The notes under the pieces: model-generated
Database searches by the model: none
The model's input: the letters and a program-made list of their open reading frames with translations, nothing else
What the model was told of the DNA's origin: nothing
NCBI GenBank assembly: GCA_015060685.1
Contig: SUXZ01000008.1
Location: 1 to 64,000, forward strand
Reading direction: 5' to 3'
Source of the DNA: Mediterranea massiliensis
GTDB taxonomy: Bacteria > Bacteroidota > Bacteroidia > Bacteroidales > Bacteroidaceae
Length of the DNA stretch: 64,000 bases
Shown: positions 1 through 64,000 of the stretch, in pieces
Layout of the letters: each line of letters starts with the position of its first letter
How positions within the stretch are numbered: the stretch's first letter is position 1
Translations under genes and position numbers: made by a program

Positions 1-211
1 GCAATCAACATGAAAACACCGATGCAGATGATCTCTGAAGAGAACAAGAATCCACTCCTATTTGTATAAAAAGAAAATAGATGAGTTTATTTTTGGATTG
101 TAAACCTCAATCGGATTATCTTTGCAAAGTGTAAACCTGCATAGGAATAAGATTTTAAACTGTAAACCTATATCGGATTTTAATATTAACCTGTCAACTT
201 ATTTTAGTACA
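1..211 (+). mobile_element. right end of an IS element (C-terminus of an integrase-core-type transposase plus terminal repeats)
   Basis: Frame 1 reads AINMKTPMQMISEENKNPLLFV* (1-69), resembling the rve_3-type 'LNxKTPxQ' C-terminus. It is followed by units starting TGTAAACCT/TGTCAACTT at 99, 130, 161 and 192 (exact 31-bp period), ending ...TTAACCTGTCAACTTATTTTAGTACA. Confidence 0.5.
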
Positions 212-222
212 CTGCATAGCTA
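99..222 (+). repeat. degenerate 31-bp tandem repeat (3 copies TGTAAACCT, 4th TGTCAACTT)
   Basis: Unit starts at 99, 130, 161 and 192; directly read. Confidence 0.8.
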
Positions 223-410
223 ACTATCTGTTCCATCGAATGAAACTCTTTGTTTCATGCGTTGAAACTGTTCTCAAGATTAGGGGAAACGAGTGCCGAA
301 TATGGATTTTCGAGGAGTAAAAAGTGTGCATTTTAACATATTTTTAATCGTATGAATGCGTTTTTAAGGGCGTGGCTTAGCACTATCTTTAGATAAGATA
401 GGCAATGGCT

Positions 411-499
411 TGCACTATCTTTAGATAAGATAGGCTGCGCCTCGGGATAAAAAATAAATAAATTTATTTTGTTCTCCGCTCGGCTTGCACTATCTTTGC
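411..499 (+). repeat. ~90-bp dispersed promoter-bearing repeat, copy 1
   Basis: TTGCACTATCTTTA...CTCGGGATAAAAAATAAATAAATTTATTTTGTTCTCCGCTCGGCTTGCACTATCTTTGC; aligns with minus-strand 35099-35193. Confidence 0.85.
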
Positions 500-500
500 A
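486..500 (+). promoter_or_regulatory. Bacteroidetes-type promoter -7 element (TATCTTTGC) for the 531 CDS
   Basis: TAnnTTTG consensus 32 bp upstream of ATG 531. Confidence 0.6.
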
Positions 501-530
501 TAATAATAATAAAACGACTGATACCCGATA

Positions 531-2267
531 ATGAAAAACATCATAAAATGGTTGGCAGACAACCTTCAGACAGTATTCTTCTGGGTGCTACTGATTGGCA
601 TAGCGGTGTTTACAGAATATCATCAAGGAGTCTATCTGTATCTGCTTGAAAATAACAATCTGTTTATTTATGATTGGGATGTAATTGTCCAGCGTTTTGT
701 CGTTCCGGGCGGCGGAGCCTATCTGATTGCCGGTTTGTTGACTCAATTCTTCCATTTGTCTTATGTGGGCAGTGTTATTACCACTGTCTGCTATGGGCTG
801 ATGGTTTGGGCGGGCTATCGCATTGTAGGCAAAATCTATAAAGGCCAGGCTCTGATGGGATTAGTTTTCTTGCCGGTGGTATTTCTGCTCCTTTCGTTTG
901 AGAACAGTTACTATCGTTTTCAAGGACATGTTGCTTTCTTATTGGCATTGTTAGCTTTATGGGGCTATGTTTCGTTACCAAACAAACGTTGGCTGTTGAA
1001 GTGCTGTATTGGGATGGTTGCCAGCGCATTGCTGTACTGGTTTATTGGTAGTGCGGTTTCACTCTTCGTCCTTGGTGCCTTGCTGGTGGATCTGTTGCGC
1101 CTGACACCAAAGTGGTATTTGGGCCTGTTGTATATACCGGCAGCAATCGTTGCGGGCGTTTATGCCTATGACCTTGCGCTTGTTGCCGATTGGACGCATG
1201 CCTTTACACCGTTGATGTATTACGATATGATATTCACCTATTACTTCCAGTTGTATGCTTGGGGGTTGTTCTTGCTGTTGCCGTTATTGGCCGTTTTACT
1301 GAAGCATATCCCTTTCAAGGTATCTGTCCAACGGGTTATCGGTTTGGGTGGAGTTGTTTTTTTCGTCTATTTGTTGCTCTCTTTTTATGATATTGTACAT
1401 AGCTATTCGCTTGATAAACATTCACGACAACAATATTATGCCGAAAAGGGCGATTGGGAGGGTATTGTAAACCTTTCGCATCCGGGTGAGTCTGTCGGTT
1501 TTATCAGTTACCTGAATCTGGCATTGGCAAAGCAGGGGCAGTTGGTGGACAAGTTGTTTGTATATAACCAACAACCACCCGCCGAATTGACGGGTAGATT
1601 GGCGGATGAACGGGCCGGCTTGATGATGGCCGCATATGTGTATCAGTCTTGGGGCTGCCATGCTGCTGCATTGAAAAATGCCTTCGATACAAACCTTACC
1701 ACCTCGGGAGGCTATCATCCAAGGGCTCTGCAACTGATGGCGCAACACAACTTGGTGATGGGAGCCTATGGAGTGGCCGAGAAATACATCTCCTACTTGG
1801 AGAAAACTCTTTTCTATCGTCAGTGGGCTAAGGATTATCGTCGTTTTTTGTATAGCGACTATTCGGTGGGTAAAGATGCCTTCTTAGGAAGCATCAAACA
1901 ATCCATTCCGCACGATGATTATTATTTGGTTACGTTGCTTGGATTGAATCTGAAAGAAATCATTCATGCCAATCCGCAAAACAAGATTGCATTACAATAC
2001 TATCAAGCCTATCTGCTTCTCACTTTGGATTGGAATAATATAGAAGATTATGCCTATTGGCATCAGGCTCACTATGAAGAACCTTTGCCCGAGCGGTTCC
2101 AAGAGGCGATGGCTTCGTTGGCCCAAGGCGATTCTGAACGTTGCAAGGCTTATGGAGTGGGCGAGAAGGTGATGCAACATTATCGTGACTTGCAGAATGG
2201 ACGGATGCCTTCGCACTACGGTCGTTCGTATTGGAAGTATCTGTATGACCATGGAGTGAAATTTTAA
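531..2267 (+). CDS. DUF6057-like polytopic membrane protein with a soluble C-terminal domain
   Basis: Long ORF; ~10 hydrophobic segments in the N-terminal half, helical/TPR-like C-half. Confidence 0.75.
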   Translation: MKNIIKWLADNLQTVFFWVLLIGIAVFTEYHQGVYLYLLENNNLFIYDWDVIVQRFVVPGGGAYLIAGLLTQFFHLSYVGSVITTVCYGLMVWAGYRIVGKIYKGQALMGLVFLPVVFLLLSFENSYYRFQGHVAFLLALLALWGYVSLPNKRWLLKCCIGMVASALLYWFIGSAVSLFVLGALLVDLLRLTPKWYLGLLYIPAAIVAGVYAYDLALVADWTHAFTPLMYYDMIFTYYFQLYAWGLFLLLPLLAVLLKHIPFKVSVQRVIGLGGVVFFVYLLLSFYDIVHSYSLDKHSRQQYYAEKGDWEGIVNLSHPGESVGFISYLNLALAKQGQLVDKLFVYNQQPPAELTGRLADERAGLMMAAYVYQSWGCHAAALKNAFDTNLTTSGGYHPRALQLMAQHNLVMGAYGVAEKYISYLEKTLFYRQWAKDYRRFLYSDYSVGKDAFLGSIKQSIPHDDYYLVTLLGLNLKEIIHANPQNKIALQYYQAYLLLTLDWNNIEDYAYWHQAHYEEPLPERFQEAMASLAQGDSERCKAYGVGEKVMQHYRDLQNGRMPSHYGRSYWKYLYDHGVKF

Positions 2268-2281
2268 GTAGATTTGAAGAG

Positions 2282-3739
2282 ATGAAGAACCATATTATAT
2301 CCTTATTCTTGTTAATACTTGTATCGGCTTGTTCGGAACAGGTGTCTGTTGCTCACTTTAGCGATGCTCAAGCACCAATCTATCCCGATTATAGCGATGT
2401 GACGATTCCCGCAAACATTGCTCCTCTAAATTTTAAGCTTGAGGTAGAGAATATTGATGATTCGGCCTTGCTTATTGTGGATGGAACAGATACGTTGACG
2501 GTGAAAGGCAACGAGGGAAACTTTGTGATTCCCCCTAAACGTTGGAAAGAGATGTTGGTGCGTCATAAGGGTGATTCATTGCGTATGTATGTCTGCGAGA
2601 AAAAGAATGGAATATGGACAGCCTATTTGCCATTCTCCATCTATGTGGCCAATGAGGAGATTGATTCGTATTTGGCCTATCGTCTGATTGCCCCAGGCTA
2701 TAGTTTGTGGTCAAAGATGGGTATTTATCAGCGCAACTTGGAAACTTACGAAGAGAAAGCGATCTATGAAAACCATGTGGGGATGGGAAATTGTGTGAAT
2801 TGTCACTCCTTTAAGATGCAGAATCCCGATCAGATGCTTTTTCATATCCGTTCGCATGGAGGTGGTACCTTTATCTATAGCGAAGGGGTGAAGGAAAAAC
2901 TGAACACCAAAACCGATCATACCATTTCGAATTTAGTCTATCCCTCTTGGCACCCATCCGGCAGGTTCGTGGCTTTCTCGGTAAACAGCACGTTCCAACT
3001 GTTCCATACGAAAGACCCTAAACGCATCGAAGTGTACGACGAAGCTTCGGACGTGGTGGTTTATGATGTAGCAAATCATGAGATTGTATCATCGCCCATA
3101 CTCAGTACAGAAGGTGCATTTGAAACATTCCCTACCTTCTCTCCCGATGGTAAGTGGCTTTATTTCTGTTCTTCCAAGGCTGTAACAATGCCAAACGACT
3201 ATGCGCAGGCTCGCTATAGCTTGTGCCGGACTTCGTTCAATCCTGAAACCCGTCAATTCGGAGAAACTATAGATACATTGTATTCGGCTTTCAAACAGGG
3301 TGGAAGCGTCTCTTTCCCTCGTGTTTCTCCTAATGGCGACTGCCTTGTGTTTACGTTGAGTAACTATGGCCAATTCTCCATCTGGCACAAGGAGGCCGAT
3401 CTCTATCGGCTGGATTTGAATAGTGGTGAGGTGGCCCCATTGACAGCTTGGAACAGCGGAGATACTGAAAGTTACCACTCGTGGAGTAGCAATGGTCGTT
3501 GGATGATATTCAGTAGCCGTAGGGATGATGGTTTGTATACGCGTCCTTATATCGGTTACATAGCTGCTGATGGCACTCCTAAAAAGCCTTTCATGCTTCC
3601 TCAGGAAAATCCTAAGGAGTATTATACCGACTTGCAGTTCTCATACAACATACCCGAATTGATAACCGGTGAAGTAAATTTGAAGCCGCGTGAGGTAGGA
3701 GACTGGGTGTGGAGCGATGAGGTTATTCAAGTGAAGTAG
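2282..3739 (+). CDS. PD40/TolB-like beta-propeller lipoprotein with a c-type heme motif (CVNCH)
   Basis: Lipobox LVSACS; GNCVNCHS motif; repeated FSPDGKWLYF/VSPNGDCLVF/WSSNGRWMIFSSRRDD propeller motifs. Confidence 0.75.
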   Translation: MKNHIISLFLLILVSACSEQVSVAHFSDAQAPIYPDYSDVTIPANIAPLNFKLEVENIDDSALLIVDGTDTLTVKGNEGNFVIPPKRWKEMLVRHKGDSLRMYVCEKKNGIWTAYLPFSIYVANEEIDSYLAYRLIAPGYSLWSKMGIYQRNLETYEEKAIYENHVGMGNCVNCHSFKMQNPDQMLFHIRSHGGGTFIYSEGVKEKLNTKTDHTISNLVYPSWHPSGRFVAFSVNSTFQLFHTKDPKRIEVYDEASDVVVYDVANHEIVSSPILSTEGAFETFPTFSPDGKWLYFCSSKAVTMPNDYAQARYSLCRTSFNPETRQFGETIDTLYSAFKQGGSVSFPRVSPNGDCLVFTLSNYGQFSIWHKEADLYRLDLNSGEVAPLTAWNSGDTESYHSWSSNGRWMIFSSRRDDGLYTRPYIGYIAADGTPKKPFMLPQENPKEYYTDLQFSYNIPELITGEVNLKPREVGDWVWSDEVIQVK

Positions 3740-3851
3740 CCGAACGGCTATTGTATTTTAACGAAGAAATGGCGTTTTTTTGCATTATGTAACATCTGCA
3801 AAAGTATTTGTAACACGCACAATAAGCAATATCCGCAAAATATTGCTTATT
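3737..3851 (+). terminator. two hairpins downstream of the 2282 CDS (TAGCCG-AA-CGGCTA; AATAAGCAATAT-N7-ATATTGCTTATT)
   Basis: Inverted repeats at 3737-3750 and 3821-3851, each followed by a T-rich tract. Confidence 0.55.
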
Positions 3852-3930
3852 TTGTATTTTGAAATATTAAGTAACTATGAAACACTTTTAGAATATATTT
3901 ATTCATTATAAACTAATTCCCCAAAAGGTC

Positions 3931-6432
3931 ATGAAAAACAGATTTTTGATGATTGTGGCTATGTTCCTGTTTGGTGTGGGAACAATCGTAGCGCAAAACC
4001 CCATTATCAGTGGGCAATTTACAGCCGACCCTACGGCAAGAGTGTTTAATGACAGAATCTATGTCTATCCTTCTCACGACATTAAAGCACCGGAAGGACA
4101 ACGACAAGACTGGTTCTGTATGGAGGATTATCACGTTTTCTCATCTGAAGATTTAGTTAATTGGACAGATCATGGCATAATTCTTTCTCAAGACGATGTG
4201 CCTTGGGTAAAACCAAAGTCTTATTCGATGTGGGCTCCCGATTGTGTGGAAAAGAATGGACGTTACTATTTCTATTTCCCCTCGACCCCGACAACTGGTA
4301 GAGGGTTTGGTATCGGTTTGGCTATCGGAAACTCTCCGGAAGGTCCGTTCCGTCCAATGTGGCGACCCATTGAAGGCGTGCATGGTATCGACCCGGGTAT
4401 CTTGATCGATGATGATGGTCAAGCATACATGTATTGGGGTGGTGTTCAACAAGCCAAGCTGAAAGACAACATGATGGAACTTGCTACTAAGCCAGAACGC
4501 GTAAACGACTTGCCGCAAAAAGGTTTGAAGGAAGGTCCTTTCCCTTTCAAACGTAACGGCAAGTACTATCTTACTTTCCCTTGGGCAAAAGATTCTACTG
4601 AAGTGTTGGCATACTGTATGGCAGACCAACCATTGGGTCCTTGGAAGTTTATGGGCGTATTCATGGATGAATCGCCAACAGGTTGCTGGACCAACCACCA
4701 TTCTATCGTAGAATACAAAGGTCAATGGTATATCTTCTATCATCACAATGACTATTCACCCGAATTTGACAAGAATCGTTCAGCTCGTATCGATACTATC
4801 GGATTCAATCCCGATGGAACAATTATCAAGGTAATACCAACCCTGCGCGGTGTGGGTAATAGTGATGCCAGAACTCAAATCCAGATTGACAGATATAGCG
4901 AAATTGCACCGAATGCCTCTATTGCATACCTGAATGAGACAAATAAGTTTGAAGGCTGGAAAACCTTGTTTGCAAAGAGCGGTGCTTGGGTAAGATACAA
5001 CCGAGTAGAGTTTGGACAAGAGCCGGTTAAGCAAGTTAAGTTCCGTGTATTGGCTCCTAAAGGTGCAACTTTGGAAGTAAGTGTGGCTGGAGGTAAGTCG
5101 ATTGCCAAGGTAAAAGTGCCTCGTAGCAACAATTGGGAAATTGTTTCTGCTCCAGTAAAGAATTCACCTACGGGTTTGCAAGACTTGAAAATTACATTAA
5201 AGGGCGGACAAGCCGAAGTGGATTGGATGATTTTCGATGCAAAACCTTGGACTGCTGGTGGTTTCCAAACAGGTAAATACCGTAACTTGTTGGCCGAATT
5301 AGGTTATAAACAAGCAGATATAGATGCTAAGTTGCAGAGTGTTTTCGATGGCCTGTTCTATGGCCCAAATAAAGTCTATTTCGAAGTAGGTGACGATATG
5401 GGTTATATCAGCGATATTAAAAATAACGATGTGCGCACTGAAGGTATGTCTTATGGTATGATGATTGCTGTGCAACTTGATAAGAAAGATATCTTCGACC
5501 GTTTGTGGCGTTGGGCTGTTAAATATATGCAGCATCAAGATGGCCCATTGGAAGGCTATTTCGCATGGAGTTGCAAAACAGACGGAACACGTAATGCACA
5601 AGGCCCAGCTTCGGATGGTGAATTATATTATGTCACTTCATTGATTTTTGCTTCAAATCGTTGGGGTAATGATACCGGCATCAATTATTTGGCAGAAGCT
5701 CAACGCATTCTGAACTGCTCTATGCAAAAGACAGGTATGGATAATGTAAGTCCGTTTATCAATACCCAGACAAAACTGATAACCTTTACACCCGATCCTA
5801 TGGGTGGAAGTTATACCGACCCATCTTATCACTTGCCTGCATTCTATGAAGTATGGGCAAAATGGGCAAACGACGGACGTTCTAAATTCTGGCAAGAATG
5901 TGCTGCTGCCAGCCGCGAATATTTGCACAAGAGTATTCATCCTGAAACAGGTTTGAATCCTGACTATAATAATTATGACGGTTCGTTAAGAGGTAGCCGT
6001 GGTATTATTGGTGATGTTTTCCGCTTCGACTCATGGCGTGTACCTATGAATATAGCATTGGACTACTCTTGGTCGTGTGCCGATCGTGAATGGCAACAAA
6101 ATTATGCAAACACTATTCAAAACTTCCTGTATAGCCAAGGTCTTGAAACATTTGTCGACCAATACAATGTGGATGGTACTAAGCCGCAACGCATTTTAGG
6201 TGCAGGTGGTTACACTGCTCTTCGTCACTCATTAGGTTTAGTATCTACTGCTGCTGCTGTTTCATTGGCTGCAACGAACGATAAGGTGGCTGAATTTGTA
6301 GCTCACATGTGGAATTCCAAGCATGAACCTTATGAAGATGGCTATTTCGATGCATACTATGATGGCTTGTTGCATCTGTTTGCTTTGATGCACCTTAGTG
6401 GAAACTATCGAGTTATTGAACCTGCGAAGTAA
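3931..6432 (+). CDS. secreted bimodular glycoside hydrolase: GH43 + CBM6-like + GH8 (exo-oligoxylanase-like)
   Basis: Signal peptide; GH43 motifs (ADPTARVFNDRIYVYPSHD, GIDPGILIDDDGQAYMYWGG); GH8-like C-half (GYISDIKNNDVRTEGMSYGMMIAVQ, FAWSCKTDGTRNAQGPASDGELYYVTSLIFA). Confidence 0.85.
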   Translation: MKNRFLMIVAMFLFGVGTIVAQNPIISGQFTADPTARVFNDRIYVYPSHDIKAPEGQRQDWFCMEDYHVFSSEDLVNWTDHGIILSQDDVPWVKPKSYSMWAPDCVEKNGRYYFYFPSTPTTGRGFGIGLAIGNSPEGPFRPMWRPIEGVHGIDPGILIDDDGQAYMYWGGVQQAKLKDNMMELATKPERVNDLPQKGLKEGPFPFKRNGKYYLTFPWAKDSTEVLAYCMADQPLGPWKFMGVFMDESPTGCWTNHHSIVEYKGQWYIFYHHNDYSPEFDKNRSARIDTIGFNPDGTIIKVIPTLRGVGNSDARTQIQIDRYSEIAPNASIAYLNETNKFEGWKTLFAKSGAWVRYNRVEFGQEPVKQVKFRVLAPKGATLEVSVAGGKSIAKVKVPRSNNWEIVSAPVKNSPTGLQDLKITLKGGQAEVDWMIFDAKPWTAGGFQTGKYRNLLAELGYKQADIDAKLQSVFDGLFYGPNKVYFEVGDDMGYISDIKNNDVRTEGMSYGMMIAVQLDKKDIFDRLWRWAVKYMQHQDGPLEGYFAWSCKTDGTRNAQGPASDGELYYVTSLIFASNRWGNDTGINYLAEAQRILNCSMQKTGMDNVSPFINTQTKLITFTPDPMGGSYTDPSYHLPAFYEVWAKWANDGRSKFWQECAAASREYLHKSIHPETGLNPDYNNYDGSLRGSRGIIGDVFRFDSWRVPMNIALDYSWSCADREWQQNYANTIQNFLYSQGLETFVDQYNVDGTKPQRILGAGGYTALRHSLGLVSTAAAVSLAATNDKVAEFVAHMWNSKHEPYEDGYFDAYYDGLLHLFALMHLSGNYRVIEPAK

Positions 6433-6463
6433 TATTAATCAATCATAATTAAATTGTAATTCT

Positions 6464-7570
6464 ATGAAAAAAGTATTTGGAATTTTGGCAACAGCATCAT
6501 TGTTGGTAGCCTGTGGTGGTTCTCAACCTGTAGAAGAACCAGGTTTGAAAGATGTTTTAGGTGATAAGTTCTTGGTGGGAACTGCACTGAATGTAAACCA
6601 ATCTTCAGGCCGTGACACTGCATCTTTGGCAATTGTTAAGAAACACTTCAATGCTATTGTTGCCGAGAATTGTATGAAGTCAGAGGAAATTCATCCCGAA
6701 AAGGATAAGTTTAATTTTGAAGATGCAGATAAACTTGTTCAATTCGGTATCGATAATGGTATTACAGTTACCGGTCACTGCTTGATTTGGCACTCTCAAT
6801 GTGCTCGTTGGATATGGCAAGATGAAAATGGTAAGGATGTTTCTCCAGAAGTGTTGAAGCAAAACATGAAGGATCATATCACTGCTATCGTACAACGTTA
6901 TAAAGGCAAAATCTTAGGATGGGATGTTGTGAACGAGGCGATTATGGAAGATGGCTCTTATCGTAACAGCATGTTCTATCGTATCTTGGGCGAAGAGTTT
7001 ATCCCATTGGCATTCCAATATGCACACGAAGCTGATCCAAACATTGAGTTGTATTATAACGACTATAATATGCATGAACCAGGAAAGCGTGCTACAGTTG
7101 TTAAACTGATTAAAGATTTGAAAGCTCGTGGATTGCGTATCGATGCTGTAGGTATGCAGGGACACGTAGGTATGGATCATAATATCGTGGAGTTTGAAAA
7201 CAGTATCAAGGCTTATGCTGAAGCAGGTGTAAAGGTAATGATTACCGAATTGGATATGAGTGCATTGCCTAATCGTCGTTGGAGTGCAAACATTAGCGAT
7301 ATAGAAGAATACCGTGAATCAATGAATCCATATAAAGAGGCCTTGCCTGATAGCGTTTCTCAAAAGTGGAATGCTAAAATGATGGATTTCATGAACCTCT
7401 TCATCAAGCATCAAGATGTTATTACTCGTGTTACCGCTTGGGGTGTTACCGACCGTGATTCTTGGAAGAACGACTTCCCGGTACGTGGCCGTACAGATTA
7501 TCCTCTCTTCTTTGACCGCCAAGGTCAACCCAAACAATTCGTTAAGGATTTAATTAACGGTGCGAAATAA
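6464..7570 (+). CDS. GH10 endo-1,4-beta-xylanase, lipoprotein
   Basis: LLVACGG lipobox; GHCLIWHSQ, GWDVVNEAI, MITELDMS. Confidence 0.93.
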   Translation: MKKVFGILATASLLVACGGSQPVEEPGLKDVLGDKFLVGTALNVNQSSGRDTASLAIVKKHFNAIVAENCMKSEEIHPEKDKFNFEDADKLVQFGIDNGITVTGHCLIWHSQCARWIWQDENGKDVSPEVLKQNMKDHITAIVQRYKGKILGWDVVNEAIMEDGSYRNSMFYRILGEEFIPLAFQYAHEADPNIELYYNDYNMHEPGKRATVVKLIKDLKARGLRIDAVGMQGHVGMDHNIVEFENSIKAYAEAGVKVMITELDMSALPNRRWSANISDIEEYRESMNPYKEALPDSVSQKWNAKMMDFMNLFIKHQDVITRVTAWGVTDRDSWKNDFPVRGRTDYPLFFDRQGQPKQFVKDLINGAK

Positions 7571-7613
7571 TTTTTGTGATAATACGGGTGTTTTTCACCT
7601 TTAAACTATTTTG

Positions 7614-7645
7614 ACTACCAGGTAGTGGAACCACTACTTGGTAGT
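7614..7645 (+). other. intra-operon hairpin (15-bp stem, 2-nt loop)
   Basis: ACTACCAGGTAGTGG-AA-CCACTACTTGGTAGT, one G:U-compatible mismatch. Confidence 0.7.
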
Positions 7646-7684
7646 TGCATATAAATTTTGACTTATAATAAAACAAATAGAATT

Positions 7685-8671
7685 ATGAAAAACTATTTTA
7701 CCCTTGCGGCACTTGCATTGCTGACTGCTTGCCAAGCTCCAGTAAAAGAGAAAACGTTTGTTTACGAAGGTAATCCTTTAGTTAGAGATAAATTTACTGC
7801 CGACCCAGCAACACTGGTTTATGACGGACGATTGTATGTATATGTTGGTCATGATGAGTATTATGCTGGTCAGGATACAGCTTCCGGTGGAAAAGAGTTT
7901 AATATTACAGAATGGCTTTGCTATTCTACAGATGATATGAAAACATGGACAGACCATGGGGTAGTATTGAAACCCACTGATTTCGTTTGGGGAGAGGGAG
8001 AAGCATGGGCCTCTCAAGTAATCGAGAAGGATGGCAAGTTCTATTATTATACTACAGCTCAAGGAACACAGCCTGTATATGGAAAGGCGGTAGGTGTTGC
8101 TGTGAGTGATAGTCCGACAGGTCCTTTCGTTGACCCAATTGGAAAACCATTGGTGTCGGATGATATGACCGATAATGGTGTACGTGGTTGGTGGAATGAT
8201 ATTGATCCCACAGCATTGATTGATCAAAACGGACAAGCTTGGCTTTGCTGGGGTAATGGAACATGCTTCATGGCTAAGCTGAAACCCAATATGATTGAAC
8301 TTGATGGAGAAATCAAAGTGATAGATTTGCCAGGATATGTAGAAGGCCCTTGGTTGCATTATCGTGATGGTATCTACTACTTGACTTATGCCGGTATGGG
8401 TAGGAATTTTAGTGAGAATATCCAATATGCAACAGCAACGTCGATGGAAGGACCTTGGACACCTCAAGGCGAACTGACCGGTGGTGCCGAAAACAGCTTT
8501 ACTATTCATCCGGCTGTTGTAGAGTATAAGGACAAGTGGTATCTGTTCTATCACAATGCTACATTAGAGTTGGATGGTATTAAGGGAGCTATTGGTCGTA
8601 GAAGTGTTTGTTTCGACGAACTTAACTACAATGCTGATGGTACCATGCAATATGTTGAACAAACCAAATGA
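7685..8671 (+). CDS. GH43 beta-xylosidase/alpha-L-arabinofuranosidase, lipoprotein
   Basis: LLTACQ lipobox; FTADPATLVYDGRLYVYVGHDE, DIDPTALIDQNGQAWLCWG, EGPWLHYRDGIYYLTYA; start taken as MKNYFTLA. Confidence 0.88.
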   Translation: MKNYFTLAALALLTACQAPVKEKTFVYEGNPLVRDKFTADPATLVYDGRLYVYVGHDEYYAGQDTASGGKEFNITEWLCYSTDDMKTWTDHGVVLKPTDFVWGEGEAWASQVIEKDGKFYYYTTAQGTQPVYGKAVGVAVSDSPTGPFVDPIGKPLVSDDMTDNGVRGWWNDIDPTALIDQNGQAWLCWGNGTCFMAKLKPNMIELDGEIKVIDLPGYVEGPWLHYRDGIYYLTYAGMGRNFSENIQYATATSMEGPWTPQGELTGGAENSFTIHPAVVEYKDKWYLFYHNATLELDGIKGAIGRRSVCFDELNYNADGTMQYVEQTK

Positions 8672-10626
8672 TATTTCACATGAAAAATAGATTCTTCTCA
8701 TTATTATTCATGTTTGTTTCTCTTTCTCTATTTGCTACAGAGAAGCAGATTACGAGTCCGGATGGTAAACTTGTAGTAACCATATCGGATGCTAATGGCA
8801 CTCCTGTTTATTCGGTTGCATACGAACAACAATCTTTTATCGAATCGTCTCCTATCGGATTGATTACCAATATTGGTGATTTTTCCAAGCAGATGACTAT
8901 GGGCGATAATGTGCAAACTCGTGAAGTAAATGAACACTATCAATTGCAAACGATAAAGAAGAGTAATGTAAATCATGTGTCAACAGAGGCAATCATTCCT
9001 TTTACTCAGAAAGGGAAGCATATTTATGACTTGATATTACGTGTTACCAATAACGATGTAGCCTTTAAGTACAAACTTTATCCCCAAGGTCCTACTCGTA
9101 GCATTATCGTTAAAGAGGAAGCAACATCTTTCTGTTTGCCGGAAGGAGCTACAACATTCCTTGCTCCGCAAGTAAAGCCGATGGGCGGTTTTGCACGGAC
9201 TTATCCAAGTTACGAAACACCTTATGCAGCCGATGAACCAACAGGCCGTAACGGTTGGGGTGAAGGTTATACATTCCCTTGTCTTTTCCGTAATGCCGAT
9301 AAGGGATGGATGCTTATTTCAGAAACCGGTGTAAACGGTGGTTATGTAGGATGCCGTTTGATGGGACATGAAGGCGCACGATATACCATTGGTTTCCCTC
9401 AAGAGGGTGAGATGAATGGTCTGGGTAGCACAACTCCCGGTTTGCCTCTTCCTGGAGAGACTCCCTGGCGTACAATTACGGTGGGTACTTCATTGGCTCC
9501 GATTGTAGAAACAACCATTACATTCGACTTGGTAGAGCCACGTTATGAGGCTTCTAAAGAGTATATTCATGGTGCCGGTTCTTGGAGCTGGATTATCGGA
9601 ATGGACGGAAGCACCGTATATGATGAACAAATCCGTTACATCGACTTCTCAGCCGAAATGGGGTATGAATCAGTTTTGATTGATGCCCTTTGGGATGTTC
9701 AAATTGGTCGTGATAAGATTGCCGAATTGGCACGCTATGCTGCTGGCAAGAATGTAGGTCTGTTCTTGTGGTACAATTCGAATGGTTATTGGAACGATGC
9801 TCCACAATCACCTCGTGGCATTATGGATCGTGCCGTTGAACGCCGTCGTGAAATGAAATGGATGCAAAGCATTGGTATTCGTGGTATCAAGGTGGATTTC
9901 TTTGCCGGTGACAAACAACAAACCATGCAGTTGTACGAAGATATCTTGGCTGATGCTAATGATTATGGTTTGTTGGTTGTGTTCCATGGTTGTACGCTTC
10001 CTCGTGGTTGGGAACGTATGTATCCAAACTATGCATCTAGCGAAGCCGTCTTGGCAAGTGAGAACCTGAATTTTAGTCAAGGCAGTTGTGATGCAGAAGC
10101 CTTTAATGCTACTATGCACCCATTTATCCGCAATGTGGTGGGCAGTATGGATTTTGGGGGTAGTGCCTTGAATAAGTACTACAATGCAAGAAACAAACCT
10201 CGTGGTTCACAGCGTAAAACATCTGATGTCTTCGCGTTGGCTACAGCTGTATTGTTCCAAAGTCCTGTGCAACACTTTGCATTGGCACCCAATAACTTGA
10301 CTGATGCTCCTGAATGGGCTATCAATTTTATGAAGGAGGTTCCTACTACGTGGGATGATATGAAGTATATTGATGGCTATCCTGGCAAGTACGTAGTGTT
10401 TGCCCGTAAGAAAGGCGATAAATGGTATGTTGCAGGTGTTAATGCGCAAGCAGAACCTGTAAAACTGAAACTGACTTTGCCCATGTTCCAACCCAAAGAA
10501 ATATTGGATTGCTACAGCGACGATGCTCAATTGCAAGGTAGCTTGAAGGATATCAAACTAAATAAGAAACAGCAAGTTGAAGTTACCATTCCTACTAATG
10601 GAGGTATTCTCCTTGTAGGAAAATAG
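8668..10626 (+). CDS. GH97 glycoside hydrolase (retaining alpha-galactosidase-like)
   Basis: SPDGKLVVTISDANGTPVYSV N-terminus, GIRGIKVDFFAGDKQQ, VVFHGCTLPRGWERMYPN; ATGA overlap with upstream CDS. Confidence 0.85.
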   Translation: MIFHMKNRFFSLLFMFVSLSLFATEKQITSPDGKLVVTISDANGTPVYSVAYEQQSFIESSPIGLITNIGDFSKQMTMGDNVQTREVNEHYQLQTIKKSNVNHVSTEAIIPFTQKGKHIYDLILRVTNNDVAFKYKLYPQGPTRSIIVKEEATSFCLPEGATTFLAPQVKPMGGFARTYPSYETPYAADEPTGRNGWGEGYTFPCLFRNADKGWMLISETGVNGGYVGCRLMGHEGARYTIGFPQEGEMNGLGSTTPGLPLPGETPWRTITVGTSLAPIVETTITFDLVEPRYEASKEYIHGAGSWSWIIGMDGSTVYDEQIRYIDFSAEMGYESVLIDALWDVQIGRDKIAELARYAAGKNVGLFLWYNSNGYWNDAPQSPRGIMDRAVERRREMKWMQSIGIRGIKVDFFAGDKQQTMQLYEDILADANDYGLLVVFHGCTLPRGWERMYPNYASSEAVLASENLNFSQGSCDAEAFNATMHPFIRNVVGSMDFGGSALNKYYNARNKPRGSQRKTSDVFALATAVLFQSPVQHFALAPNNLTDAPEWAINFMKEVPTTWDDMKYIDGYPGKYVVFARKKGDKWYVAGVNAQAEPVKLKLTLPMFQPKEILDCYSDDAQLQGSLKDIKLNKKQQVEVTIPTNGGILLVGK

Positions 10627-10653
10627 TTGATTGAATACATTAGCTAAATTATA

Positions 10654-15809
<5,156 letters not shown>

Positions 15810-15831
15810 TTAAAATCTAAGAATACCGAGT

Positions 15832-15856
15832 GTGCACATCTGTAGCGGATGTGCAC
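15832..15856 (+). other. intergenic hairpin GTGCACATC-N7-GATGTGCAC
   Basis: 9-bp perfect arms. Confidence 0.6.
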
Positions 15857-15877
15857 GCTTCTTTTATAAAATGTAAT

Positions 15878-17449
15878 ATGCAGACAAAGTTTTTCTTATC
15901 TATTTCTCTGCTTGCCATGCTGCTTGTAGGTAGTTCGTGTGGGCAAGTAGAAGACCCGATGGTGGTGTCTATCGAATCGGGAAAAGTAAAAGGCATCGAA
16001 CAAGAAGGTACAATGGCCTTTCTTGGCATTCCCTATGCAAAAGTTGAACGTTTTATGCCTCCATTGCCGGTAGATAAATGGGACACTGTTCGTGTGTGCG
16101 ACCATTGGGGACCACAAGCGATGCAAAACACAGGTGGCCGCCAGCTAAGCGAGGACGAAATGTCCGAAAACTCGTGTGTGCTGAATGTATGGACTACAGA
16201 TTGCAGTGCCCGTAAGCCGGTAATGTTATGGCTTCATGGCGGTGGATTTGATTCGGGTACATCTGCTTGGAATCCTGGATGGGGATTGGCTAAGAACGAT
16301 GTTGTGTCGGTTAGCATCAACCATCGTTTGAATATACTTGGCTTTCTTGACCTTTCGGCTTGTTCGGATAAGTATAAGTATTCGGGTAATGTGGGTATGC
16401 TTGATGTAGTGGCTGCTTTGCATTGGATTAAAAAGAATATCAGTCAGTTTGGTGGCGATCCGGATAATATAACTGTATTTGGCGAGTCGGGCGGTGGTGG
16501 CAAGGTTGGTACGCTGATGTGTATGCCCGATGCTGAAGGCCTGTTCCACAAAGCAATCATCATGAGCGGCACCATCTTGAATGTTAATACACGTGAGATG
16601 ACACAAGCTTTGGGCAAAGCCGTGCTCGAGGAGTTGGGCATTTCAATCGATGAGATTGATAAGATAAAGGATGTTCCTTATCAAGAACTTTACGATGCCG
16701 GTCAACGTGCTATGGCCGCAAGCATTGGTACCCGCCGTCCGGGCACTCCTATGATGTGGGGATTTGGCCCAACACCCGATGGCGAAACATTGTTGCAACA
16801 ACCTTTCCAACCGGGATTTGCAGAAATCTCCTCAAATATCCCGCTTGTTATCGGTACAACTTTCAATGAATTGCAACGATTGGTCTATAAGCAGCCAATG
16901 ACATTGGATGAGGCCCGCCAACAATTGCAGAGAACTTTTGGCGAAGAGACAGATGCTTATATCGAAGCTTTTGCAGAAACTTATCCCGACTATACCCCTC
17001 AAGATTTGTTGAGTATCGATTGGTTGTTCCGTCCCAAGACACTGATTACAACCGATTTTATTGGCGGTAAACGTCAGGCTCCCACTTACGCCTATATGTT
17101 TACATGGCGTTCGCCTGTTTCGCTGGGTTCTGTACACGGAAATGAGTTGAATTTTTGTTTCAACACCCTTTCGTTGAGCCAACGCGAATTACCGGAAGTT
17201 ACTGATGCCGACCAACATTTGGCTGATGTGATGAGCCGCTCGTGGGCTCAATTCGCTCACAATGCTAATCCGAATGTGGAAGGGCTTCCTCAATGGAATC
17301 CTTATACGGCCGAGAATGGTGAATTATTGTTTTTCAATCATGAATGCTATGTAAAGAGTAACCATGATAGACGATTGCAAGAGATTATCAACCGCCATTG
17401 CTTCAAGCAGCTCGATGAATTCTATAAGAAACAAGGAGTGAATCATTAA
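15878..17449 (+). CDS. type-B carboxylesterase (para-nitrobenzyl esterase family), secreted/lipoprotein
   Basis: VVSIESGKVKGIEQEGTMAFLGIPYA, VMLWLHGGGFDSG, VFGESGGGGKV. Confidence 0.88.
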   Translation: MQTKFFLSISLLAMLLVGSSCGQVEDPMVVSIESGKVKGIEQEGTMAFLGIPYAKVERFMPPLPVDKWDTVRVCDHWGPQAMQNTGGRQLSEDEMSENSCVLNVWTTDCSARKPVMLWLHGGGFDSGTSAWNPGWGLAKNDVVSVSINHRLNILGFLDLSACSDKYKYSGNVGMLDVVAALHWIKKNISQFGGDPDNITVFGESGGGGKVGTLMCMPDAEGLFHKAIIMSGTILNVNTREMTQALGKAVLEELGISIDEIDKIKDVPYQELYDAGQRAMAASIGTRRPGTPMMWGFGPTPDGETLLQQPFQPGFAEISSNIPLVIGTTFNELQRLVYKQPMTLDEARQQLQRTFGEETDAYIEAFAETYPDYTPQDLLSIDWLFRPKTLITTDFIGGKRQAPTYAYMFTWRSPVSLGSVHGNELNFCFNTLSLSQRELPEVTDADQHLADVMSRSWAQFAHNANPNVEGLPQWNPYTAENGELLFFNHECYVKSNHDRRLQEIINRHCFKQLDEFYKKQGVNH

Positions 17450-17511
17450 TTACAAATTGTTGATTTGCAGCGATATATGTGTGGTGTAAAAAGGTTAAAC
17501 CTTTTGCCCCA

Positions 17512-17570
17512 AAACATTAAACCTTCTTGCCCAAAAGGTTAAACCTAATGAGCAAGAAGGTTTAATGTTT
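17512..17570. terminator. bidirectional terminator between convergent genes (19-bp perfect stem)
   Basis: AAACATTAAACCTTCTTGC (17512-17530) / GCAAGAAGGTTTAATGTTT (17552-17570). Confidence 0.75.
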
Positions 17571-17583
17571 TTTATCGGTACCT

Positions 17584-20500
17584 TTACTCTTCATTTTCGG
17601 CCGATGCATGTTGCTCCATATAGACGGTAGGAGGCACACCATATAGTTCCTTGAATGCCGTTGTGAAGTAGGTTATGTTTGCAAATCCGGTGAGGCCGGC
17701 CACTTCGGCTACACTATGACGTTTTTCGGCTAACATCTTGGCGGCAGCTTGCAAACGCATGTTACGGATAAAGTCGCGTGTGGATTGGTTTGTCAACTCT
17801 TTCAGCTTGCGGTGCAAGTGTACACGGCTGATTCCGACTTCGGCCGCAATGGCTTCTACGTTCAAGTTGGTATTGCCGATGTTGTTGTTGATAATCTTCA
17901 TAACCTTGTCGAGCAGACGTTCATCAGGCGATGATGCCTTGATTACCTTCGAACGAGTCATTTGTGCCTGGTTGCCATTGAAATTGTTTTTCAACAATTC
18001 GCGTCCTTTAATCAGGTTGTGTACGGTTTGACGTAAAATCTCGATGCTGAATGGCTTGACAATGTAGGCATCGGCACCGGTACTTAGTCCTTCGATGGTA
18101 TCTTCTTCGGTTGTTTTTGCAGAGAGTAGTACCACCGGAATGTGATTGATGTTAACGTTTTGCTTAATCTTCTTACACAACGTAATGCCATCCATTTCGG
18201 GCATCATAATGTCGCTGATAATCAAATCAGGAACTAATTGTAGTGCTTGTTGAAGTCCGTCTTTTCCATTGTTGCAACTCTCCATTTGGAAACTTTCGGA
18301 GAGTTCCTTGCAAATGTATTGGCGAATCTCCTCATCGTCTTCAATAATCAGTACTTTATACTTCTTTCGTCCGCTCTCTTTTCCCTCTTCCATCAGTTCA
18401 ACTTCAGCCGTTTGTGATGTCTCCTTATAGGTTGTTGGGATGATTGTTGCGGGAGCATTTGCGTCCTCCAATTCGGCATTGGTAAAGTGCTTGTTACCTT
18501 CCGGAATGCGTACAATGAACTTGCAACCCGGCTTGCCGTTGTTGTTTTCTACCCAAATGGTGCCGTGGTGAAGTTCGACGATGGAGTGGGTGAGGTGAAG
18601 CCCTACACCAGTACCAGAATGGTCTGTTTGATTACTTCTGGATACCTGATAGAAGCGTTCGAAAATACGTTTTGCCTCTTCCGGAGCAATGCCCGAACCA
18701 TTGTCTTCGACACAGATTTCAATGTAATTTTCCAAAGACGTAGTTGTGGCCTTCTTCTCCTTACCGCGTTTAATATAGATGTTTATTTCTCCATCCTTAG
18801 GGGTAGCTTTGAAGGCGTTCGACAATAGGTTCATAATAACCTTGTCGAAGTTTGTCGGGTCAACCCATGCCTTGATTTCCTCTGCTTCCGGATGAACGTG
18901 TACATTGATTCCTTTCTCTTGTGCCTGATACTCGAAGTTTTCTATCAATCCGTTTATTAGTTCCAATAAGTTTGTTTCACGACACTTCAACTTCATCTGC
19001 CCTTTTTCAATCTTGCGGACATCCATCAGTTGGTTGATGAGTTGTAAGATGCGGCCTGCATTGCGTTGGATGGTACGATAGTTTTGTTGACGCTCTGCAT
19101 TCTTGTCGGTATTCATCAGCTTTTGAAGCGGACTGGTTATCAGCGACATCGGTGTCCTGATTTCATGGCTGACATTTATGAAGAATTGCAATTTTGCTTC
19201 GTTCAACTCTTCTTTATGCTTTTGTGTCATCATCTGCGTCATCCACTCTTGACGGCGTCTGGCGTATCCGAAAAGTAGTGCCAATGAGGCCAGAATTACG
19301 ATGATGTAGATGATTTGTGCCGTTCGCGAAAGCCACCAAGGTGAAGCTATGTGTATGTTGATTCGCTTGATATCCGATTGTATATCGTATTCCTGACTAT
19401 ATAGTTGTAAACGATATGTGCCAGGTGCCAGGTTGCTAAACGATAGCTTGTTACTTCCTGGAGGCAACGATGCCCATTCTGAATTGTTTATGTTGTAATG
19501 GTAACTGATGCGTTCAGGGCTGTAGAACTCTAACGCACTGAATTCAATGTCGATGTAGTTGTCGTGATGGCTTAGGTAGAAGTCGGTTGCTTCGCTTACG
19601 GGCTTGTTGGTAATGGGCTTTCTACCCGAAAGCATTCCAAGGTGTATGGGCTTCCCTTTGAGGTAGAAGTCGGCAATGAAGATTTGCGGTTTCTTTCCCG
19701 GATTGATGATGTTTTTAGGGAAGAATAGGGTTACTCCGTTGGTACCGCCGAAATTAAGTTCTCCTTTTACTCCCTTGAATGAAACACGTTTACTGAACTC
19801 ATTTCCTTGCAATCCGTCGTCGGCATAGTAGTTTACCAATGTACTATCTTGTGGGCGGTATCTGCTGATGCCGTAATTGCTACTAATCCAAACACATCCC
19901 TCATCGTCACACTCGATAGCAGCTATGGAGTTGCTTGGCAAACCTTCTTTGGTGGTTAAACTGGTAAGCTCTTTTGTTTGGGCGTTAAGTATTCTGACCC
20001 CTTTACTTGTTGCAATCCAAAGGTTCCCGTCATTATCTTCGCACAAAGCATAAATTACCTCACCGGCCATGATTCTGTTTACTCCCCATGTAGAGGTGAA
20101 CGAGTTGTTGTTCAGGTCGAGGCAACCCAAGCCGTCATAGGTGCCAATGTATAGCTTGTTGGTGCTTGCCGAAAATTCTAATGTGTTGATTGATGAATTA
20201 TGTAAGATGTTTGCATCTTCTTTGTATTCCAAACCATTATCGGTTGTTTCGAAGAGGGAAATCTTGTTCGTGTTCAAGTCGATACTGAATAAACCTCTAT
20301 CCATTGCCGCAACCCATAACCGTTGGTTGTTATCTTCTACAATGTGGTAGATGCATTCGGCACTATTCCCCATGTCGTTTTTCAGTTCTATATATTTGCA
20401 TTGGCCTGTTATGGGGTTTAGTTGGGCAAGTCCTTTCTGATAAGAGCCAATCCAAATCTGGTTCTTCGTGTCTTCAAAGATAGACATGATGGTTGCCGGA

Positions 20501-21681
20501 ACGTTATACTTGCCTCCTTCTGAGGGGAAGTGCTTCTTTTGTTTTCCTTCAGGTGTTACAAGGTAGATGCCGTCGTTATCGGTTCCTATCCAAAGCACTC
20601 CGGTATGATCGCGATGTAGTGCCATGACACAACATTCGCCTATGATGTTGTGAGTAGCTGATTTCCGGCCGATATAAGAAAAACTATTTGTTGTAGAGGG
20701 CAATAGCACCACACCTTTCTGGAAACAACCCAACCAAGTGTTTCCCTGCTTGTCTTTTAGTAGGGTGTGCACCTTTGCCTTGTCGATGTTGATTGATGAG
20801 ATGGATAAATTACATTCTTCAACCAATCCACGGTTGACATTGATTTTCCGTAATCCATTTCCGTCGGTAGCAATCAGCATCTCTTCCTGGTTGACGGAGT
20901 AGATGGCCTTGATGGCCGCTTGGCAACTATTCGTAGTTGGTATGATGAAGAAGTTGTCCTTCCGGCGGTGATATTGATATACGTTTCCTTTGTTGTCGCC
21001 AATGTATAGGTTGCCATATATGTCCTCGGCAATGTTCGACGAGAATTGGATATTGGACGGATTGAACACCTCTTCGTACGGATTTTCTCCATCTACCAAA
21101 TAGATTCCTTTATCGTTGGTAACAACCCACAAGCGCTTGTCGCGGTCTTCGTAAATGTTGCTGATTGAAAAACTTGGTGCAAGCGAGATGTCTTGCTTCA
21201 TGATTAAGCTGTCTCCCTCCTCCTTTACATGGAAGATTCCATGTCCGGCCGTGCCTACCAATATGTCTCCATTTTCTCTTTCTATGATGCACGATACATG
21301 GGCATTCATGTTCGGATTCATGCTGAAGTTCAATGGTAATCTTTCGAAGGTGCCTTCGTTCTTCTTGTGCAATAGCAAGCCGTTCAGCGTGCCGATGAAG
21401 AAACGGTTGCGGCTATCTTCAAACGTACAACATACGTGACTACTGATGAAAGCATTTTCCACCATCTCTCTGTAAACCGTGAATTTAGCTCCGTCGTAGC
21501 GGTTCAAACCATCTTCCGTAGATATCCATATCAAACCATCCCTATCTTGGTAGATATGGTTTATCATACTGCTCGATAGCTCTTTATCGGCGGTCAATAG
21601 TTTGTCTTCTTGTGCATAAAGAGAAAATGTTGATAATAGCGTTAGCAGTATTGTTATAAATAAGGGTGCTTTTTGTTTCAT
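17584..21681 (-). CDS. hybrid two-component system regulator (reg_prop repeats, Y_Y_Y, HisKA, HATPase, REC, AraC HTH)
   Basis: FFINVSHEIRTPMSLI, FERFYQVSRSNQTDHSGTGVGLHL, VLIIEDDEEIRQYI...DLIISDIMMPEMDG, AraC C-terminus AEVAGLTGFANITYFTTAFKELYGVPP; start re-set to MKQKAPLF. Confidence 0.93.
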   Translation of the reverse strand: MKQKAPLFITILLTLLSTFSLYAQEDKLLTADKELSSSMINHIYQDRDGLIWISTEDGLNRYDGAKFTVYREMVENAFISSHVCCTFEDSRNRFFIGTLNGLLLHKKNEGTFERLPLNFSMNPNMNAHVSCIIERENGDILVGTAGHGIFHVKEEGDSLIMKQDISLAPSFSISNIYEDRDKRLWVVTNDKGIYLVDGENPYEEVFNPSNIQFSSNIAEDIYGNLYIGDNKGNVYQYHRRKDNFFIIPTTNSCQAAIKAIYSVNQEEMLIATDGNGLRKINVNRGLVEECNLSISSINIDKAKVHTLLKDKQGNTWLGCFQKGVVLLPSTTNSFSYIGRKSATHNIIGECCVMALHRDHTGVLWIGTDNDGIYLVTPEGKQKKHFPSEGGKYNVPATIMSIFEDTKNQIWIGSYQKGLAQLNPITGQCKYIELKNDMGNSAECIYHIVEDNNQRLWVAAMDRGLFSIDLNTNKISLFETTDNGLEYKEDANILHNSSINTLEFSASTNKLYIGTYDGLGCLDLNNNSFTSTWGVNRIMAGEVIYALCEDNDGNLWIATSKGVRILNAQTKELTSLTTKEGLPSNSIAAIECDDEGCVWISSNYGISRYRPQDSTLVNYYADDGLQGNEFSKRVSFKGVKGELNFGGTNGVTLFFPKNIINPGKKPQIFIADFYLKGKPIHLGMLSGRKPITNKPVSEATDFYLSHHDNYIDIEFSALEFYSPERISYHYNINNSEWASLPPGSNKLSFSNLAPGTYRLQLYSQEYDIQSDIKRINIHIASPWWLSRTAQIIYIIVILASLALLFGYARRRQEWMTQMMTQKHKEELNEAKLQFFINVSHEIRTPMSLITSPLQKLMNTDKNAERQQNYRTIQRNAGRILQLINQLMDVRKIEKGQMKLKCRETNLLELINGLIENFEYQAQEKGINVHVHPEAEEIKAWVDPTNFDKVIMNLLSNAFKATPKDGEINIYIKRGKEKKATTTSLENYIEICVEDNGSGIAPEEAKRIFERFYQVSRSNQTDHSGTGVGLHLTHSIVELHHGTIWVENNNGKPGCKFIVRIPEGNKHFTNAELEDANAPATIIPTTYKETSQTAEVELMEEGKESGRKKYKVLIIEDDEEIRQYICKELSESFQMESCNNGKDGLQQALQLVPDLIISDIMMPEMDGITLCKKIKQNVNINHIPVVLLSAKTTEEDTIEGLSTGADAYIVKPFSIEILRQTVHNLIKGRELLKNNFNGNQAQMTRSKVIKASSPDERLLDKVMKIINNNIGNTNLNVEAIAAEVGISRVHLHRKLKELTNQSTRDFIRNMRLQAAAKMLAEKRHSVAEVAGLTGFANITYFTTAFKELYGVPPTVYMEQHASAENEE

Positions 21682-21703
21682 GGTATCTTGTGTTTTTATT
21701 GGG

Positions 21704-21836
21704 CAAATATAGAAAATATGTTTTGAACTTTGTAACATTGTTACAGATTTTATTCTGCCAATGTTACATTTGTGTTACAATGCTTCGTTTGATACAAATA
21801 TATATGACTATGTAACATCCTTTCAATGGTGTTACA
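21704..21836 (-). promoter_or_regulatory. HTCS promoter (TATATTTG on minus strand) with six TGTAACA/TGTTACA motifs upstream
   Basis: Motifs at 21731, 21739, 21762, 21773, 21811 and 21830. Confidence 0.6.
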
Positions 21837-21862
21837 TTTCCCTTGTAGAAACATATATAAAA

Positions 21863-21892
21863 ATAGGAGCAAACCAATCGGTTTGCTCCTAT
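21863..21892 (-). terminator. perfect 13-bp stem terminator downstream of the GH67 gene
   Basis: ATAGGAGCAAACC-AATC-GGTTTGCTCCTAT. Confidence 0.8.
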
Positions 21893-21919
21893 ATATAATA
21901 AGGTGTAGCTAACAACGAA

Positions 21920-23932
21920 TTATCTGTTCTTGTTCAGCAGTTCAATGGTAGGGCATTCTTCGTTGGTGATGCCAAGTTGCACCTTCTTCAAATCGTCCAA
22001 TTCGTGAATAGGACGTTCGTAATCTTTGGGGAAAGGAAGTTTGCTGAATGTTTGGAAATAAAGCAGACAAGCATCCTTCCACCAAATGGCATCGCGCGTT
22101 TGTGCAATCAACTTGGTTTGTACGTCGGCAAAGCGCTCGGCATCTATATCCTCTTTTACGTTATCCCAAGCCTTTTGGAAGTCGCGTGTTAATTGCACGC
22201 CACGGTCGTAGTGATAACACAATGCTTCCCACAATGTACGTCCGCTTTGCAACTTGTGTTGCCAAGGCACATGATGAAACCAAAGGATATACTTTTCGGG
22301 ACAAGTTTCGATGTTGTCGTACAATTTGCAAAGCTCTTCCGGATATTGTGCTACGGCATTTGAGCCTGTGCTACTACGATCGAATCCCAATCCCTTTTCA
22401 TCGGCATTGTGATAGTAAGAAGGCATCCAGTCGGCACGAGCACCAGGGATAGCACACCAAGGTTCGGGGCCATAGTGGTGTCCCCATGCAAAGATGTGAT
22501 GCAAGCCAAGTGGCATCATGTAATCTACCACCGCTTCGTGGCTATATACCATCATCTTAGAGAGGATTGTCAATGATGATTCCTTCAAGTCGAATGTCTG
22601 TTGCAACCATTCTTTTGCAATAACGTCCGATGTTAGGGTAGGCTCCCATGCCAAACGGCCGAAAGCATACCAGTTGGCTTGTCCAAAGTGGTGGCCACAC
22701 CAATTCGTATCAGTACCAATATTGGTTACACCGGCAATGGCATTCATGGTGTTAGGCTCTACCAAGTCGAAGAACTCTTCCCACATAGGTGCCAAGAAAG
22801 CCAAGTGATTGCTATGTCCAAGATATTCTTGTGTGATTTGCAACTCGGGCATAAGTGGTGTTTGCTTCATCGAAGTGAAGAGTGGGCTATATGGCTCGCG
22901 TGGTTGGAAGTCGATTGGGCCATTCTTTACTTGGATAATCACGTTTGAGCGGAATTGGCCATCCAATGGTTGGAATTCCAAGTAAGCTTGCTTAGCACGG
23001 TCGGCATCGCTTGGGCTATATACAAAGGCACGCCACATCACGATACCCTTGTAAGGCTTTAATGCGTCGGCCAGCATGTTGGCACCTTCGGCATGTGTGC
23101 GCCCAAAATCGCAAGGGCCAGGTTGCCCTTCCGAGTTGGCTTTTACCAAGAAGCCACCAAAGTCGGGGATGAGTTGATAGATTTCTTTTACTTTATTCTT
23201 CCACCATTTCACTACCTCTTTATTTAAGGGGTCGGCTGTTTCAACCTCGCCCAATGCCATAGGTGTAGCAAAGTTTACCGAAAGATATACTTGGATGCCA
23301 TATGGGCGGAATACGTCGGCCAATACTTTTACCTTTTCAAGGTATTCGGTAGTAAGCATTTTGGGCGAAGCATTCACGTTGTTCAATACGGTACCATTGA
23401 TACCGATTGATGCATTGGCACGTGCATACTCTTTGTAGCGGGGAGATAATGCAGGAAGTTCTTCCCAATTCCATAGTGAGAAACCGGCATATCCGCGTTC
23501 TACACGGCGGTCGAGGTTATCCCAATGGTTAAGGATACGCTTGTCGAAAGCGGGCGATTCAATGATGTCCACCGATTGAACATCGGTGTTTGTTGCTTGC
23601 AAACGAAGCAAGTGGTAGGCGCCATACAACAAACCAACATCGCTCAATGAGCTGATTTCTATCTGTTTGCCTTCTTCAATGGCACGGATGCGATAGCTCG
23701 ATGCGGGAAGTTTACGCAAATCCTTATCCTTTGTCTTCTTTAAGACAACGGGCACGCCTTTCCAAGCTTGTTCCAACTCGGCTTGGGCTATTTGTGCGGT
23801 TTCGCTTGTTAGTTTGCAAGTTACGGTAGCTTGAGCATCGGTAGCTTGTCTTAACCATAGTCGGCTTCCGTCTTCTGCCAACGCTCCTTGCAATATGCAG
23901 AAGCTGAAGAGTGTTAGTAGGAGTCGTTTCAT
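21920..23932 (-). CDS. GH67 alpha-glucuronidase
   Basis: LLYGAYHLLRLQ, ILNHWDNLDRRVERGYAGFSLWNWEELP, GFLVKANSEGQPGPCDFGRTHAEGANMLADALKP. Confidence 0.92.
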   Translation of the reverse strand: MKRLLLTLFSFCILQGALAEDGSRLWLRQATDAQATVTCKLTSETAQIAQAELEQAWKGVPVVLKKTKDKDLRKLPASSYRIRAIEEGKQIEISSLSDVGLLYGAYHLLRLQATNTDVQSVDIIESPAFDKRILNHWDNLDRRVERGYAGFSLWNWEELPALSPRYKEYARANASIGINGTVLNNVNASPKMLTTEYLEKVKVLADVFRPYGIQVYLSVNFATPMALGEVETADPLNKEVVKWWKNKVKEIYQLIPDFGGFLVKANSEGQPGPCDFGRTHAEGANMLADALKPYKGIVMWRAFVYSPSDADRAKQAYLEFQPLDGQFRSNVIIQVKNGPIDFQPREPYSPLFTSMKQTPLMPELQITQEYLGHSNHLAFLAPMWEEFFDLVEPNTMNAIAGVTNIGTDTNWCGHHFGQANWYAFGRLAWEPTLTSDVIAKEWLQQTFDLKESSLTILSKMMVYSHEAVVDYMMPLGLHHIFAWGHHYGPEPWCAIPGARADWMPSYYHNADEKGLGFDRSSTGSNAVAQYPEELCKLYDNIETCPEKYILWFHHVPWQHKLQSGRTLWEALCYHYDRGVQLTRDFQKAWDNVKEDIDAERFADVQTKLIAQTRDAIWWKDACLLYFQTFSKLPFPKDYERPIHELDDLKKVQLGITNEECPTIELLNKNR

Positions 23933-23948
23933 AAAATCTTGTTATTAA

Positions 23949-24932
23949 TTATCTGTCAGCAGGGTATTTAATGCCCCATTCTTTGCGCAAATCATCCATT
24001 TGTTGCATGATGCGTATGGTTTCTTTGTGAGGCATATAAGGCGATTCTAACCAACCGTTTTCAATGGCTTCGATACTTGCATACACTTGATATTCGTAGC
24101 CTGTAATCTTTGTAGGTGCTTCGTAAACAGCTACCTCTTTATAATCGGTGGTTACAACGCGAACACGCTCGGGGTTGTTGATGTTTTCAACAATCAAATG
24201 ACCTTTTTCGCCCGAAATGATACCCATGCGATCGCTCATCACCATACATGAGCTATGAAGAATGGCTATTTTGCCATCGGCATATTGCAGGGTAATGCTG
24301 TTTTGTCCATCTACACCGGTAGGAAGCATGGCGCAACAAGAGGTTGTCTTTACGATGTCGGTGCCAAATACCATGGCGGCAAAGTTCAGTGCATACACGC
24401 CTAAATCGAGTAGGGCACCTCCCGCCAATTCTGGCTTTTGAAGGCGTTCACGATTGCCGATAGGGTAGCAAAGGTTGGCAGATAATAGCTTGGGAGTACC
24501 GATGATGCCGCTTGCCAATATCTCGTTAATGGTTTTGGATAGAGGCATGTAGCGTGTCCAAATGGCTTCGGTGATGAAGAGGTTCTTTTCGCGAGCCAAC
24601 GCGATTAGCTCTTCTGCTTCCCATGCGGTTGCGGTAAATGCTTTTTCGCACAATACATGCTTGCCGGCAAGTAGGGCCATGCGTGCGTGTTCGTAGTGAT
24701 GTGAGTGTGGCGTAGCAATATATACCAACTCGACATTGTCGTCGGCCAATAACTCTTCGTACGAGCCATAAGCTTTTTGGAAGTTGTATTGTTCAGCCAA
24801 CGACTTTGCCTTGTTGATATCGCGCGATGCAATGGCATACGCCTCGGCTTGAGGCGTGCCTTGCAACGTGATTGCCATCTTATCGGCTATCCATCCACAA
24901 CCGATGATGCCAATTTTGGTTCTTTTTGCCAT
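23949..24932 (-). CDS. Gfo/Idh/MocA family oxidoreductase
   Basis: KIGIIGCGWIADKMA, YIATPHSHHYEHARMALLAGKHVLCEKAFTA. Confidence 0.88.
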   Translation of the reverse strand: MAKRTKIGIIGCGWIADKMAITLQGTPQAEAYAIASRDINKAKSLAEQYNFQKAYGSYEELLADDNVELVYIATPHSHHYEHARMALLAGKHVLCEKAFTATAWEAEELIALAREKNLFITEAIWTRYMPLSKTINEILASGIIGTPKLLSANLCYPIGNRERLQKPELAGGALLDLGVYALNFAAMVFGTDIVKTTSCCAMLPTGVDGQNSITLQYADGKIAILHSSCMVMSDRMGIISGEKGHLIVENINNPERVRVVTTDYKEVAVYEAPTKITGYEYQVYASIEAIENGWLESPYMPHKETIRIMQQMDDLRKEWGIKYPADR

Positions 24933-24936
24933 AGGC

Positions 24937-25938
24937 TTAGTCATCAAGACCTTCAATGGTTATGATACGGCCTTCAGCGTCATATTCCAATTCGCAAACC
25001 TTCAAGCTACGCAAGTGGTTCTTACCACCTGAAGGTACGCTATCGTGATGGAAAAGATACCATTTACCCTTGTACTCTACGATTGAGTGGTGAGTAGTCC
25101 AACCTACAACAGGAGTAAGGATTACGCCTTGATAGGTGAAAGGACCATAAGGGTTGTCACCAATTGCATAGCACAAAAGGTGAGAGTCACCTGTAGAGTA
25201 TGAGAAATAGTACTTACCATTGTATTTATGCATCCAGCTTGCTTCGAAGAAACGGTGTGGGTCGTCAGCAGCTAAAGGCTTGCCATTTTCGTCAACCACT
25301 TGGATTGGCTTGGGCTCTTCTGCAAAGTGAAGCATATCATCGCTCAACTTCACCATACGGCTTGGCAATGATGGTTCGTCGCCGTGAGGAAGGTTAGGAC
25401 TATCGGGTGTGTTGTTCACAGCTGGGTCTTCTACCGGCTTGTTGTCGCGATATGATTGCAATTGACCACCCCAAAGGCCACCGAAGTACATGTAGTAGTT
25501 GCCGTCTTCATCTTTGAAAACGCAGTTGTCGATACTATAGCTACCAGGGATTGGTTCCGGTTGGGGGATGAATGGGCCGGCAGGATTATCTGCAATAGCT
25601 ACACCATGGTGGAAAATCTCATTGCGGTCTTTCATTGGGAAGTACATGTAGTATTTGCCATTCTTTTCGGCAACGTCACAATCCCAAAGTTGACGGCCAC
25701 GCCATGCGATGTCTTCCAAGTCGAGCACCTTACCATGGTCGATAACTTCGCCATTCATAGGGTCATCGGTAGAAAGCACGTGGTAATCCTTCATGATATA
25801 TTCATCGCCACTATCGTTGTTTACGTTATTACATTCCCAGTCGTGAGACGGATAGATATACACTCTGTCATTATATACATGTACAGAGGGGTCAGCCATA
25901 TAGTCGCTGGGGAACAAATATCTTTTTACTTTTTTCAT
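24937..25938 (-). CDS. GH43 glycoside hydrolase without signal peptide (cytoplasmic)
   Basis: YMADPSVHVYNDRVYIYPSHD, LWDCDVAEKNGKYYMYFP, YSIDNCVFKDEDGNYYMYFGG. Confidence 0.9.
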   Translation of the reverse strand: MKKVKRYLFPSDYMADPSVHVYNDRVYIYPSHDWECNNVNNDSGDEYIMKDYHVLSTDDPMNGEVIDHGKVLDLEDIAWRGRQLWDCDVAEKNGKYYMYFPMKDRNEIFHHGVAIADNPAGPFIPQPEPIPGSYSIDNCVFKDEDGNYYMYFGGLWGGQLQSYRDNKPVEDPAVNNTPDSPNLPHGDEPSLPSRMVKLSDDMLHFAEEPKPIQVVDENGKPLAADDPHRFFEASWMHKYNGKYYFSYSTGDSHLLCYAIGDNPYGPFTYQGVILTPVVGWTTHHSIVEYKGKWYLFHHDSVPSGGKNHLRSLKVCELEYDAEGRIITIEGLDD

Positions 25939-25972
25939 GATAAATAAATGTATAATGGTTAAATAATTAAGA

Positions 25973-27394
25973 TTATTTCTTAGCGCGTGCTTCGATTTCT
26001 CTGTTAATCTTGTCGATTACGTCATCTTCAAGTTCATATTTAGAGATAATCCACATGGCAAGCAACAACAAGATAGCCGGGATGACGCATACCAACCACA
26101 AGATACCTTGTTCGGCCATAGCAGTTTGTTCAGGCAACTTAGCGTCGAAACCAACGAGTGCCAATACCAAACCAGGAACAACACCACCAAGTGCCATACC
26201 AGCCTTGAAGAAGATACCGGTCAAAGCGTTTACGATACCGGCGATACGACGTCCAGAAGTGTATTCACCATACGATACAACTTCAGGTACAAGTGCCCAC
26301 ATGTAACCAGTTGCTACGATGATACCAGTACTCTTCACAAATTGAGCCACGCAAAGCAATTCGAATTGCTTCAAAGCTTCAACTTGTACAAAGATGTACA
26401 TCATGGCCATACCAACGATAGCGGTGCCAAGGAAGAGGTAGAACATACCCTTCTTACCAATCTTACGCTTGATGGCGGGTACCAACGGCATGAAGATAAA
26501 TGCGGGGATAGTGCCCAGCCACATGAATGCGGTTGTCATGATAGGTGTTGCCTCTACGTTGTAGCTCATGAAGTAAGCGTCGGCGGCATTACCAACACTC
26601 ATCATGGCAAATGCGGTGATGAAGAAGAAGGCCAATACGCGCAAGGGGCGGTTGCGAAGGAATTCTGTCCAGAGGTCGCTCACCTTAACGTTTTCCGATT
26701 CTTTCTGATCCATAACAACGCGTTCCTTACATTGTGAGAAGCAGAAGATGAGCAACAACAAGCCGGCAATGGCGAAGATGGTCATTGTGATGAACCAAGC
26801 CGGTGCGGCTTCGGGTGTGTTGGTGATGGCTTCTCCGTTAGCGGCAACCGGTGCGAAGATGGCGATAACCATCGGAAGCGACTTCACGATAAGTGCGCCC
26901 AGATTGGCCATAAACATACGTGTAGAGGTCAATATGGTGATTTCTTCGGTGTCGCGTGTCAATGAAGAGTTCAATGCACCGTAAGGTACGTTCACCAGTG
27001 TGTAGCACATACTCATGCCGACGTAAGTGATGTAGGCATAGATAACTGAACCGCTAAATCCGTTCCAGAAGCAGAGGATAGACAAGCCTACCAAAGGAAT
27101 ACCACCCAAGATAAGCCAAGAACGATATTTACCCCATTTCGGGTTGCCTTTGTCCACAAATGCACCTACCAAGGGGTCCCAAAGTACGTCAACAAGGCGT
27201 ACAATCAAGAACATCAATGCAGCTGTTCCTGGATCGAGGCCATAAACATTTGTGTAGAAGAAAAGCAGCCAAATACTTACTGTTTGGTAAATAAGATTTT
27301 GGGCCATGTCGCCACTACCAAATCCGATGCGTTGCATCCATGATAGTTTGTAGAAGCCTTTAGCTTCATCAGTCGTTTTGTTTGTAGAATTCAT
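25973..27394 (-). CDS. GPH-family (MFS) glycoside/pentoside symporter, XynP/YicJ-like
   Basis: 12-TM protein; GFGSGDMAQNLIYQTVSIWLLFFYTNVYG, VDVLWDPLVGAFVDK. Confidence 0.9.
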   Translation of the reverse strand: MNSTNKTTDEAKGFYKLSWMQRIGFGSGDMAQNLIYQTVSIWLLFFYTNVYGLDPGTAALMFLIVRLVDVLWDPLVGAFVDKGNPKWGKYRSWLILGGIPLVGLSILCFWNGFSGSVIYAYITYVGMSMCYTLVNVPYGALNSSLTRDTEEITILTSTRMFMANLGALIVKSLPMVIAIFAPVAANGEAITNTPEAAPAWFITMTIFAIAGLLLLIFCFSQCKERVVMDQKESENVKVSDLWTEFLRNRPLRVLAFFFITAFAMMSVGNAADAYFMSYNVEATPIMTTAFMWLGTIPAFIFMPLVPAIKRKIGKKGMFYLFLGTAIVGMAMMYIFVQVEALKQFELLCVAQFVKSTGIIVATGYMWALVPEVVSYGEYTSGRRIAGIVNALTGIFFKAGMALGGVVPGLVLALVGFDAKLPEQTAMAEQGILWLVCVIPAILLLLAMWIISKYELEDDVIDKINREIEARAKK

Positions 27395-27424
27395 GGTTAA
27401 AAAAATTTATTGTTAGAAATTAAA

Positions 27425-29140
27425 TTATTTATATTCGTACAGTTTTACGTGCAATATCTTTACGTCGCCCACCGAGATACGGACGTGTCGTCCTTGGTGG
27501 TCTTGGTCGCCGTTCAATCGGCGTACATAGCTCAGCGAGGCATCTTCGTTTACCTTCACCTCGTCCACCGATGCAATGCCGCAACGGGCACCTTTGAAGA
27601 TTGCCTCATCGGCTTTTGCCGCATTGGCCTGTTCGTTTCCTTGTAGGATAAAACCATCCTCACCACGCTTCTTTTCGGTGGTGGCCTGTTGTTTTTCGCT
27701 TGTCTTGGCAAATTCCACCACGATGCCGTTACCGGCTACGATGTATTCGTTCTTAGCCAATTTCAGGATGATGCCGCCACCTTCCGGCCAAGTGCTTCCG
27801 TCGGTTGCACGGGGGTCCCAAGGTAAGGTGAAGTTATGTCGGCAAGTCAGTGTCAAGTCGTCGTCGATGATTATGCGTTCCTTGTTGTCCTGGTCGAACC
27901 ACAATCCCTTCATGGCACCTTTTCCTTGGTACTTGGTGATGAGTGGCATCATCTCTTCCAATTTGTTGTAGGCCATCACCAATGCGCTATTGGGTGCATC
28001 CGAACCATCTTCGATAGAAAATGGGCTGATGCCGATAGCTTCGTGTTCGCCAAATACGTAGAAGGCGCGCACACCGTCGTTTTCGGTCAGGCGAATTTCG
28101 GGGATGAACAACGGGTTGTTGTGTAGATGATATTGCGCCACCCAACCGGTGAAACCATCGTCGTAGAGGTCGGGCGAAAGGAAATCGATGCTGGGCGTAC
28201 CGCAATGCCACACGTCAATCAGGTGAGCCAACGGCCCTGCCGACGGATATTCTCCCGGCTTGCGTCCACGGCTATTCATGGCGGCATTTACGTATAGCGG
28301 CACGTTGTAGATGCCGCGTGCGGTTTGTGCCAATTGCTCCACATACTTGGCATAGTGATAAGCCATAAAGATTTCGTCGGTATAGAGGTCGTTGCCAAAG
28401 ATGGTTTGCCAATTGCCTTGGGTGAGGCAACCTTGCTTTTCCCATTTGGCCGACATCTGCGGATGAAGCAACTTCTTGTTCTTCTTCAAGTAGGTGATGA
28501 ATTCGGCCGGCACATCGGCTTCGAATGCGCGGTTGGCCGTCTTCGAGTAGTCGCGTGCATCCTCCAACATGCCTATTTCGTTCTCAATCTGAATCATGAT
28601 AACCGTGCCATACTCCTTGTCCGTTTGGGCAATGTGTTTCATCCATTGTGTAAACGCATGCTTATCGGCTTCAAGTACATTTTGCGAGAAAGCGCTTGCT
28701 ATTTCCAATGGCTTGCCACTACGAGTGTATGCTCGTGGGTATTTCTTGTAATCCTCCTTAAACCAAAGCGGTGCATAGCAACTCATTGAATTTTTCCAGG
28801 CACCAAACCAAAGAAACACCACCTTCAGGTCGTTTTTGCGTGCCTCCTCGATAACCTTATCGGTTAGTGAAAAGTCGAACGAACCTTCTACTGGCTCCAT
28901 CAAATCCCAATAAGCCGGCACCAATACGGTGTTCAATCCCATGCGTTGTAGTTTGGGGAATATGCGTTCGATGTCTTCGTTGCATGCGGCCGACGAGTTG
29001 CCCAACTCTCCGCCTAAAATCAGGAAGGGTTTTCCGTCAACGACAAGTTGTGTGGCATCGCCCTGTTTTTGGATGCTACACTTCTGTGCCTGCACGTTGC
29101 ACGCCAACAAAAATAGTGCTATCAGTAATATATTTTTCAT
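27425..29140 (-). CDS. GH35-like / DUF5597-containing beta-galactosidase-type hydrolase
   Basis: PFLILGGELGNSSA, GLNTVLVPAYWDLMEPVEG, MIQIENEIGML. Confidence 0.85.
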   Translation of the reverse strand: MKNILLIALFLLACNVQAQKCSIQKQGDATQLVVDGKPFLILGGELGNSSAACNEDIERIFPKLQRMGLNTVLVPAYWDLMEPVEGSFDFSLTDKVIEEARKNDLKVVFLWFGAWKNSMSCYAPLWFKEDYKKYPRAYTRSGKPLEIASAFSQNVLEADKHAFTQWMKHIAQTDKEYGTVIMIQIENEIGMLEDARDYSKTANRAFEADVPAEFITYLKKNKKLLHPQMSAKWEKQGCLTQGNWQTIFGNDLYTDEIFMAYHYAKYVEQLAQTARGIYNVPLYVNAAMNSRGRKPGEYPSAGPLAHLIDVWHCGTPSIDFLSPDLYDDGFTGWVAQYHLHNNPLFIPEIRLTENDGVRAFYVFGEHEAIGISPFSIEDGSDAPNSALVMAYNKLEEMMPLITKYQGKGAMKGLWFDQDNKERIIIDDDLTLTCRHNFTLPWDPRATDGSTWPEGGGIILKLAKNEYIVAGNGIVVEFAKTSEKQQATTEKKRGEDGFILQGNEQANAAKADEAIFKGARCGIASVDEVKVNEDASLSYVRRLNGDQDHQGRHVRISVGDVKILHVKLYEYK

Positions 29141-29285
29141 AGCCTGATATGTTGTGTTAATATGGTCGTTAAATTTTTCACGAAAATAATATAATTATTT
29201 TATATCTCTTCTATGTCTATGTTTCTTTAATATTTAATCACGAAACATTCGGGTGAAAAATGTAACATATTGTTTCGTTTATCGT

Positions 29286-29307
29286 ACATGCTTCGCGAAA
29301 AGCATGT
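29286..29307 (-). terminator. hairpin downstream of the DUF4836-like gene
   Basis: ACATGCTT-CGCGAA-AAGCATGT. Confidence 0.5.
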
Positions 29308-29341
29308 CTAAGCATTGTTTTTATAGCCAAAAACGGCCTTT

Positions 29342-30424
29342 TTAGCGTCCGACTAACGTTTGTGCGTAGTTGATGAGTTGCTTCAACGAATTCTCTTGTT
29401 TGTTGGCCAGGTCGAGCGAGAAGACGGAGAGTTTGTTGTCGCCTTGAAGCGTCAGCAAATCTATCTTCTGAATCAGCTCGTACAGTTGTCGTGTGCCGGG
29501 GTCGTTGGGCGAGTATTCCATCAGCACGCGCAGGTTGCTTACGGTAAGCAGCTCTTCGGGCGTCAGCTCGATGTGAAACGGCTTGCCCCTCATCATGGCC
29601 GAAAGTGCGGATTGTAGTTGTGCATTGCTTTTCGGGCGGAATGGGGTGGCGTTGATGTACACCTCGCCGTTGAAGTCGGCACGTTTCAGGATGGCCACCA
29701 GCTTGCCGTTGTCAAACTTTACGCCGCCCACCAGTTGCGTGCCTTGCGGAAGGCTGAGCAGCCCCCTCATTTCGATGGGCATCGAGTCGGGTGTAATCAG
29801 CAGGTTGATGTCGCCTTTGATTTGTGCGGCCTGTTGGTAATGCTCGGTGTGTACGATGCTGTTTTCGTTGGTTTGTTTCATCAGCTGGTTGATGGCCGGC
29901 GATAGCTTTTGCAATTCGTTGCGGTTGGCGTGATACACCATCAGCAACGTGCCGTCGTTGTAGGCCAATTCCAAGCCCACCCCTTTGAAGGTGGTGCGCT
30001 GATGGTTCTCCGATTCGGTCGGTGCGCTACAATGTCCTTCGTTGCTTAGCAATTGTATGAATTCGTGCAGCTTCAGGTAGTCGTTCACCTTGATGGTCAG
30101 TGCGATGGTGTGCAACGTAGGTGCTTCGAAGAGGTAGATGGGTGCCGCTTGGTCGATGCCCGATTGTTCGGGATGCTCTAAAATCTCGTTGATTTTGCGG
30201 TTCAGGGCAGGGTTGCCATTCTTCAGTAGCATCTCCCAAAGTTGTCCTTTGGCCATTTCCAGCTCGGCCGATTGCAAGCCGGCTTTGCTGATAAGTGCGT
30301 TCAGGTCAATCATCAGCAACTCGGTGGCGTTGCGTGGAATGACGTCGGTGTAGTTGCTTTTCGCCACCTCTTTGCTACAAGCCGTCAGCAAGAAGGCGAT
30401 GATGATGCATGCAAACTTTCTCAT
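29342..30424 (-). CDS. DUF4836-like lipoprotein
   Basis: MRKFACIIIAFLLTACSKE start; ATGA overlap with upstream rsmE stop; supplied ORF is N-terminally over-extended. Confidence 0.65.
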   Translation of the reverse strand: MRKFACIIIAFLLTACSKEVAKSNYTDVIPRNATELLMIDLNALISKAGLQSAELEMAKGQLWEMLLKNGNPALNRKINEILEHPEQSGIDQAAPIYLFEAPTLHTIALTIKVNDYLKLHEFIQLLSNEGHCSAPTESENHQRTTFKGVGLELAYNDGTLLMVYHANRNELQKLSPAINQLMKQTNENSIVHTEHYQQAAQIKGDINLLITPDSMPIEMRGLLSLPQGTQLVGGVKFDNGKLVAILKRADFNGEVYINATPFRPKSNAQLQSALSAMMRGKPFHIELTPEELLTVSNLRVLMEYSPNDPGTRQLYELIQKIDLLTLQGDNKLSVFSLDLANKQENSLKQLINYAQTLVGR

Positions 30425-31125
30425 TGTATCTGATTGGTTAAGTTCATAATGTGGCAAGCCACCAATGCGGCCGTCTCTGTGCGTAGTCTTGAGCGTCCCA
30501 AGCTGATGGGTTGGAAGCCGTTTTCGATGGCCAGCCTTACCTCCTCTTCGCTGAAGTCTCCTTCGGGGCCAATCAATACCAACGCATCCTCGCCCGGCAC
30601 GATTTGCGTTTGCAGAAGCGGTTTTTCGCCTTCGTGGCAATGCGCGATGAACTTCTTGCCGCTAAAGGGTTGTTGCACAAACTTCTTGAAGTCGGCCATC
30701 TCGTTCAGTATCGGCAAGCGGGCCTTCAGCGATTGCTTCATGGCCGACACCAGTATCTTCTCTATGCGTTCGGTTTTCAGCACCTTCCGTTCGGAGAAGC
30801 GGCAATTCAGAAACGACAACTCGTCGAAACCTATCTCGGTAGCCTTCTCGGCAAACCACTCTATCCTGTCCATGTTCTTGGTGGGTGCCATGGCAAGGTG
30901 CAGATGCCCCTTCCATAAGGGTGGTTGCTCCTCTTTCGCGAGGATGTTTACCAGGCAACGCTTTTGGTTAGCCGTCGATATCTCGGCCTTGTAGAAGCAT
31001 CCCTTGCCGTCGGTCAGGGCAATCTCGTCGCCCGGTTGGAGGCGCAACACGCGCACGGCATGAGCGGCCTCCTCGCTTGGCAATTCGTTTCGTTCGGCTA
31101 TGTCGGGGGTATAAAACAGGTGCAT
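30421..31125 (-). CDS. rsmE: 16S rRNA (uracil1498-N3)-methyltransferase
   Basis: ALVLIGPEGDFSEEEV, LGRSRLRTETAALVACHIM. Confidence 0.92.
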   Translation of the reverse strand: MHLFYTPDIAERNELPSEEAAHAVRVLRLQPGDEIALTDGKGCFYKAEISTANQKRCLVNILAKEEQPPLWKGHLHLAMAPTKNMDRIEWFAEKATEIGFDELSFLNCRFSERKVLKTERIEKILVSAMKQSLKARLPILNEMADFKKFVQQPFSGKKFIAHCHEGEKPLLQTQIVPGEDALVLIGPEGDFSEEEVRLAIENGFQPISLGRSRLRTETAALVACHIMNLTNQIQ

Positions 31126-32384
31126 TATTTCTTCTCTTTAAAGATTAGTGCAAAGAGCAGGGCTACCACCAGGGCATAGGCGGCAAAGATGGCCCAAACG
31201 GTTGGCCATTCTCCCACCGTGTAGAATTGTCCGCCAGCCTCTTGGCTATAAGTGAAGCTGTTAACCACGGCTTGGGCAATCAGCATGCCGATGGATGCAC
31301 CCACACCGTTGGTCATAATCATAAACAATCCTTGTGCGCTCGAACGTATGCTGCTATCGGTCTCGTTGTCAACGAAGAGCGAGCCCGAGATGTTGAAGAA
31401 GTCGAAAGCCACGCCATACACAATCATCGAGAGGATGAACCAGCTTACGGCCGGGAAGCTTGGGTTGCCGATGGCGAAGAATCCGAATCTGAAAGCCCAT
31501 GCCACCATGGCAATCAGCATGACGCGCTTAATGCCGTAACGTTTCAAGAAGAAGGGTATCAGCAAGATACAAAGCGTTTCGGAGATTTGTGAGAGTGAAA
31601 TCAGCAGGTTGGCATGATCTACGAAGTAAACATCCTGGTAGGTCGGATCGGCGGCAAAGCTACTGATGAACGGGTTGGCATATCCGTTGGTGATTTGCAG
31701 ACTGACACCCAGGAACATCGAGAAGATGAAGAACAATGCCATTTTGCGTTGCTTGAACAACTTGAACGCATTCAGTCCCAATGCCTCTACAACGCCCTTG
31801 CTTTCGGTGCGCGGCTTGATGGTACATGCCGGTAGGGTGAAGGCGTAGCATCCCAACATGATGCTCCAGATGGCTGATATGAAGAATTGGGCGTAAGTGT
31901 GTTGCAATCCGCAGAGGTCCACTATCCACATGGAAACGATGAAACCGATGGTGCCGAAGATGCGGATGGGCGGGAAGGCCTTGATGGTATCCAATCCCTC
32001 GCGTTCGAGTGCGTTGTACGACACCGCATTGGATAGCGCCAGGGTGGGCATATAGAAGGCCACACTCAACACATACCAGGGGAAGATTTGCGCGAAGGTT
32101 ACGTCGGCACCCATCGACATGCCGGTATAGGCCACCATCAGCATGCCGGCGGCGGCTATGAAGTGGCAGAAGCCCAACAGACGCTGCCCTTGTATCCAGC
32201 GGTCGGCCACGATGCCTATCAGCCCTGGCATGAAGATAGATACGAATCCTTGTACGGAGTAGAACCAGCCGATGTTGTTGCCGATGCCCACGCCGGCCAG
32301 GTAGCCGCCCATGGAGGTGAGGTAGGCACCCCAAACGGCAAATTGCAGAAAGCTTAGGATGATTAAGCGTAATTTTATACTCAT
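31125..32384 (-). CDS. nucleoside:H+ symporter-like MFS permease (NupG/XapB-like)
   Basis: SIKLRLIILSFLQFAVWGAYLTSMGGYL; 12 TM. Confidence 0.85.
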   Translation of the reverse strand: MSIKLRLIILSFLQFAVWGAYLTSMGGYLAGVGIGNNIGWFYSVQGFVSIFMPGLIGIVADRWIQGQRLLGFCHFIAAAGMLMVAYTGMSMGADVTFAQIFPWYVLSVAFYMPTLALSNAVSYNALEREGLDTIKAFPPIRIFGTIGFIVSMWIVDLCGLQHTYAQFFISAIWSIMLGCYAFTLPACTIKPRTESKGVVEALGLNAFKLFKQRKMALFFIFSMFLGVSLQITNGYANPFISSFAADPTYQDVYFVDHANLLISLSQISETLCILLIPFFLKRYGIKRVMLIAMVAWAFRFGFFAIGNPSFPAVSWFILSMIVYGVAFDFFNISGSLFVDNETDSSIRSSAQGLFMIMTNGVGASIGMLIAQAVVNSFTYSQEAGGQFYTVGEWPTVWAIFAAYALVVALLFALIFKEKK

Positions 32385-32464
32385 AATTCCGTTGTTTATT
32401 GGTTTTGGTTATAAACAACGCAAAATTAGCAAAAATATTGGATTTATTGTGTGTGGAGGGTAAT

Positions 32465-32547
32465 AAAAAAAAGAAGGGTATCTATCCCAGACACCCAATC
32501 TTTGTTAACCTTAAATCTAATACCATGAAAAACACGATGCAAAGGTA
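32465..32547 (-). ncRNA. candidate short orphan sRNA with its own promoter and intrinsic terminator
   Basis: Minus strand: TACCTTTGC (-7) then ATCGTGTTTTTCATGGTATTAGATTTAAGGTTAACAAAGATT-GGGTGTCTGGGATAGATACCC-TTCTTTTTTTT. Confidence 0.5.
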
Positions 32548-32621
32548 TCGGATTTTATGTTATGTAACATACAATTTCGTCGAAAATCTTTCTGTATTTA
32601 ACATTATTTAGCAAATAGCAC

Positions 32622-33803
32622 CTATTCTACGTATAAAACCAGCCCTTTCAGGTACTCTCCTTCGGGGTGATAGATGCTTACCGGGTGGTCGGCCGGTTGG
32701 GTAAGCTGGTGCAAAATGCGCACGCTTCTGCCGGCCATGGCGGCGGCGGTGAACACGGCGGTGCGGAAATTCTCCTTGCTGACGGCTTGCGAGCACGAGA
32801 AGGTGAAGAGGATGCCTCCGGGTTTGATTTTCTCGAATGCCTTCACGTTCAGTTTGCGATAGCCTTGCAAGGCGTTGCGCAGGGCGTCGCGGTGCTTGGC
32901 GAATGCAGGCGGGTCAAGGATGATGAGGTCGTATTGGTCGCCCATGCGGTCGAGGTACTTGAATGCATCTTCGGCATAGGCGGCATGTCGTTCGTCGTCG
33001 GGGAAGTTTTGCGCAATGTTCTGGTTGGTCAGTTCGATGGCCTTGGCCGAGCTGTCCACCGAGTGTACCAGCTTGGCGCCTCCGCGCATGGCATATACCG
33101 AGAAGCCGCCGGTGTAGCAAAACATGTTCAGTACGCTTCGTCCGGTGGCATACCTCTCTAATAGGGCGCGGTTTTCGCGTTGGTCGACGAAGAAGCCCGT
33201 CTTTTGTCCCTTCAGCCAGTCGATGCGGAAGTTCAGCCCGTACTCCGTGGCCAGGTTGTTGCTGCTTCCTCCCACGATGAATCCGTTTTCGGCACCCAGG
33301 TCGGCCTTGTAGGGCAGGGTAGTCTCCGATTTGTAGTAGATGTTGTCAATCTCCTCCTTCATCACCTCGCTCAAGGCCTGTGCAATCTTCATCCTGTCCA
33401 TGTGCATGCCGGCCGAGTGGGCTTGCATCACGGCTGTGCGGTCGTATATGTCAATCACCAGTCCCGGCAGGTTGTCGCCTTCGCCATGTACCAGGCGGTA
33501 GGTGTTGTTGTCGGCGCGTCCGGCTATTCCGATGGCCTTGCGCATGTCGTAGGCCGTTTGCAGCTTCTTCTTCCAGAAGGCTTCGTCGATGGCCTCCTCT
33601 TTGTCGAAGCTCAGCACGCGCACGGCGATGCTGCCTATCTGGAAATGCCCTTTGGCGATAAACTCTTTCTTGGCGGTAAGAATCTCTACCACATCGCCCT
33701 CTTCGGGTTCTCCTTCGAAACGTGCGATGGCACCCGAGAATACCCAGGGGTGGAAGCGTTTCAACGATTCCTCTTTGCCGGGTTTTAAGTAAACTCTATA
33801 CAT
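32622..33803 (-). CDS. rlmI: class I SAM-dependent rRNA methyltransferase (RlmI family)
   Basis: PUA-like N-terminus (HPWVFSGAI), VLNMFCYTGGFSVYAMRGGA, LIILDPPAFAKH. Confidence 0.88.
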   Translation of the reverse strand: MYRVYLKPGKEESLKRFHPWVFSGAIARFEGEPEEGDVVEILTAKKEFIAKGHFQIGSIAVRVLSFDKEEAIDEAFWKKKLQTAYDMRKAIGIAGRADNNTYRLVHGEGDNLPGLVIDIYDRTAVMQAHSAGMHMDRMKIAQALSEVMKEEIDNIYYKSETTLPYKADLGAENGFIVGGSSNNLATEYGLNFRIDWLKGQKTGFFVDQRENRALLERYATGRSVLNMFCYTGGFSVYAMRGGAKLVHSVDSSAKAIELTNQNIAQNFPDDERHAAYAEDAFKYLDRMGDQYDLIILDPPAFAKHRDALRNALQGYRKLNVKAFEKIKPGGILFTFSCSQAVSKENFRTAVFTAAAMAGRSVRILHQLTQPADHPVSIYHPEGEYLKGLVLYVE

Positions 33804-33835
33804 ATTATATAATAAGCGTTACGTTTTTGGGTTGT

Positions 33836-34438
33836 TTATACTATTTCAAAGTCGCCGCTTGCCTTCAGTTGTTGCAGGCGGTTGTAAATCTGCAGGCATG
33901 CCCATGCGTCGATGGCGGCATATTGTTGTTGCGGGATGGTCAGTTCGTCGGCCTCCCAGTTGGACAGTTGTTGCCTTTTCGATATTTTTTGCTTGAAGAG
34001 GATGGCGAAAATCTTCTGCAAGCTCATCTCTTCTATTCCAAACATCCTTACATATTCTTGTAGTTCGATGATGCCGCGCGGCTGGAAAGGTGCACACTCG
34101 TGCAATTTGTGGAAGTCGTCTTTCAGCGACAATCCCACCTTGGCTATTTGTGGATTTTCCAGCAATGTTATCAGCGGAAGCGTCAGTCCGGTTTGGTTTA
34201 CCCTGAACAGAAATGCCTCGTTTTCGGTGGAAATCTGTACCAAGGCCACCTTGTTTACATGCCCTTTTTTGAACGAAGGCCTTGTCTCGGTGTCTATCCC
34301 CAATAGACTGAATTGCTTCAGGTAGGCAATGGCCCGCTCCGCTTCCTGGGGTGTTTTCACCTGGTGAATCTTACCACTGAAAGCCACTTTCGGGAAGTTG
34401 CCTATCTCTTCTTTGCTGATGTTTTTCCGGATAATCAT
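33836..34438 (-). CDS. 3'-5' exonuclease (DEDD, RNase D-like)
   Basis: LLGIDTETRPSF, VGLSLKDDFHKL, YAAIDAWACLQIY. Confidence 0.87.
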   Translation of the reverse strand: MIIRKNISKEEIGNFPKVAFSGKIHQVKTPQEAERAIAYLKQFSLLGIDTETRPSFKKGHVNKVALVQISTENEAFLFRVNQTGLTLPLITLLENPQIAKVGLSLKDDFHKLHECAPFQPRGIIELQEYVRMFGIEEMSLQKIFAILFKQKISKRQQLSNWEADELTIPQQQYAAIDAWACLQIYNRLQQLKASGDFEIV

Positions 34439-34466
34439 TTGCTTGTTCTGTTAGGTTTTGTCGGCA

Positions 34467-35081
34467 TTATTCGTCGTCGTGACAATGACAATGCTCGTCG
34501 TGGCAATGCTCGTCGTGACAATGACAATGGTCGCCGCATGAATCTTCTTCCTCTTCTTCGTCGTTGCAACTATTGTATTTTACGTCGTGAAGTGCGCGCA
34601 ATGTGTTCACCAGTTTTTGTCCCCAATACAATTTAAAGTTTTCCTGACAAACCGCCAATGCGTCGTGCATGGTTTCGTTCAGCCCCAGTTGGAATACGAA
34701 GATAAAGTCGCGTATGTCTTGGTAGATGTCCGCCAGCTCTTCCGAGATGAACTTTGTGATGGGTTGGTCGCTATACTTCATGTCGCTGACGAACACATCT
34801 AGGTAGTCGTCTTTTTCGGCCATGATGCCGGCGATGTTTATGCGTAGCACCTCGTAGGCGTCTTCGGTGACAAACGTCTCCAAATCCTCCTCGCCCATTC
34901 GTTGGCAGACGGGGAGCATCTCGGCCTTTAGGTATAGCAGCGGCAATATCTTCAACGATGTATCCACGAAGGCGTTTCGGGGCGTTGTTTCGGCTTGCTC
35001 TAAGAATTTGCAAAACTCGGCGGCAACGGTGACAAACTCCACCACGTTCCGTTGGAAAATCACTTCACTATCTTTTTTCAT
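34467..35081 (-). CDS. DUF5063 family protein with His/Cys/Asp-rich C-terminal tail
   Basis: DUF5063-like body; tail CGDHCHCHDEHCHDEHCHCHDDE. Confidence 0.8.
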   Translation of the reverse strand: MKKDSEVIFQRNVVEFVTVAAEFCKFLEQAETTPRNAFVDTSLKILPLLYLKAEMLPVCQRMGEEDLETFVTEDAYEVLRINIAGIMAEKDDYLDVFVSDMKYSDQPITKFISEELADIYQDIRDFIFVFQLGLNETMHDALAVCQENFKLYWGQKLVNTLRALHDVKYNSCNDEEEEEDSCGDHCHCHDEHCHDEHCHCHDDE

Positions 35082-35098
35082 TGTTTTTTATTTTGTTG

Positions 35099-35193
35099 GC
35101 AAAGATAGTGCAAGGCGAGAGGAGAACAAAATAAATACCGATTTATTTTTTTCTCCCGAGCCGCCGTCTATTTTATCCAAAGATAGTGCAAGG
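35099..35193 (-). repeat. ~90-bp dispersed promoter-bearing repeat, copy 2
   Basis: Minus strand TTGCACTATCTTTGG...CTCGGGAGAAAAAAATAAATCGGTATTTATTTTGTTCTCCTCTCGCCTTGCACTATCTTTGC; aligns to 411-499. Confidence 0.85.
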
Positions 35194-35383
35194 TAGGCCG
35201 CCGCCTGTCTTGGGACGAAGCCCAAAGTAGTGCGGCCGAGCCGCCATTTACCAAACAAACTCCGCGCGCGCCCCGAACCTATTCCGTGCGGCTACGCCTT
35301 TTGTTTGGTGCGTTTGTCCATAAAAATGCAATAATATAGGCTTCGCGGGTAGAAGCGTGCAGATATGTTATTGTGGTAAAAAT

Positions 35384-35555
35384 GCGGTCAAATGGTCAGT
35401 TGGTCAGTTTATTTTTCATCGCACCAATACTCGAAGTCGAAATTATTATATTATAATATATTATAATATAATGAAATATCTTTACAAGCTTTATTTTGCT
35501 CAACCCTCGAATGTACCCCTCCGTTTTAAAACTGACCAACTGACCAACTGACCGC
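35384..35555. mobile_element. MITE-like 172-bp element: 27-bp inverted repeats flanking an AT-rich core
   Basis: GCGGTCAAATGGTCAGTTGGTCAGTTT (35384-35410) vs reverse complement of 35529-35555 GCGGTCAGTTGGTCAGTTGGTCAGTTT (25/27). Confidence 0.5.
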
Positions 35556-35602
35556 TTTTTCTGTTTGGTAGGAAAATGGTTGCTGTTAAAAATATGTGAT
35601 TG

Positions 35603-35980
35603 CTATTCTTCGCTCGTCAGTGTCTGTCCGAAGGGGAGGATGGCCAGCTTGGCCAGCTTGAAGTGCTGCAACCCGAAGGGGATGCCGATGATGGTGATGC
35701 AGAAGAAGCCGCCTACGATGAGGTGGGCAATGGCCAGTTCGATGCCGCCGAAGACAATCCAGATGATGTTGAACACAAGGTTGATGCATCCCATGGGTAC
35801 GGGGTCGAATATCGAAGTCTTGCCAAAAGGCCACATGGCATAGATACCAATCTTCATCAGCTGATAGCCGAAGGGAATGCCGATGAGGGTGATGCAATAG
35901 AGTATTCCGAACAGGATGTAGGCCGCTCCCAGGAGAAATCCGCCCAATACAAACCAAAGAATGTTTCCTAATAGTGACAT
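35603..35980 (-). CDS. YccF domain-containing membrane protein
   Basis: GNILWFVLGGFLLGAAYILFG, TLIGIPFGYQLMKIGIYAMWPFG, TIIGIPFGLQHFKLAKLAILPFG. Confidence 0.9.
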   Translation of the reverse strand: MSLLGNILWFVLGGFLLGAAYILFGILYCITLIGIPFGYQLMKIGIYAMWPFGKTSIFDPVPMGCINLVFNIIWIVFGGIELAIAHLIVGGFFCITIIGIPFGLQHFKLAKLAILPFGQTLTSEE

Positions 35981-36090
35981 AGCGTGCAGGTTGTTTTAAA
36001 ATAAACGATTTTGATGCCTATAAAGTTTGTTATGCGTTGCAAATATCAAAATAATTTTTTATCTTTGCAATGAAATAAGAGACAAAAAAT

Positions 36091-38544
36091 ATGGCTAAAA
36101 AAAATAATACTACAACCAAGCAAACAGAACCGGAGAAGCCTTCGTTGCTGAAGCGCATGAAGGTTTTCTTCAAGAACGAAACCATGCACTTCGTGCTGGG
36201 CCTACTGATGGTAATCTTCGCCGTGTATCTGCTGTTGGCGTTCATGTCGTTCTTTGTGACGGGTGCTGCCGACCAAAGCATCCTGGAGGTGGGTGATGCC
36301 GGACAACTGGCGGCTACGGACAACGGCGTGCAGAACTATGCCGGCTCGCGCGGTGCGCAACTGGCCCACTACCTGATAAACGATTGCTTCGGACTGGCTT
36401 CGTTCGTCATCCTGATATTCATGACGCTGGCCGGCTTGAAGCTGATGCGTGTCCGCCAGGGCAACCTGACCAAGTCGTTCGTGATCTGCTCCCTGCTGCT
36501 CATCTGGCTTTCGGTATTCCTGGGCTACCTCTTCTCGGTGATGGCACCTGCCACTTCGCACTTCGCCTGGGGAGGCATGCACGGCTATAACGTCAGCCGT
36601 TGGCTCGAGTCGCAGATAGGTCATCCGGGTGTGGTGATGCTGTTGCTGGTGACGGCCATCTGCTTCATGATATACCTCAGCACGCAAACCGTCATCTACC
36701 TGCGCAACCTGCTTTCGCTGAAGTTTATCCGTCACAAGGCCAAGGAGACTGAAGAGGAGCCGCAAGTCGACCCGTTTGCCGACGTAGCCCCTCAGCCCAT
36801 GGTGGAAGAAGAGGTTTCGCAAGCCATCGAACTGGAACTCGACGAAGTGGAAAAAGCGGTTGATGAGGTGGAAGCCGAGGCGGACGACGTGGCGATGGTG
36901 GTGGAAGAAGGCGCAGACGAAGAGGTGGTTGGCGTTGAAACCAACGTCGCAAATCACGACGGAGGTGATGCCGGCAACGAACCCGCTTTCGAGGTGGAGA
37001 CCAAGGCCGACGAAGCCCCCATACAGTTGGAGCCCTACAACCCACGGTTGGATTTGGAGCACTACCGCTTCCCGACACTCGACCTGATGAAGCATTTCGA
37101 CGACAACTCGCCCACCATCGACATGGAGGAGCAGAATGCCAACAAGGAGAAGATTGTGAGTACCTTGCGTAGCTTTGGCATCGAAATCAGTACCATCAAG
37201 GCAACCGTAGGCCCCACCGTAACGCTATACGAAATCACCTTGGAGCAGGGCATCCGCATCTCGAAAATCAAGGGATTGGAAGATGATATCGCCTTGAGCC
37301 TCGCGGCATTGGGCATCCGTATCATTGCGCCGATACCGGGCAAAGGTACCATCGGTATCGAAGTGCCCAACATCAATCCGAAAATCGTGTCGGGACAAAG
37401 CATCATCGGTAGCAAGAAATTCCAGGAATCTACCGCCGAACTGCCCATCGTGTTGGGCAAGACCATCACCAACGAAGTCTTCATGGTGGATTTGGCCAAG
37501 ATGCCTCACGTGCTGGTGGCCGGTGCCACCGGTCAGGGTAAGTCGGTAGGATTGAACGCCATCATCACCTCCCTGCTGTACAAGAAACATCCCGCCGAAC
37601 TGAAACTGGTGCTTATCGACCCCAAGAAGGTGGAGTTCAGCATCTACTCGGCCATCGAGAACCACTTCCTGGCCAAGCTGCCCGACGAAGGCGATGCCAT
37701 CATCACCGACGTGACAAAGGTGGTGCAGACACTCAGCTCGATTTGCGTGGAGATGGATACCCGCTACGACCTGCTGAAGATAGCACAAGTGCGCAACGTG
37801 AAGGAGTATAACGAGAAGTTCATGGCGCGCAAGCTGAACCCCGAAAAGGGACATAAATACATGCCTTACATCGTGGTGGTGATTGACGAGTTCGGCGACT
37901 TGATTATGACCGCCGGACGCGACGTAGAGCTGCCTATCGCCCGTATCGCTCAGTTGGCACGTGCCGTAGGTATCCACATGATTATCGCTACCCAACGCCC
38001 CACGACGAACATCATTACCGGTACCATCAAGGCCAACTTCCCCGCCCGTGTGGCCTTCCGCGTATCGTCGATGATAGACTCGCGCACCATCCTCGACCGT
38101 CCGGGTGCCAACCAGCTGGTGGGCAAGGGCGACCTGCTCTTCCTGCAAGGTGCCGACCCCGTGCGTGTGCAATGTGCCTTTATCGATACCCCCGAGGTGG
38201 ACAATATCTGTAAGTTCATCGCCAAGCAACAAGGCTATACATCGGCCTTCTACCTGCCCGAATATGTCGACCCGAATGCCGGCGAAAGCGAACTGGGCGA
38301 TGTGGACATGTCGAAACTCGACCCGTTGTTCGACGAGGCGGCACAACTCATCGTCTCCAACCAACAGGGCTCTACCTCGCTCATCCAACGCAAGTTTGCC
38401 ATCGGCTACAACCGCGCCGGCCGCCTGATGGATCAGCTGGAGGCAGCAGGCATCGTTGGCCCGGCACAAGGAAGCAAGCCGCGCGAAGTCTATTGCGTGG
38501 ATTTGACCGACTTGGAGATGAGGCTGAACAATATCCATTCGTAA
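36091..38544 (+). CDS. ftsK: DNA translocase FtsK
   Basis: 4-TM N-terminus, acidic linker, HVLVAGATGQGKSVGLNAII, C-terminal gamma-like domain. Confidence 0.95.
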   Translation: MAKKNNTTTKQTEPEKPSLLKRMKVFFKNETMHFVLGLLMVIFAVYLLLAFMSFFVTGAADQSILEVGDAGQLAATDNGVQNYAGSRGAQLAHYLINDCFGLASFVILIFMTLAGLKLMRVRQGNLTKSFVICSLLLIWLSVFLGYLFSVMAPATSHFAWGGMHGYNVSRWLESQIGHPGVVMLLLVTAICFMIYLSTQTVIYLRNLLSLKFIRHKAKETEEEPQVDPFADVAPQPMVEEEVSQAIELELDEVEKAVDEVEAEADDVAMVVEEGADEEVVGVETNVANHDGGDAGNEPAFEVETKADEAPIQLEPYNPRLDLEHYRFPTLDLMKHFDDNSPTIDMEEQNANKEKIVSTLRSFGIEISTIKATVGPTVTLYEITLEQGIRISKIKGLEDDIALSLAALGIRIIAPIPGKGTIGIEVPNINPKIVSGQSIIGSKKFQESTAELPIVLGKTITNEVFMVDLAKMPHVLVAGATGQGKSVGLNAIITSLLYKKHPAELKLVLIDPKKVEFSIYSAIENHFLAKLPDEGDAIITDVTKVVQTLSSICVEMDTRYDLLKIAQVRNVKEYNEKFMARKLNPEKGHKYMPYIVVVIDEFGDLIMTAGRDVELPIARIAQLARAVGIHMIIATQRPTTNIITGTIKANFPARVAFRVSSMIDSRTILDRPGANQLVGKGDLLFLQGADPVRVQCAFIDTPEVDNICKFIAKQQGYTSAFYLPEYVDPNAGESELGDVDMSKLDPLFDEAAQLIVSNQQGSTSLIQRKFAIGYNRAGRLMDQLEAAGIVGPAQGSKPREVYCVDLTDLEMRLNNIHS

Positions 38545-38557
38545 ACATTGTATAGCT

Positions 38558-39178
38558 ATGAAACGTTGCTCGATTTTTATCACTCTCTGTATGCTTGCTA
38601 TTGTTGCAATGGCGCAACAACTCGATGCAAGAGGCCTGCTCGACAAGGCATCGGCCAACCTGCGTGCCAACGAAGGCATACAGGCCCGTTTCCAAATATA
38701 CACCCCGCAAGGCGAAACCAATGCATCCATCAGCCTCGAAGCCGATAGCTTCTTCCTGGAAACACCCGGCGTGAAGACCTGGTTCGACGGCACTACGCAA
38801 TGGACATATCTCGAAGAGAATCAAGAGGTGAGCGTAACGAACCCCACCCCGGAAGAGTTGCAACAAATCAATCCCTACGTCTTGCTCAACACCTACCAAA
38901 GCGGATACGACCTTCTGCTGGTGGCCAACAATCAGGCGAAGATGTTTCACGAGATACGCCTGACGGCACAATCCGAAGAACAACCCTTGCAACGCATCAC
39001 ACTGATGCTGAACAAGAAGACGTTACACCCCATCCGCATCAAGATGAAACCGCAAGGCATGGCCGGAGAGGTGGATGTGGTGGTGACCGAATATCACACC
39101 AAGAAACAATTTGCCGACGACTTCTTCCGCTTCCCCCCGGCAAGCTATCCGCAAGCGGAAGTCATCGACTTGAGATAG
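38558..39178 (+). CDS. LolA-like outer-membrane lipoprotein carrier
   Basis: Signal peptide; DSFFLETPGVKTWFDGTTQWTYLEENQEVSVTNPTPEELQQINPYVLL. Confidence 0.85.
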   Translation: MKRCSIFITLCMLAIVAMAQQLDARGLLDKASANLRANEGIQARFQIYTPQGETNASISLEADSFFLETPGVKTWFDGTTQWTYLEENQEVSVTNPTPEELQQINPYVLLNTYQSGYDLLLVANNQAKMFHEIRLTAQSEEQPLQRITLMLNKKTLHPIRIKMKPQGMAGEVDVVVTEYHTKKQFADDFFRFPPASYPQAEVIDLR

Positions 39179-39198
39179 AAACAATAAAAAATAACGAT

Positions 39199-40137
39199 AT
39201 GGAAACAGAAAAAGTGAAGTGCCTGATTATTGGTTCAGGACCTGCCGGCTATACGGCCGCTATCTATGCCGGACGCGCAAACCTTGCGCCGGTATTGTAT
39301 GAAGGATTGCAACCTGGTGGACAACTGACTACCACCACCGAAGTGGAAAACTTCCCCGGGTATCCCGAGGGCATCAGTGGCCCGCAACTGATGGAGGACT
39401 TGCGCAAGCAGGCCGAACGTTTCGGTGCCGATATGCGCTTTGGCATCGCCACAAAGGCCGATTTGAGCCAGGCACCCTACAAGATTACCATCGACGACGA
39501 GAAGGTGATCGAGGCGCAAACCGTGATTATTGCTACCGGTGCCACCGCCAAGTACTTAGGATTGGAAGACGAAAAGAAATATGCAGGCATGGGCGTTAGC
39601 GCATGTGCCACTTGCGACGGCTTCTTCTACCGCAAGAAGGTAGTTGCCGTGGTGGGTGGCGGAGATACCGCTTGCGAAGAGGCTACCTACCTGGCCGGAT
39701 TGGCTAAGAAGGTGTACCTCATTGTGCGCAAACCATACTTGCGTGCATCGGACATCATGCAAAAGCGTGTGTTGGAGAACGAAAAGATTGAAGTGCTCTT
39801 CGAACACAATGCCGTAGGCCTCTTTGGCGACAACGGCGTGGAGGGTGTTCACCTGGTGAAACGCATGGGCGAGCCCGATGAAGAACGCTACGACATCCAA
39901 GCCGACGGATTCTTCCTGGCCATCGGTCACAAACCGAACTCGGACATCTTCAAGGAGTATATCGACACCGACGAGGTGGGATACATCATTACCAAGGACG
40001 GCTCGCCATGTACCAAGGTGCCGGGCGTATTTGCCGCCGGCGACGTGGCCGACCCACACTACCGACAAGCCATTACCGCCGCGGCAAGTGGTTGCAAGGC
40101 CGCTATCGAAGCCGAACGTTATCTGCTGACTCTTTAA
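39199..40137 (+). CDS. trxB: thioredoxin-disulfide reductase
   Basis: IIGSGPAGYTAAIYAGRA, CATCDGFFYRKK; start corrected to METEKVK. Confidence 0.94.
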   Translation: METEKVKCLIIGSGPAGYTAAIYAGRANLAPVLYEGLQPGGQLTTTTEVENFPGYPEGISGPQLMEDLRKQAERFGADMRFGIATKADLSQAPYKITIDDEKVIEAQTVIIATGATAKYLGLEDEKKYAGMGVSACATCDGFFYRKKVVAVVGGGDTACEEATYLAGLAKKVYLIVRKPYLRASDIMQKRVLENEKIEVLFEHNAVGLFGDNGVEGVHLVKRMGEPDEERYDIQADGFFLAIGHKPNSDIFKEYIDTDEVGYIITKDGSPCTKVPGVFAAGDVADPHYRQAITAAASGCKAAIEAERYLLTL

Positions 40138-40154
40138 TTAAAAAATATTATATC

Positions 40155-41096
40155 ATGAAAAAAATCTTATTTATCCTTGCATCTGTGCTGATGGGCACAA
40201 CTGCATTTGCACAAGTGAACTTTGGTGGCGTACAGGCAAACGACAACAAAATGGAGTATTCGAAGAAGTTTGCCGATATTAACTATGTGGGCGACGACCA
40301 AGCCTATCACACATTGGACATCTATCTGCCCAAAGAGGAAAAGGCTTCCTATCCGGTGGTGATTCATATCTATGGTAGCGCATGGTTCAGCAACAACTCG
40401 AAGAACATGGCCGACTTGAATACCATCTGTGCGGCATTGCTCGATGCCGGCTATGCCGTGATTACACCTAACCATCGCTCGAGCAACGATGCCAAGTATC
40501 CGGCTCAGATTAACGACATCCGCGCGGTGATTCGTTTCGTGAAGGGCGAAGCGGCCAACTATAACCTCGACCCCACCTTCGTGGGCATCTCGGGCTTCTC
40601 GTCGGGCGGACACCTTGCCTCGTTGGCATTGACCACACACGGATTGAAGAACGGCATCTTGGGCGAAGAGAACTACGACTTGGAAGGCAACCTGGGTAAG
40701 CATACCGACCAGAATAGTGATGTGGATGCTGCTTGCTCATGGTCGGGCCCTATCGACTTGCAAAACATGGATTGCGGCGAAAGCATGAAGATGCCTACCT
40801 CGCCCGAAGAGGTGCTGATTGGTGTGCCCATGTCGGAAAAGCCCGATAAGTATGCCTTGCTAAGCCCCATCCATTATGTAGATGCAACCGACCCTCCCAT
40901 CATGGTTTTCCATGGCACAGAGGATAACGTAGTGCCTTATTGCCAAGGCGAACGCTTTGCCAAGGCATTGAAGGATGCCGGTGCCAACTATCAATTCAAC
41001 CGCGTTGAAGGTGGCGGACACGGCTTTAACATGTACTCGGAAGAGAACTTGAAGAAGATGGTGGATTTCTTCAATCAAGCAAAATCAAAGAAATAA
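40155..41096 (+). CDS. secreted alpha/beta hydrolase (putative carbohydrate esterase)
   Basis: Signal peptide MKKILFILASVLMGTTAFA; GFSSGGHLASLALTTHG. Confidence 0.85.
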   Translation: MKKILFILASVLMGTTAFAQVNFGGVQANDNKMEYSKKFADINYVGDDQAYHTLDIYLPKEEKASYPVVIHIYGSAWFSNNSKNMADLNTICAALLDAGYAVITPNHRSSNDAKYPAQINDIRAVIRFVKGEAANYNLDPTFVGISGFSSGGHLASLALTTHGLKNGILGEENYDLEGNLGKHTDQNSDVDAACSWSGPIDLQNMDCGESMKMPTSPEEVLIGVPMSEKPDKYALLSPIHYVDATDPPIMVFHGTEDNVVPYCQGERFAKALKDAGANYQFNRVEGGGHGFNMYSEENLKKMVDFFNQAKSKK

Positions 41097-41126
41097 GCAA
41101 TTTTAAATCTAACACCCACTTATACC

Positions 41127-43667
41127 ATGAAAAGAACATGCCTATTATTGCTACTTGCCATTGCATGTATGGCAAGCCGTGCACAGGAAAAAGTATCGAT
41201 ACAAGTCGATGCACAAAAGACCGACGGATATATCGACGAACTTCTCTATGGCCAGTTGTTCGAACATATCTACTTCTCGGCAAACAACGGCGTGTGGCAA
41301 GAGTTGATTTTCGAACGCTCGTTCGAACCCGAACACTATCCGGGCATCCATCCTCGTGACGGATACTTCGACGGATGGTTTATGGACGACGAGCAGGTGC
41401 TTCATTCGCCTACCCGCTATGAACAACCGCTCTCAATCACAAGCATAGATAGCGACGAGTATGAGATTACGATGGATGTAAATTGGCGTGCATACAAGTT
41501 GGCACGCCGTGCATGGAGTGGGGGCTTGCTCGATATTCGCTTTGCGTTTGGCAACCAAGCCAATGGCGAGCCATACTACTTGCGCATCCACAACCCAATG
41601 TACGAGGGCGAACGCTTTACACCGGCACAAACCGAGTCGCAAATCAAGGCGCAAAGGGATGCGGAGGCGCGTGCCAAGGCCGAAGCCATGCAACGCCAAC
41701 CAAACTTCGCCATCTCTACCATGCAAGAGCGTGAGATTGAAGGCAGAGGCGGACGTACACGCAAGGTAAGAGCATTGGTGCCGTTGACATTGAAAGTGGC
41801 CAATGAAAAGCAGATAAACGAAAATCGTGAATGGCACAAATTGCGCATCCTTTGCAAAGATAAGAATGTGAAGGCGTATTGGGACGGCAAACAGGTGTTG
41901 AGCTATAACAAACTGGATGTTACCGGCAAGAATGATGTTACTTTCTGGGTAAACTATACCGAAACGCTTTATCGCAATATCCGTGTGACATCGGCCGACG
42001 GAAAGAAAATCTATTTCGAAGGCACACCGGAAGATGTGAAGATTCCTTCGGTGGCCCATCAATGGAATGCTTTTGGAAACGGCGCATACGAATTGGTGAA
42101 GGGCGATGCGGTAAACATGCAATATGCTCAGAAGATTACCGCTACACAAGGCGAAGCAGGTATCTTCCAAGGCCCACAAATTGTGCGCAAGGGTGAGCAA
42201 TTCATCGGCTCAATCTATGCCAAGAGCCCGCAAGGTGGTACATTTGCGGTAGCTATGCGTGCCAACGGCAAGCTGATTGTCGAGAAGCAATTCGACGTGC
42301 GCTCGGCCGATTGGAAAAAGTATGAGTTTACGTTGGATTGTGCCGACTATGAAGGCGATGCCGATTTTGCTATAGCTGTGCGCAAGGGTAGTGTGCTGTT
42401 CGACCAAGTGAGCATGACAACCCGTACCGGCCAAGCAATGGGTGGCTTCCGCCCCGACATCTTCAATGCCGTAGATGCCTTGCACCCAACTTCTATGCGT
42501 TGGCCGGGTGGCGGCTATGTAGCACAATATAATTGGAAGTGGGGTATTGGCCCACAAGAAGAACGTCAACGCTGGCCACACTGGATGTGGATGGATTACG
42601 ACCAAAACGCATTCGGTACCGACGAATTCATCCGCTTCTGTCGCGAGGTAAACTCCGAGCCGGTAATCGTTGTCCGCGTAGGATTCGACCGCCCGGAAGA
42701 GGAGTATGAAAGCATTTTGCAAGATGCATGCGATTGGGTAGCTTATTGCAACGAACCGGCTACAGGCAAGTGGGGTAGTGTGCGTGCGGCAAATGGACAC
42801 CCCGAGCCATACAACGTGAAGTATTGGGAGATTGACAACGAGATGTGGGAAATGGGTTTGGAGAAATACGAAGCGGCTTTGCGCGATTTCTCTACCGCCA
42901 TGCGCAAGGTTGACCCGACAATCAAAATCATCTCATGCGGCGGTTTCCCCGATGACGAAGGTTTGTTGATGCGCTCGGGCAACTATTTCGATTACTTAAG
43001 CTTGCACCACTATGAACAACAAGGTGGCTATCTCACCGGCCCTAAGCGTTTAGGCCAACAATACGACCGCTATGCTAAGATGATTGCGGCATGTCCTAAT
43101 CCGCATATCAAGCTATACATCTCGGAATGGAATTTGAATAGCATCGATTGGCGTACAGGCCTCTTTGCTGGTGGCTTCTTGAATACATGCGAGCAACGCG
43201 ATGTAGTGGGTATGGGCGCGGCAGCACTCTTTATCCGCCGTACCGATTCGCCCGATTGGAACAATGCTTTCATTAACTTCGACTATAAAGACCTGTTTGT
43301 TGCGCCCAACTATCAAGTAACCGAACTTTGGTACGACAACTTCTCGAAGTATCGTTTGGCTTACGAGGGCGATACGAAGGATTTGAGCGTGACAACAACG
43401 CTTTCGGAAGATGGACGACACATCATCGTGAAGGTGGTTAATGCTACCGACAAGCCCTATCAGTTGGCTATTCAAGGTAATTGGAAGGGTATCTCGGGTG
43501 GTGAATACAAATACTTTGCACCCGGTGACTTGATGATTGCTAATAGCATGGATAAAAAAGATGCGGTGGCCTTGAAGAACCGCCCGGTAGATGCCGTAGA
43601 TAATGGTATGACGCTGGAGGTTGAACCATACTCGGCCGGTGTGTTGAAGATAGAACGAACATTTTAA
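41127..43667 (+). CDS. GH51 alpha-L-arabinofuranosidase with inserted LamG/DUF1080-like domain
   Basis: YGQLFEHIYFSANNGVW, HPTSMRWPGGGYVAQYNW, KYWEIDNEMWEMG. Confidence 0.92.
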   Translation: MKRTCLLLLLAIACMASRAQEKVSIQVDAQKTDGYIDELLYGQLFEHIYFSANNGVWQELIFERSFEPEHYPGIHPRDGYFDGWFMDDEQVLHSPTRYEQPLSITSIDSDEYEITMDVNWRAYKLARRAWSGGLLDIRFAFGNQANGEPYYLRIHNPMYEGERFTPAQTESQIKAQRDAEARAKAEAMQRQPNFAISTMQEREIEGRGGRTRKVRALVPLTLKVANEKQINENREWHKLRILCKDKNVKAYWDGKQVLSYNKLDVTGKNDVTFWVNYTETLYRNIRVTSADGKKIYFEGTPEDVKIPSVAHQWNAFGNGAYELVKGDAVNMQYAQKITATQGEAGIFQGPQIVRKGEQFIGSIYAKSPQGGTFAVAMRANGKLIVEKQFDVRSADWKKYEFTLDCADYEGDADFAIAVRKGSVLFDQVSMTTRTGQAMGGFRPDIFNAVDALHPTSMRWPGGGYVAQYNWKWGIGPQEERQRWPHWMWMDYDQNAFGTDEFIRFCREVNSEPVIVVRVGFDRPEEEYESILQDACDWVAYCNEPATGKWGSVRAANGHPEPYNVKYWEIDNEMWEMGLEKYEAALRDFSTAMRKVDPTIKIISCGGFPDDEGLLMRSGNYFDYLSLHHYEQQGGYLTGPKRLGQQYDRYAKMIAACPNPHIKLYISEWNLNSIDWRTGLFAGGFLNTCEQRDVVGMGAAALFIRRTDSPDWNNAFINFDYKDLFVAPNYQVTELWYDNFSKYRLAYEGDTKDLSVTTTLSEDGRHIIVKVVNATDKPYQLAIQGNWKGISGGEYKYFAPGDLMIANSMDKKDAVALKNRPVDAVDNGMTLEVEPYSAGVLKIERTF

Positions 43668-43700
43668 TTAATCTTTATATTAACTTATCATTAAAATTCC

Positions 43701-45404
43701 GTGAAAATGACTAAGAATCTAATGCGATATCTGTTGTGCATATCGTTTCTTTTGTCGGCCTCGTTTGGCCTGAATGCCGCTAACCCTTATCTGCCTTTGT
43801 GGGAGCACATCCCCGATGGCGAACCTTATGTGTTCGAAGACCCCGACATGCCGGGCAAGTATCGCGTATATATATATGGTTCGCACGACTCACGCATTTC
43901 CGACTATTGCGGACGCGAATTGGTGGTGTGGTCGGCATCGGTAGATGATTTGATTAATTGGCGTTACGATGGCATTATCTTCGAATCGAAGACCGATGCC
44001 AACGGTGAGCTTCTGAGCGAAGACGGATTGGGCGACGTGCTTTTTGCACCCGATGTAACCATGACCGTCGATGCCAACGGAAAGAAGACCTACTACCTCT
44101 TCCCGAACAATCAGGCCGGTGGACGTAACGGTATGGCGGCAAAAGCCGACCGCCCCGATGGCCCCTTCCAGGTAATCAATTGGAGCAAAACCAATCCGAA
44201 GGTGAACGATGGTGTGTTTGGTTTCGACCCCGCCGTGTTTGTCGATGACGACGGTCGCGTGTATGGCTATTGGGGATTCGAACGCTCGTATGCCGCTGAA
44301 CTTGATCCTACAACAATGGCTACCGTCAAACCCGGTACAGAGATTGTGGAGGATATGATTAGCGGTCGCTTCCAAGAGGGTGTTCACCGCTTCTTCGAGG
44401 CATCATCCATGCGCAAGATTAAGGATAAATACGTATTTATATATAGTAGATTTACGGAAGAGGGCGAGTTTGGCTTGCCTACATCCAACTATACCTTGGC
44501 CTATGCCTATGGCGACAACCCACTTGGCCCCTTCACCTATGGCGGTACAATCATTGATGGCCGTGCTCGCGACACCAACGAAAAGGGTGAGGTTATTGCA
44601 ACCGCTACCATTGCGGGTAACACTCACGGAAGTATTGCCGAGATTAACGGTAAGTGGTATGTCTTCTATCACCGTCAAACGGGCCCTACCGAATATACGC
44701 GTCAGGCAATGGTGGCACCCATCGAGGTGGTTATTGAAGAAGGCCCCGGAGGAAAGGTAACCATCAGCGAAGCCGAATATACATCCGAAGGTTTTGAAAC
44801 CGATGGCTTGGATTTGTACAAACGCTATCCGGCCGGTATCGCTTGTTACTATACCGGTCCTACACCCATCCACCAGGAGTATCCTAACTACTATCACTCG
44901 GGCTCGTACATGCAACCCTTCTACTTGAGTGACGAAACATACGAAGATCCCTATCAGCTGGATGTGAATTGCAACGTGGTGGTGAACAACACCAATGGCT
45001 CGGTTGTGGGCTATAAATACTTCAATTTCGACGGATTGAAGAAGGGAAAGACCTCGCTCGACATCAGCATGAAGCCATTGGGCGTTGAAGGACGCATCGA
45101 TGTGATGATTGATAGCCCGTGGGAGTCGAAAGGTGGAAAGAAGGTTGGCTCGTTGACGCTCACCAAGGAGATGCCACAAGAGGTACAAGACATTCAGATT
45201 GCGCTTGACGACCTTACTCAGCTGAACGGAAAACATGCCATCTACCTGCTCTTCTCGGCCGAAGAGCCAAATCAATCGTTGTGCGAACTTTACAACTTCA
45301 CCTTCGTGACCAATAGCGATACGTATAATGCCGTTATCGTGATTGCTTTGGTGGTTGTATTGTTCTTGTTTGCCGCCTTGATTGGCAAGAAAAGAAAGAA
45401 ATAG
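43701..45404 (+). CDS. GH43 glycoside hydrolase with CBM6-like region and C-terminal transmembrane tail
   Basis: DPDMPGKYRVYIYGSHDS, GFDPAVFVDDDGRVYGYWGFE; C-terminus VIVIALVVVLFLFAALIGKKRKK. Confidence 0.88.
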   Translation: MKMTKNLMRYLLCISFLLSASFGLNAANPYLPLWEHIPDGEPYVFEDPDMPGKYRVYIYGSHDSRISDYCGRELVVWSASVDDLINWRYDGIIFESKTDANGELLSEDGLGDVLFAPDVTMTVDANGKKTYYLFPNNQAGGRNGMAAKADRPDGPFQVINWSKTNPKVNDGVFGFDPAVFVDDDGRVYGYWGFERSYAAELDPTTMATVKPGTEIVEDMISGRFQEGVHRFFEASSMRKIKDKYVFIYSRFTEEGEFGLPTSNYTLAYAYGDNPLGPFTYGGTIIDGRARDTNEKGEVIATATIAGNTHGSIAEINGKWYVFYHRQTGPTEYTRQAMVAPIEVVIEEGPGGKVTISEAEYTSEGFETDGLDLYKRYPAGIACYYTGPTPIHQEYPNYYHSGSYMQPFYLSDETYEDPYQLDVNCNVVVNNTNGSVVGYKYFNFDGLKKGKTSLDISMKPLGVEGRIDVMIDSPWESKGGKKVGSLTLTKEMPQEVQDIQIALDDLTQLNGKHAIYLLFSAEEPNQSLCELYNFTFVTNSDTYNAVIVIALVVVLFLFAALIGKKRKK

Positions 45405-45422
45405 CAATAGCTATCGCTGAAA

Positions 45423-46340
45423 ATGGAGAAATTCGATGTACATATATTGGGATGTGGCTCGGCGTTACCAACGTCGCGCCACTTTCCTACTTCCCAAGTG
45501 GTAAACCTTCGCGATAAACTCTTTATGATAGATTGTGGCGAAGGTGCGCAATTGCAATTCCGCAAGTGTAAGCTGAAGTTTTCGCGCTTGAATCACATCT
45601 TCATTTCCCATTTGCATGGCGACCATTGTTTTGGTTTGCCGGGCTTGATATCTACCTTGAACCTATTGGGACGAACGGCCGAGTTGCACATCCATGCCCC
45701 TCAGGAGTTGGAGGGGTTGTTGTCGCCTTGGTTGGCTTTCTTCTGCCATCAGATGACGTTCAAGGTGTTTTTCCATCCCTTCGAAACCAAGCAACCGCAA
45801 CAGATTTACGAAGACCGCTCGATGACGGTCACCACCATCCCGTTGAAGCACCGGATGCCTTCGTGCGGCTTCCTTTTTGCGGAGAAGCAACGTCCAAGGC
45901 ATATCATTCGTGAGATGATTGACCGCTATAACATCCCCTTATACGAGATTAATCGCATAAAGAATGGGGCGGATTATCAAACACCTGATGGCGAACTGAT
46001 ACCCAATGATAGGCTGACCACACCGGCTGATGCGGTGCGTAGGTATGCCTATTGTTCGGACACCCTCCCTTTGGCCTCGGTTGCCGAGCAGGTAAAGGGA
46101 GTAAATCTTCTGTTTCATGAAGCAACCTTTGCCGATGACGGGATAGCCCGGGCAAAGGAAACCTATCACACCACGGCTAAGCAAGCCGCCCGGTTGGCTA
46201 AAGATGCTCAGGTGGGTAAGTTGCTCATCGGACACTTCTCGGCAAGGTATGAGGACGAACAACTTTTGCTCGACGAGGCTCAGAGTGTTTTCCCGAATAC
46301 CCAACTGGCACGCGAAATTAAATTTTATTCCATAGATTAA
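45423..46340 (+). CDS. rnz: ribonuclease Z
   Basis: HIFISHLHGDHCFGLPGL. Confidence 0.93.
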   Translation: MEKFDVHILGCGSALPTSRHFPTSQVVNLRDKLFMIDCGEGAQLQFRKCKLKFSRLNHIFISHLHGDHCFGLPGLISTLNLLGRTAELHIHAPQELEGLLSPWLAFFCHQMTFKVFFHPFETKQPQQIYEDRSMTVTTIPLKHRMPSCGFLFAEKQRPRHIIREMIDRYNIPLYEINRIKNGADYQTPDGELIPNDRLTTPADAVRRYAYCSDTLPLASVAEQVKGVNLLFHEATFADDGIARAKETYHTTAKQAARLAKDAQVGKLLIGHFSARYEDEQLLLDEAQSVFPNTQLAREIKFYSID

Positions 46341-46387
46341 ACCTTTTGGACGCATATCCGTCTAAATGTTAAAGAAATAAAAAGATA

Positions 46388-46945
46388 ATGGCTAAACCAT
46401 CCTATAGCGAACGCGAAATAATGGCATTGCTCAACTCTCCCGACACCGTGCGAAGAGGGTTCGAAATGTTGGTTGCTCAATATAGCGAGCAGCTCTATTG
46501 GCAAATTCGCCGTATGGTGCTTTCGCATGAAGATGCAAACGATTTGCTACAGAATACATTCATCAAGGCTTGGTCGAACCTCGATTGCTTTAGGGCAGAG
46601 TCGAAGATAACCACTTGGTTGTATCGCATTGCCTCCAACGAGTGTATTACCTTTTTGAACAGACAGAAAATCTTGTCCACCGTATCGATAGACGAGCCCG
46701 AAGCCGAATCGCTCTATCAATTGGAGAGCGACGAGTACTTCAATGGCGATGAAACACAACAGATTTTCCAAAAAGCCTTGTTGACATTGCCCGAGAAGCA
46801 ACGACTGGTGTTCAACATGAAGTATTTCCAGGAAATGAAGTTCGAAGAGATTTCCGAGATACTGGGAGTGACGGTAGGAGGCCTGAAAGCATCGTATCAC
46901 CACGCCGTGAAGAAGATAGAAAATTTTTTAGAGCGTTATGCTTAA
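46388..46945 (+). CDS. RNA polymerase ECF sigma factor
   Basis: DANDLLQNTFIKAWSNLDCFR, LPEKQRLVFNMKYFQEMKFEEISEILGVTVGGLKASYHHAVKKI. Confidence 0.92.
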   Translation: MAKPSYSEREIMALLNSPDTVRRGFEMLVAQYSEQLYWQIRRMVLSHEDANDLLQNTFIKAWSNLDCFRAESKITTWLYRIASNECITFLNRQKILSTVSIDEPEAESLYQLESDEYFNGDETQQIFQKALLTLPEKQRLVFNMKYFQEMKFEEISEILGVTVGGLKASYHHAVKKIENFLERYA

Positions 46946-46990
46946 ACCTTTATCTATGTTGTTAGTCTAATAAGTAGAGCAAAAAAGATT

Positions 46991-47365
46991 ATGAGAGAAG
47001 AAGAGAATATATTGAGAAAAGTGGGTACACAAAATCCGTTTACGGTACCCGAAGGCTATTTCGATAATCTGACTTCAGAGATTATGGCCTTCATTCCCGA
47101 GGAGACTCCGGCAAAGGTTGTGAAGATGCCAACCTTGTGGGATAGAATCAAGCCTTGGACGTATATGGCTGCTATGTTTGCAGGAGCAGCTTTGCTTATC
47201 CGTTTGGGTTCTTCATCCAATAACGAAGCGACCATTACCAATCAGTTGGCCGCAGATGAATCGGAATTGGAAATGAAGTACATCAGTACGATTGTTGATG
47301 GTGCGATGATGGACGACTATTCATTATATGTCTATCTGTCGGATTTGAACATGGAGGAAGAATAA
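46991..47365 (+). CDS. single-TM protein, putative anti-sigma-like
   Basis: NPFTVPEGYFDNLTSEIM; one TM segment; follows sigma factor. Confidence 0.6.
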   Translation: MREEENILRKVGTQNPFTVPEGYFDNLTSEIMAFIPEETPAKVVKMPTLWDRIKPWTYMAAMFAGAALLIRLGSSSNNEATITNQLAADESELEMKYISTIVDGAMMDDYSLYVYLSDLNMEEE

Positions 47366-47384
47366 TTAATAATGCCAAAAAACG

Positions 47385-47879
47385 ATGAAAAGAGTAATTT
47401 TATTAGCAACCTTGTTGCTGTCTTTCGTATCTTTTAGCTGGGCAAATGAAGGAACTGACCAAGAACGCTTGTCGCGCGAACAGTTCAAAGCCAGACAACA
47501 GGCTTACTTGATGCAAGAGGCCGGTTTGACGGTAGATGAATCGGCAAAGTTTTTCCCGGTTTACTTCGAGTTGCAAGACAAGAAGAAGGAGATTAACGAT
47601 GCCTATTGGAAGGTGTTTCGCAACATCAAGCCCGGCGAAACAACCGAAGATCAATATAAGGAGATTCTGAAGACAATTTACGACACTCGTATTCGTATCG
47701 ATAAGTTGGAACAATCCTATTGCGAAAAGTTCTTGAAGATAATCTCTGCCGAGAAGTTATGTAAGATATTCATGGCAGAAACTGGTTTCCACCGCGATTT
47801 GATGAAAGGCTTTGGCCACAACAACATGGGTAATCGTAACAATGGTGGAGCACCAAGAAATGGTTTTGGACAATTTTGA
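47385..47879 (+). CDS. periplasmic helical protein, Spy/CpxP-like
   Basis: Signal peptide; charged helical body; operon context. Confidence 0.5.
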   Translation: MKRVILLATLLLSFVSFSWANEGTDQERLSREQFKARQQAYLMQEAGLTVDESAKFFPVYFELQDKKKEINDAYWKVFRNIKPGETTEDQYKEILKTIYDTRIRIDKLEQSYCEKFLKIISAEKLCKIFMAETGFHRDLMKGFGHNNMGNRNNGGAPRNGFGQF

Positions 47880-47913
47880 GAGTCTTGTATTAATGTAATG
47901 TTAGTAAATGGGG

Positions 47914-47950
47914 AGCCGGTAAGCGCGATGCTTATCGGCTTTTATTTTTC
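47914..47950 (+). terminator. intrinsic terminator of the sigma operon
   Basis: AGCCGGTAAGC-GCGAT-GCTTATCGGCT followed by TTTTATTTTTC. Confidence 0.8.
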
Positions 47951-47960
47951 TTTTTTATTC

Positions 47961-48749
47961 TTATTTCCTTTCCAGTTCCTTGGCTTCGTTCCATAGCTTG
48001 TCCAGCTCTTCAAGAGGCATATCTTTCATGTTCTTTCCCTCTTTGATGCTATGCGCCTCCACGTATCCGAAGCGTCGGATAAACTTCTGGTTGGTGCGCT
48101 CTAAAGCATTGTCGGGGTTGATTTTGTAGAGGCGTGCGGCATTGATGAGGCTGAACATAATGTCGCCAAACTCATCTTCGGCCTTCTCCTTGTCCATGCG
48201 TTCAACCTCTACCTGAAACTCTTGAATTTCCTCTTTCACCTTCTCCCACACTTGCGAGCGTTCTTCCCAATCGAAGCCCACGTTGCGTGCCTTGTCTTGT
48301 ATGCGGTAGGCTTTGATGAGCGAGGGTAGTGATGCCGGTACGCCACTCAACACGGTTTTGTTGCCGTCCTTCTCTTTCATCTTCAGTTGCTCCCAGTTTT
48401 CGGATACTTGTCCGGCGGTTTCGGCCTTTACGTCGCCGAATACATGTGGGTGGCGGAAGATGAGTTTGTCGCACAAGCGGTCGCACACATCCTTCATGTC
48501 GAAGTCGCCCGTTTCGCTCGCTATCTTGGCATAGAAGGCAATGTGTAATAGTACGTCGCCCAGCTCTTTACAAATCTCTTTCTTGTCATTGCGCATCAGT
48601 GCGTCACAAAGTTCGTAAGTCTCTTCTATAGTGTTTGGGCGCAAGCTTTCGTTGGTTTGCTTCTTGTCCCACGGACACTTTTCGCGCAACTCGTCGAGCA
48701 CGTCGAGGAAGCGTCCAAATGCTTCTAACTTTTCTTCTCTGGTATGCAT
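47961..48749 (-). CDS. mazG: nucleoside triphosphate pyrophosphohydrolase MazG
   Basis: LREKCPWDKKQTNESLRPNTIEETYEL, KEICKELGDVLLHIAFYAKIA. Confidence 0.94.
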   Translation of the reverse strand: MHTREEKLEAFGRFLDVLDELREKCPWDKKQTNESLRPNTIEETYELCDALMRNDKKEICKELGDVLLHIAFYAKIASETGDFDMKDVCDRLCDKLIFRHPHVFGDVKAETAGQVSENWEQLKMKEKDGNKTVLSGVPASLPSLIKAYRIQDKARNVGFDWEERSQVWEKVKEEIQEFQVEVERMDKEKAEDEFGDIMFSLINAARLYKINPDNALERTNQKFIRRFGYVEAHSIKEGKNMKDMPLEELDKLWNEAKELERK

Positions 48750-48768
48750 GGTCGTTTTTTGCTTTTCG

Positions 48769-49725
48769 TTATCTTTTCCGTAAAGGTATAACTATTTCGT
48801 TTTTTCCAAAATTTAGATACCTATCATAGAAAGCACGGAATGTAGCTTGATATTTACCTTGGCTTTTTTCTATGAGTTTCAATACGAAGTCTTCGAGGTT
48901 GACGGATGAAATCTTATATCTGTACTCTTCTTTTAGCTCGTTTTTTAGTGAATTCACTTCATCTCTTGTTGTGGGGTGCTCTTTAGGTGCCAATACAATG
49001 GAATATGCTTTTTTGTTTTGGTCAATTCCATAGGTCTCACTTAGTAGGAAGTTGCGATATATCTGTGTAAGATTAACCTCTTTGTTTTCAATGCGTTCTT
49101 TAATTTCTGTACGGAATATGCCTAATGATGTAATTGTTCCTTTGCCTTTTCCTTTTCGGGATGCTTCATTTGTTCCTAAGTTTTCGGAATATTTTGTTTC
49201 TATGGCAATGAAAGAGGGGATGCCGTCATAGTCTGTAAACTCAATGATTGCATCCATTGCCGTGAGGTCATTTGTTAGCTCTTTAAAATTGTCAGGAATG
49301 AATTCCAAGTCTATCTTTGTAACCTTATTTATATTATAATCGGGCAATGCAGCTCTAAGGATGTCTGTAGCTGAAGATTCATCCTCCTTTCGCATTTCTT
49401 CTAAAGGACAGAATAGATTGAAAGCCATCGGTTGGCTCGACAATAAATTGTTGAATAGTCGCTCTTCGTTTATTGTTTCATAATGTTTACGATTATTCAC
49501 CCTCTTTTTTGCATAATCAAAGATATAATCCTCAAGGAAATTTTTCCCCGTTTTATCTCCGTTCATAATATAATTGCCGTAAAAATAGCGTTTAGAACCT
49601 CGTTGAATATATCCTTCATCTTCTCCAATTTCAACTCTATATATGGATTGGAGCAAGCGGCATTTGGCTACAAATTCGGAATCTCCTTTGTGTTGTTTTC
49701 CTATGTCCTGGTTGTTATAAATCAT
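48769..49725 (-). CDS. PD-(D/E)XK-like putative nuclease (PGN_0703-type)
   Basis: MDAIIEF...SFIAIETKYSENLG (D-x..E-x-K) with downstream Q-rich helix LTQIYRNFLL. Confidence 0.6.
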   Translation of the reverse strand: MIYNNQDIGKQHKGDSEFVAKCRLLQSIYRVEIGEDEGYIQRGSKRYFYGNYIMNGDKTGKNFLEDYIFDYAKKRVNNRKHYETINEERLFNNLLSSQPMAFNLFCPLEEMRKEDESSATDILRAALPDYNINKVTKIDLEFIPDNFKELTNDLTAMDAIIEFTDYDGIPSFIAIETKYSENLGTNEASRKGKGKGTITSLGIFRTEIKERIENKEVNLTQIYRNFLLSETYGIDQNKKAYSIVLAPKEHPTTRDEVNSLKNELKEEYRYKISSVNLEDFVLKLIEKSQGKYQATFRAFYDRYLNFGKNEIVIPLRKR

Positions 49726-49823
49726 ACGTATGTTTTAAAGTGATAATTAGTTTACAAAAGTAGATATTATTTTTGAGAAAATGAATTATCTTTGCATTAA
49801 ACTAACTCCTAAAAGTATGTATT

Positions 49824-50252
49824 ATGAAAATTGATTACGACAAAGTGCCCCATCAGTATGCCCGTTGCTTCCAAGCGGATTGCCCGAAGGCGGCTACATG
49901 CTTGCGCCGTTTGGTGGCCGAGGCGATGCCCGCAAGCGAAGAGCGTTGCATGATTGTTTCTCCCAAGTATCTGGCTACGGTGAAGGGCGATTGCCCTTAT
50001 TATCGCTCTTCCGAGATGATTCGTTATGCTAAAGGTTTTATTGGCATCATGAATCAACTTCCCCACAAAACACATAATTTGGCTATTACTTATTTGCAAG
50101 GAATGTTTAATGGCCGCAATTACTATCGTGTACGGAAAGGTGAACGATTGCTTTCGCCCGAAGAGCAAGAACGCGTATTGAATTTGTTGAATCGTATAGG
50201 TGCTCAAGGCCCGTTTGAATTCGATGCTTATATAGAGGATTACAACTGGTAA
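49824..50252 (+). CDS. DUF6078 family protein
   Basis: IDYDKVPHQYARCFQADCPKAATCLRRL; promoter TATCTTTGC upstream at ~49788-49796. Confidence 0.7.
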   Translation: MKIDYDKVPHQYARCFQADCPKAATCLRRLVAEAMPASEERCMIVSPKYLATVKGDCPYYRSSEMIRYAKGFIGIMNQLPHKTHNLAITYLQGMFNGRNYYRVRKGERLLSPEEQERVLNLLNRIGAQGPFEFDAYIEDYNW

Positions 50253-50286
50253 TCCCCGTCAGAAGTACTTCTCCAGTGCCAAGCCT

Positions 50287-50374
50287 TGCCAATATGTTGG
50301 CAGTCGAGTGCCAAGCCCTTGGCAGCGCACTGCCATAGTGATGGCAGTGGACTGCCACAACTATGGCAAAATCC
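50287..50374. repeat. 4 x 22-bp tandem array of TGCCA-N6-TGGCA palindromes
   Basis: Palindromes at 50287, 50309, 50331 and 50353, exact 22-bp period. Confidence 0.9.
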
Positions 50375-50384
50375 CTATTATTCG

Positions 50385-51437
50385 CTATTTATTTCCCTCC
50401 CACGAAATGAGCAGGCCGATGACTTCCGAGTAGTTCTTCTGTCCGCTACTAATCTTGTTACCTTTCAGGTAGAGATCGTACACCCAATCTTGCGCTTTGC
50501 CCATAAGCGGGCTATAAAGTTCGAGCCAATGGGCGCGGTTGCGTTGATATTGTTCGATTACTTCGGGGCGGATGGCGGATAGCAAAGCTTGATAATCGTC
50601 ATCGCCAAGCATGCCTCGAGCGTTGGATAGCAAATGAGGAAGGATAGCAAGCCGTCCGCTGAATCGTAGGGGTTGCCACTTGCTTCGGGTGCATACCTGA
50701 TAGGCGTAGAAGTTGGCTTCGGCCTCGTTTGCAATGCCTTGTTGATGAGAAAGTTCGTGCGCATAGGTGGCACCATATTGCGAAGCCGGCAAATCACCGT
50801 TCAGCGTAAACTCGCAGAAGAAGGGCATCATGCTGCCCGATACACCCACCTTAGAGGCCAAGGGCGTGTAGAGCATCGTCTTGACGCGCGGCCGTAGGTG
50901 GAATGGGGGATGGATGCCTTGTGTTGTCGCAATCTCTTGGTAGCCGGAAACTACCTCGTCGGCTATCAGCCATTTATCCTCTTCCGTTAAGCTATCTATC
51001 TCTATGAAGTCATTGTTCAGTTGGCCGATGAATCGCTCGGCAAATGCCTTGAACACCTCCTCGTCGAAGGCTTGCGGCGCGATGCCGGTGCGCTGATAGA
51101 AAGATGGTTGCGAGTAGTTCAGCCCCCACGCCAGGTAAAACCAAAGATATACCCACGCCAGGTACTCGATGATAGAAAGCAAGGCACGCCCTTTGCCTTT
51201 CATCTTCGTGAAAATGATTTTTACCAACAAAAGCGTAAGGCCCACCACACTGACGATGACAAACAAATCGCCTATGGAGAAGGGAAAAAGGTTGGAAAAA
51301 CCAGATAGCAAACGGCCCGCGATAGGGTATATCCGGTAGGCATAGAAGGCACCCCACGAAGGGATGGCTTGCGCCAACCATACCATCGCAAGCCCTATGA
51401 AAAGCAGAATATGACGTTTATTTAGCTGAATCTTCAT
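50385..51437 (-). CDS. DUF3810 family membrane protein with HExxH motif
   Basis: Three N-terminal TM segments; YAHELSHQQGIANEAEANFYAYQ. Confidence 0.82.
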   Translation of the reverse strand: MKIQLNKRHILLFIGLAMVWLAQAIPSWGAFYAYRIYPIAGRLLSGFSNLFPFSIGDLFVIVSVVGLTLLLVKIIFTKMKGKGRALLSIIEYLAWVYLWFYLAWGLNYSQPSFYQRTGIAPQAFDEEVFKAFAERFIGQLNNDFIEIDSLTEEDKWLIADEVVSGYQEIATTQGIHPPFHLRPRVKTMLYTPLASKVGVSGSMMPFFCEFTLNGDLPASQYGATYAHELSHQQGIANEAEANFYAYQVCTRSKWQPLRFSGRLAILPHLLSNARGMLGDDDYQALLSAIRPEVIEQYQRNRAHWLELYSPLMGKAQDWVYDLYLKGNKISSGQKNYSEVIGLLISWEGNK

Positions 51438-51488
51438 GAAAAACTTTCTGTTTATGCCATATGAAACATAGTTTTATTGCGACAAAAT

Positions 51489-51523
51489 TATGCAATTCCA
51501 TTTAAAATCACTAATTTTGCGGC
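51489..51523 (+). promoter_or_regulatory. 35-bp duplicated promoter module, copy 1
   Basis: TATGCAATTCCATTTAAAATCACTAATTTTGCGGC, identical to 57814-57848; contains TAATTTTG-like -7 element. Confidence 0.8.
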
Positions 51524-51542
51524 ATTAAGCATTAAATAGAAC

Positions 51543-52235
51543 ATGAAACACACATTTCTTTATCTTGTCATTGTTTTGTTCAGTTTTTCTGTACCTTGCA
51601 AGGCTCAACAAGCATTTGAAGAGTTTCGTGCCGATGCTGGAGATTATAGCATCATCTACTCAGGAAAGGTAGCCAACACATATAGCAAACATAAATATGC
51701 CAATACACCTTATTGGGAAACCGAAGAATACCGCATAGGAACTTTGTCGTTCGAAGGACGTATTTACAACGATGTACTTTTGCGCTATGATGCCTTTCGA
51801 AAAGATTTAAACATCGTTCCACCCCATAACAAAATAAGCGTAGCGGTCGATTCGCGTAAAGTGGATTATTTCATCCTGAACGAAGTGCGTTTTGTTCCTG
51901 ACGACAAGGAGGGATATATATTGGTGCTACACGATAGCCCGTTTCTGAAGTTGACCTTGCAATTGAAATGTAACATAGGCCCATACGATGTAAAAGACTA
52001 TGTTAGTTTCCTAACATTCAAAACCCAAGAACAATATTCACTGACCATAGATGGCATATCATACGACGTAAAAAATCGAAAATCTTTCGTTAAGCATTTT
52101 CCTGCTTACAAAAAGCAACTGAAAAAGTATGCAGAGGAAAACCGTCTAAACTTCTCCAAAAATAGAAGAGAATCACTTACCGCATTGGCCCGTTATGCCG
52201 AAACATTGATTAAAGCCAATCACCATGAAAAGTAA
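51543..52235 (+). CDS. secreted hypothetical protein, first gene of TonB operon
   Basis: Signal peptide; 11-bp overlap with the next CDS. Confidence 0.7.
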   Translation: MKHTFLYLVIVLFSFSVPCKAQQAFEEFRADAGDYSIIYSGKVANTYSKHKYANTPYWETEEYRIGTLSFEGRIYNDVLLRYDAFRKDLNIVPPHNKISVAVDSRKVDYFILNEVRFVPDDKEGYILVLHDSPFLKLTLQLKCNIGPYDVKDYVSFLTFKTQEQYSLTIDGISYDVKNRKSFVKHFPAYKKQLKKYAEENRLNFSKNRRESLTALARYAETLIKANHHEK

Positions 52236-54954
52236 CCGACTCATCACATTTCTACTTCTTATAGGTTGCTTGACACTTTGTCACCAAGCAATTGCACAAA
52301 CCGCTTCCGACAGCATTTCCATCTTTTCGTTGATAGAAGCGGTGGAGGCTAACACCTCATATCGCATCTACACCACTATCGACAAACCATTCTTAGTGAA
52401 GAAAGCCGAAACACAGAAACCGGAAGTAGAACACTTACAGAAAGCATTGACTGGTACGAACTATCAGATAACAATATACCAAGACTACATCTTTGTATTG
52501 CCGACAGCACCTTTGGAAACCTCCTTGCCCATGTCTTGGCATAAGGATGGAGAGGCGGATAAGGCAAGTAGTCGGGCTGTAATAACCCCTGTGCGTGCCA
52601 CTTCCGAAAATATGGTGTACGACATAGGCGATAAGTACAAACCAACGGATAAAAAGCAGATTACACTAACGGGCGAAATCATCGACTTCAAAAGCGGACA
52701 ACCCATGGTAGGGATAAACGTGATTCATCGCGCACCATGGGCAGCAACCATTACCGATATGCAGGGACGCTTCACGCTTCTCCTACAACAAGGACACAAT
52801 GTGTTGGAAATAAGCGGTGTCAACATCAAGGATACCCAACGACAATACATGTTGTATGCCGACGGAACCACCCATATCGTTTTGGAAGAGGAAGACCATC
52901 TGTTGGATGAAGTGGTGATAACCTCGGGAAAAGTGGAAAACGTAAAAGGATTGCAGCTGGGCATGGAAAAGTTTCAGCCCCAGCTATTGAAAAACATCCC
53001 TACTGCTATGGGCGAGGTAGATGTATTGAAAATGATACAAACTTTGCCGGGTGTAAAAACAGTAGGCGAAGCCTCGAATGGATACAACGTGCGTGGAGGC
53101 GCTACCGACCAAAACCTATTGCTGCTGAACAACGGAACCATCTATAATCCAAACCATTTGTTCGGTTTCTTCTCTGCCTTCAACTCGGATATGGTACAAG
53201 ATGTAGAACTCTATAAGAGTAGCATCCCTGCTCAATATGGCGGACGCATTTCTTCGGTACTGAACATTACCGGAAAAGAAGCAAGTAAGGAAAAGTTTAC
53301 GGGAGCAGCCAATATAGGGCTGGTAACTAGCAAACTAAACTTGGAAATTCCGTTGGTGAAAGAAAAGATGTCGCTCCTCTTGAGTGGACGTACCACCTAT
53401 TCGGACTGGATTATGAAAAAACTACCCGAGAAGAGCGGATACAAAAACGGGAATGCCGGATTTTATGATTTAGGGGCCACTTGGTCGTATACCATCGACC
53501 ATTTAAATAAAGTAAACGTGTATGGCTACTATAGCCACGACCGATTTGAGTTTAATGAAAACGAAAAGTATGCCTATAGTAACCTGAATGCATCGGTGAA
53601 TTGGCGTACCATTCTCAACGAGAAGGTTACGGCCAACCTTGCTGCCGGCTACGATCACTATGACTACATGAATGATGAAAGCACCGATGCCGTTGCCGCA
53701 GCCCGATTGAAGTTTGCTATCAACCAAGTGTATGCTAAAGTAGGCTTTAACCACGATTTAGGTAATGGTCATAAACTGAATTACGGACTCTCAACCATGC
53801 TTTACGACTTGCAACCGGGTATTTACGAACCATTGAATGATTCATCGACCGTTGCACGAAAGGAATTGCAAACAGAAAAAGCTTTGGAAAGTGCCCTCTA
53901 CATTGGCGACCAATGGGAAATTAATTCTAAGTTGTCGATAGATGCCGGTATCCGTTTGTCTATGTTTAATGCATTGGGAAAACGCACCTATTATGATTAT
54001 GCTACAGGCGAACTCCCATCGCTCAATGCCATAACCGATACCATCACAACAGGAGGAGGTGCATTCAAAACATACTTTGCACCGGAATTCCGTTTGTCGG
54101 CACGCTATGCCTTCTCGGACGATTTGTCGGTAAAAGCAGGCTTCAACACCATGCAGCAGTATATACATAAGCTATCGAATACCGTCATCATGTCGCCTAC
54201 CGACACATGGAAGTTGAGCGACAAGCATATTAAACCTCAACGAGGATGGCAACTTGCCGGTGGCGTGTATTACAATACTCCCGACAAGATGTTGGAGTTG
54301 TCGTTAGAGGGATACTATAAGAAATTGATTGATTATTTAGACTACCGCAGTGGGGCGCAACTCATTATGAACGAGCATATAGAAACGGATGTAATCAATA
54401 CAGAAGGCTATGCTTATGGTGTGGAATTTCAAGTTAAGAAGCCAGAAGGCAAACTGAATGGTTGGCTAAGTTATACCTACTCGCGTACCTTTCTTCGTCA
54501 GAACGACCCTCGAATCGCTAATCCGGCCAACCGTGGTGAATGGTATCCTACACAATATGACAAACCGCACGATTTTAAACTTATCGCCAACTACAAGTTT
54601 ACCCGTCGATACAGCATGTCGCTCAACTTAGACTATAGCACCGGTCGTCCGACTACTGTGCCTGCCGGAAAATATTGGGACAAGACTCTTAATCGAATGC
54701 TAGTGTATTATACCGACCGAAATAGCTATCGGGTACCCGACTATTTCCGTGTCGATTGGTCGTTCAATATTGAGCCAAGCCATCATTTGACACTGCTCAC
54801 CCATAGCTCTATCTCCATCGGTGTGTATAATGTGACCGGACGTAAAAACGTATATTCCATTTATTACGTACCTATGAATAATAAAATTCAGGGATACAAA
54901 ATGTCTATCTTTGGAACACCGATACCTTTCGTTACATATAACATCAAATTCTGA
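52225..54954 (+). CDS. TonB-dependent receptor with STN and carboxypeptidase-regulatory-like domains
   Basis: STN-like N-terminus, LTGEIIDFKSGQPMVGINVI, plug VRGGATDQNLLLLNNGTIYNPNHLFGFFSAFNSDMV, C-terminal beta-barrel ending NIKF. Confidence 0.9.
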   Translation: MKSNRLITFLLLIGCLTLCHQAIAQTASDSISIFSLIEAVEANTSYRIYTTIDKPFLVKKAETQKPEVEHLQKALTGTNYQITIYQDYIFVLPTAPLETSLPMSWHKDGEADKASSRAVITPVRATSENMVYDIGDKYKPTDKKQITLTGEIIDFKSGQPMVGINVIHRAPWAATITDMQGRFTLLLQQGHNVLEISGVNIKDTQRQYMLYADGTTHIVLEEEDHLLDEVVITSGKVENVKGLQLGMEKFQPQLLKNIPTAMGEVDVLKMIQTLPGVKTVGEASNGYNVRGGATDQNLLLLNNGTIYNPNHLFGFFSAFNSDMVQDVELYKSSIPAQYGGRISSVLNITGKEASKEKFTGAANIGLVTSKLNLEIPLVKEKMSLLLSGRTTYSDWIMKKLPEKSGYKNGNAGFYDLGATWSYTIDHLNKVNVYGYYSHDRFEFNENEKYAYSNLNASVNWRTILNEKVTANLAAGYDHYDYMNDESTDAVAAARLKFAINQVYAKVGFNHDLGNGHKLNYGLSTMLYDLQPGIYEPLNDSSTVARKELQTEKALESALYIGDQWEINSKLSIDAGIRLSMFNALGKRTYYDYATGELPSLNAITDTITTGGGAFKTYFAPEFRLSARYAFSDDLSVKAGFNTMQQYIHKLSNTVIMSPTDTWKLSDKHIKPQRGWQLAGGVYYNTPDKMLELSLEGYYKKLIDYLDYRSGAQLIMNEHIETDVINTEGYAYGVEFQVKKPEGKLNGWLSYTYSRTFLRQNDPRIANPANRGEWYPTQYDKPHDFKLIANYKFTRRYSMSLNLDYSTGRPTTVPAGKYWDKTLNRMLVYYTDRNSYRVPDYFRVDWSFNIEPSHHLTLLTHSSISIGVYNVTGRKNVYSIYYVPMNNKIQGYKMSIFGTPIPFVTYNIKF

Positions 54955-54960
54955 CGACAC

Positions 54961-56136
54961 ATGAAACAACTGAAATATAACTTAGCATTACTTTGCTGCC
55001 TATCACTCTTGATGTATGGTTGTGTAGAGGAGTTCAATGCCCAACTACCCGATGGCGATACCGACTTGTTGGTAGTGGATGGGAACATTATCTCCGATTC
55101 TACCGTAATCTTTTCCTTGAGTCGTAGCGTATCCCTCGATGACGTGTTGGCTACCGATGTCTATGATCATATAGATGCAGAAGTGAACGTTGTGGGTAGT
55201 GACGGAAGCATCTATAAGGGGGAAAATCTGGGACTTGGAAGGGCAGATGACTATCGTGTAACGATAGGTAAACTAAACCCACAAGTCTTATACCATTTGG
55301 AGATAAAGTGGAATGGCGATACCTATACTTCCACACCGCAACAACCCTTGGAAACGGAAGAGTTTGCCTTGAATTTTAAACAAATAGACGAAACTAGCCC
55401 CGTACAAGTACAGGCAACCACTAATCCTGCAACTGATGGAAAGACGTCGTATTATATATGGGATTATGAGGAAGATTGGGAAATTCGGACTACATATCGA
55501 AGCAGATTTGTATTTGATCCAGATGAGGGTAAAAATGGAGCTATTATAGAATATAGTGAAGCTCCTTACGATCAAGGATGGATACACAAAACATCAAATT
55601 CTATATTAATAAGTTCTACAGACAATTTTCAGGACAACCGTCTGAAAAACAAAACAATCTACCATATCGATTATACCGATAATCGCATTTCCCATTTGTA
55701 TAGTACCCTTGTAACCCAGCGAAAAATAACTAAAGGAGAATACGAATATTATCAGTGTGAAGAAAGATATACCAACAATATGAGTGGGCTTTTCACTCCT
55801 CAACCATCTGAATTACCTACCAATATTACATGTGACAACAAGAATAAGCGGGTAATTGGTTATGTAGGTGTCAATATGAATGTGGTCAAACAACGCCTAT
55901 TTATTCCTACCACAGAGGTATATTACGAACAAGATTACAAGTGTGTACCACGTAAGCTTGAATCTTTTGAAGGTGCCGACTATAAAGAAATCTACGATCA
56001 AGATTATCAGATTTCATATTATTCGGCTCTTCCAGGAGCACCCATCATTATCCTATGGGTAAATACAAGATGTGTGGATTGCCGTGCATTTGATGCCAAT
56101 CCAGATGCAAAACCGGACTTCTGGCCAAATAATTAA
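54961..56136 (+). CDS. DUF4249 lipoprotein
   Basis: LLMYGCVEEFNAQLPDGDTDLLVVDGNII; TBDT-adjacent. Confidence 0.85.
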   Translation: MKQLKYNLALLCCLSLLMYGCVEEFNAQLPDGDTDLLVVDGNIISDSTVIFSLSRSVSLDDVLATDVYDHIDAEVNVVGSDGSIYKGENLGLGRADDYRVTIGKLNPQVLYHLEIKWNGDTYTSTPQQPLETEEFALNFKQIDETSPVQVQATTNPATDGKTSYYIWDYEEDWEIRTTYRSRFVFDPDEGKNGAIIEYSEAPYDQGWIHKTSNSILISSTDNFQDNRLKNKTIYHIDYTDNRISHLYSTLVTQRKITKGEYEYYQCEERYTNNMSGLFTPQPSELPTNITCDNKNKRVIGYVGVNMNVVKQRLFIPTTEVYYEQDYKCVPRKLESFEGADYKEIYDQDYQISYYSALPGAPIIILWVNTRCVDCRAFDANPDAKPDFWPNN

Positions 56137-56152
56137 TCTTTAAAATGGGAAT

Positions 56153-57766
56153 ATGAAAAAAACAATTGCCTTTATAATATATCTTCTTGCTTCTATGAGC
56201 ATGGTTGCACAACAGCAAGAATATATCCGACTGATTACTGACAAAGAGTGTTACTTGGCCGGAGAAGATTTGTGGATGAAAGTTTGTGTGAGCGATGCTA
56301 ACAATCAACCGATGAAAATCAGTAAGGTGGCCTACATTGAAGTGAGTGACGAAAAACAAGTATATGCCCAAGCCAAAATAGATTTAACGGATGGATGGGG
56401 AAGTGGACGCATTCGATTGCCGAGAACCATGCATTCGGGGACATTCCTAATTACTGCCTATACTCGTTATCTGCGCAACTGGGGAGAAGATGCATTCTGT
56501 CATCAACTGATAGCTGTAGTAAACACTTTGCAAGCATCAGATGAGGATTGTATTGCATGGATAGACTCACTTCCCTCATTACCAACTTCAATTTCCAATA
56601 AACTGAGTAGCGATAAGCAAATGTATGGTAAACGGAGCAAGGTCGTCCTTTCGTGGGAAGAGGTTCCTACAGATGTCTTCGGACTTACTTTGTCGGTTGT
56701 CAGAAAGGACTTTGCCTTGGGAGGAATTCTACAATCAACTTCATACGTTCCAATCAACCATCCTCAAACATTTCCATGGATTGCCGAAATCGAGGGACAT
56801 ATTGTTCATGCTGCTTTGACCGACTCAACAATTCAAACACAAACCAGTCGATTGGCCTGTGTTGGAAAGGAGATTCGCATGTTTGAGGGAAAACCTGTTG
56901 AAGACGGAAGTGAGTATTATTTCTATACACACGGAGTCAACAATATGCAGGACATCGTACTTGATGTCGTGCTTAAAAACGAAACAGACAAAGCACGCTT
57001 AAATATTGTCACTCCCTTTGCGGAAAGTAAAGCCAAACAATTGCCATCTATTCCTCTATATAGTTCGGAACAGAATTTGTTGGAACGCAGTGTGATGATG
57101 CAAGTATATACGTTGGTGCCCGATACAACCAACTCTCTTTCTGTTGCTAGTTCGTTATATAACTTTACTCCTTCGAATTCTTACAAGTTGGACGAATGGA
57201 CGCGCTTTAATAGTGTGCGAGAAACCTTTATTGAATTTATACCCGATATTCGAAGCACCAAACAAGGAAACGAAAATGTTATTCAAACTTTTTCGAGAGA
57301 AATTGGCAATTTCGGCAAATTCAAATCATTGGTACTGATAGATGGCGTTCCCATTGAAAACCATCAGCAAGCCTTGGACTTCGATGCTCGTTTGTTGGAG
57401 TACATCCATCAATACCAAGGCAGTTATATATTCGGTGGGCAAGTTTACGATGGTATTGTATCCATGGTTACCTACAAAGGTAATTTGAATGGCCTTCGAT
57501 TGGAAGAAAATGCTTCGCTTTTTGCTTATGAATTCCCACAAAAAGGTATCTGCTTTCCTATGAAAGATTATAGCGATGAAGCAAAAATAACATCGCGCAT
57601 TCCCGATTTTCGACATACTTTATATTGGAATCCTTCTATAGGAAGTAACTCGCGCACTATAGAGTTTTATACTTCAGATTTGACAGGGACCTATCAAGCT
57701 ATTCTACGTGGATTCACTGAAAAGGGGGCAATTTGGGAAGAGAAGATTGATTTTGTTGTAGAATAG
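56153..57766 (+). CDS. secreted protein with MG2 (alpha-2-macroglobulin)-like domain, function unknown
   Basis: IRLITDKECYLAGEDLWMKVCV...SGTFLITAYTRYLRNWGEDAF. Confidence 0.65.
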   Translation: MKKTIAFIIYLLASMSMVAQQQEYIRLITDKECYLAGEDLWMKVCVSDANNQPMKISKVAYIEVSDEKQVYAQAKIDLTDGWGSGRIRLPRTMHSGTFLITAYTRYLRNWGEDAFCHQLIAVVNTLQASDEDCIAWIDSLPSLPTSISNKLSSDKQMYGKRSKVVLSWEEVPTDVFGLTLSVVRKDFALGGILQSTSYVPINHPQTFPWIAEIEGHIVHAALTDSTIQTQTSRLACVGKEIRMFEGKPVEDGSEYYFYTHGVNNMQDIVLDVVLKNETDKARLNIVTPFAESKAKQLPSIPLYSSEQNLLERSVMMQVYTLVPDTTNSLSVASSLYNFTPSNSYKLDEWTRFNSVRETFIEFIPDIRSTKQGNENVIQTFSREIGNFGKFKSLVLIDGVPIENHQQALDFDARLLEYIHQYQGSYIFGGQVYDGIVSMVTYKGNLNGLRLEENASLFAYEFPQKGICFPMKDYSDEAKITSRIPDFRHTLYWNPSIGSNSRTIEFYTSDLTGTYQAILRGFTEKGAIWEEKIDFVVE

Positions 57767-57813
57767 CTCTACAAAAATCTTATTCTTTAAAGTGTTGTTT
57801 TATCTCTGTAAAG

Positions 57814-57848
57814 TATGCAATTCCATTTAAAATCACTAATTTTGCGGC
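57814..57848 (+). promoter_or_regulatory. 35-bp duplicated promoter module, copy 2 (valS)
   Basis: Identical to 51489-51523. Confidence 0.8.
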
Positions 57849-57888
57849 CATTATTCGGAAAGTATAACCATAAGATAGAATTTTAAAC

Positions 57889-60519
57889 ATGGAATTAGCA
57901 AGTAAGTACAACCCCGCTGATGTGGAGGGAAAGTGGTACCAATATTGGTTGGACCACAAACTGTTCAGTTCGAAACCCGATGGTCGTGAGCCCTACACCG
58001 TCGTCATTCCGCCCCCCAACGTCACCGGTGTGCTCCACATGGGACACATGCTTAATAATACCATCCAAGATATCCTGGTGCGCCGCGCTCGCATGGAAGG
58101 CAAGAATGCCTGCTGGGTGCCGGGTACCGACCACGCATCTATTGCTACCGAAGCCAAGGTGGTGAACAAACTGGCCGCCCAAGGCATCAAGAAGACCGAC
58201 CTCACTCGCGAGGAGTTCTTGAAGCACGCTTGGGAGTGGACAGACGAACACGGAGGCATCATCTTGAAGCAACTTCGCAAACTTGGTGCATCGTGCGACT
58301 GGGATCGTACCGCCTTCACCATGGACGAGAAGCGTAGCGATAGCGTTATCAAGGTATTCTGCGACCTATACAACAAAGGCTTGATTTACCGCGGTGTACG
58401 CATGGTAAACTGGGACCCCAAAGCGCTTACCGCTCTCTCTGACGAAGAGGTAATCTACAAGGAAGAGCATAGTAAGCTCTACTACCTGCGTTATATGGTA
58501 GAGGGCGATGCCGAAGGTCGTTATGCCGTAGTGGCTACTACTCGTCCCGAAACCATCATGGGCGATACCGCCATGTGTATCAACCCCAACGACCCCAAGA
58601 ACGAATGGTTGAAGGGTAAGAAGGTCATCGTGCCATTGGTAAACCGCGTTATCCCCGTCATCGAAGACGACTATGTGGATATCGAGTTCGGTACCGGTTG
58701 CTTGAAGGTTACTCCTGCCCACGACGTGAACGACTACATGTTGGGCGAAAAATACAACCTCCCCTCTATCGACATCTTCAACGACAACGGCACATTGAGC
58801 GAAGCCGCCGGCCTATACGTTGGCATGGATCGCTTCGACGTTCGCAAGCAAATCGAAGAAGATTTGCAAAATGCCGGTCTTTTGGAAAAAGTTGAAGCCT
58901 ACACCAACAAGGTGGGTTGCTCCGAACGTACCGGTGTGCCCATCGAGCCAAAGCTCTCTATGCAATGGTTCCTCAAGATGCAACACTTTGCCGACATGGC
59001 CTTGCCACCGGTAATGAACGACGAACTGAAATTCTATCCAGCAAAATATAAGAACACTTATAAGAATTGGTTGGAAAACATCAAGGATTGGTGCATCAGC
59101 CGCCAACTTTGGTGGGGACACCGCATACCGGCCTACTACCTGCCCGAAGGTGGATACGTGGTAGCCGAAACACCCGCGAAAGCACTCGAATTGGCTCGCG
59201 AAAAGACCGGCGAAAGCTCGTTGACGCTCGATGCCCTTCGTCAGGACGAAGATTGCCTCGACACATGGTTCTCGTCATGGTTGTGGCCCATCTCGCTCTT
59301 CGACGGCATTGAAAACCCCGGAAACGAAGAGATTAAGTACTACTATCCTACAACCGACTTGGTGACCGGCCCGGACATCATCTTCTTCTGGGTGGCACGT
59401 ATGATTATGGCCGGATACGAGTACATGGGCGACATGCCGTTCAAGAACGTTTACTTCACCGGTATTGTGCGCGACAAGCTCGGCCGCAAGATGTCTAAGT
59501 CGCTCGGCAACAGCCCCGACCCATTGGATTTGATTGATAAGTATGGTGCCGATGGTGTGCGCATGGGTATGATGCTTTCTGCCCCTGCCGGCAACGACAT
59601 TCTCTTCGACGATGCACTTTGCGAACAAGGACGTAACTTTAACAATAAGATTTGGAATGCCTTCCGCTTGGTGAAGGGATGGGAAGTAAGTGCCGATGTA
59701 GAAGTGCCCGAAGCAGCCGCCCTCGCCATTAAGTGGTTCGAAGCTAAGCAAGCAGCCGTAGCTGCCGAAATGGCCGACCTCTTCAGCAAGTATCGCCTTA
59801 GCGAAGCCTTGATGGCTGTTTACAAACTCTTCTGGGATGAGTTCTCAAGTTGGTACCTCGAAATGATTAAGCCGGCCTACGGACAACCCATCAGCAAGCA
59901 AGTGTACGACACTACCATCGGTTTCTTCGACAACCTGCTTCACTTGTTGCACCCATTTATGCCATTCATCACCGAAGAACTTTGGCAACACATTGCCGAC
60001 CGCAACGAGGGCGAAAGCCTCATGGTAAGCCCGATGGCCGCCCCTGTCGCCTACGACGAAGCCATCATTGTTCAGTTCGAAGCCGTGAAAGAGGTTATCA
60101 GTAGCATCCGTGCTATCCGTTTGCAAAAGAACATTGCGCAAAAGGAAACATTGGATTTGCAAGTAATTGGTGAAAACCCCGTAGTAGAATACAATGCCGT
60201 TATCACTAAGATGTGTAACCTCGAAGCTATTCAAGCCGTTGAGGCGAAAGCCGATGGTGCAGCAGCCTTTATGGTAGGTACAACTGAGTTTGCCGTACCT
60301 CTTGGCAACATGATTGATGTAGAAGCCGAAATTGCCCGTATGGAAGCCGAGTTGAAGCACAAAGAAGGTTTCTTGGCTGGTGTAATGAAGAAGCTCAGCA
60401 ACGAAAAGTTTGTGAACAACGCTCCCACCGCCGTTATCGAGCTTGAGCGCAAGAAGCAAGCCGATGCCGAAAGCATCATCAAGTCGCTCAAAGAAAGCAT
60501 TGCCGCTTTGAAGAAATAA
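57889..60519 (+). CDS. valS: valyl-tRNA synthetase
   Basis: [16 protein letters not shown] (HIGH), [14 protein letters not shown] (KMSKS). Confidence 0.97.
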
Positions 60520-60541
60520 TTCTTTCCCGATTATAACAAAA

Positions 60542-60575
60542 AAAAATAGGAGCCAATCGATTGGCTCCTATTTTT
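60542..60575 (+). terminator. valS terminator, 34-bp perfect palindrome
   Basis: AAAAATAGGAGCCAATCGATTGGCTCCTATTTTT. Confidence 0.85.
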
Positions 60576-60600
60576 GTGTCTTGTAAACCATTATTGGTAG

Positions 60601-60620
60601 GGACGCAACGTGTTGCGTCC
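60601..60620. repeat. GGACGCAAC-GT-GTTGCGTCC REP-like hairpin
   Basis: 9-bp arms between convergent genes. Confidence 0.6.
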
Positions 60621-60630
60621 GCCTGGTGAT

Positions 60631-61818
60631 TTACTGTATAATCTTTGTGCTATTTTTCACCCTTCCTCTATAAACCAGGCATGCAATAATGAAATATCCA
60701 ATGCATTGTCCCCACAAAATGAGCAATTCTTGGCTGAGGTCGGCTATGCTTGCTCCCATCGAATTGGCTTTGACAAAGGCAAGCACACCAACCGGGGCGG
60801 GTAGCAAGTAGTGAAGTACGCGCCAAGGAAACGGCATCAGCTCCAACGGCCAGGAGATGCCCGAAAGGAAAAGCAAGCCCACCGAGAAGAAGGCTATGAG
60901 CAACAAGGGAGCATCGCTATCCTTGAAGAAGGGCGAGCAGGCCAAACCGAAAAAGGCGGTGCCATATAAATAAGGTATTATTAATTGGATGAGCACCAAC
61001 GGACTGGCCAAATGGGGCAAATCGTATAATAACGGAAGTAATCCCAATAAAAAGAGGGCAAACAGCGCATAGAAACCTACATAGACAACCGTCTTGCCTA
61101 TCACAATGCTAAGAGCACCTTCCCAAGGGCCTTGACGACCGGCTATCTGCATCAATTTTCTATTGCCTTGTTCATGCTCTTTGCCGCATCGCATACTGAT
61201 GACCATCAGTAGCGTCTGGAAAATAATAACCATCAGTACCGCCGGAATTAGGTAATCGGCATATCCTCCGCTTTCGTTGAATAGGGCAATGCCTTCCACC
61301 CCGATGCTTCGGGTATTGACGATGGCCTCTACCGCATCGGCATCCAGGAATACCAATTGCTGCTGGCGCACCGCATCGTCCAACGCCAACATGGCTCCGC
61401 TGAAAGCCTTCTCCATGGCTTCGTAGTAGAGAAAGGAGGTGGTGTTGTTGTAGGAAACAAACACGGCCTCTTCTCCCCGGCCAACCCGTTCGTCGAAATC
61501 GTTCGGCAAGAAGAGCATTCCGGCGGCTTCACCTCTTGTCATTCGTCGGTGAGCTTCGCCGATGTCGGTGGCATAGCCCTCTATCCGCACTTGCGGGGTG
61601 GCATCCAGTAGCTGTACATAACGACGGCTCAGAGCGGTGCGGCCATTATCGACCACCGCCACCGGCACTTCGAGCAACACATTCGGGCTATACATATAAT
61701 TATATAGTATGCCGTACACGAAGATGCCACCACCCATTACCAACAGCACGGGGAGGCTACGAAGAATGCTTCGAAACTCGTACTTCGCCACACGGAGGAT
61801 GTTATTCAAATGCAGCAT
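60631..61818 (-). CDS. ABC-2 type transporter permease (YhhJ-like)
   Basis: Six-TM architecture with large extracytoplasmic loop; GISWPLELMPFPWRVLHYLLPAPVGVLAFV. Confidence 0.87.
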   Translation of the reverse strand: MLHLNNILRVAKYEFRSILRSLPVLLVMGGGIFVYGILYNYMYSPNVLLEVPVAVVDNGRTALSRRYVQLLDATPQVRIEGYATDIGEAHRRMTRGEAAGMLFLPNDFDERVGRGEEAVFVSYNNTTSFLYYEAMEKAFSGAMLALDDAVRQQQLVFLDADAVEAIVNTRSIGVEGIALFNESGGYADYLIPAVLMVIIFQTLLMVISMRCGKEHEQGNRKLMQIAGRQGPWEGALSIVIGKTVVYVGFYALFALFLLGLLPLLYDLPHLASPLVLIQLIIPYLYGTAFFGLACSPFFKDSDAPLLLIAFFSVGLLFLSGISWPLELMPFPWRVLHYLLPAPVGVLAFVKANSMGASIADLSQELLILWGQCIGYFIIACLVYRGRVKNSTKIIQ

Positions 61819-62971
61819 ATCGATGGGTTGTCAGAGCGTTTTTTAAGCGGGGAAGCAATAAAAGGGATAGCGGCATAAAGAGCAATAGGGCTGCAATACT
61901 CGTCCAATAATCGGCAAATCGGCCTCCTGCGTATTGAAGCATCTGCACGGCTTCCATAAAATGGCGCACCGGAAACAGATAGGAAACGGCATAGACGGGT
62001 GTATCCATGAAGCGGATGGGGAAGGTGACACCCGACAAGGTTGCCCCCAATGAACCTACCATCGAAACAATGCTGATGATGAGGCTTAGTGCCGGAAACA
62101 ACGAGTAGAGCAGCAGGGCCAATGCTTGTGTGGCGCAAACAAACAGAATGGTAACACCGGTTATCGTCCAAAGACCATTGGGCAAAGGAATATCCAACCA
62201 CCCGAAGAAGACGTAATTGGCCGCTATGCCCATAAGGATAAAGATGCAGGTGTAGGGAAGTAGTTTGCCCATAACCGCTATGAAGATATCGCCTTGCGCG
62301 GTTTGTAGCCAGTCGTCGGCTGTGCCGAACTTGCTTTCGCTACCCAAAGCATAGGTGGTGACCAACAACAATAGGATTTGCAAGAAGATGAAAAACATGG
62401 GTTGTCCTAAGTAAACCAGGTAGTTGCGATTGGCATTATAGATGGGGAAAGAGGACTTGGTGATGGGTATCAGAAAAGAGATTACGGATTCGTTCTCCTC
62501 GCCTAGTGCTACGCCAGTTGTTACGATGGGTGTTATCGAAACTTGCTTCAATAGTTGTTCGAAGGCGGCATACACTTCGCCGCCCACACCGAGCATGGCG
62601 TTGTGGTAGTAATAGCTAAGGGTCACCTCTTCGTTGTTGCCGGTTTTTTTGGCGAATCCAGGGGGAATGAGCAGGTAGGCATAAATACGCTTGCGCTTTA
62701 CGTCGTTGCGTGCTTCCGTTTCGTTGCTATATTGCTTTGCAACCTTCAGTTCGGGTGTGGCATCCACCATGCGGACAATGTTTCGTGAGGTGGAACTATT
62801 GTCGGCATCTACCACGCCAACGGGTAACTCCCTCATACGTCCATCGCCGAATATGGTTGCCATGAAGAGTAGCGAGAATAGTGGCAACACGATGCATGCG
62901 GCAAGGTAGATGCGTCGGGAAGTCATACGGCTCAGCTCGCGACGGATTACGGCAGATAGCTTCTTTCTCAT
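61802..62971 (-). CDS. ABC-2 type transporter permease
   Basis: GVTFPIRFMDTPVYAVSYLFPVRHFMEAVQ; overlaps neighbours. Confidence 0.87.
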   Translation of the reverse strand: MRKKLSAVIRRELSRMTSRRIYLAACIVLPLFSLLFMATIFGDGRMRELPVGVVDADNSSTSRNIVRMVDATPELKVAKQYSNETEARNDVKRKRIYAYLLIPPGFAKKTGNNEEVTLSYYYHNAMLGVGGEVYAAFEQLLKQVSITPIVTTGVALGEENESVISFLIPITKSSFPIYNANRNYLVYLGQPMFFIFLQILLLLVTTYALGSESKFGTADDWLQTAQGDIFIAVMGKLLPYTCIFILMGIAANYVFFGWLDIPLPNGLWTITGVTILFVCATQALALLLYSLFPALSLIISIVSMVGSLGATLSGVTFPIRFMDTPVYAVSYLFPVRHFMEAVQMLQYAGGRFADYWTSIAALLLFMPLSLLLLPRLKNALTTHRYAAFE

Positions 62972-63963
62972 TGTTGCATGGTTACCAATACACTCATTCC
63001 CGGTCTTAATCCGTTTGCCTCCTCCATGGGCAAGGCATGGATTTCGAAGGTGCGCATGTCGTAGTCGCTTTTGCTATCGGTGCTTTTCCATGTGGCGAAG
63101 CTACCTAACGGACTGATGTAGTTTACTTTGAACACCATCTCTACGTTGCCGAGCGCTGGCACCTTACCAACAAAAGCCTGTCCCATGCTGAAGAATGACA
63201 GATAGTCCTCGCGCACGTTCAGCACTACATGGCAATCGGCAAGTACCACCAAGTTCATGATGGGTGTGCCTGTGCCTACCAGTTCGCCTTGCTTGGCATA
63301 GATGGTGGCAATCTCGCCGTTGTCGGGGGCCGTCAGCCATGCATCTTGAAGCACGGATTCCACTTCGTTCACCGTGCCTTGGGCGGCATCTACCAGCGAA
63401 CGGGCACTCTCCTTGTCTTGTTTCTGTGCTCCATCCTTGGCCAACAGATACTGCTGATGGGCGGCACGCTCGGCCGCTACTGCTGCCTTGTAAAGGGCTT
63501 CGGCTTCATCGAACTGTTGGGCGCTCACCACACTATCGGCATATAGGTTGGCGATGCGTCGGTAGGTAGTGGTGGCCAGTTGCAGATCGCTTTGGCTTTT
63601 GTTCCATAGCTCTTCGGCCGTGCGGATAATCTGTAAGCGTGTTCCTTCGTCCACTTTTTGATTCTGGAAAGCGGCCACATCCTTCATGGCGCTTGCCTGT
63701 TGCAACTTGGCCCGCGCTTCGGGGCTGTTGATGCCGACCAAAGTATCGCCTTTGCTTACCATTTCTCCTTCGGCCACCCAAAACGTATCTATTCGCCCGG
63801 GCAACTTGCCCGATATGCGTATTTCGGTTGCCTCGATTGTTCCTTGCAACACTACGGGTGTGCGGCTCATCAGCATGATGCCGGCGATGGAGATTATTGC
63901 CACCGCTATTATGCCGATGATGAATGTCTTTGCTATCAATCTACTTGTTGTCTTCATTATCAA
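62968..63963 (-). CDS. HlyD family periplasmic adaptor (membrane fusion protein)
   Basis: N-terminal TM; QGTIEATEIRISGKLPGRIDTFWVAEGEMVSKGDTLVGI, DGEIATIYAKQGELVGTGTPIMNLV-type motifs. Confidence 0.9.
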   Translation of the reverse strand: MIMKTTSRLIAKTFIIGIIAVAIISIAGIMLMSRTPVVLQGTIEATEIRISGKLPGRIDTFWVAEGEMVSKGDTLVGINSPEARAKLQQASAMKDVAAFQNQKVDEGTRLQIIRTAEELWNKSQSDLQLATTTYRRIANLYADSVVSAQQFDEAEALYKAAVAAERAAHQQYLLAKDGAQKQDKESARSLVDAAQGTVNEVESVLQDAWLTAPDNGEIATIYAKQGELVGTGTPIMNLVVLADCHVVLNVREDYLSFFSMGQAFVGKVPALGNVEMVFKVNYISPLGSFATWKSTDSKSDYDMRTFEIHALPMEEANGLRPGMSVLVTMQQ

Positions 63964-64000
63964 TTAGTTGTTAGGATATACTTGTGCTTCTTGGACAGAA

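Follow-up and report, generated by a model that had tools for sequence, protein, structure and literature searches.

Can a bacterial promoter be carried from gene to gene by a short repeat? The question is raised by two similar stretches in the window (the whole 64,000-nucleotide stretch of DNA that was analysed), which a sequence-only reading had taken for copies of a mobile or duplicated promoter cassette placed before unrelated genes. Both copies were found where they had been described, at 411-499 on the forward strand and at 35193-35099 on the reverse strand, and they could indeed be aligned over their full length, with 86% identity between the two copies over 94 bp. When TTTTGTTCTCCGCTCGGCTTGCACTATCTTTG was searched with up to 3 mismatches, 2 occurrences were obtained in the window, compared to 0 expected by chance, and a search of shuffled sequence yielded no matches.

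The full repeat unit of copy 1 occupied 429..498 (+) (covariance model R1, 91 bits, E 1.6e-19; DNA fold) and was composed of a left arm, GATAGGCTGCGCCTCG, a variable stem-loop, and a right arm, CTCGGCTTGCACTATCTTTG. A TTTG for the -33 region was located within the right stem arm (468..471, +), 19 bp 5' of the -7 box TATCTTTG (491..498, +; consensus TAnnTTTG, PMC7366714). The ATG at 531, 32 nt further on, is that of a DUF6057 protein gene (531..2267, +; Pfam PF19529, E 3e-108). Copy 2 formed a full unit at 35100..35172 (-) (model R1, 74.3 bits, E 3.4e-15; DNA fold z -4.67), with the -33 TTTG at 35127..35130 (-), a 19-bp spacer, the same -7 box TATCTTTG at 35100..35107 (-), and, 18 nt further on, the ATG at 35081 of a DUF5063 protein gene (34467..35081, -; Pfam PF16702, E 5.2e-63). 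The downstream genes are thus unrelated, and a -7 box does precede each start codon, as had been noticed; however, the distance is 18-32 nt instead of the 20-35 bp originally given. Degenerate unit boundaries were present 5' of each copy. For copy 1, a boundary palindrome, CTATCTTTAGATAAGATAG, was seen at 415..433 (+; sequence and direct repeat), with an upstream -7-like box that carries TTTA for TTTG, and a second one lay further 5' at 383..401 (+; repeat family D1). For copy 2, the boundary palindrome was at 35168..35186 (-), where the minus strand reads CTATCTTTGGATAAAATAG, and the remnant of a further upstream unit was detected at 35178..35209 (-; weak R1 match, E 0.001; repeat D2). Upstream of copy 2, at window 35393-35553, an inverted repeat GGTCAGTTGGTCAGTTT ... 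AAACTGACCAACTGACC surrounds the AT-rich stretch TATTATAATATATTATAATATAA.

The sequence-only reading would have failed if the window held the only two copies. The source assembly, a Bacteroides-group genome of 2.6 Mb in 31 contigs, was searched, and 24 matches were obtained by BLAST and 19 by model R1, both at E<=1e-3; the E-values of this home-made covariance model should be regarded as rough. In total, the family comprised about 20 loci in the source genome, and at 2 of them the units were repeated in tandem roughly every 72-79 bp. As judged from translations, the downstream genes included mnmG, lepA, trpS, metG, priA, a U32 peptidase gene, a MarR regulator gene, and others. The same promoter type stands before unrelated genes of one genome (mnmG, lepA, trpS, metG, priA, DUF6057, DUF5063, and others), which meets one criterion for a putative mobile promoter. 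Several copies (L010, L017, L022, and L023) were truncated on the left with the right promoter end intact, and no copy with the left end alone was seen among the source-genome matches examined, which is the residue to be expected from selection on the promoter. One stem type of the source genome, ending TTTTTTCTTC, was without the -33 TTTG.

Some individual loci had unusual surroundings. At the lepA and mnmG loci of the source genome (L235 and L180), the unit directly adjoins the stop codon of the preceding gene or overlaps it; the corresponding lepA interval of G112 instead holds an apparent ordinary terminator and promoter. Two units, L002 (G000:C9:4302) and L111, are found inside an RHS-like reading frame or at its broken edge, ahead of a VVTFSDGS-like motif at similar positions, and perhaps drive displaced RHS tips.

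Across the family, the unit was about 60-95 bp long and consisted of one long imperfect palindrome. On the promoter strand, the left half reads GATAGGC (or GATAGGA), TGC, RYC, TCG, variable arm, and loop, and the right half reads complementary arm, NCTC, GRY, TT, GC (or TC), A, and CTATCTTTG. The unit accordingly has imperfect terminal inverted repeats (GATAGGC / GCACTATC), in which GATAGG[C/A] pairs with [G/T]C-A-CTATC with one bulge. The AAATAAAT/ATTTATTT inverted repeat that had been recognized in both window copies is real, but it is merely the tip of the palindrome spanning the whole unit. The stem-loop was hypervariable yet self-complementary. RYC and GRY were Watson-Crick paired in 98/112 units, compared to 28 after shuffling, and for 47 diverse units the covariation score was 0.336 versus 0.132 for shuffled units (0/500), slid partners giving no more than 0.141. 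The pairing extended into the promoter: the variable dinucleotide of the -7 box ("nn") matched the left end in 49 of 70 units chosen without the exact -7 pattern (23 when shuffled), and it did so in 21 of the 23 units whose box is not TATC. The alignment contained 979 Watson-Crick pairing cells against only 25 G-T and 37 A-C cells; therefore, neither strand displayed an RNA-type tolerance of G-T. This reads as pairing that may act at the DNA level, or as arm-to-arm repair during replication. Some asymmetries were nevertheless kept unpaired across families, namely TGC opposite TT, a bulged A, and TCG opposite NCTC. At unit boundaries such as that of L285 (CTTTGCCGTAAGAAACACAACGGCGAAG), successive units are joined by a second short variable hairpin, one arm of which is provided by the region of the upstream -7 box and the other by the left end of the next unit.

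The sigma-ABfr promoters of Bacteroides carry TTTG near -33 and TAnnTTTG at -7 (PMC7366714). In the repeat, TTTG was found 19 or 20 bp 5' of the -7 box in 82/112 units, and its TT in the right arm was near-invariant (46/47 and 44/47), compared to 35/47 and 37/47 for the partner A's. Across the order, a start codon followed within 250 nt in 109 of the 113 non-inner copies, at a median distance of 29 nt, while random positions and the opposite direction gave flat distributions; the possibility that the copies are not positioned upstream of genes, which would also have refuted the cassette, can thus be discarded. Moreover, when copies were not selected by the exact -7 pattern, TAnnTTTG was intact in 79/86 terminal (gene-proximal) units but in only 11/48 inner units (p 2e-16). 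The contrast was strongest in genome G145, whose inner boxes had lost one base (TACTTTG, TAATTTG) and whose terminal boxes read TATCTTTG or TATATTTG. We infer a housekeeping sigma-ABfr promoter at the right edge of the unit; its activity is deduced from sequence, as there are no transcription start data.

The repeat was not confined to the source genome. An exact 20-base pattern was found in at least 117 stretches across Bacteroidales, the carriers including Bacteroides, Phocaeicola, Prevotella, Muribaculaceae, Tannerella, Parabacteroides, Barnesiella, Alistipes, and others; cultured carriers among them are Mediterranea massiliensis, Bacteroides caecigallinarum, and Barnesiella An55. In the order sample, model R1 detected units in 16 of 148 Bacteroidales genomes, often with 12 to at least 34 copies per genome; these copy counts are lower bounds. 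In the phylum sample, searched with stricter filters, the repeat was carried by none of the 198 genomes other than the source genome. The distribution is patchy yet high-copy. Since the exact-pattern loci favour copies whose right end is intact, other loci were used where this bias matters, though the units found by R1 are likewise skewed towards the right end as modelled. The plasmid collection gave no match, and in the phage collection matches were restricted to 13 unannotated faecal contigs (MT835658, MT837172, and 11 other "Bacteriophage sp." contigs), so that either the units are phage-borne or the contigs are bacterial. Contigs of G145, G138, and G180 end in or beside unit arrays (e.g., L284, L290, L309, and L310); the repeats therefore probably interrupt assembly and make the arrays look shorter than they are.

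How the copies multiplied was assessed from their variable cores, the conserved ends being ignored. The nearest variable core lay at another locus of the same genome for 88/140 units, compared to 13.5 with label shuffling, and for 19/20 units of the source genome, which indicates that copies are made within lineages. Furthermore, when upstream regions of orthologous genes were read, the element was present before mnmG in 1 of the 15 species read, before trpS in 2 of 29 species, and before lepA in 2 of 30 species, the stems of these last two being different. The other upstream regions of the three genes mostly had an ordinary promoter with a TAnnTTTG box at a similar distance. Since most orthologues in related species have an ordinary promoter, the copies have spread within lineages. 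The sister species G013 and G103 are about 76-81% identical and share 4 loci, so the copies at these common sites are older; the two species are too distant for empty sites to be defined at the base level. The insertion in the RHS-like frame at C9:4302 was examined as an empty site as well, and its flanks shared just short homology with other copies. Thus, of the "mobile or duplicated promoter cassette", duplication is well supported by lineage amplification and by orthologues that mostly lack the element, whereas mobility in the sense of transposition is not shown, because no strain-level empty site, transposase, or target duplication was found. A TAnnTTTG box was located no more than 40 nt upstream in 15/62 first-in-array units, compared to 3-4 in control windows; such boxes would fit an entry of the repeat into a -7 box that was already there, or next to one.

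We consider it probable that the repeat is a dispersed, promoter-bearing palindromic DNA element that is copied within genomes and whose terminal promoter is kept by selection. Each copy would be one unit, with a putative sigma-ABfr promoter at its right edge driving a gene about 20-40 nt on; this activity is inferred. The left half is the reverse complement of the promoter half, apart from conserved unpaired bases, so that a single strand is able to form a long hairpin holding the -33 and most of the -7 box. The repeat would spread by copying inside a genome, and a new copy would replace the site of the host gene's own promoter, placing its -7 box as far from the start codon as is usual for the host. 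The units may then multiply in tandem, with selection keeping just the gene-proximal promoter intact. Folded single-stranded DNA might permit the copying, either through an unidentified factor or through recombination at the shared TAnnTTTG boundary; copying via the folded single strand with joining at the shared -7 sequence is favoured here, as an inference. What the comparison of sequences shows directly is the family, the promoter geometry, the covariation, the amplification in lineages, the occupied as against ordinary promoters of orthologues, and the conservation of terminal units. Insertion has never been seen at the base level, and gene conversion might instead have changed the original promoter in situ.

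Several other explanations have to be weighed. That strong housekeeping promoters merely look alike by convergence is practically untenable: such promoters do have the -33 and -7 consensus boxes in common, but the likeness covers 70-95 bp, including an arbitrary stem that is mostly shared within one genome, and shuffled sequence does not reproduce it. Convergence is refuted by these shared variable stems. A fold acting in RNA, as a structured leader, attenuator, terminator, or small RNA made from an upstream promoter, would account for the strong covariation, and the 15/62 first-in-array units with a nearby upstream box could in part be transcribed. We nevertheless judge it unlikely, since the unit is located 5' of its own -7 box and so is not transcribed by its own promoter, G-T cells are no commoner than A-C cells, unlike what RNA constraint produces, and the uridine tract is within the stem and not 3' of it. 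In addition, the repeat has no Rfam match; the only match in the window is elsewhere, at 32464-32535 (-), to BTncRNA_FopS, a Bacteroidetes paralogous small RNA family (78.3 bits). It is more conceivable, though we doubt it, that the palindrome has no function and is maintained by replication errors through arm-to-arm template switching, only the promoter being of importance. Compensatory change without wobble and the fast turnover of stems between species would both follow from it. However, template switching should remove asymmetries, and the unpaired TGC/TT, the bulged A, and TCG/NCTC persist across families.

As for known movers, a REP/REPIN-type repeat mobilized by a RAYT (Y1 HuH) transposase, or an element copied by reverse transcription, would be short, palindromic, intergenic, and multi-copy as this repeat is, with conserved bulges as in REPs, and many copies are 5'-truncated with the 3' end intact. 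Nevertheless, there is no GTAG foot, the feet being GATAGG and CTATCTTTG; Y1_Tnp was missing from the source genome and from 8 of the 12 other carriers tested, five of these 8 being rich in the element, and the RVT_1 reverse transcriptase was absent in 6 of 12 carriers, including the source genome. Both candidate movers are weakened by their absence from many carriers, and we regard this origin as very improbable. Little better is the prospect of a MITE of a DDE-type insertion sequence. The imperfect terminal inverted repeats, the small size, the intergenic location, and the promoter at the end, as in Correia elements, would fit, but target-site duplication showed no clear excess at any boundary in the range scanned for 46 single units, and no parental insertion sequence was recognised, although no insertion sequence library was searched with these ends.

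Returning to the promoter-bearing repeat copied within genomes, we put forward a bolder form of it only tentatively. The promoter itself would be a replicating DNA element, its -7 and -33 boxes coupled by pairing to the other arm, and this element would take over host promoters by copying via folded single-stranded DNA. It would need neither a transposase of the IS200 type nor reverse transcriptase and would leave no target duplication, and many lineages of Bacteroidales would have acquired such promoters independently of one another. If the proposed explanation is true, housekeeping genes such as mnmG, lepA, trpS, and metG of some Bacteroidales run from a repeated, self-copying promoter, and major gut bacteria have a permanently available way of changing their regulation, in which a selfish or domesticated repeat replaces a promoter. 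That the -7 box is kept only in the gene-proximal unit makes promoter use readable from sequence, and the covariation of the -7 box with a distant arm offers a direct test of whether promoter DNA hairpins are under selection. Some assembly breaks may also be due to the units, which may in addition provide a genome-wide set of matched natural promoters.

The family is apparently undescribed: no description was found in the literature, including work on Bacteroides REPs, MITEs, and mobile promoters, and the motif letters were found only in plant primer papers and in none on bacteria, subscription journals being mostly not covered in either search. Promoter-carrying repeats as an idea are already known from Correia elements and putative mobile promoters. 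Ordinary sigma-ABfr promoters have both boxes, TTTG near -33 and TAnnTTTG, as the repeat does, but they are unique sequences outside any repeated palindrome. REP/REPIN and CGTC repeats (PMC3733652, PMC8266576) are likewise palindromic and intergenic, with bulges in some and stem subfamilies; the present units differ in their length (60-95 bp versus 20-40), in the absence of RAYT from most carriers, and in the promoter at a fixed edge. The CGTC definition (CGTC end, 8-9 bp stem, 4-5 nt loop) is not met, as there is no CGTC end and the stem is longer. Correia repeat enclosed elements of Neisseria (PMC2649163) are also small, with inverted ends and an end promoter controlling adjacent genes, whereas the present repeat has a Bacteroidota-type promoter, a hypervariable stem, tandem arrays, and no target duplication that could be found. 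The BrickBuilt MITE of Porphyromonas gingivalis (PMC4596501) belongs to the same order, is always intergenic, and has its own promoter activity in reporter assays; however, it encloses 23-nt tandem repeats and has bidirectional promoters (no sequence comparison was made). Since the repeat fails the GTAG, CGTC, RAYT, and target-duplication tests, it should not be filed as a REP or a MITE; nonetheless, it works like a promoter-bearing MITE, promoter activity being inferred. Putative mobile promoters, the concept of promoter propagation raised for BrickBuilt in PMC4596501, share with it the near-identical promoters before unrelated genes in one genome, but the present repeat is a defined family that is order-wide, has a conserved palindromic fold, and carries a box that covaries with the rest of the unit.
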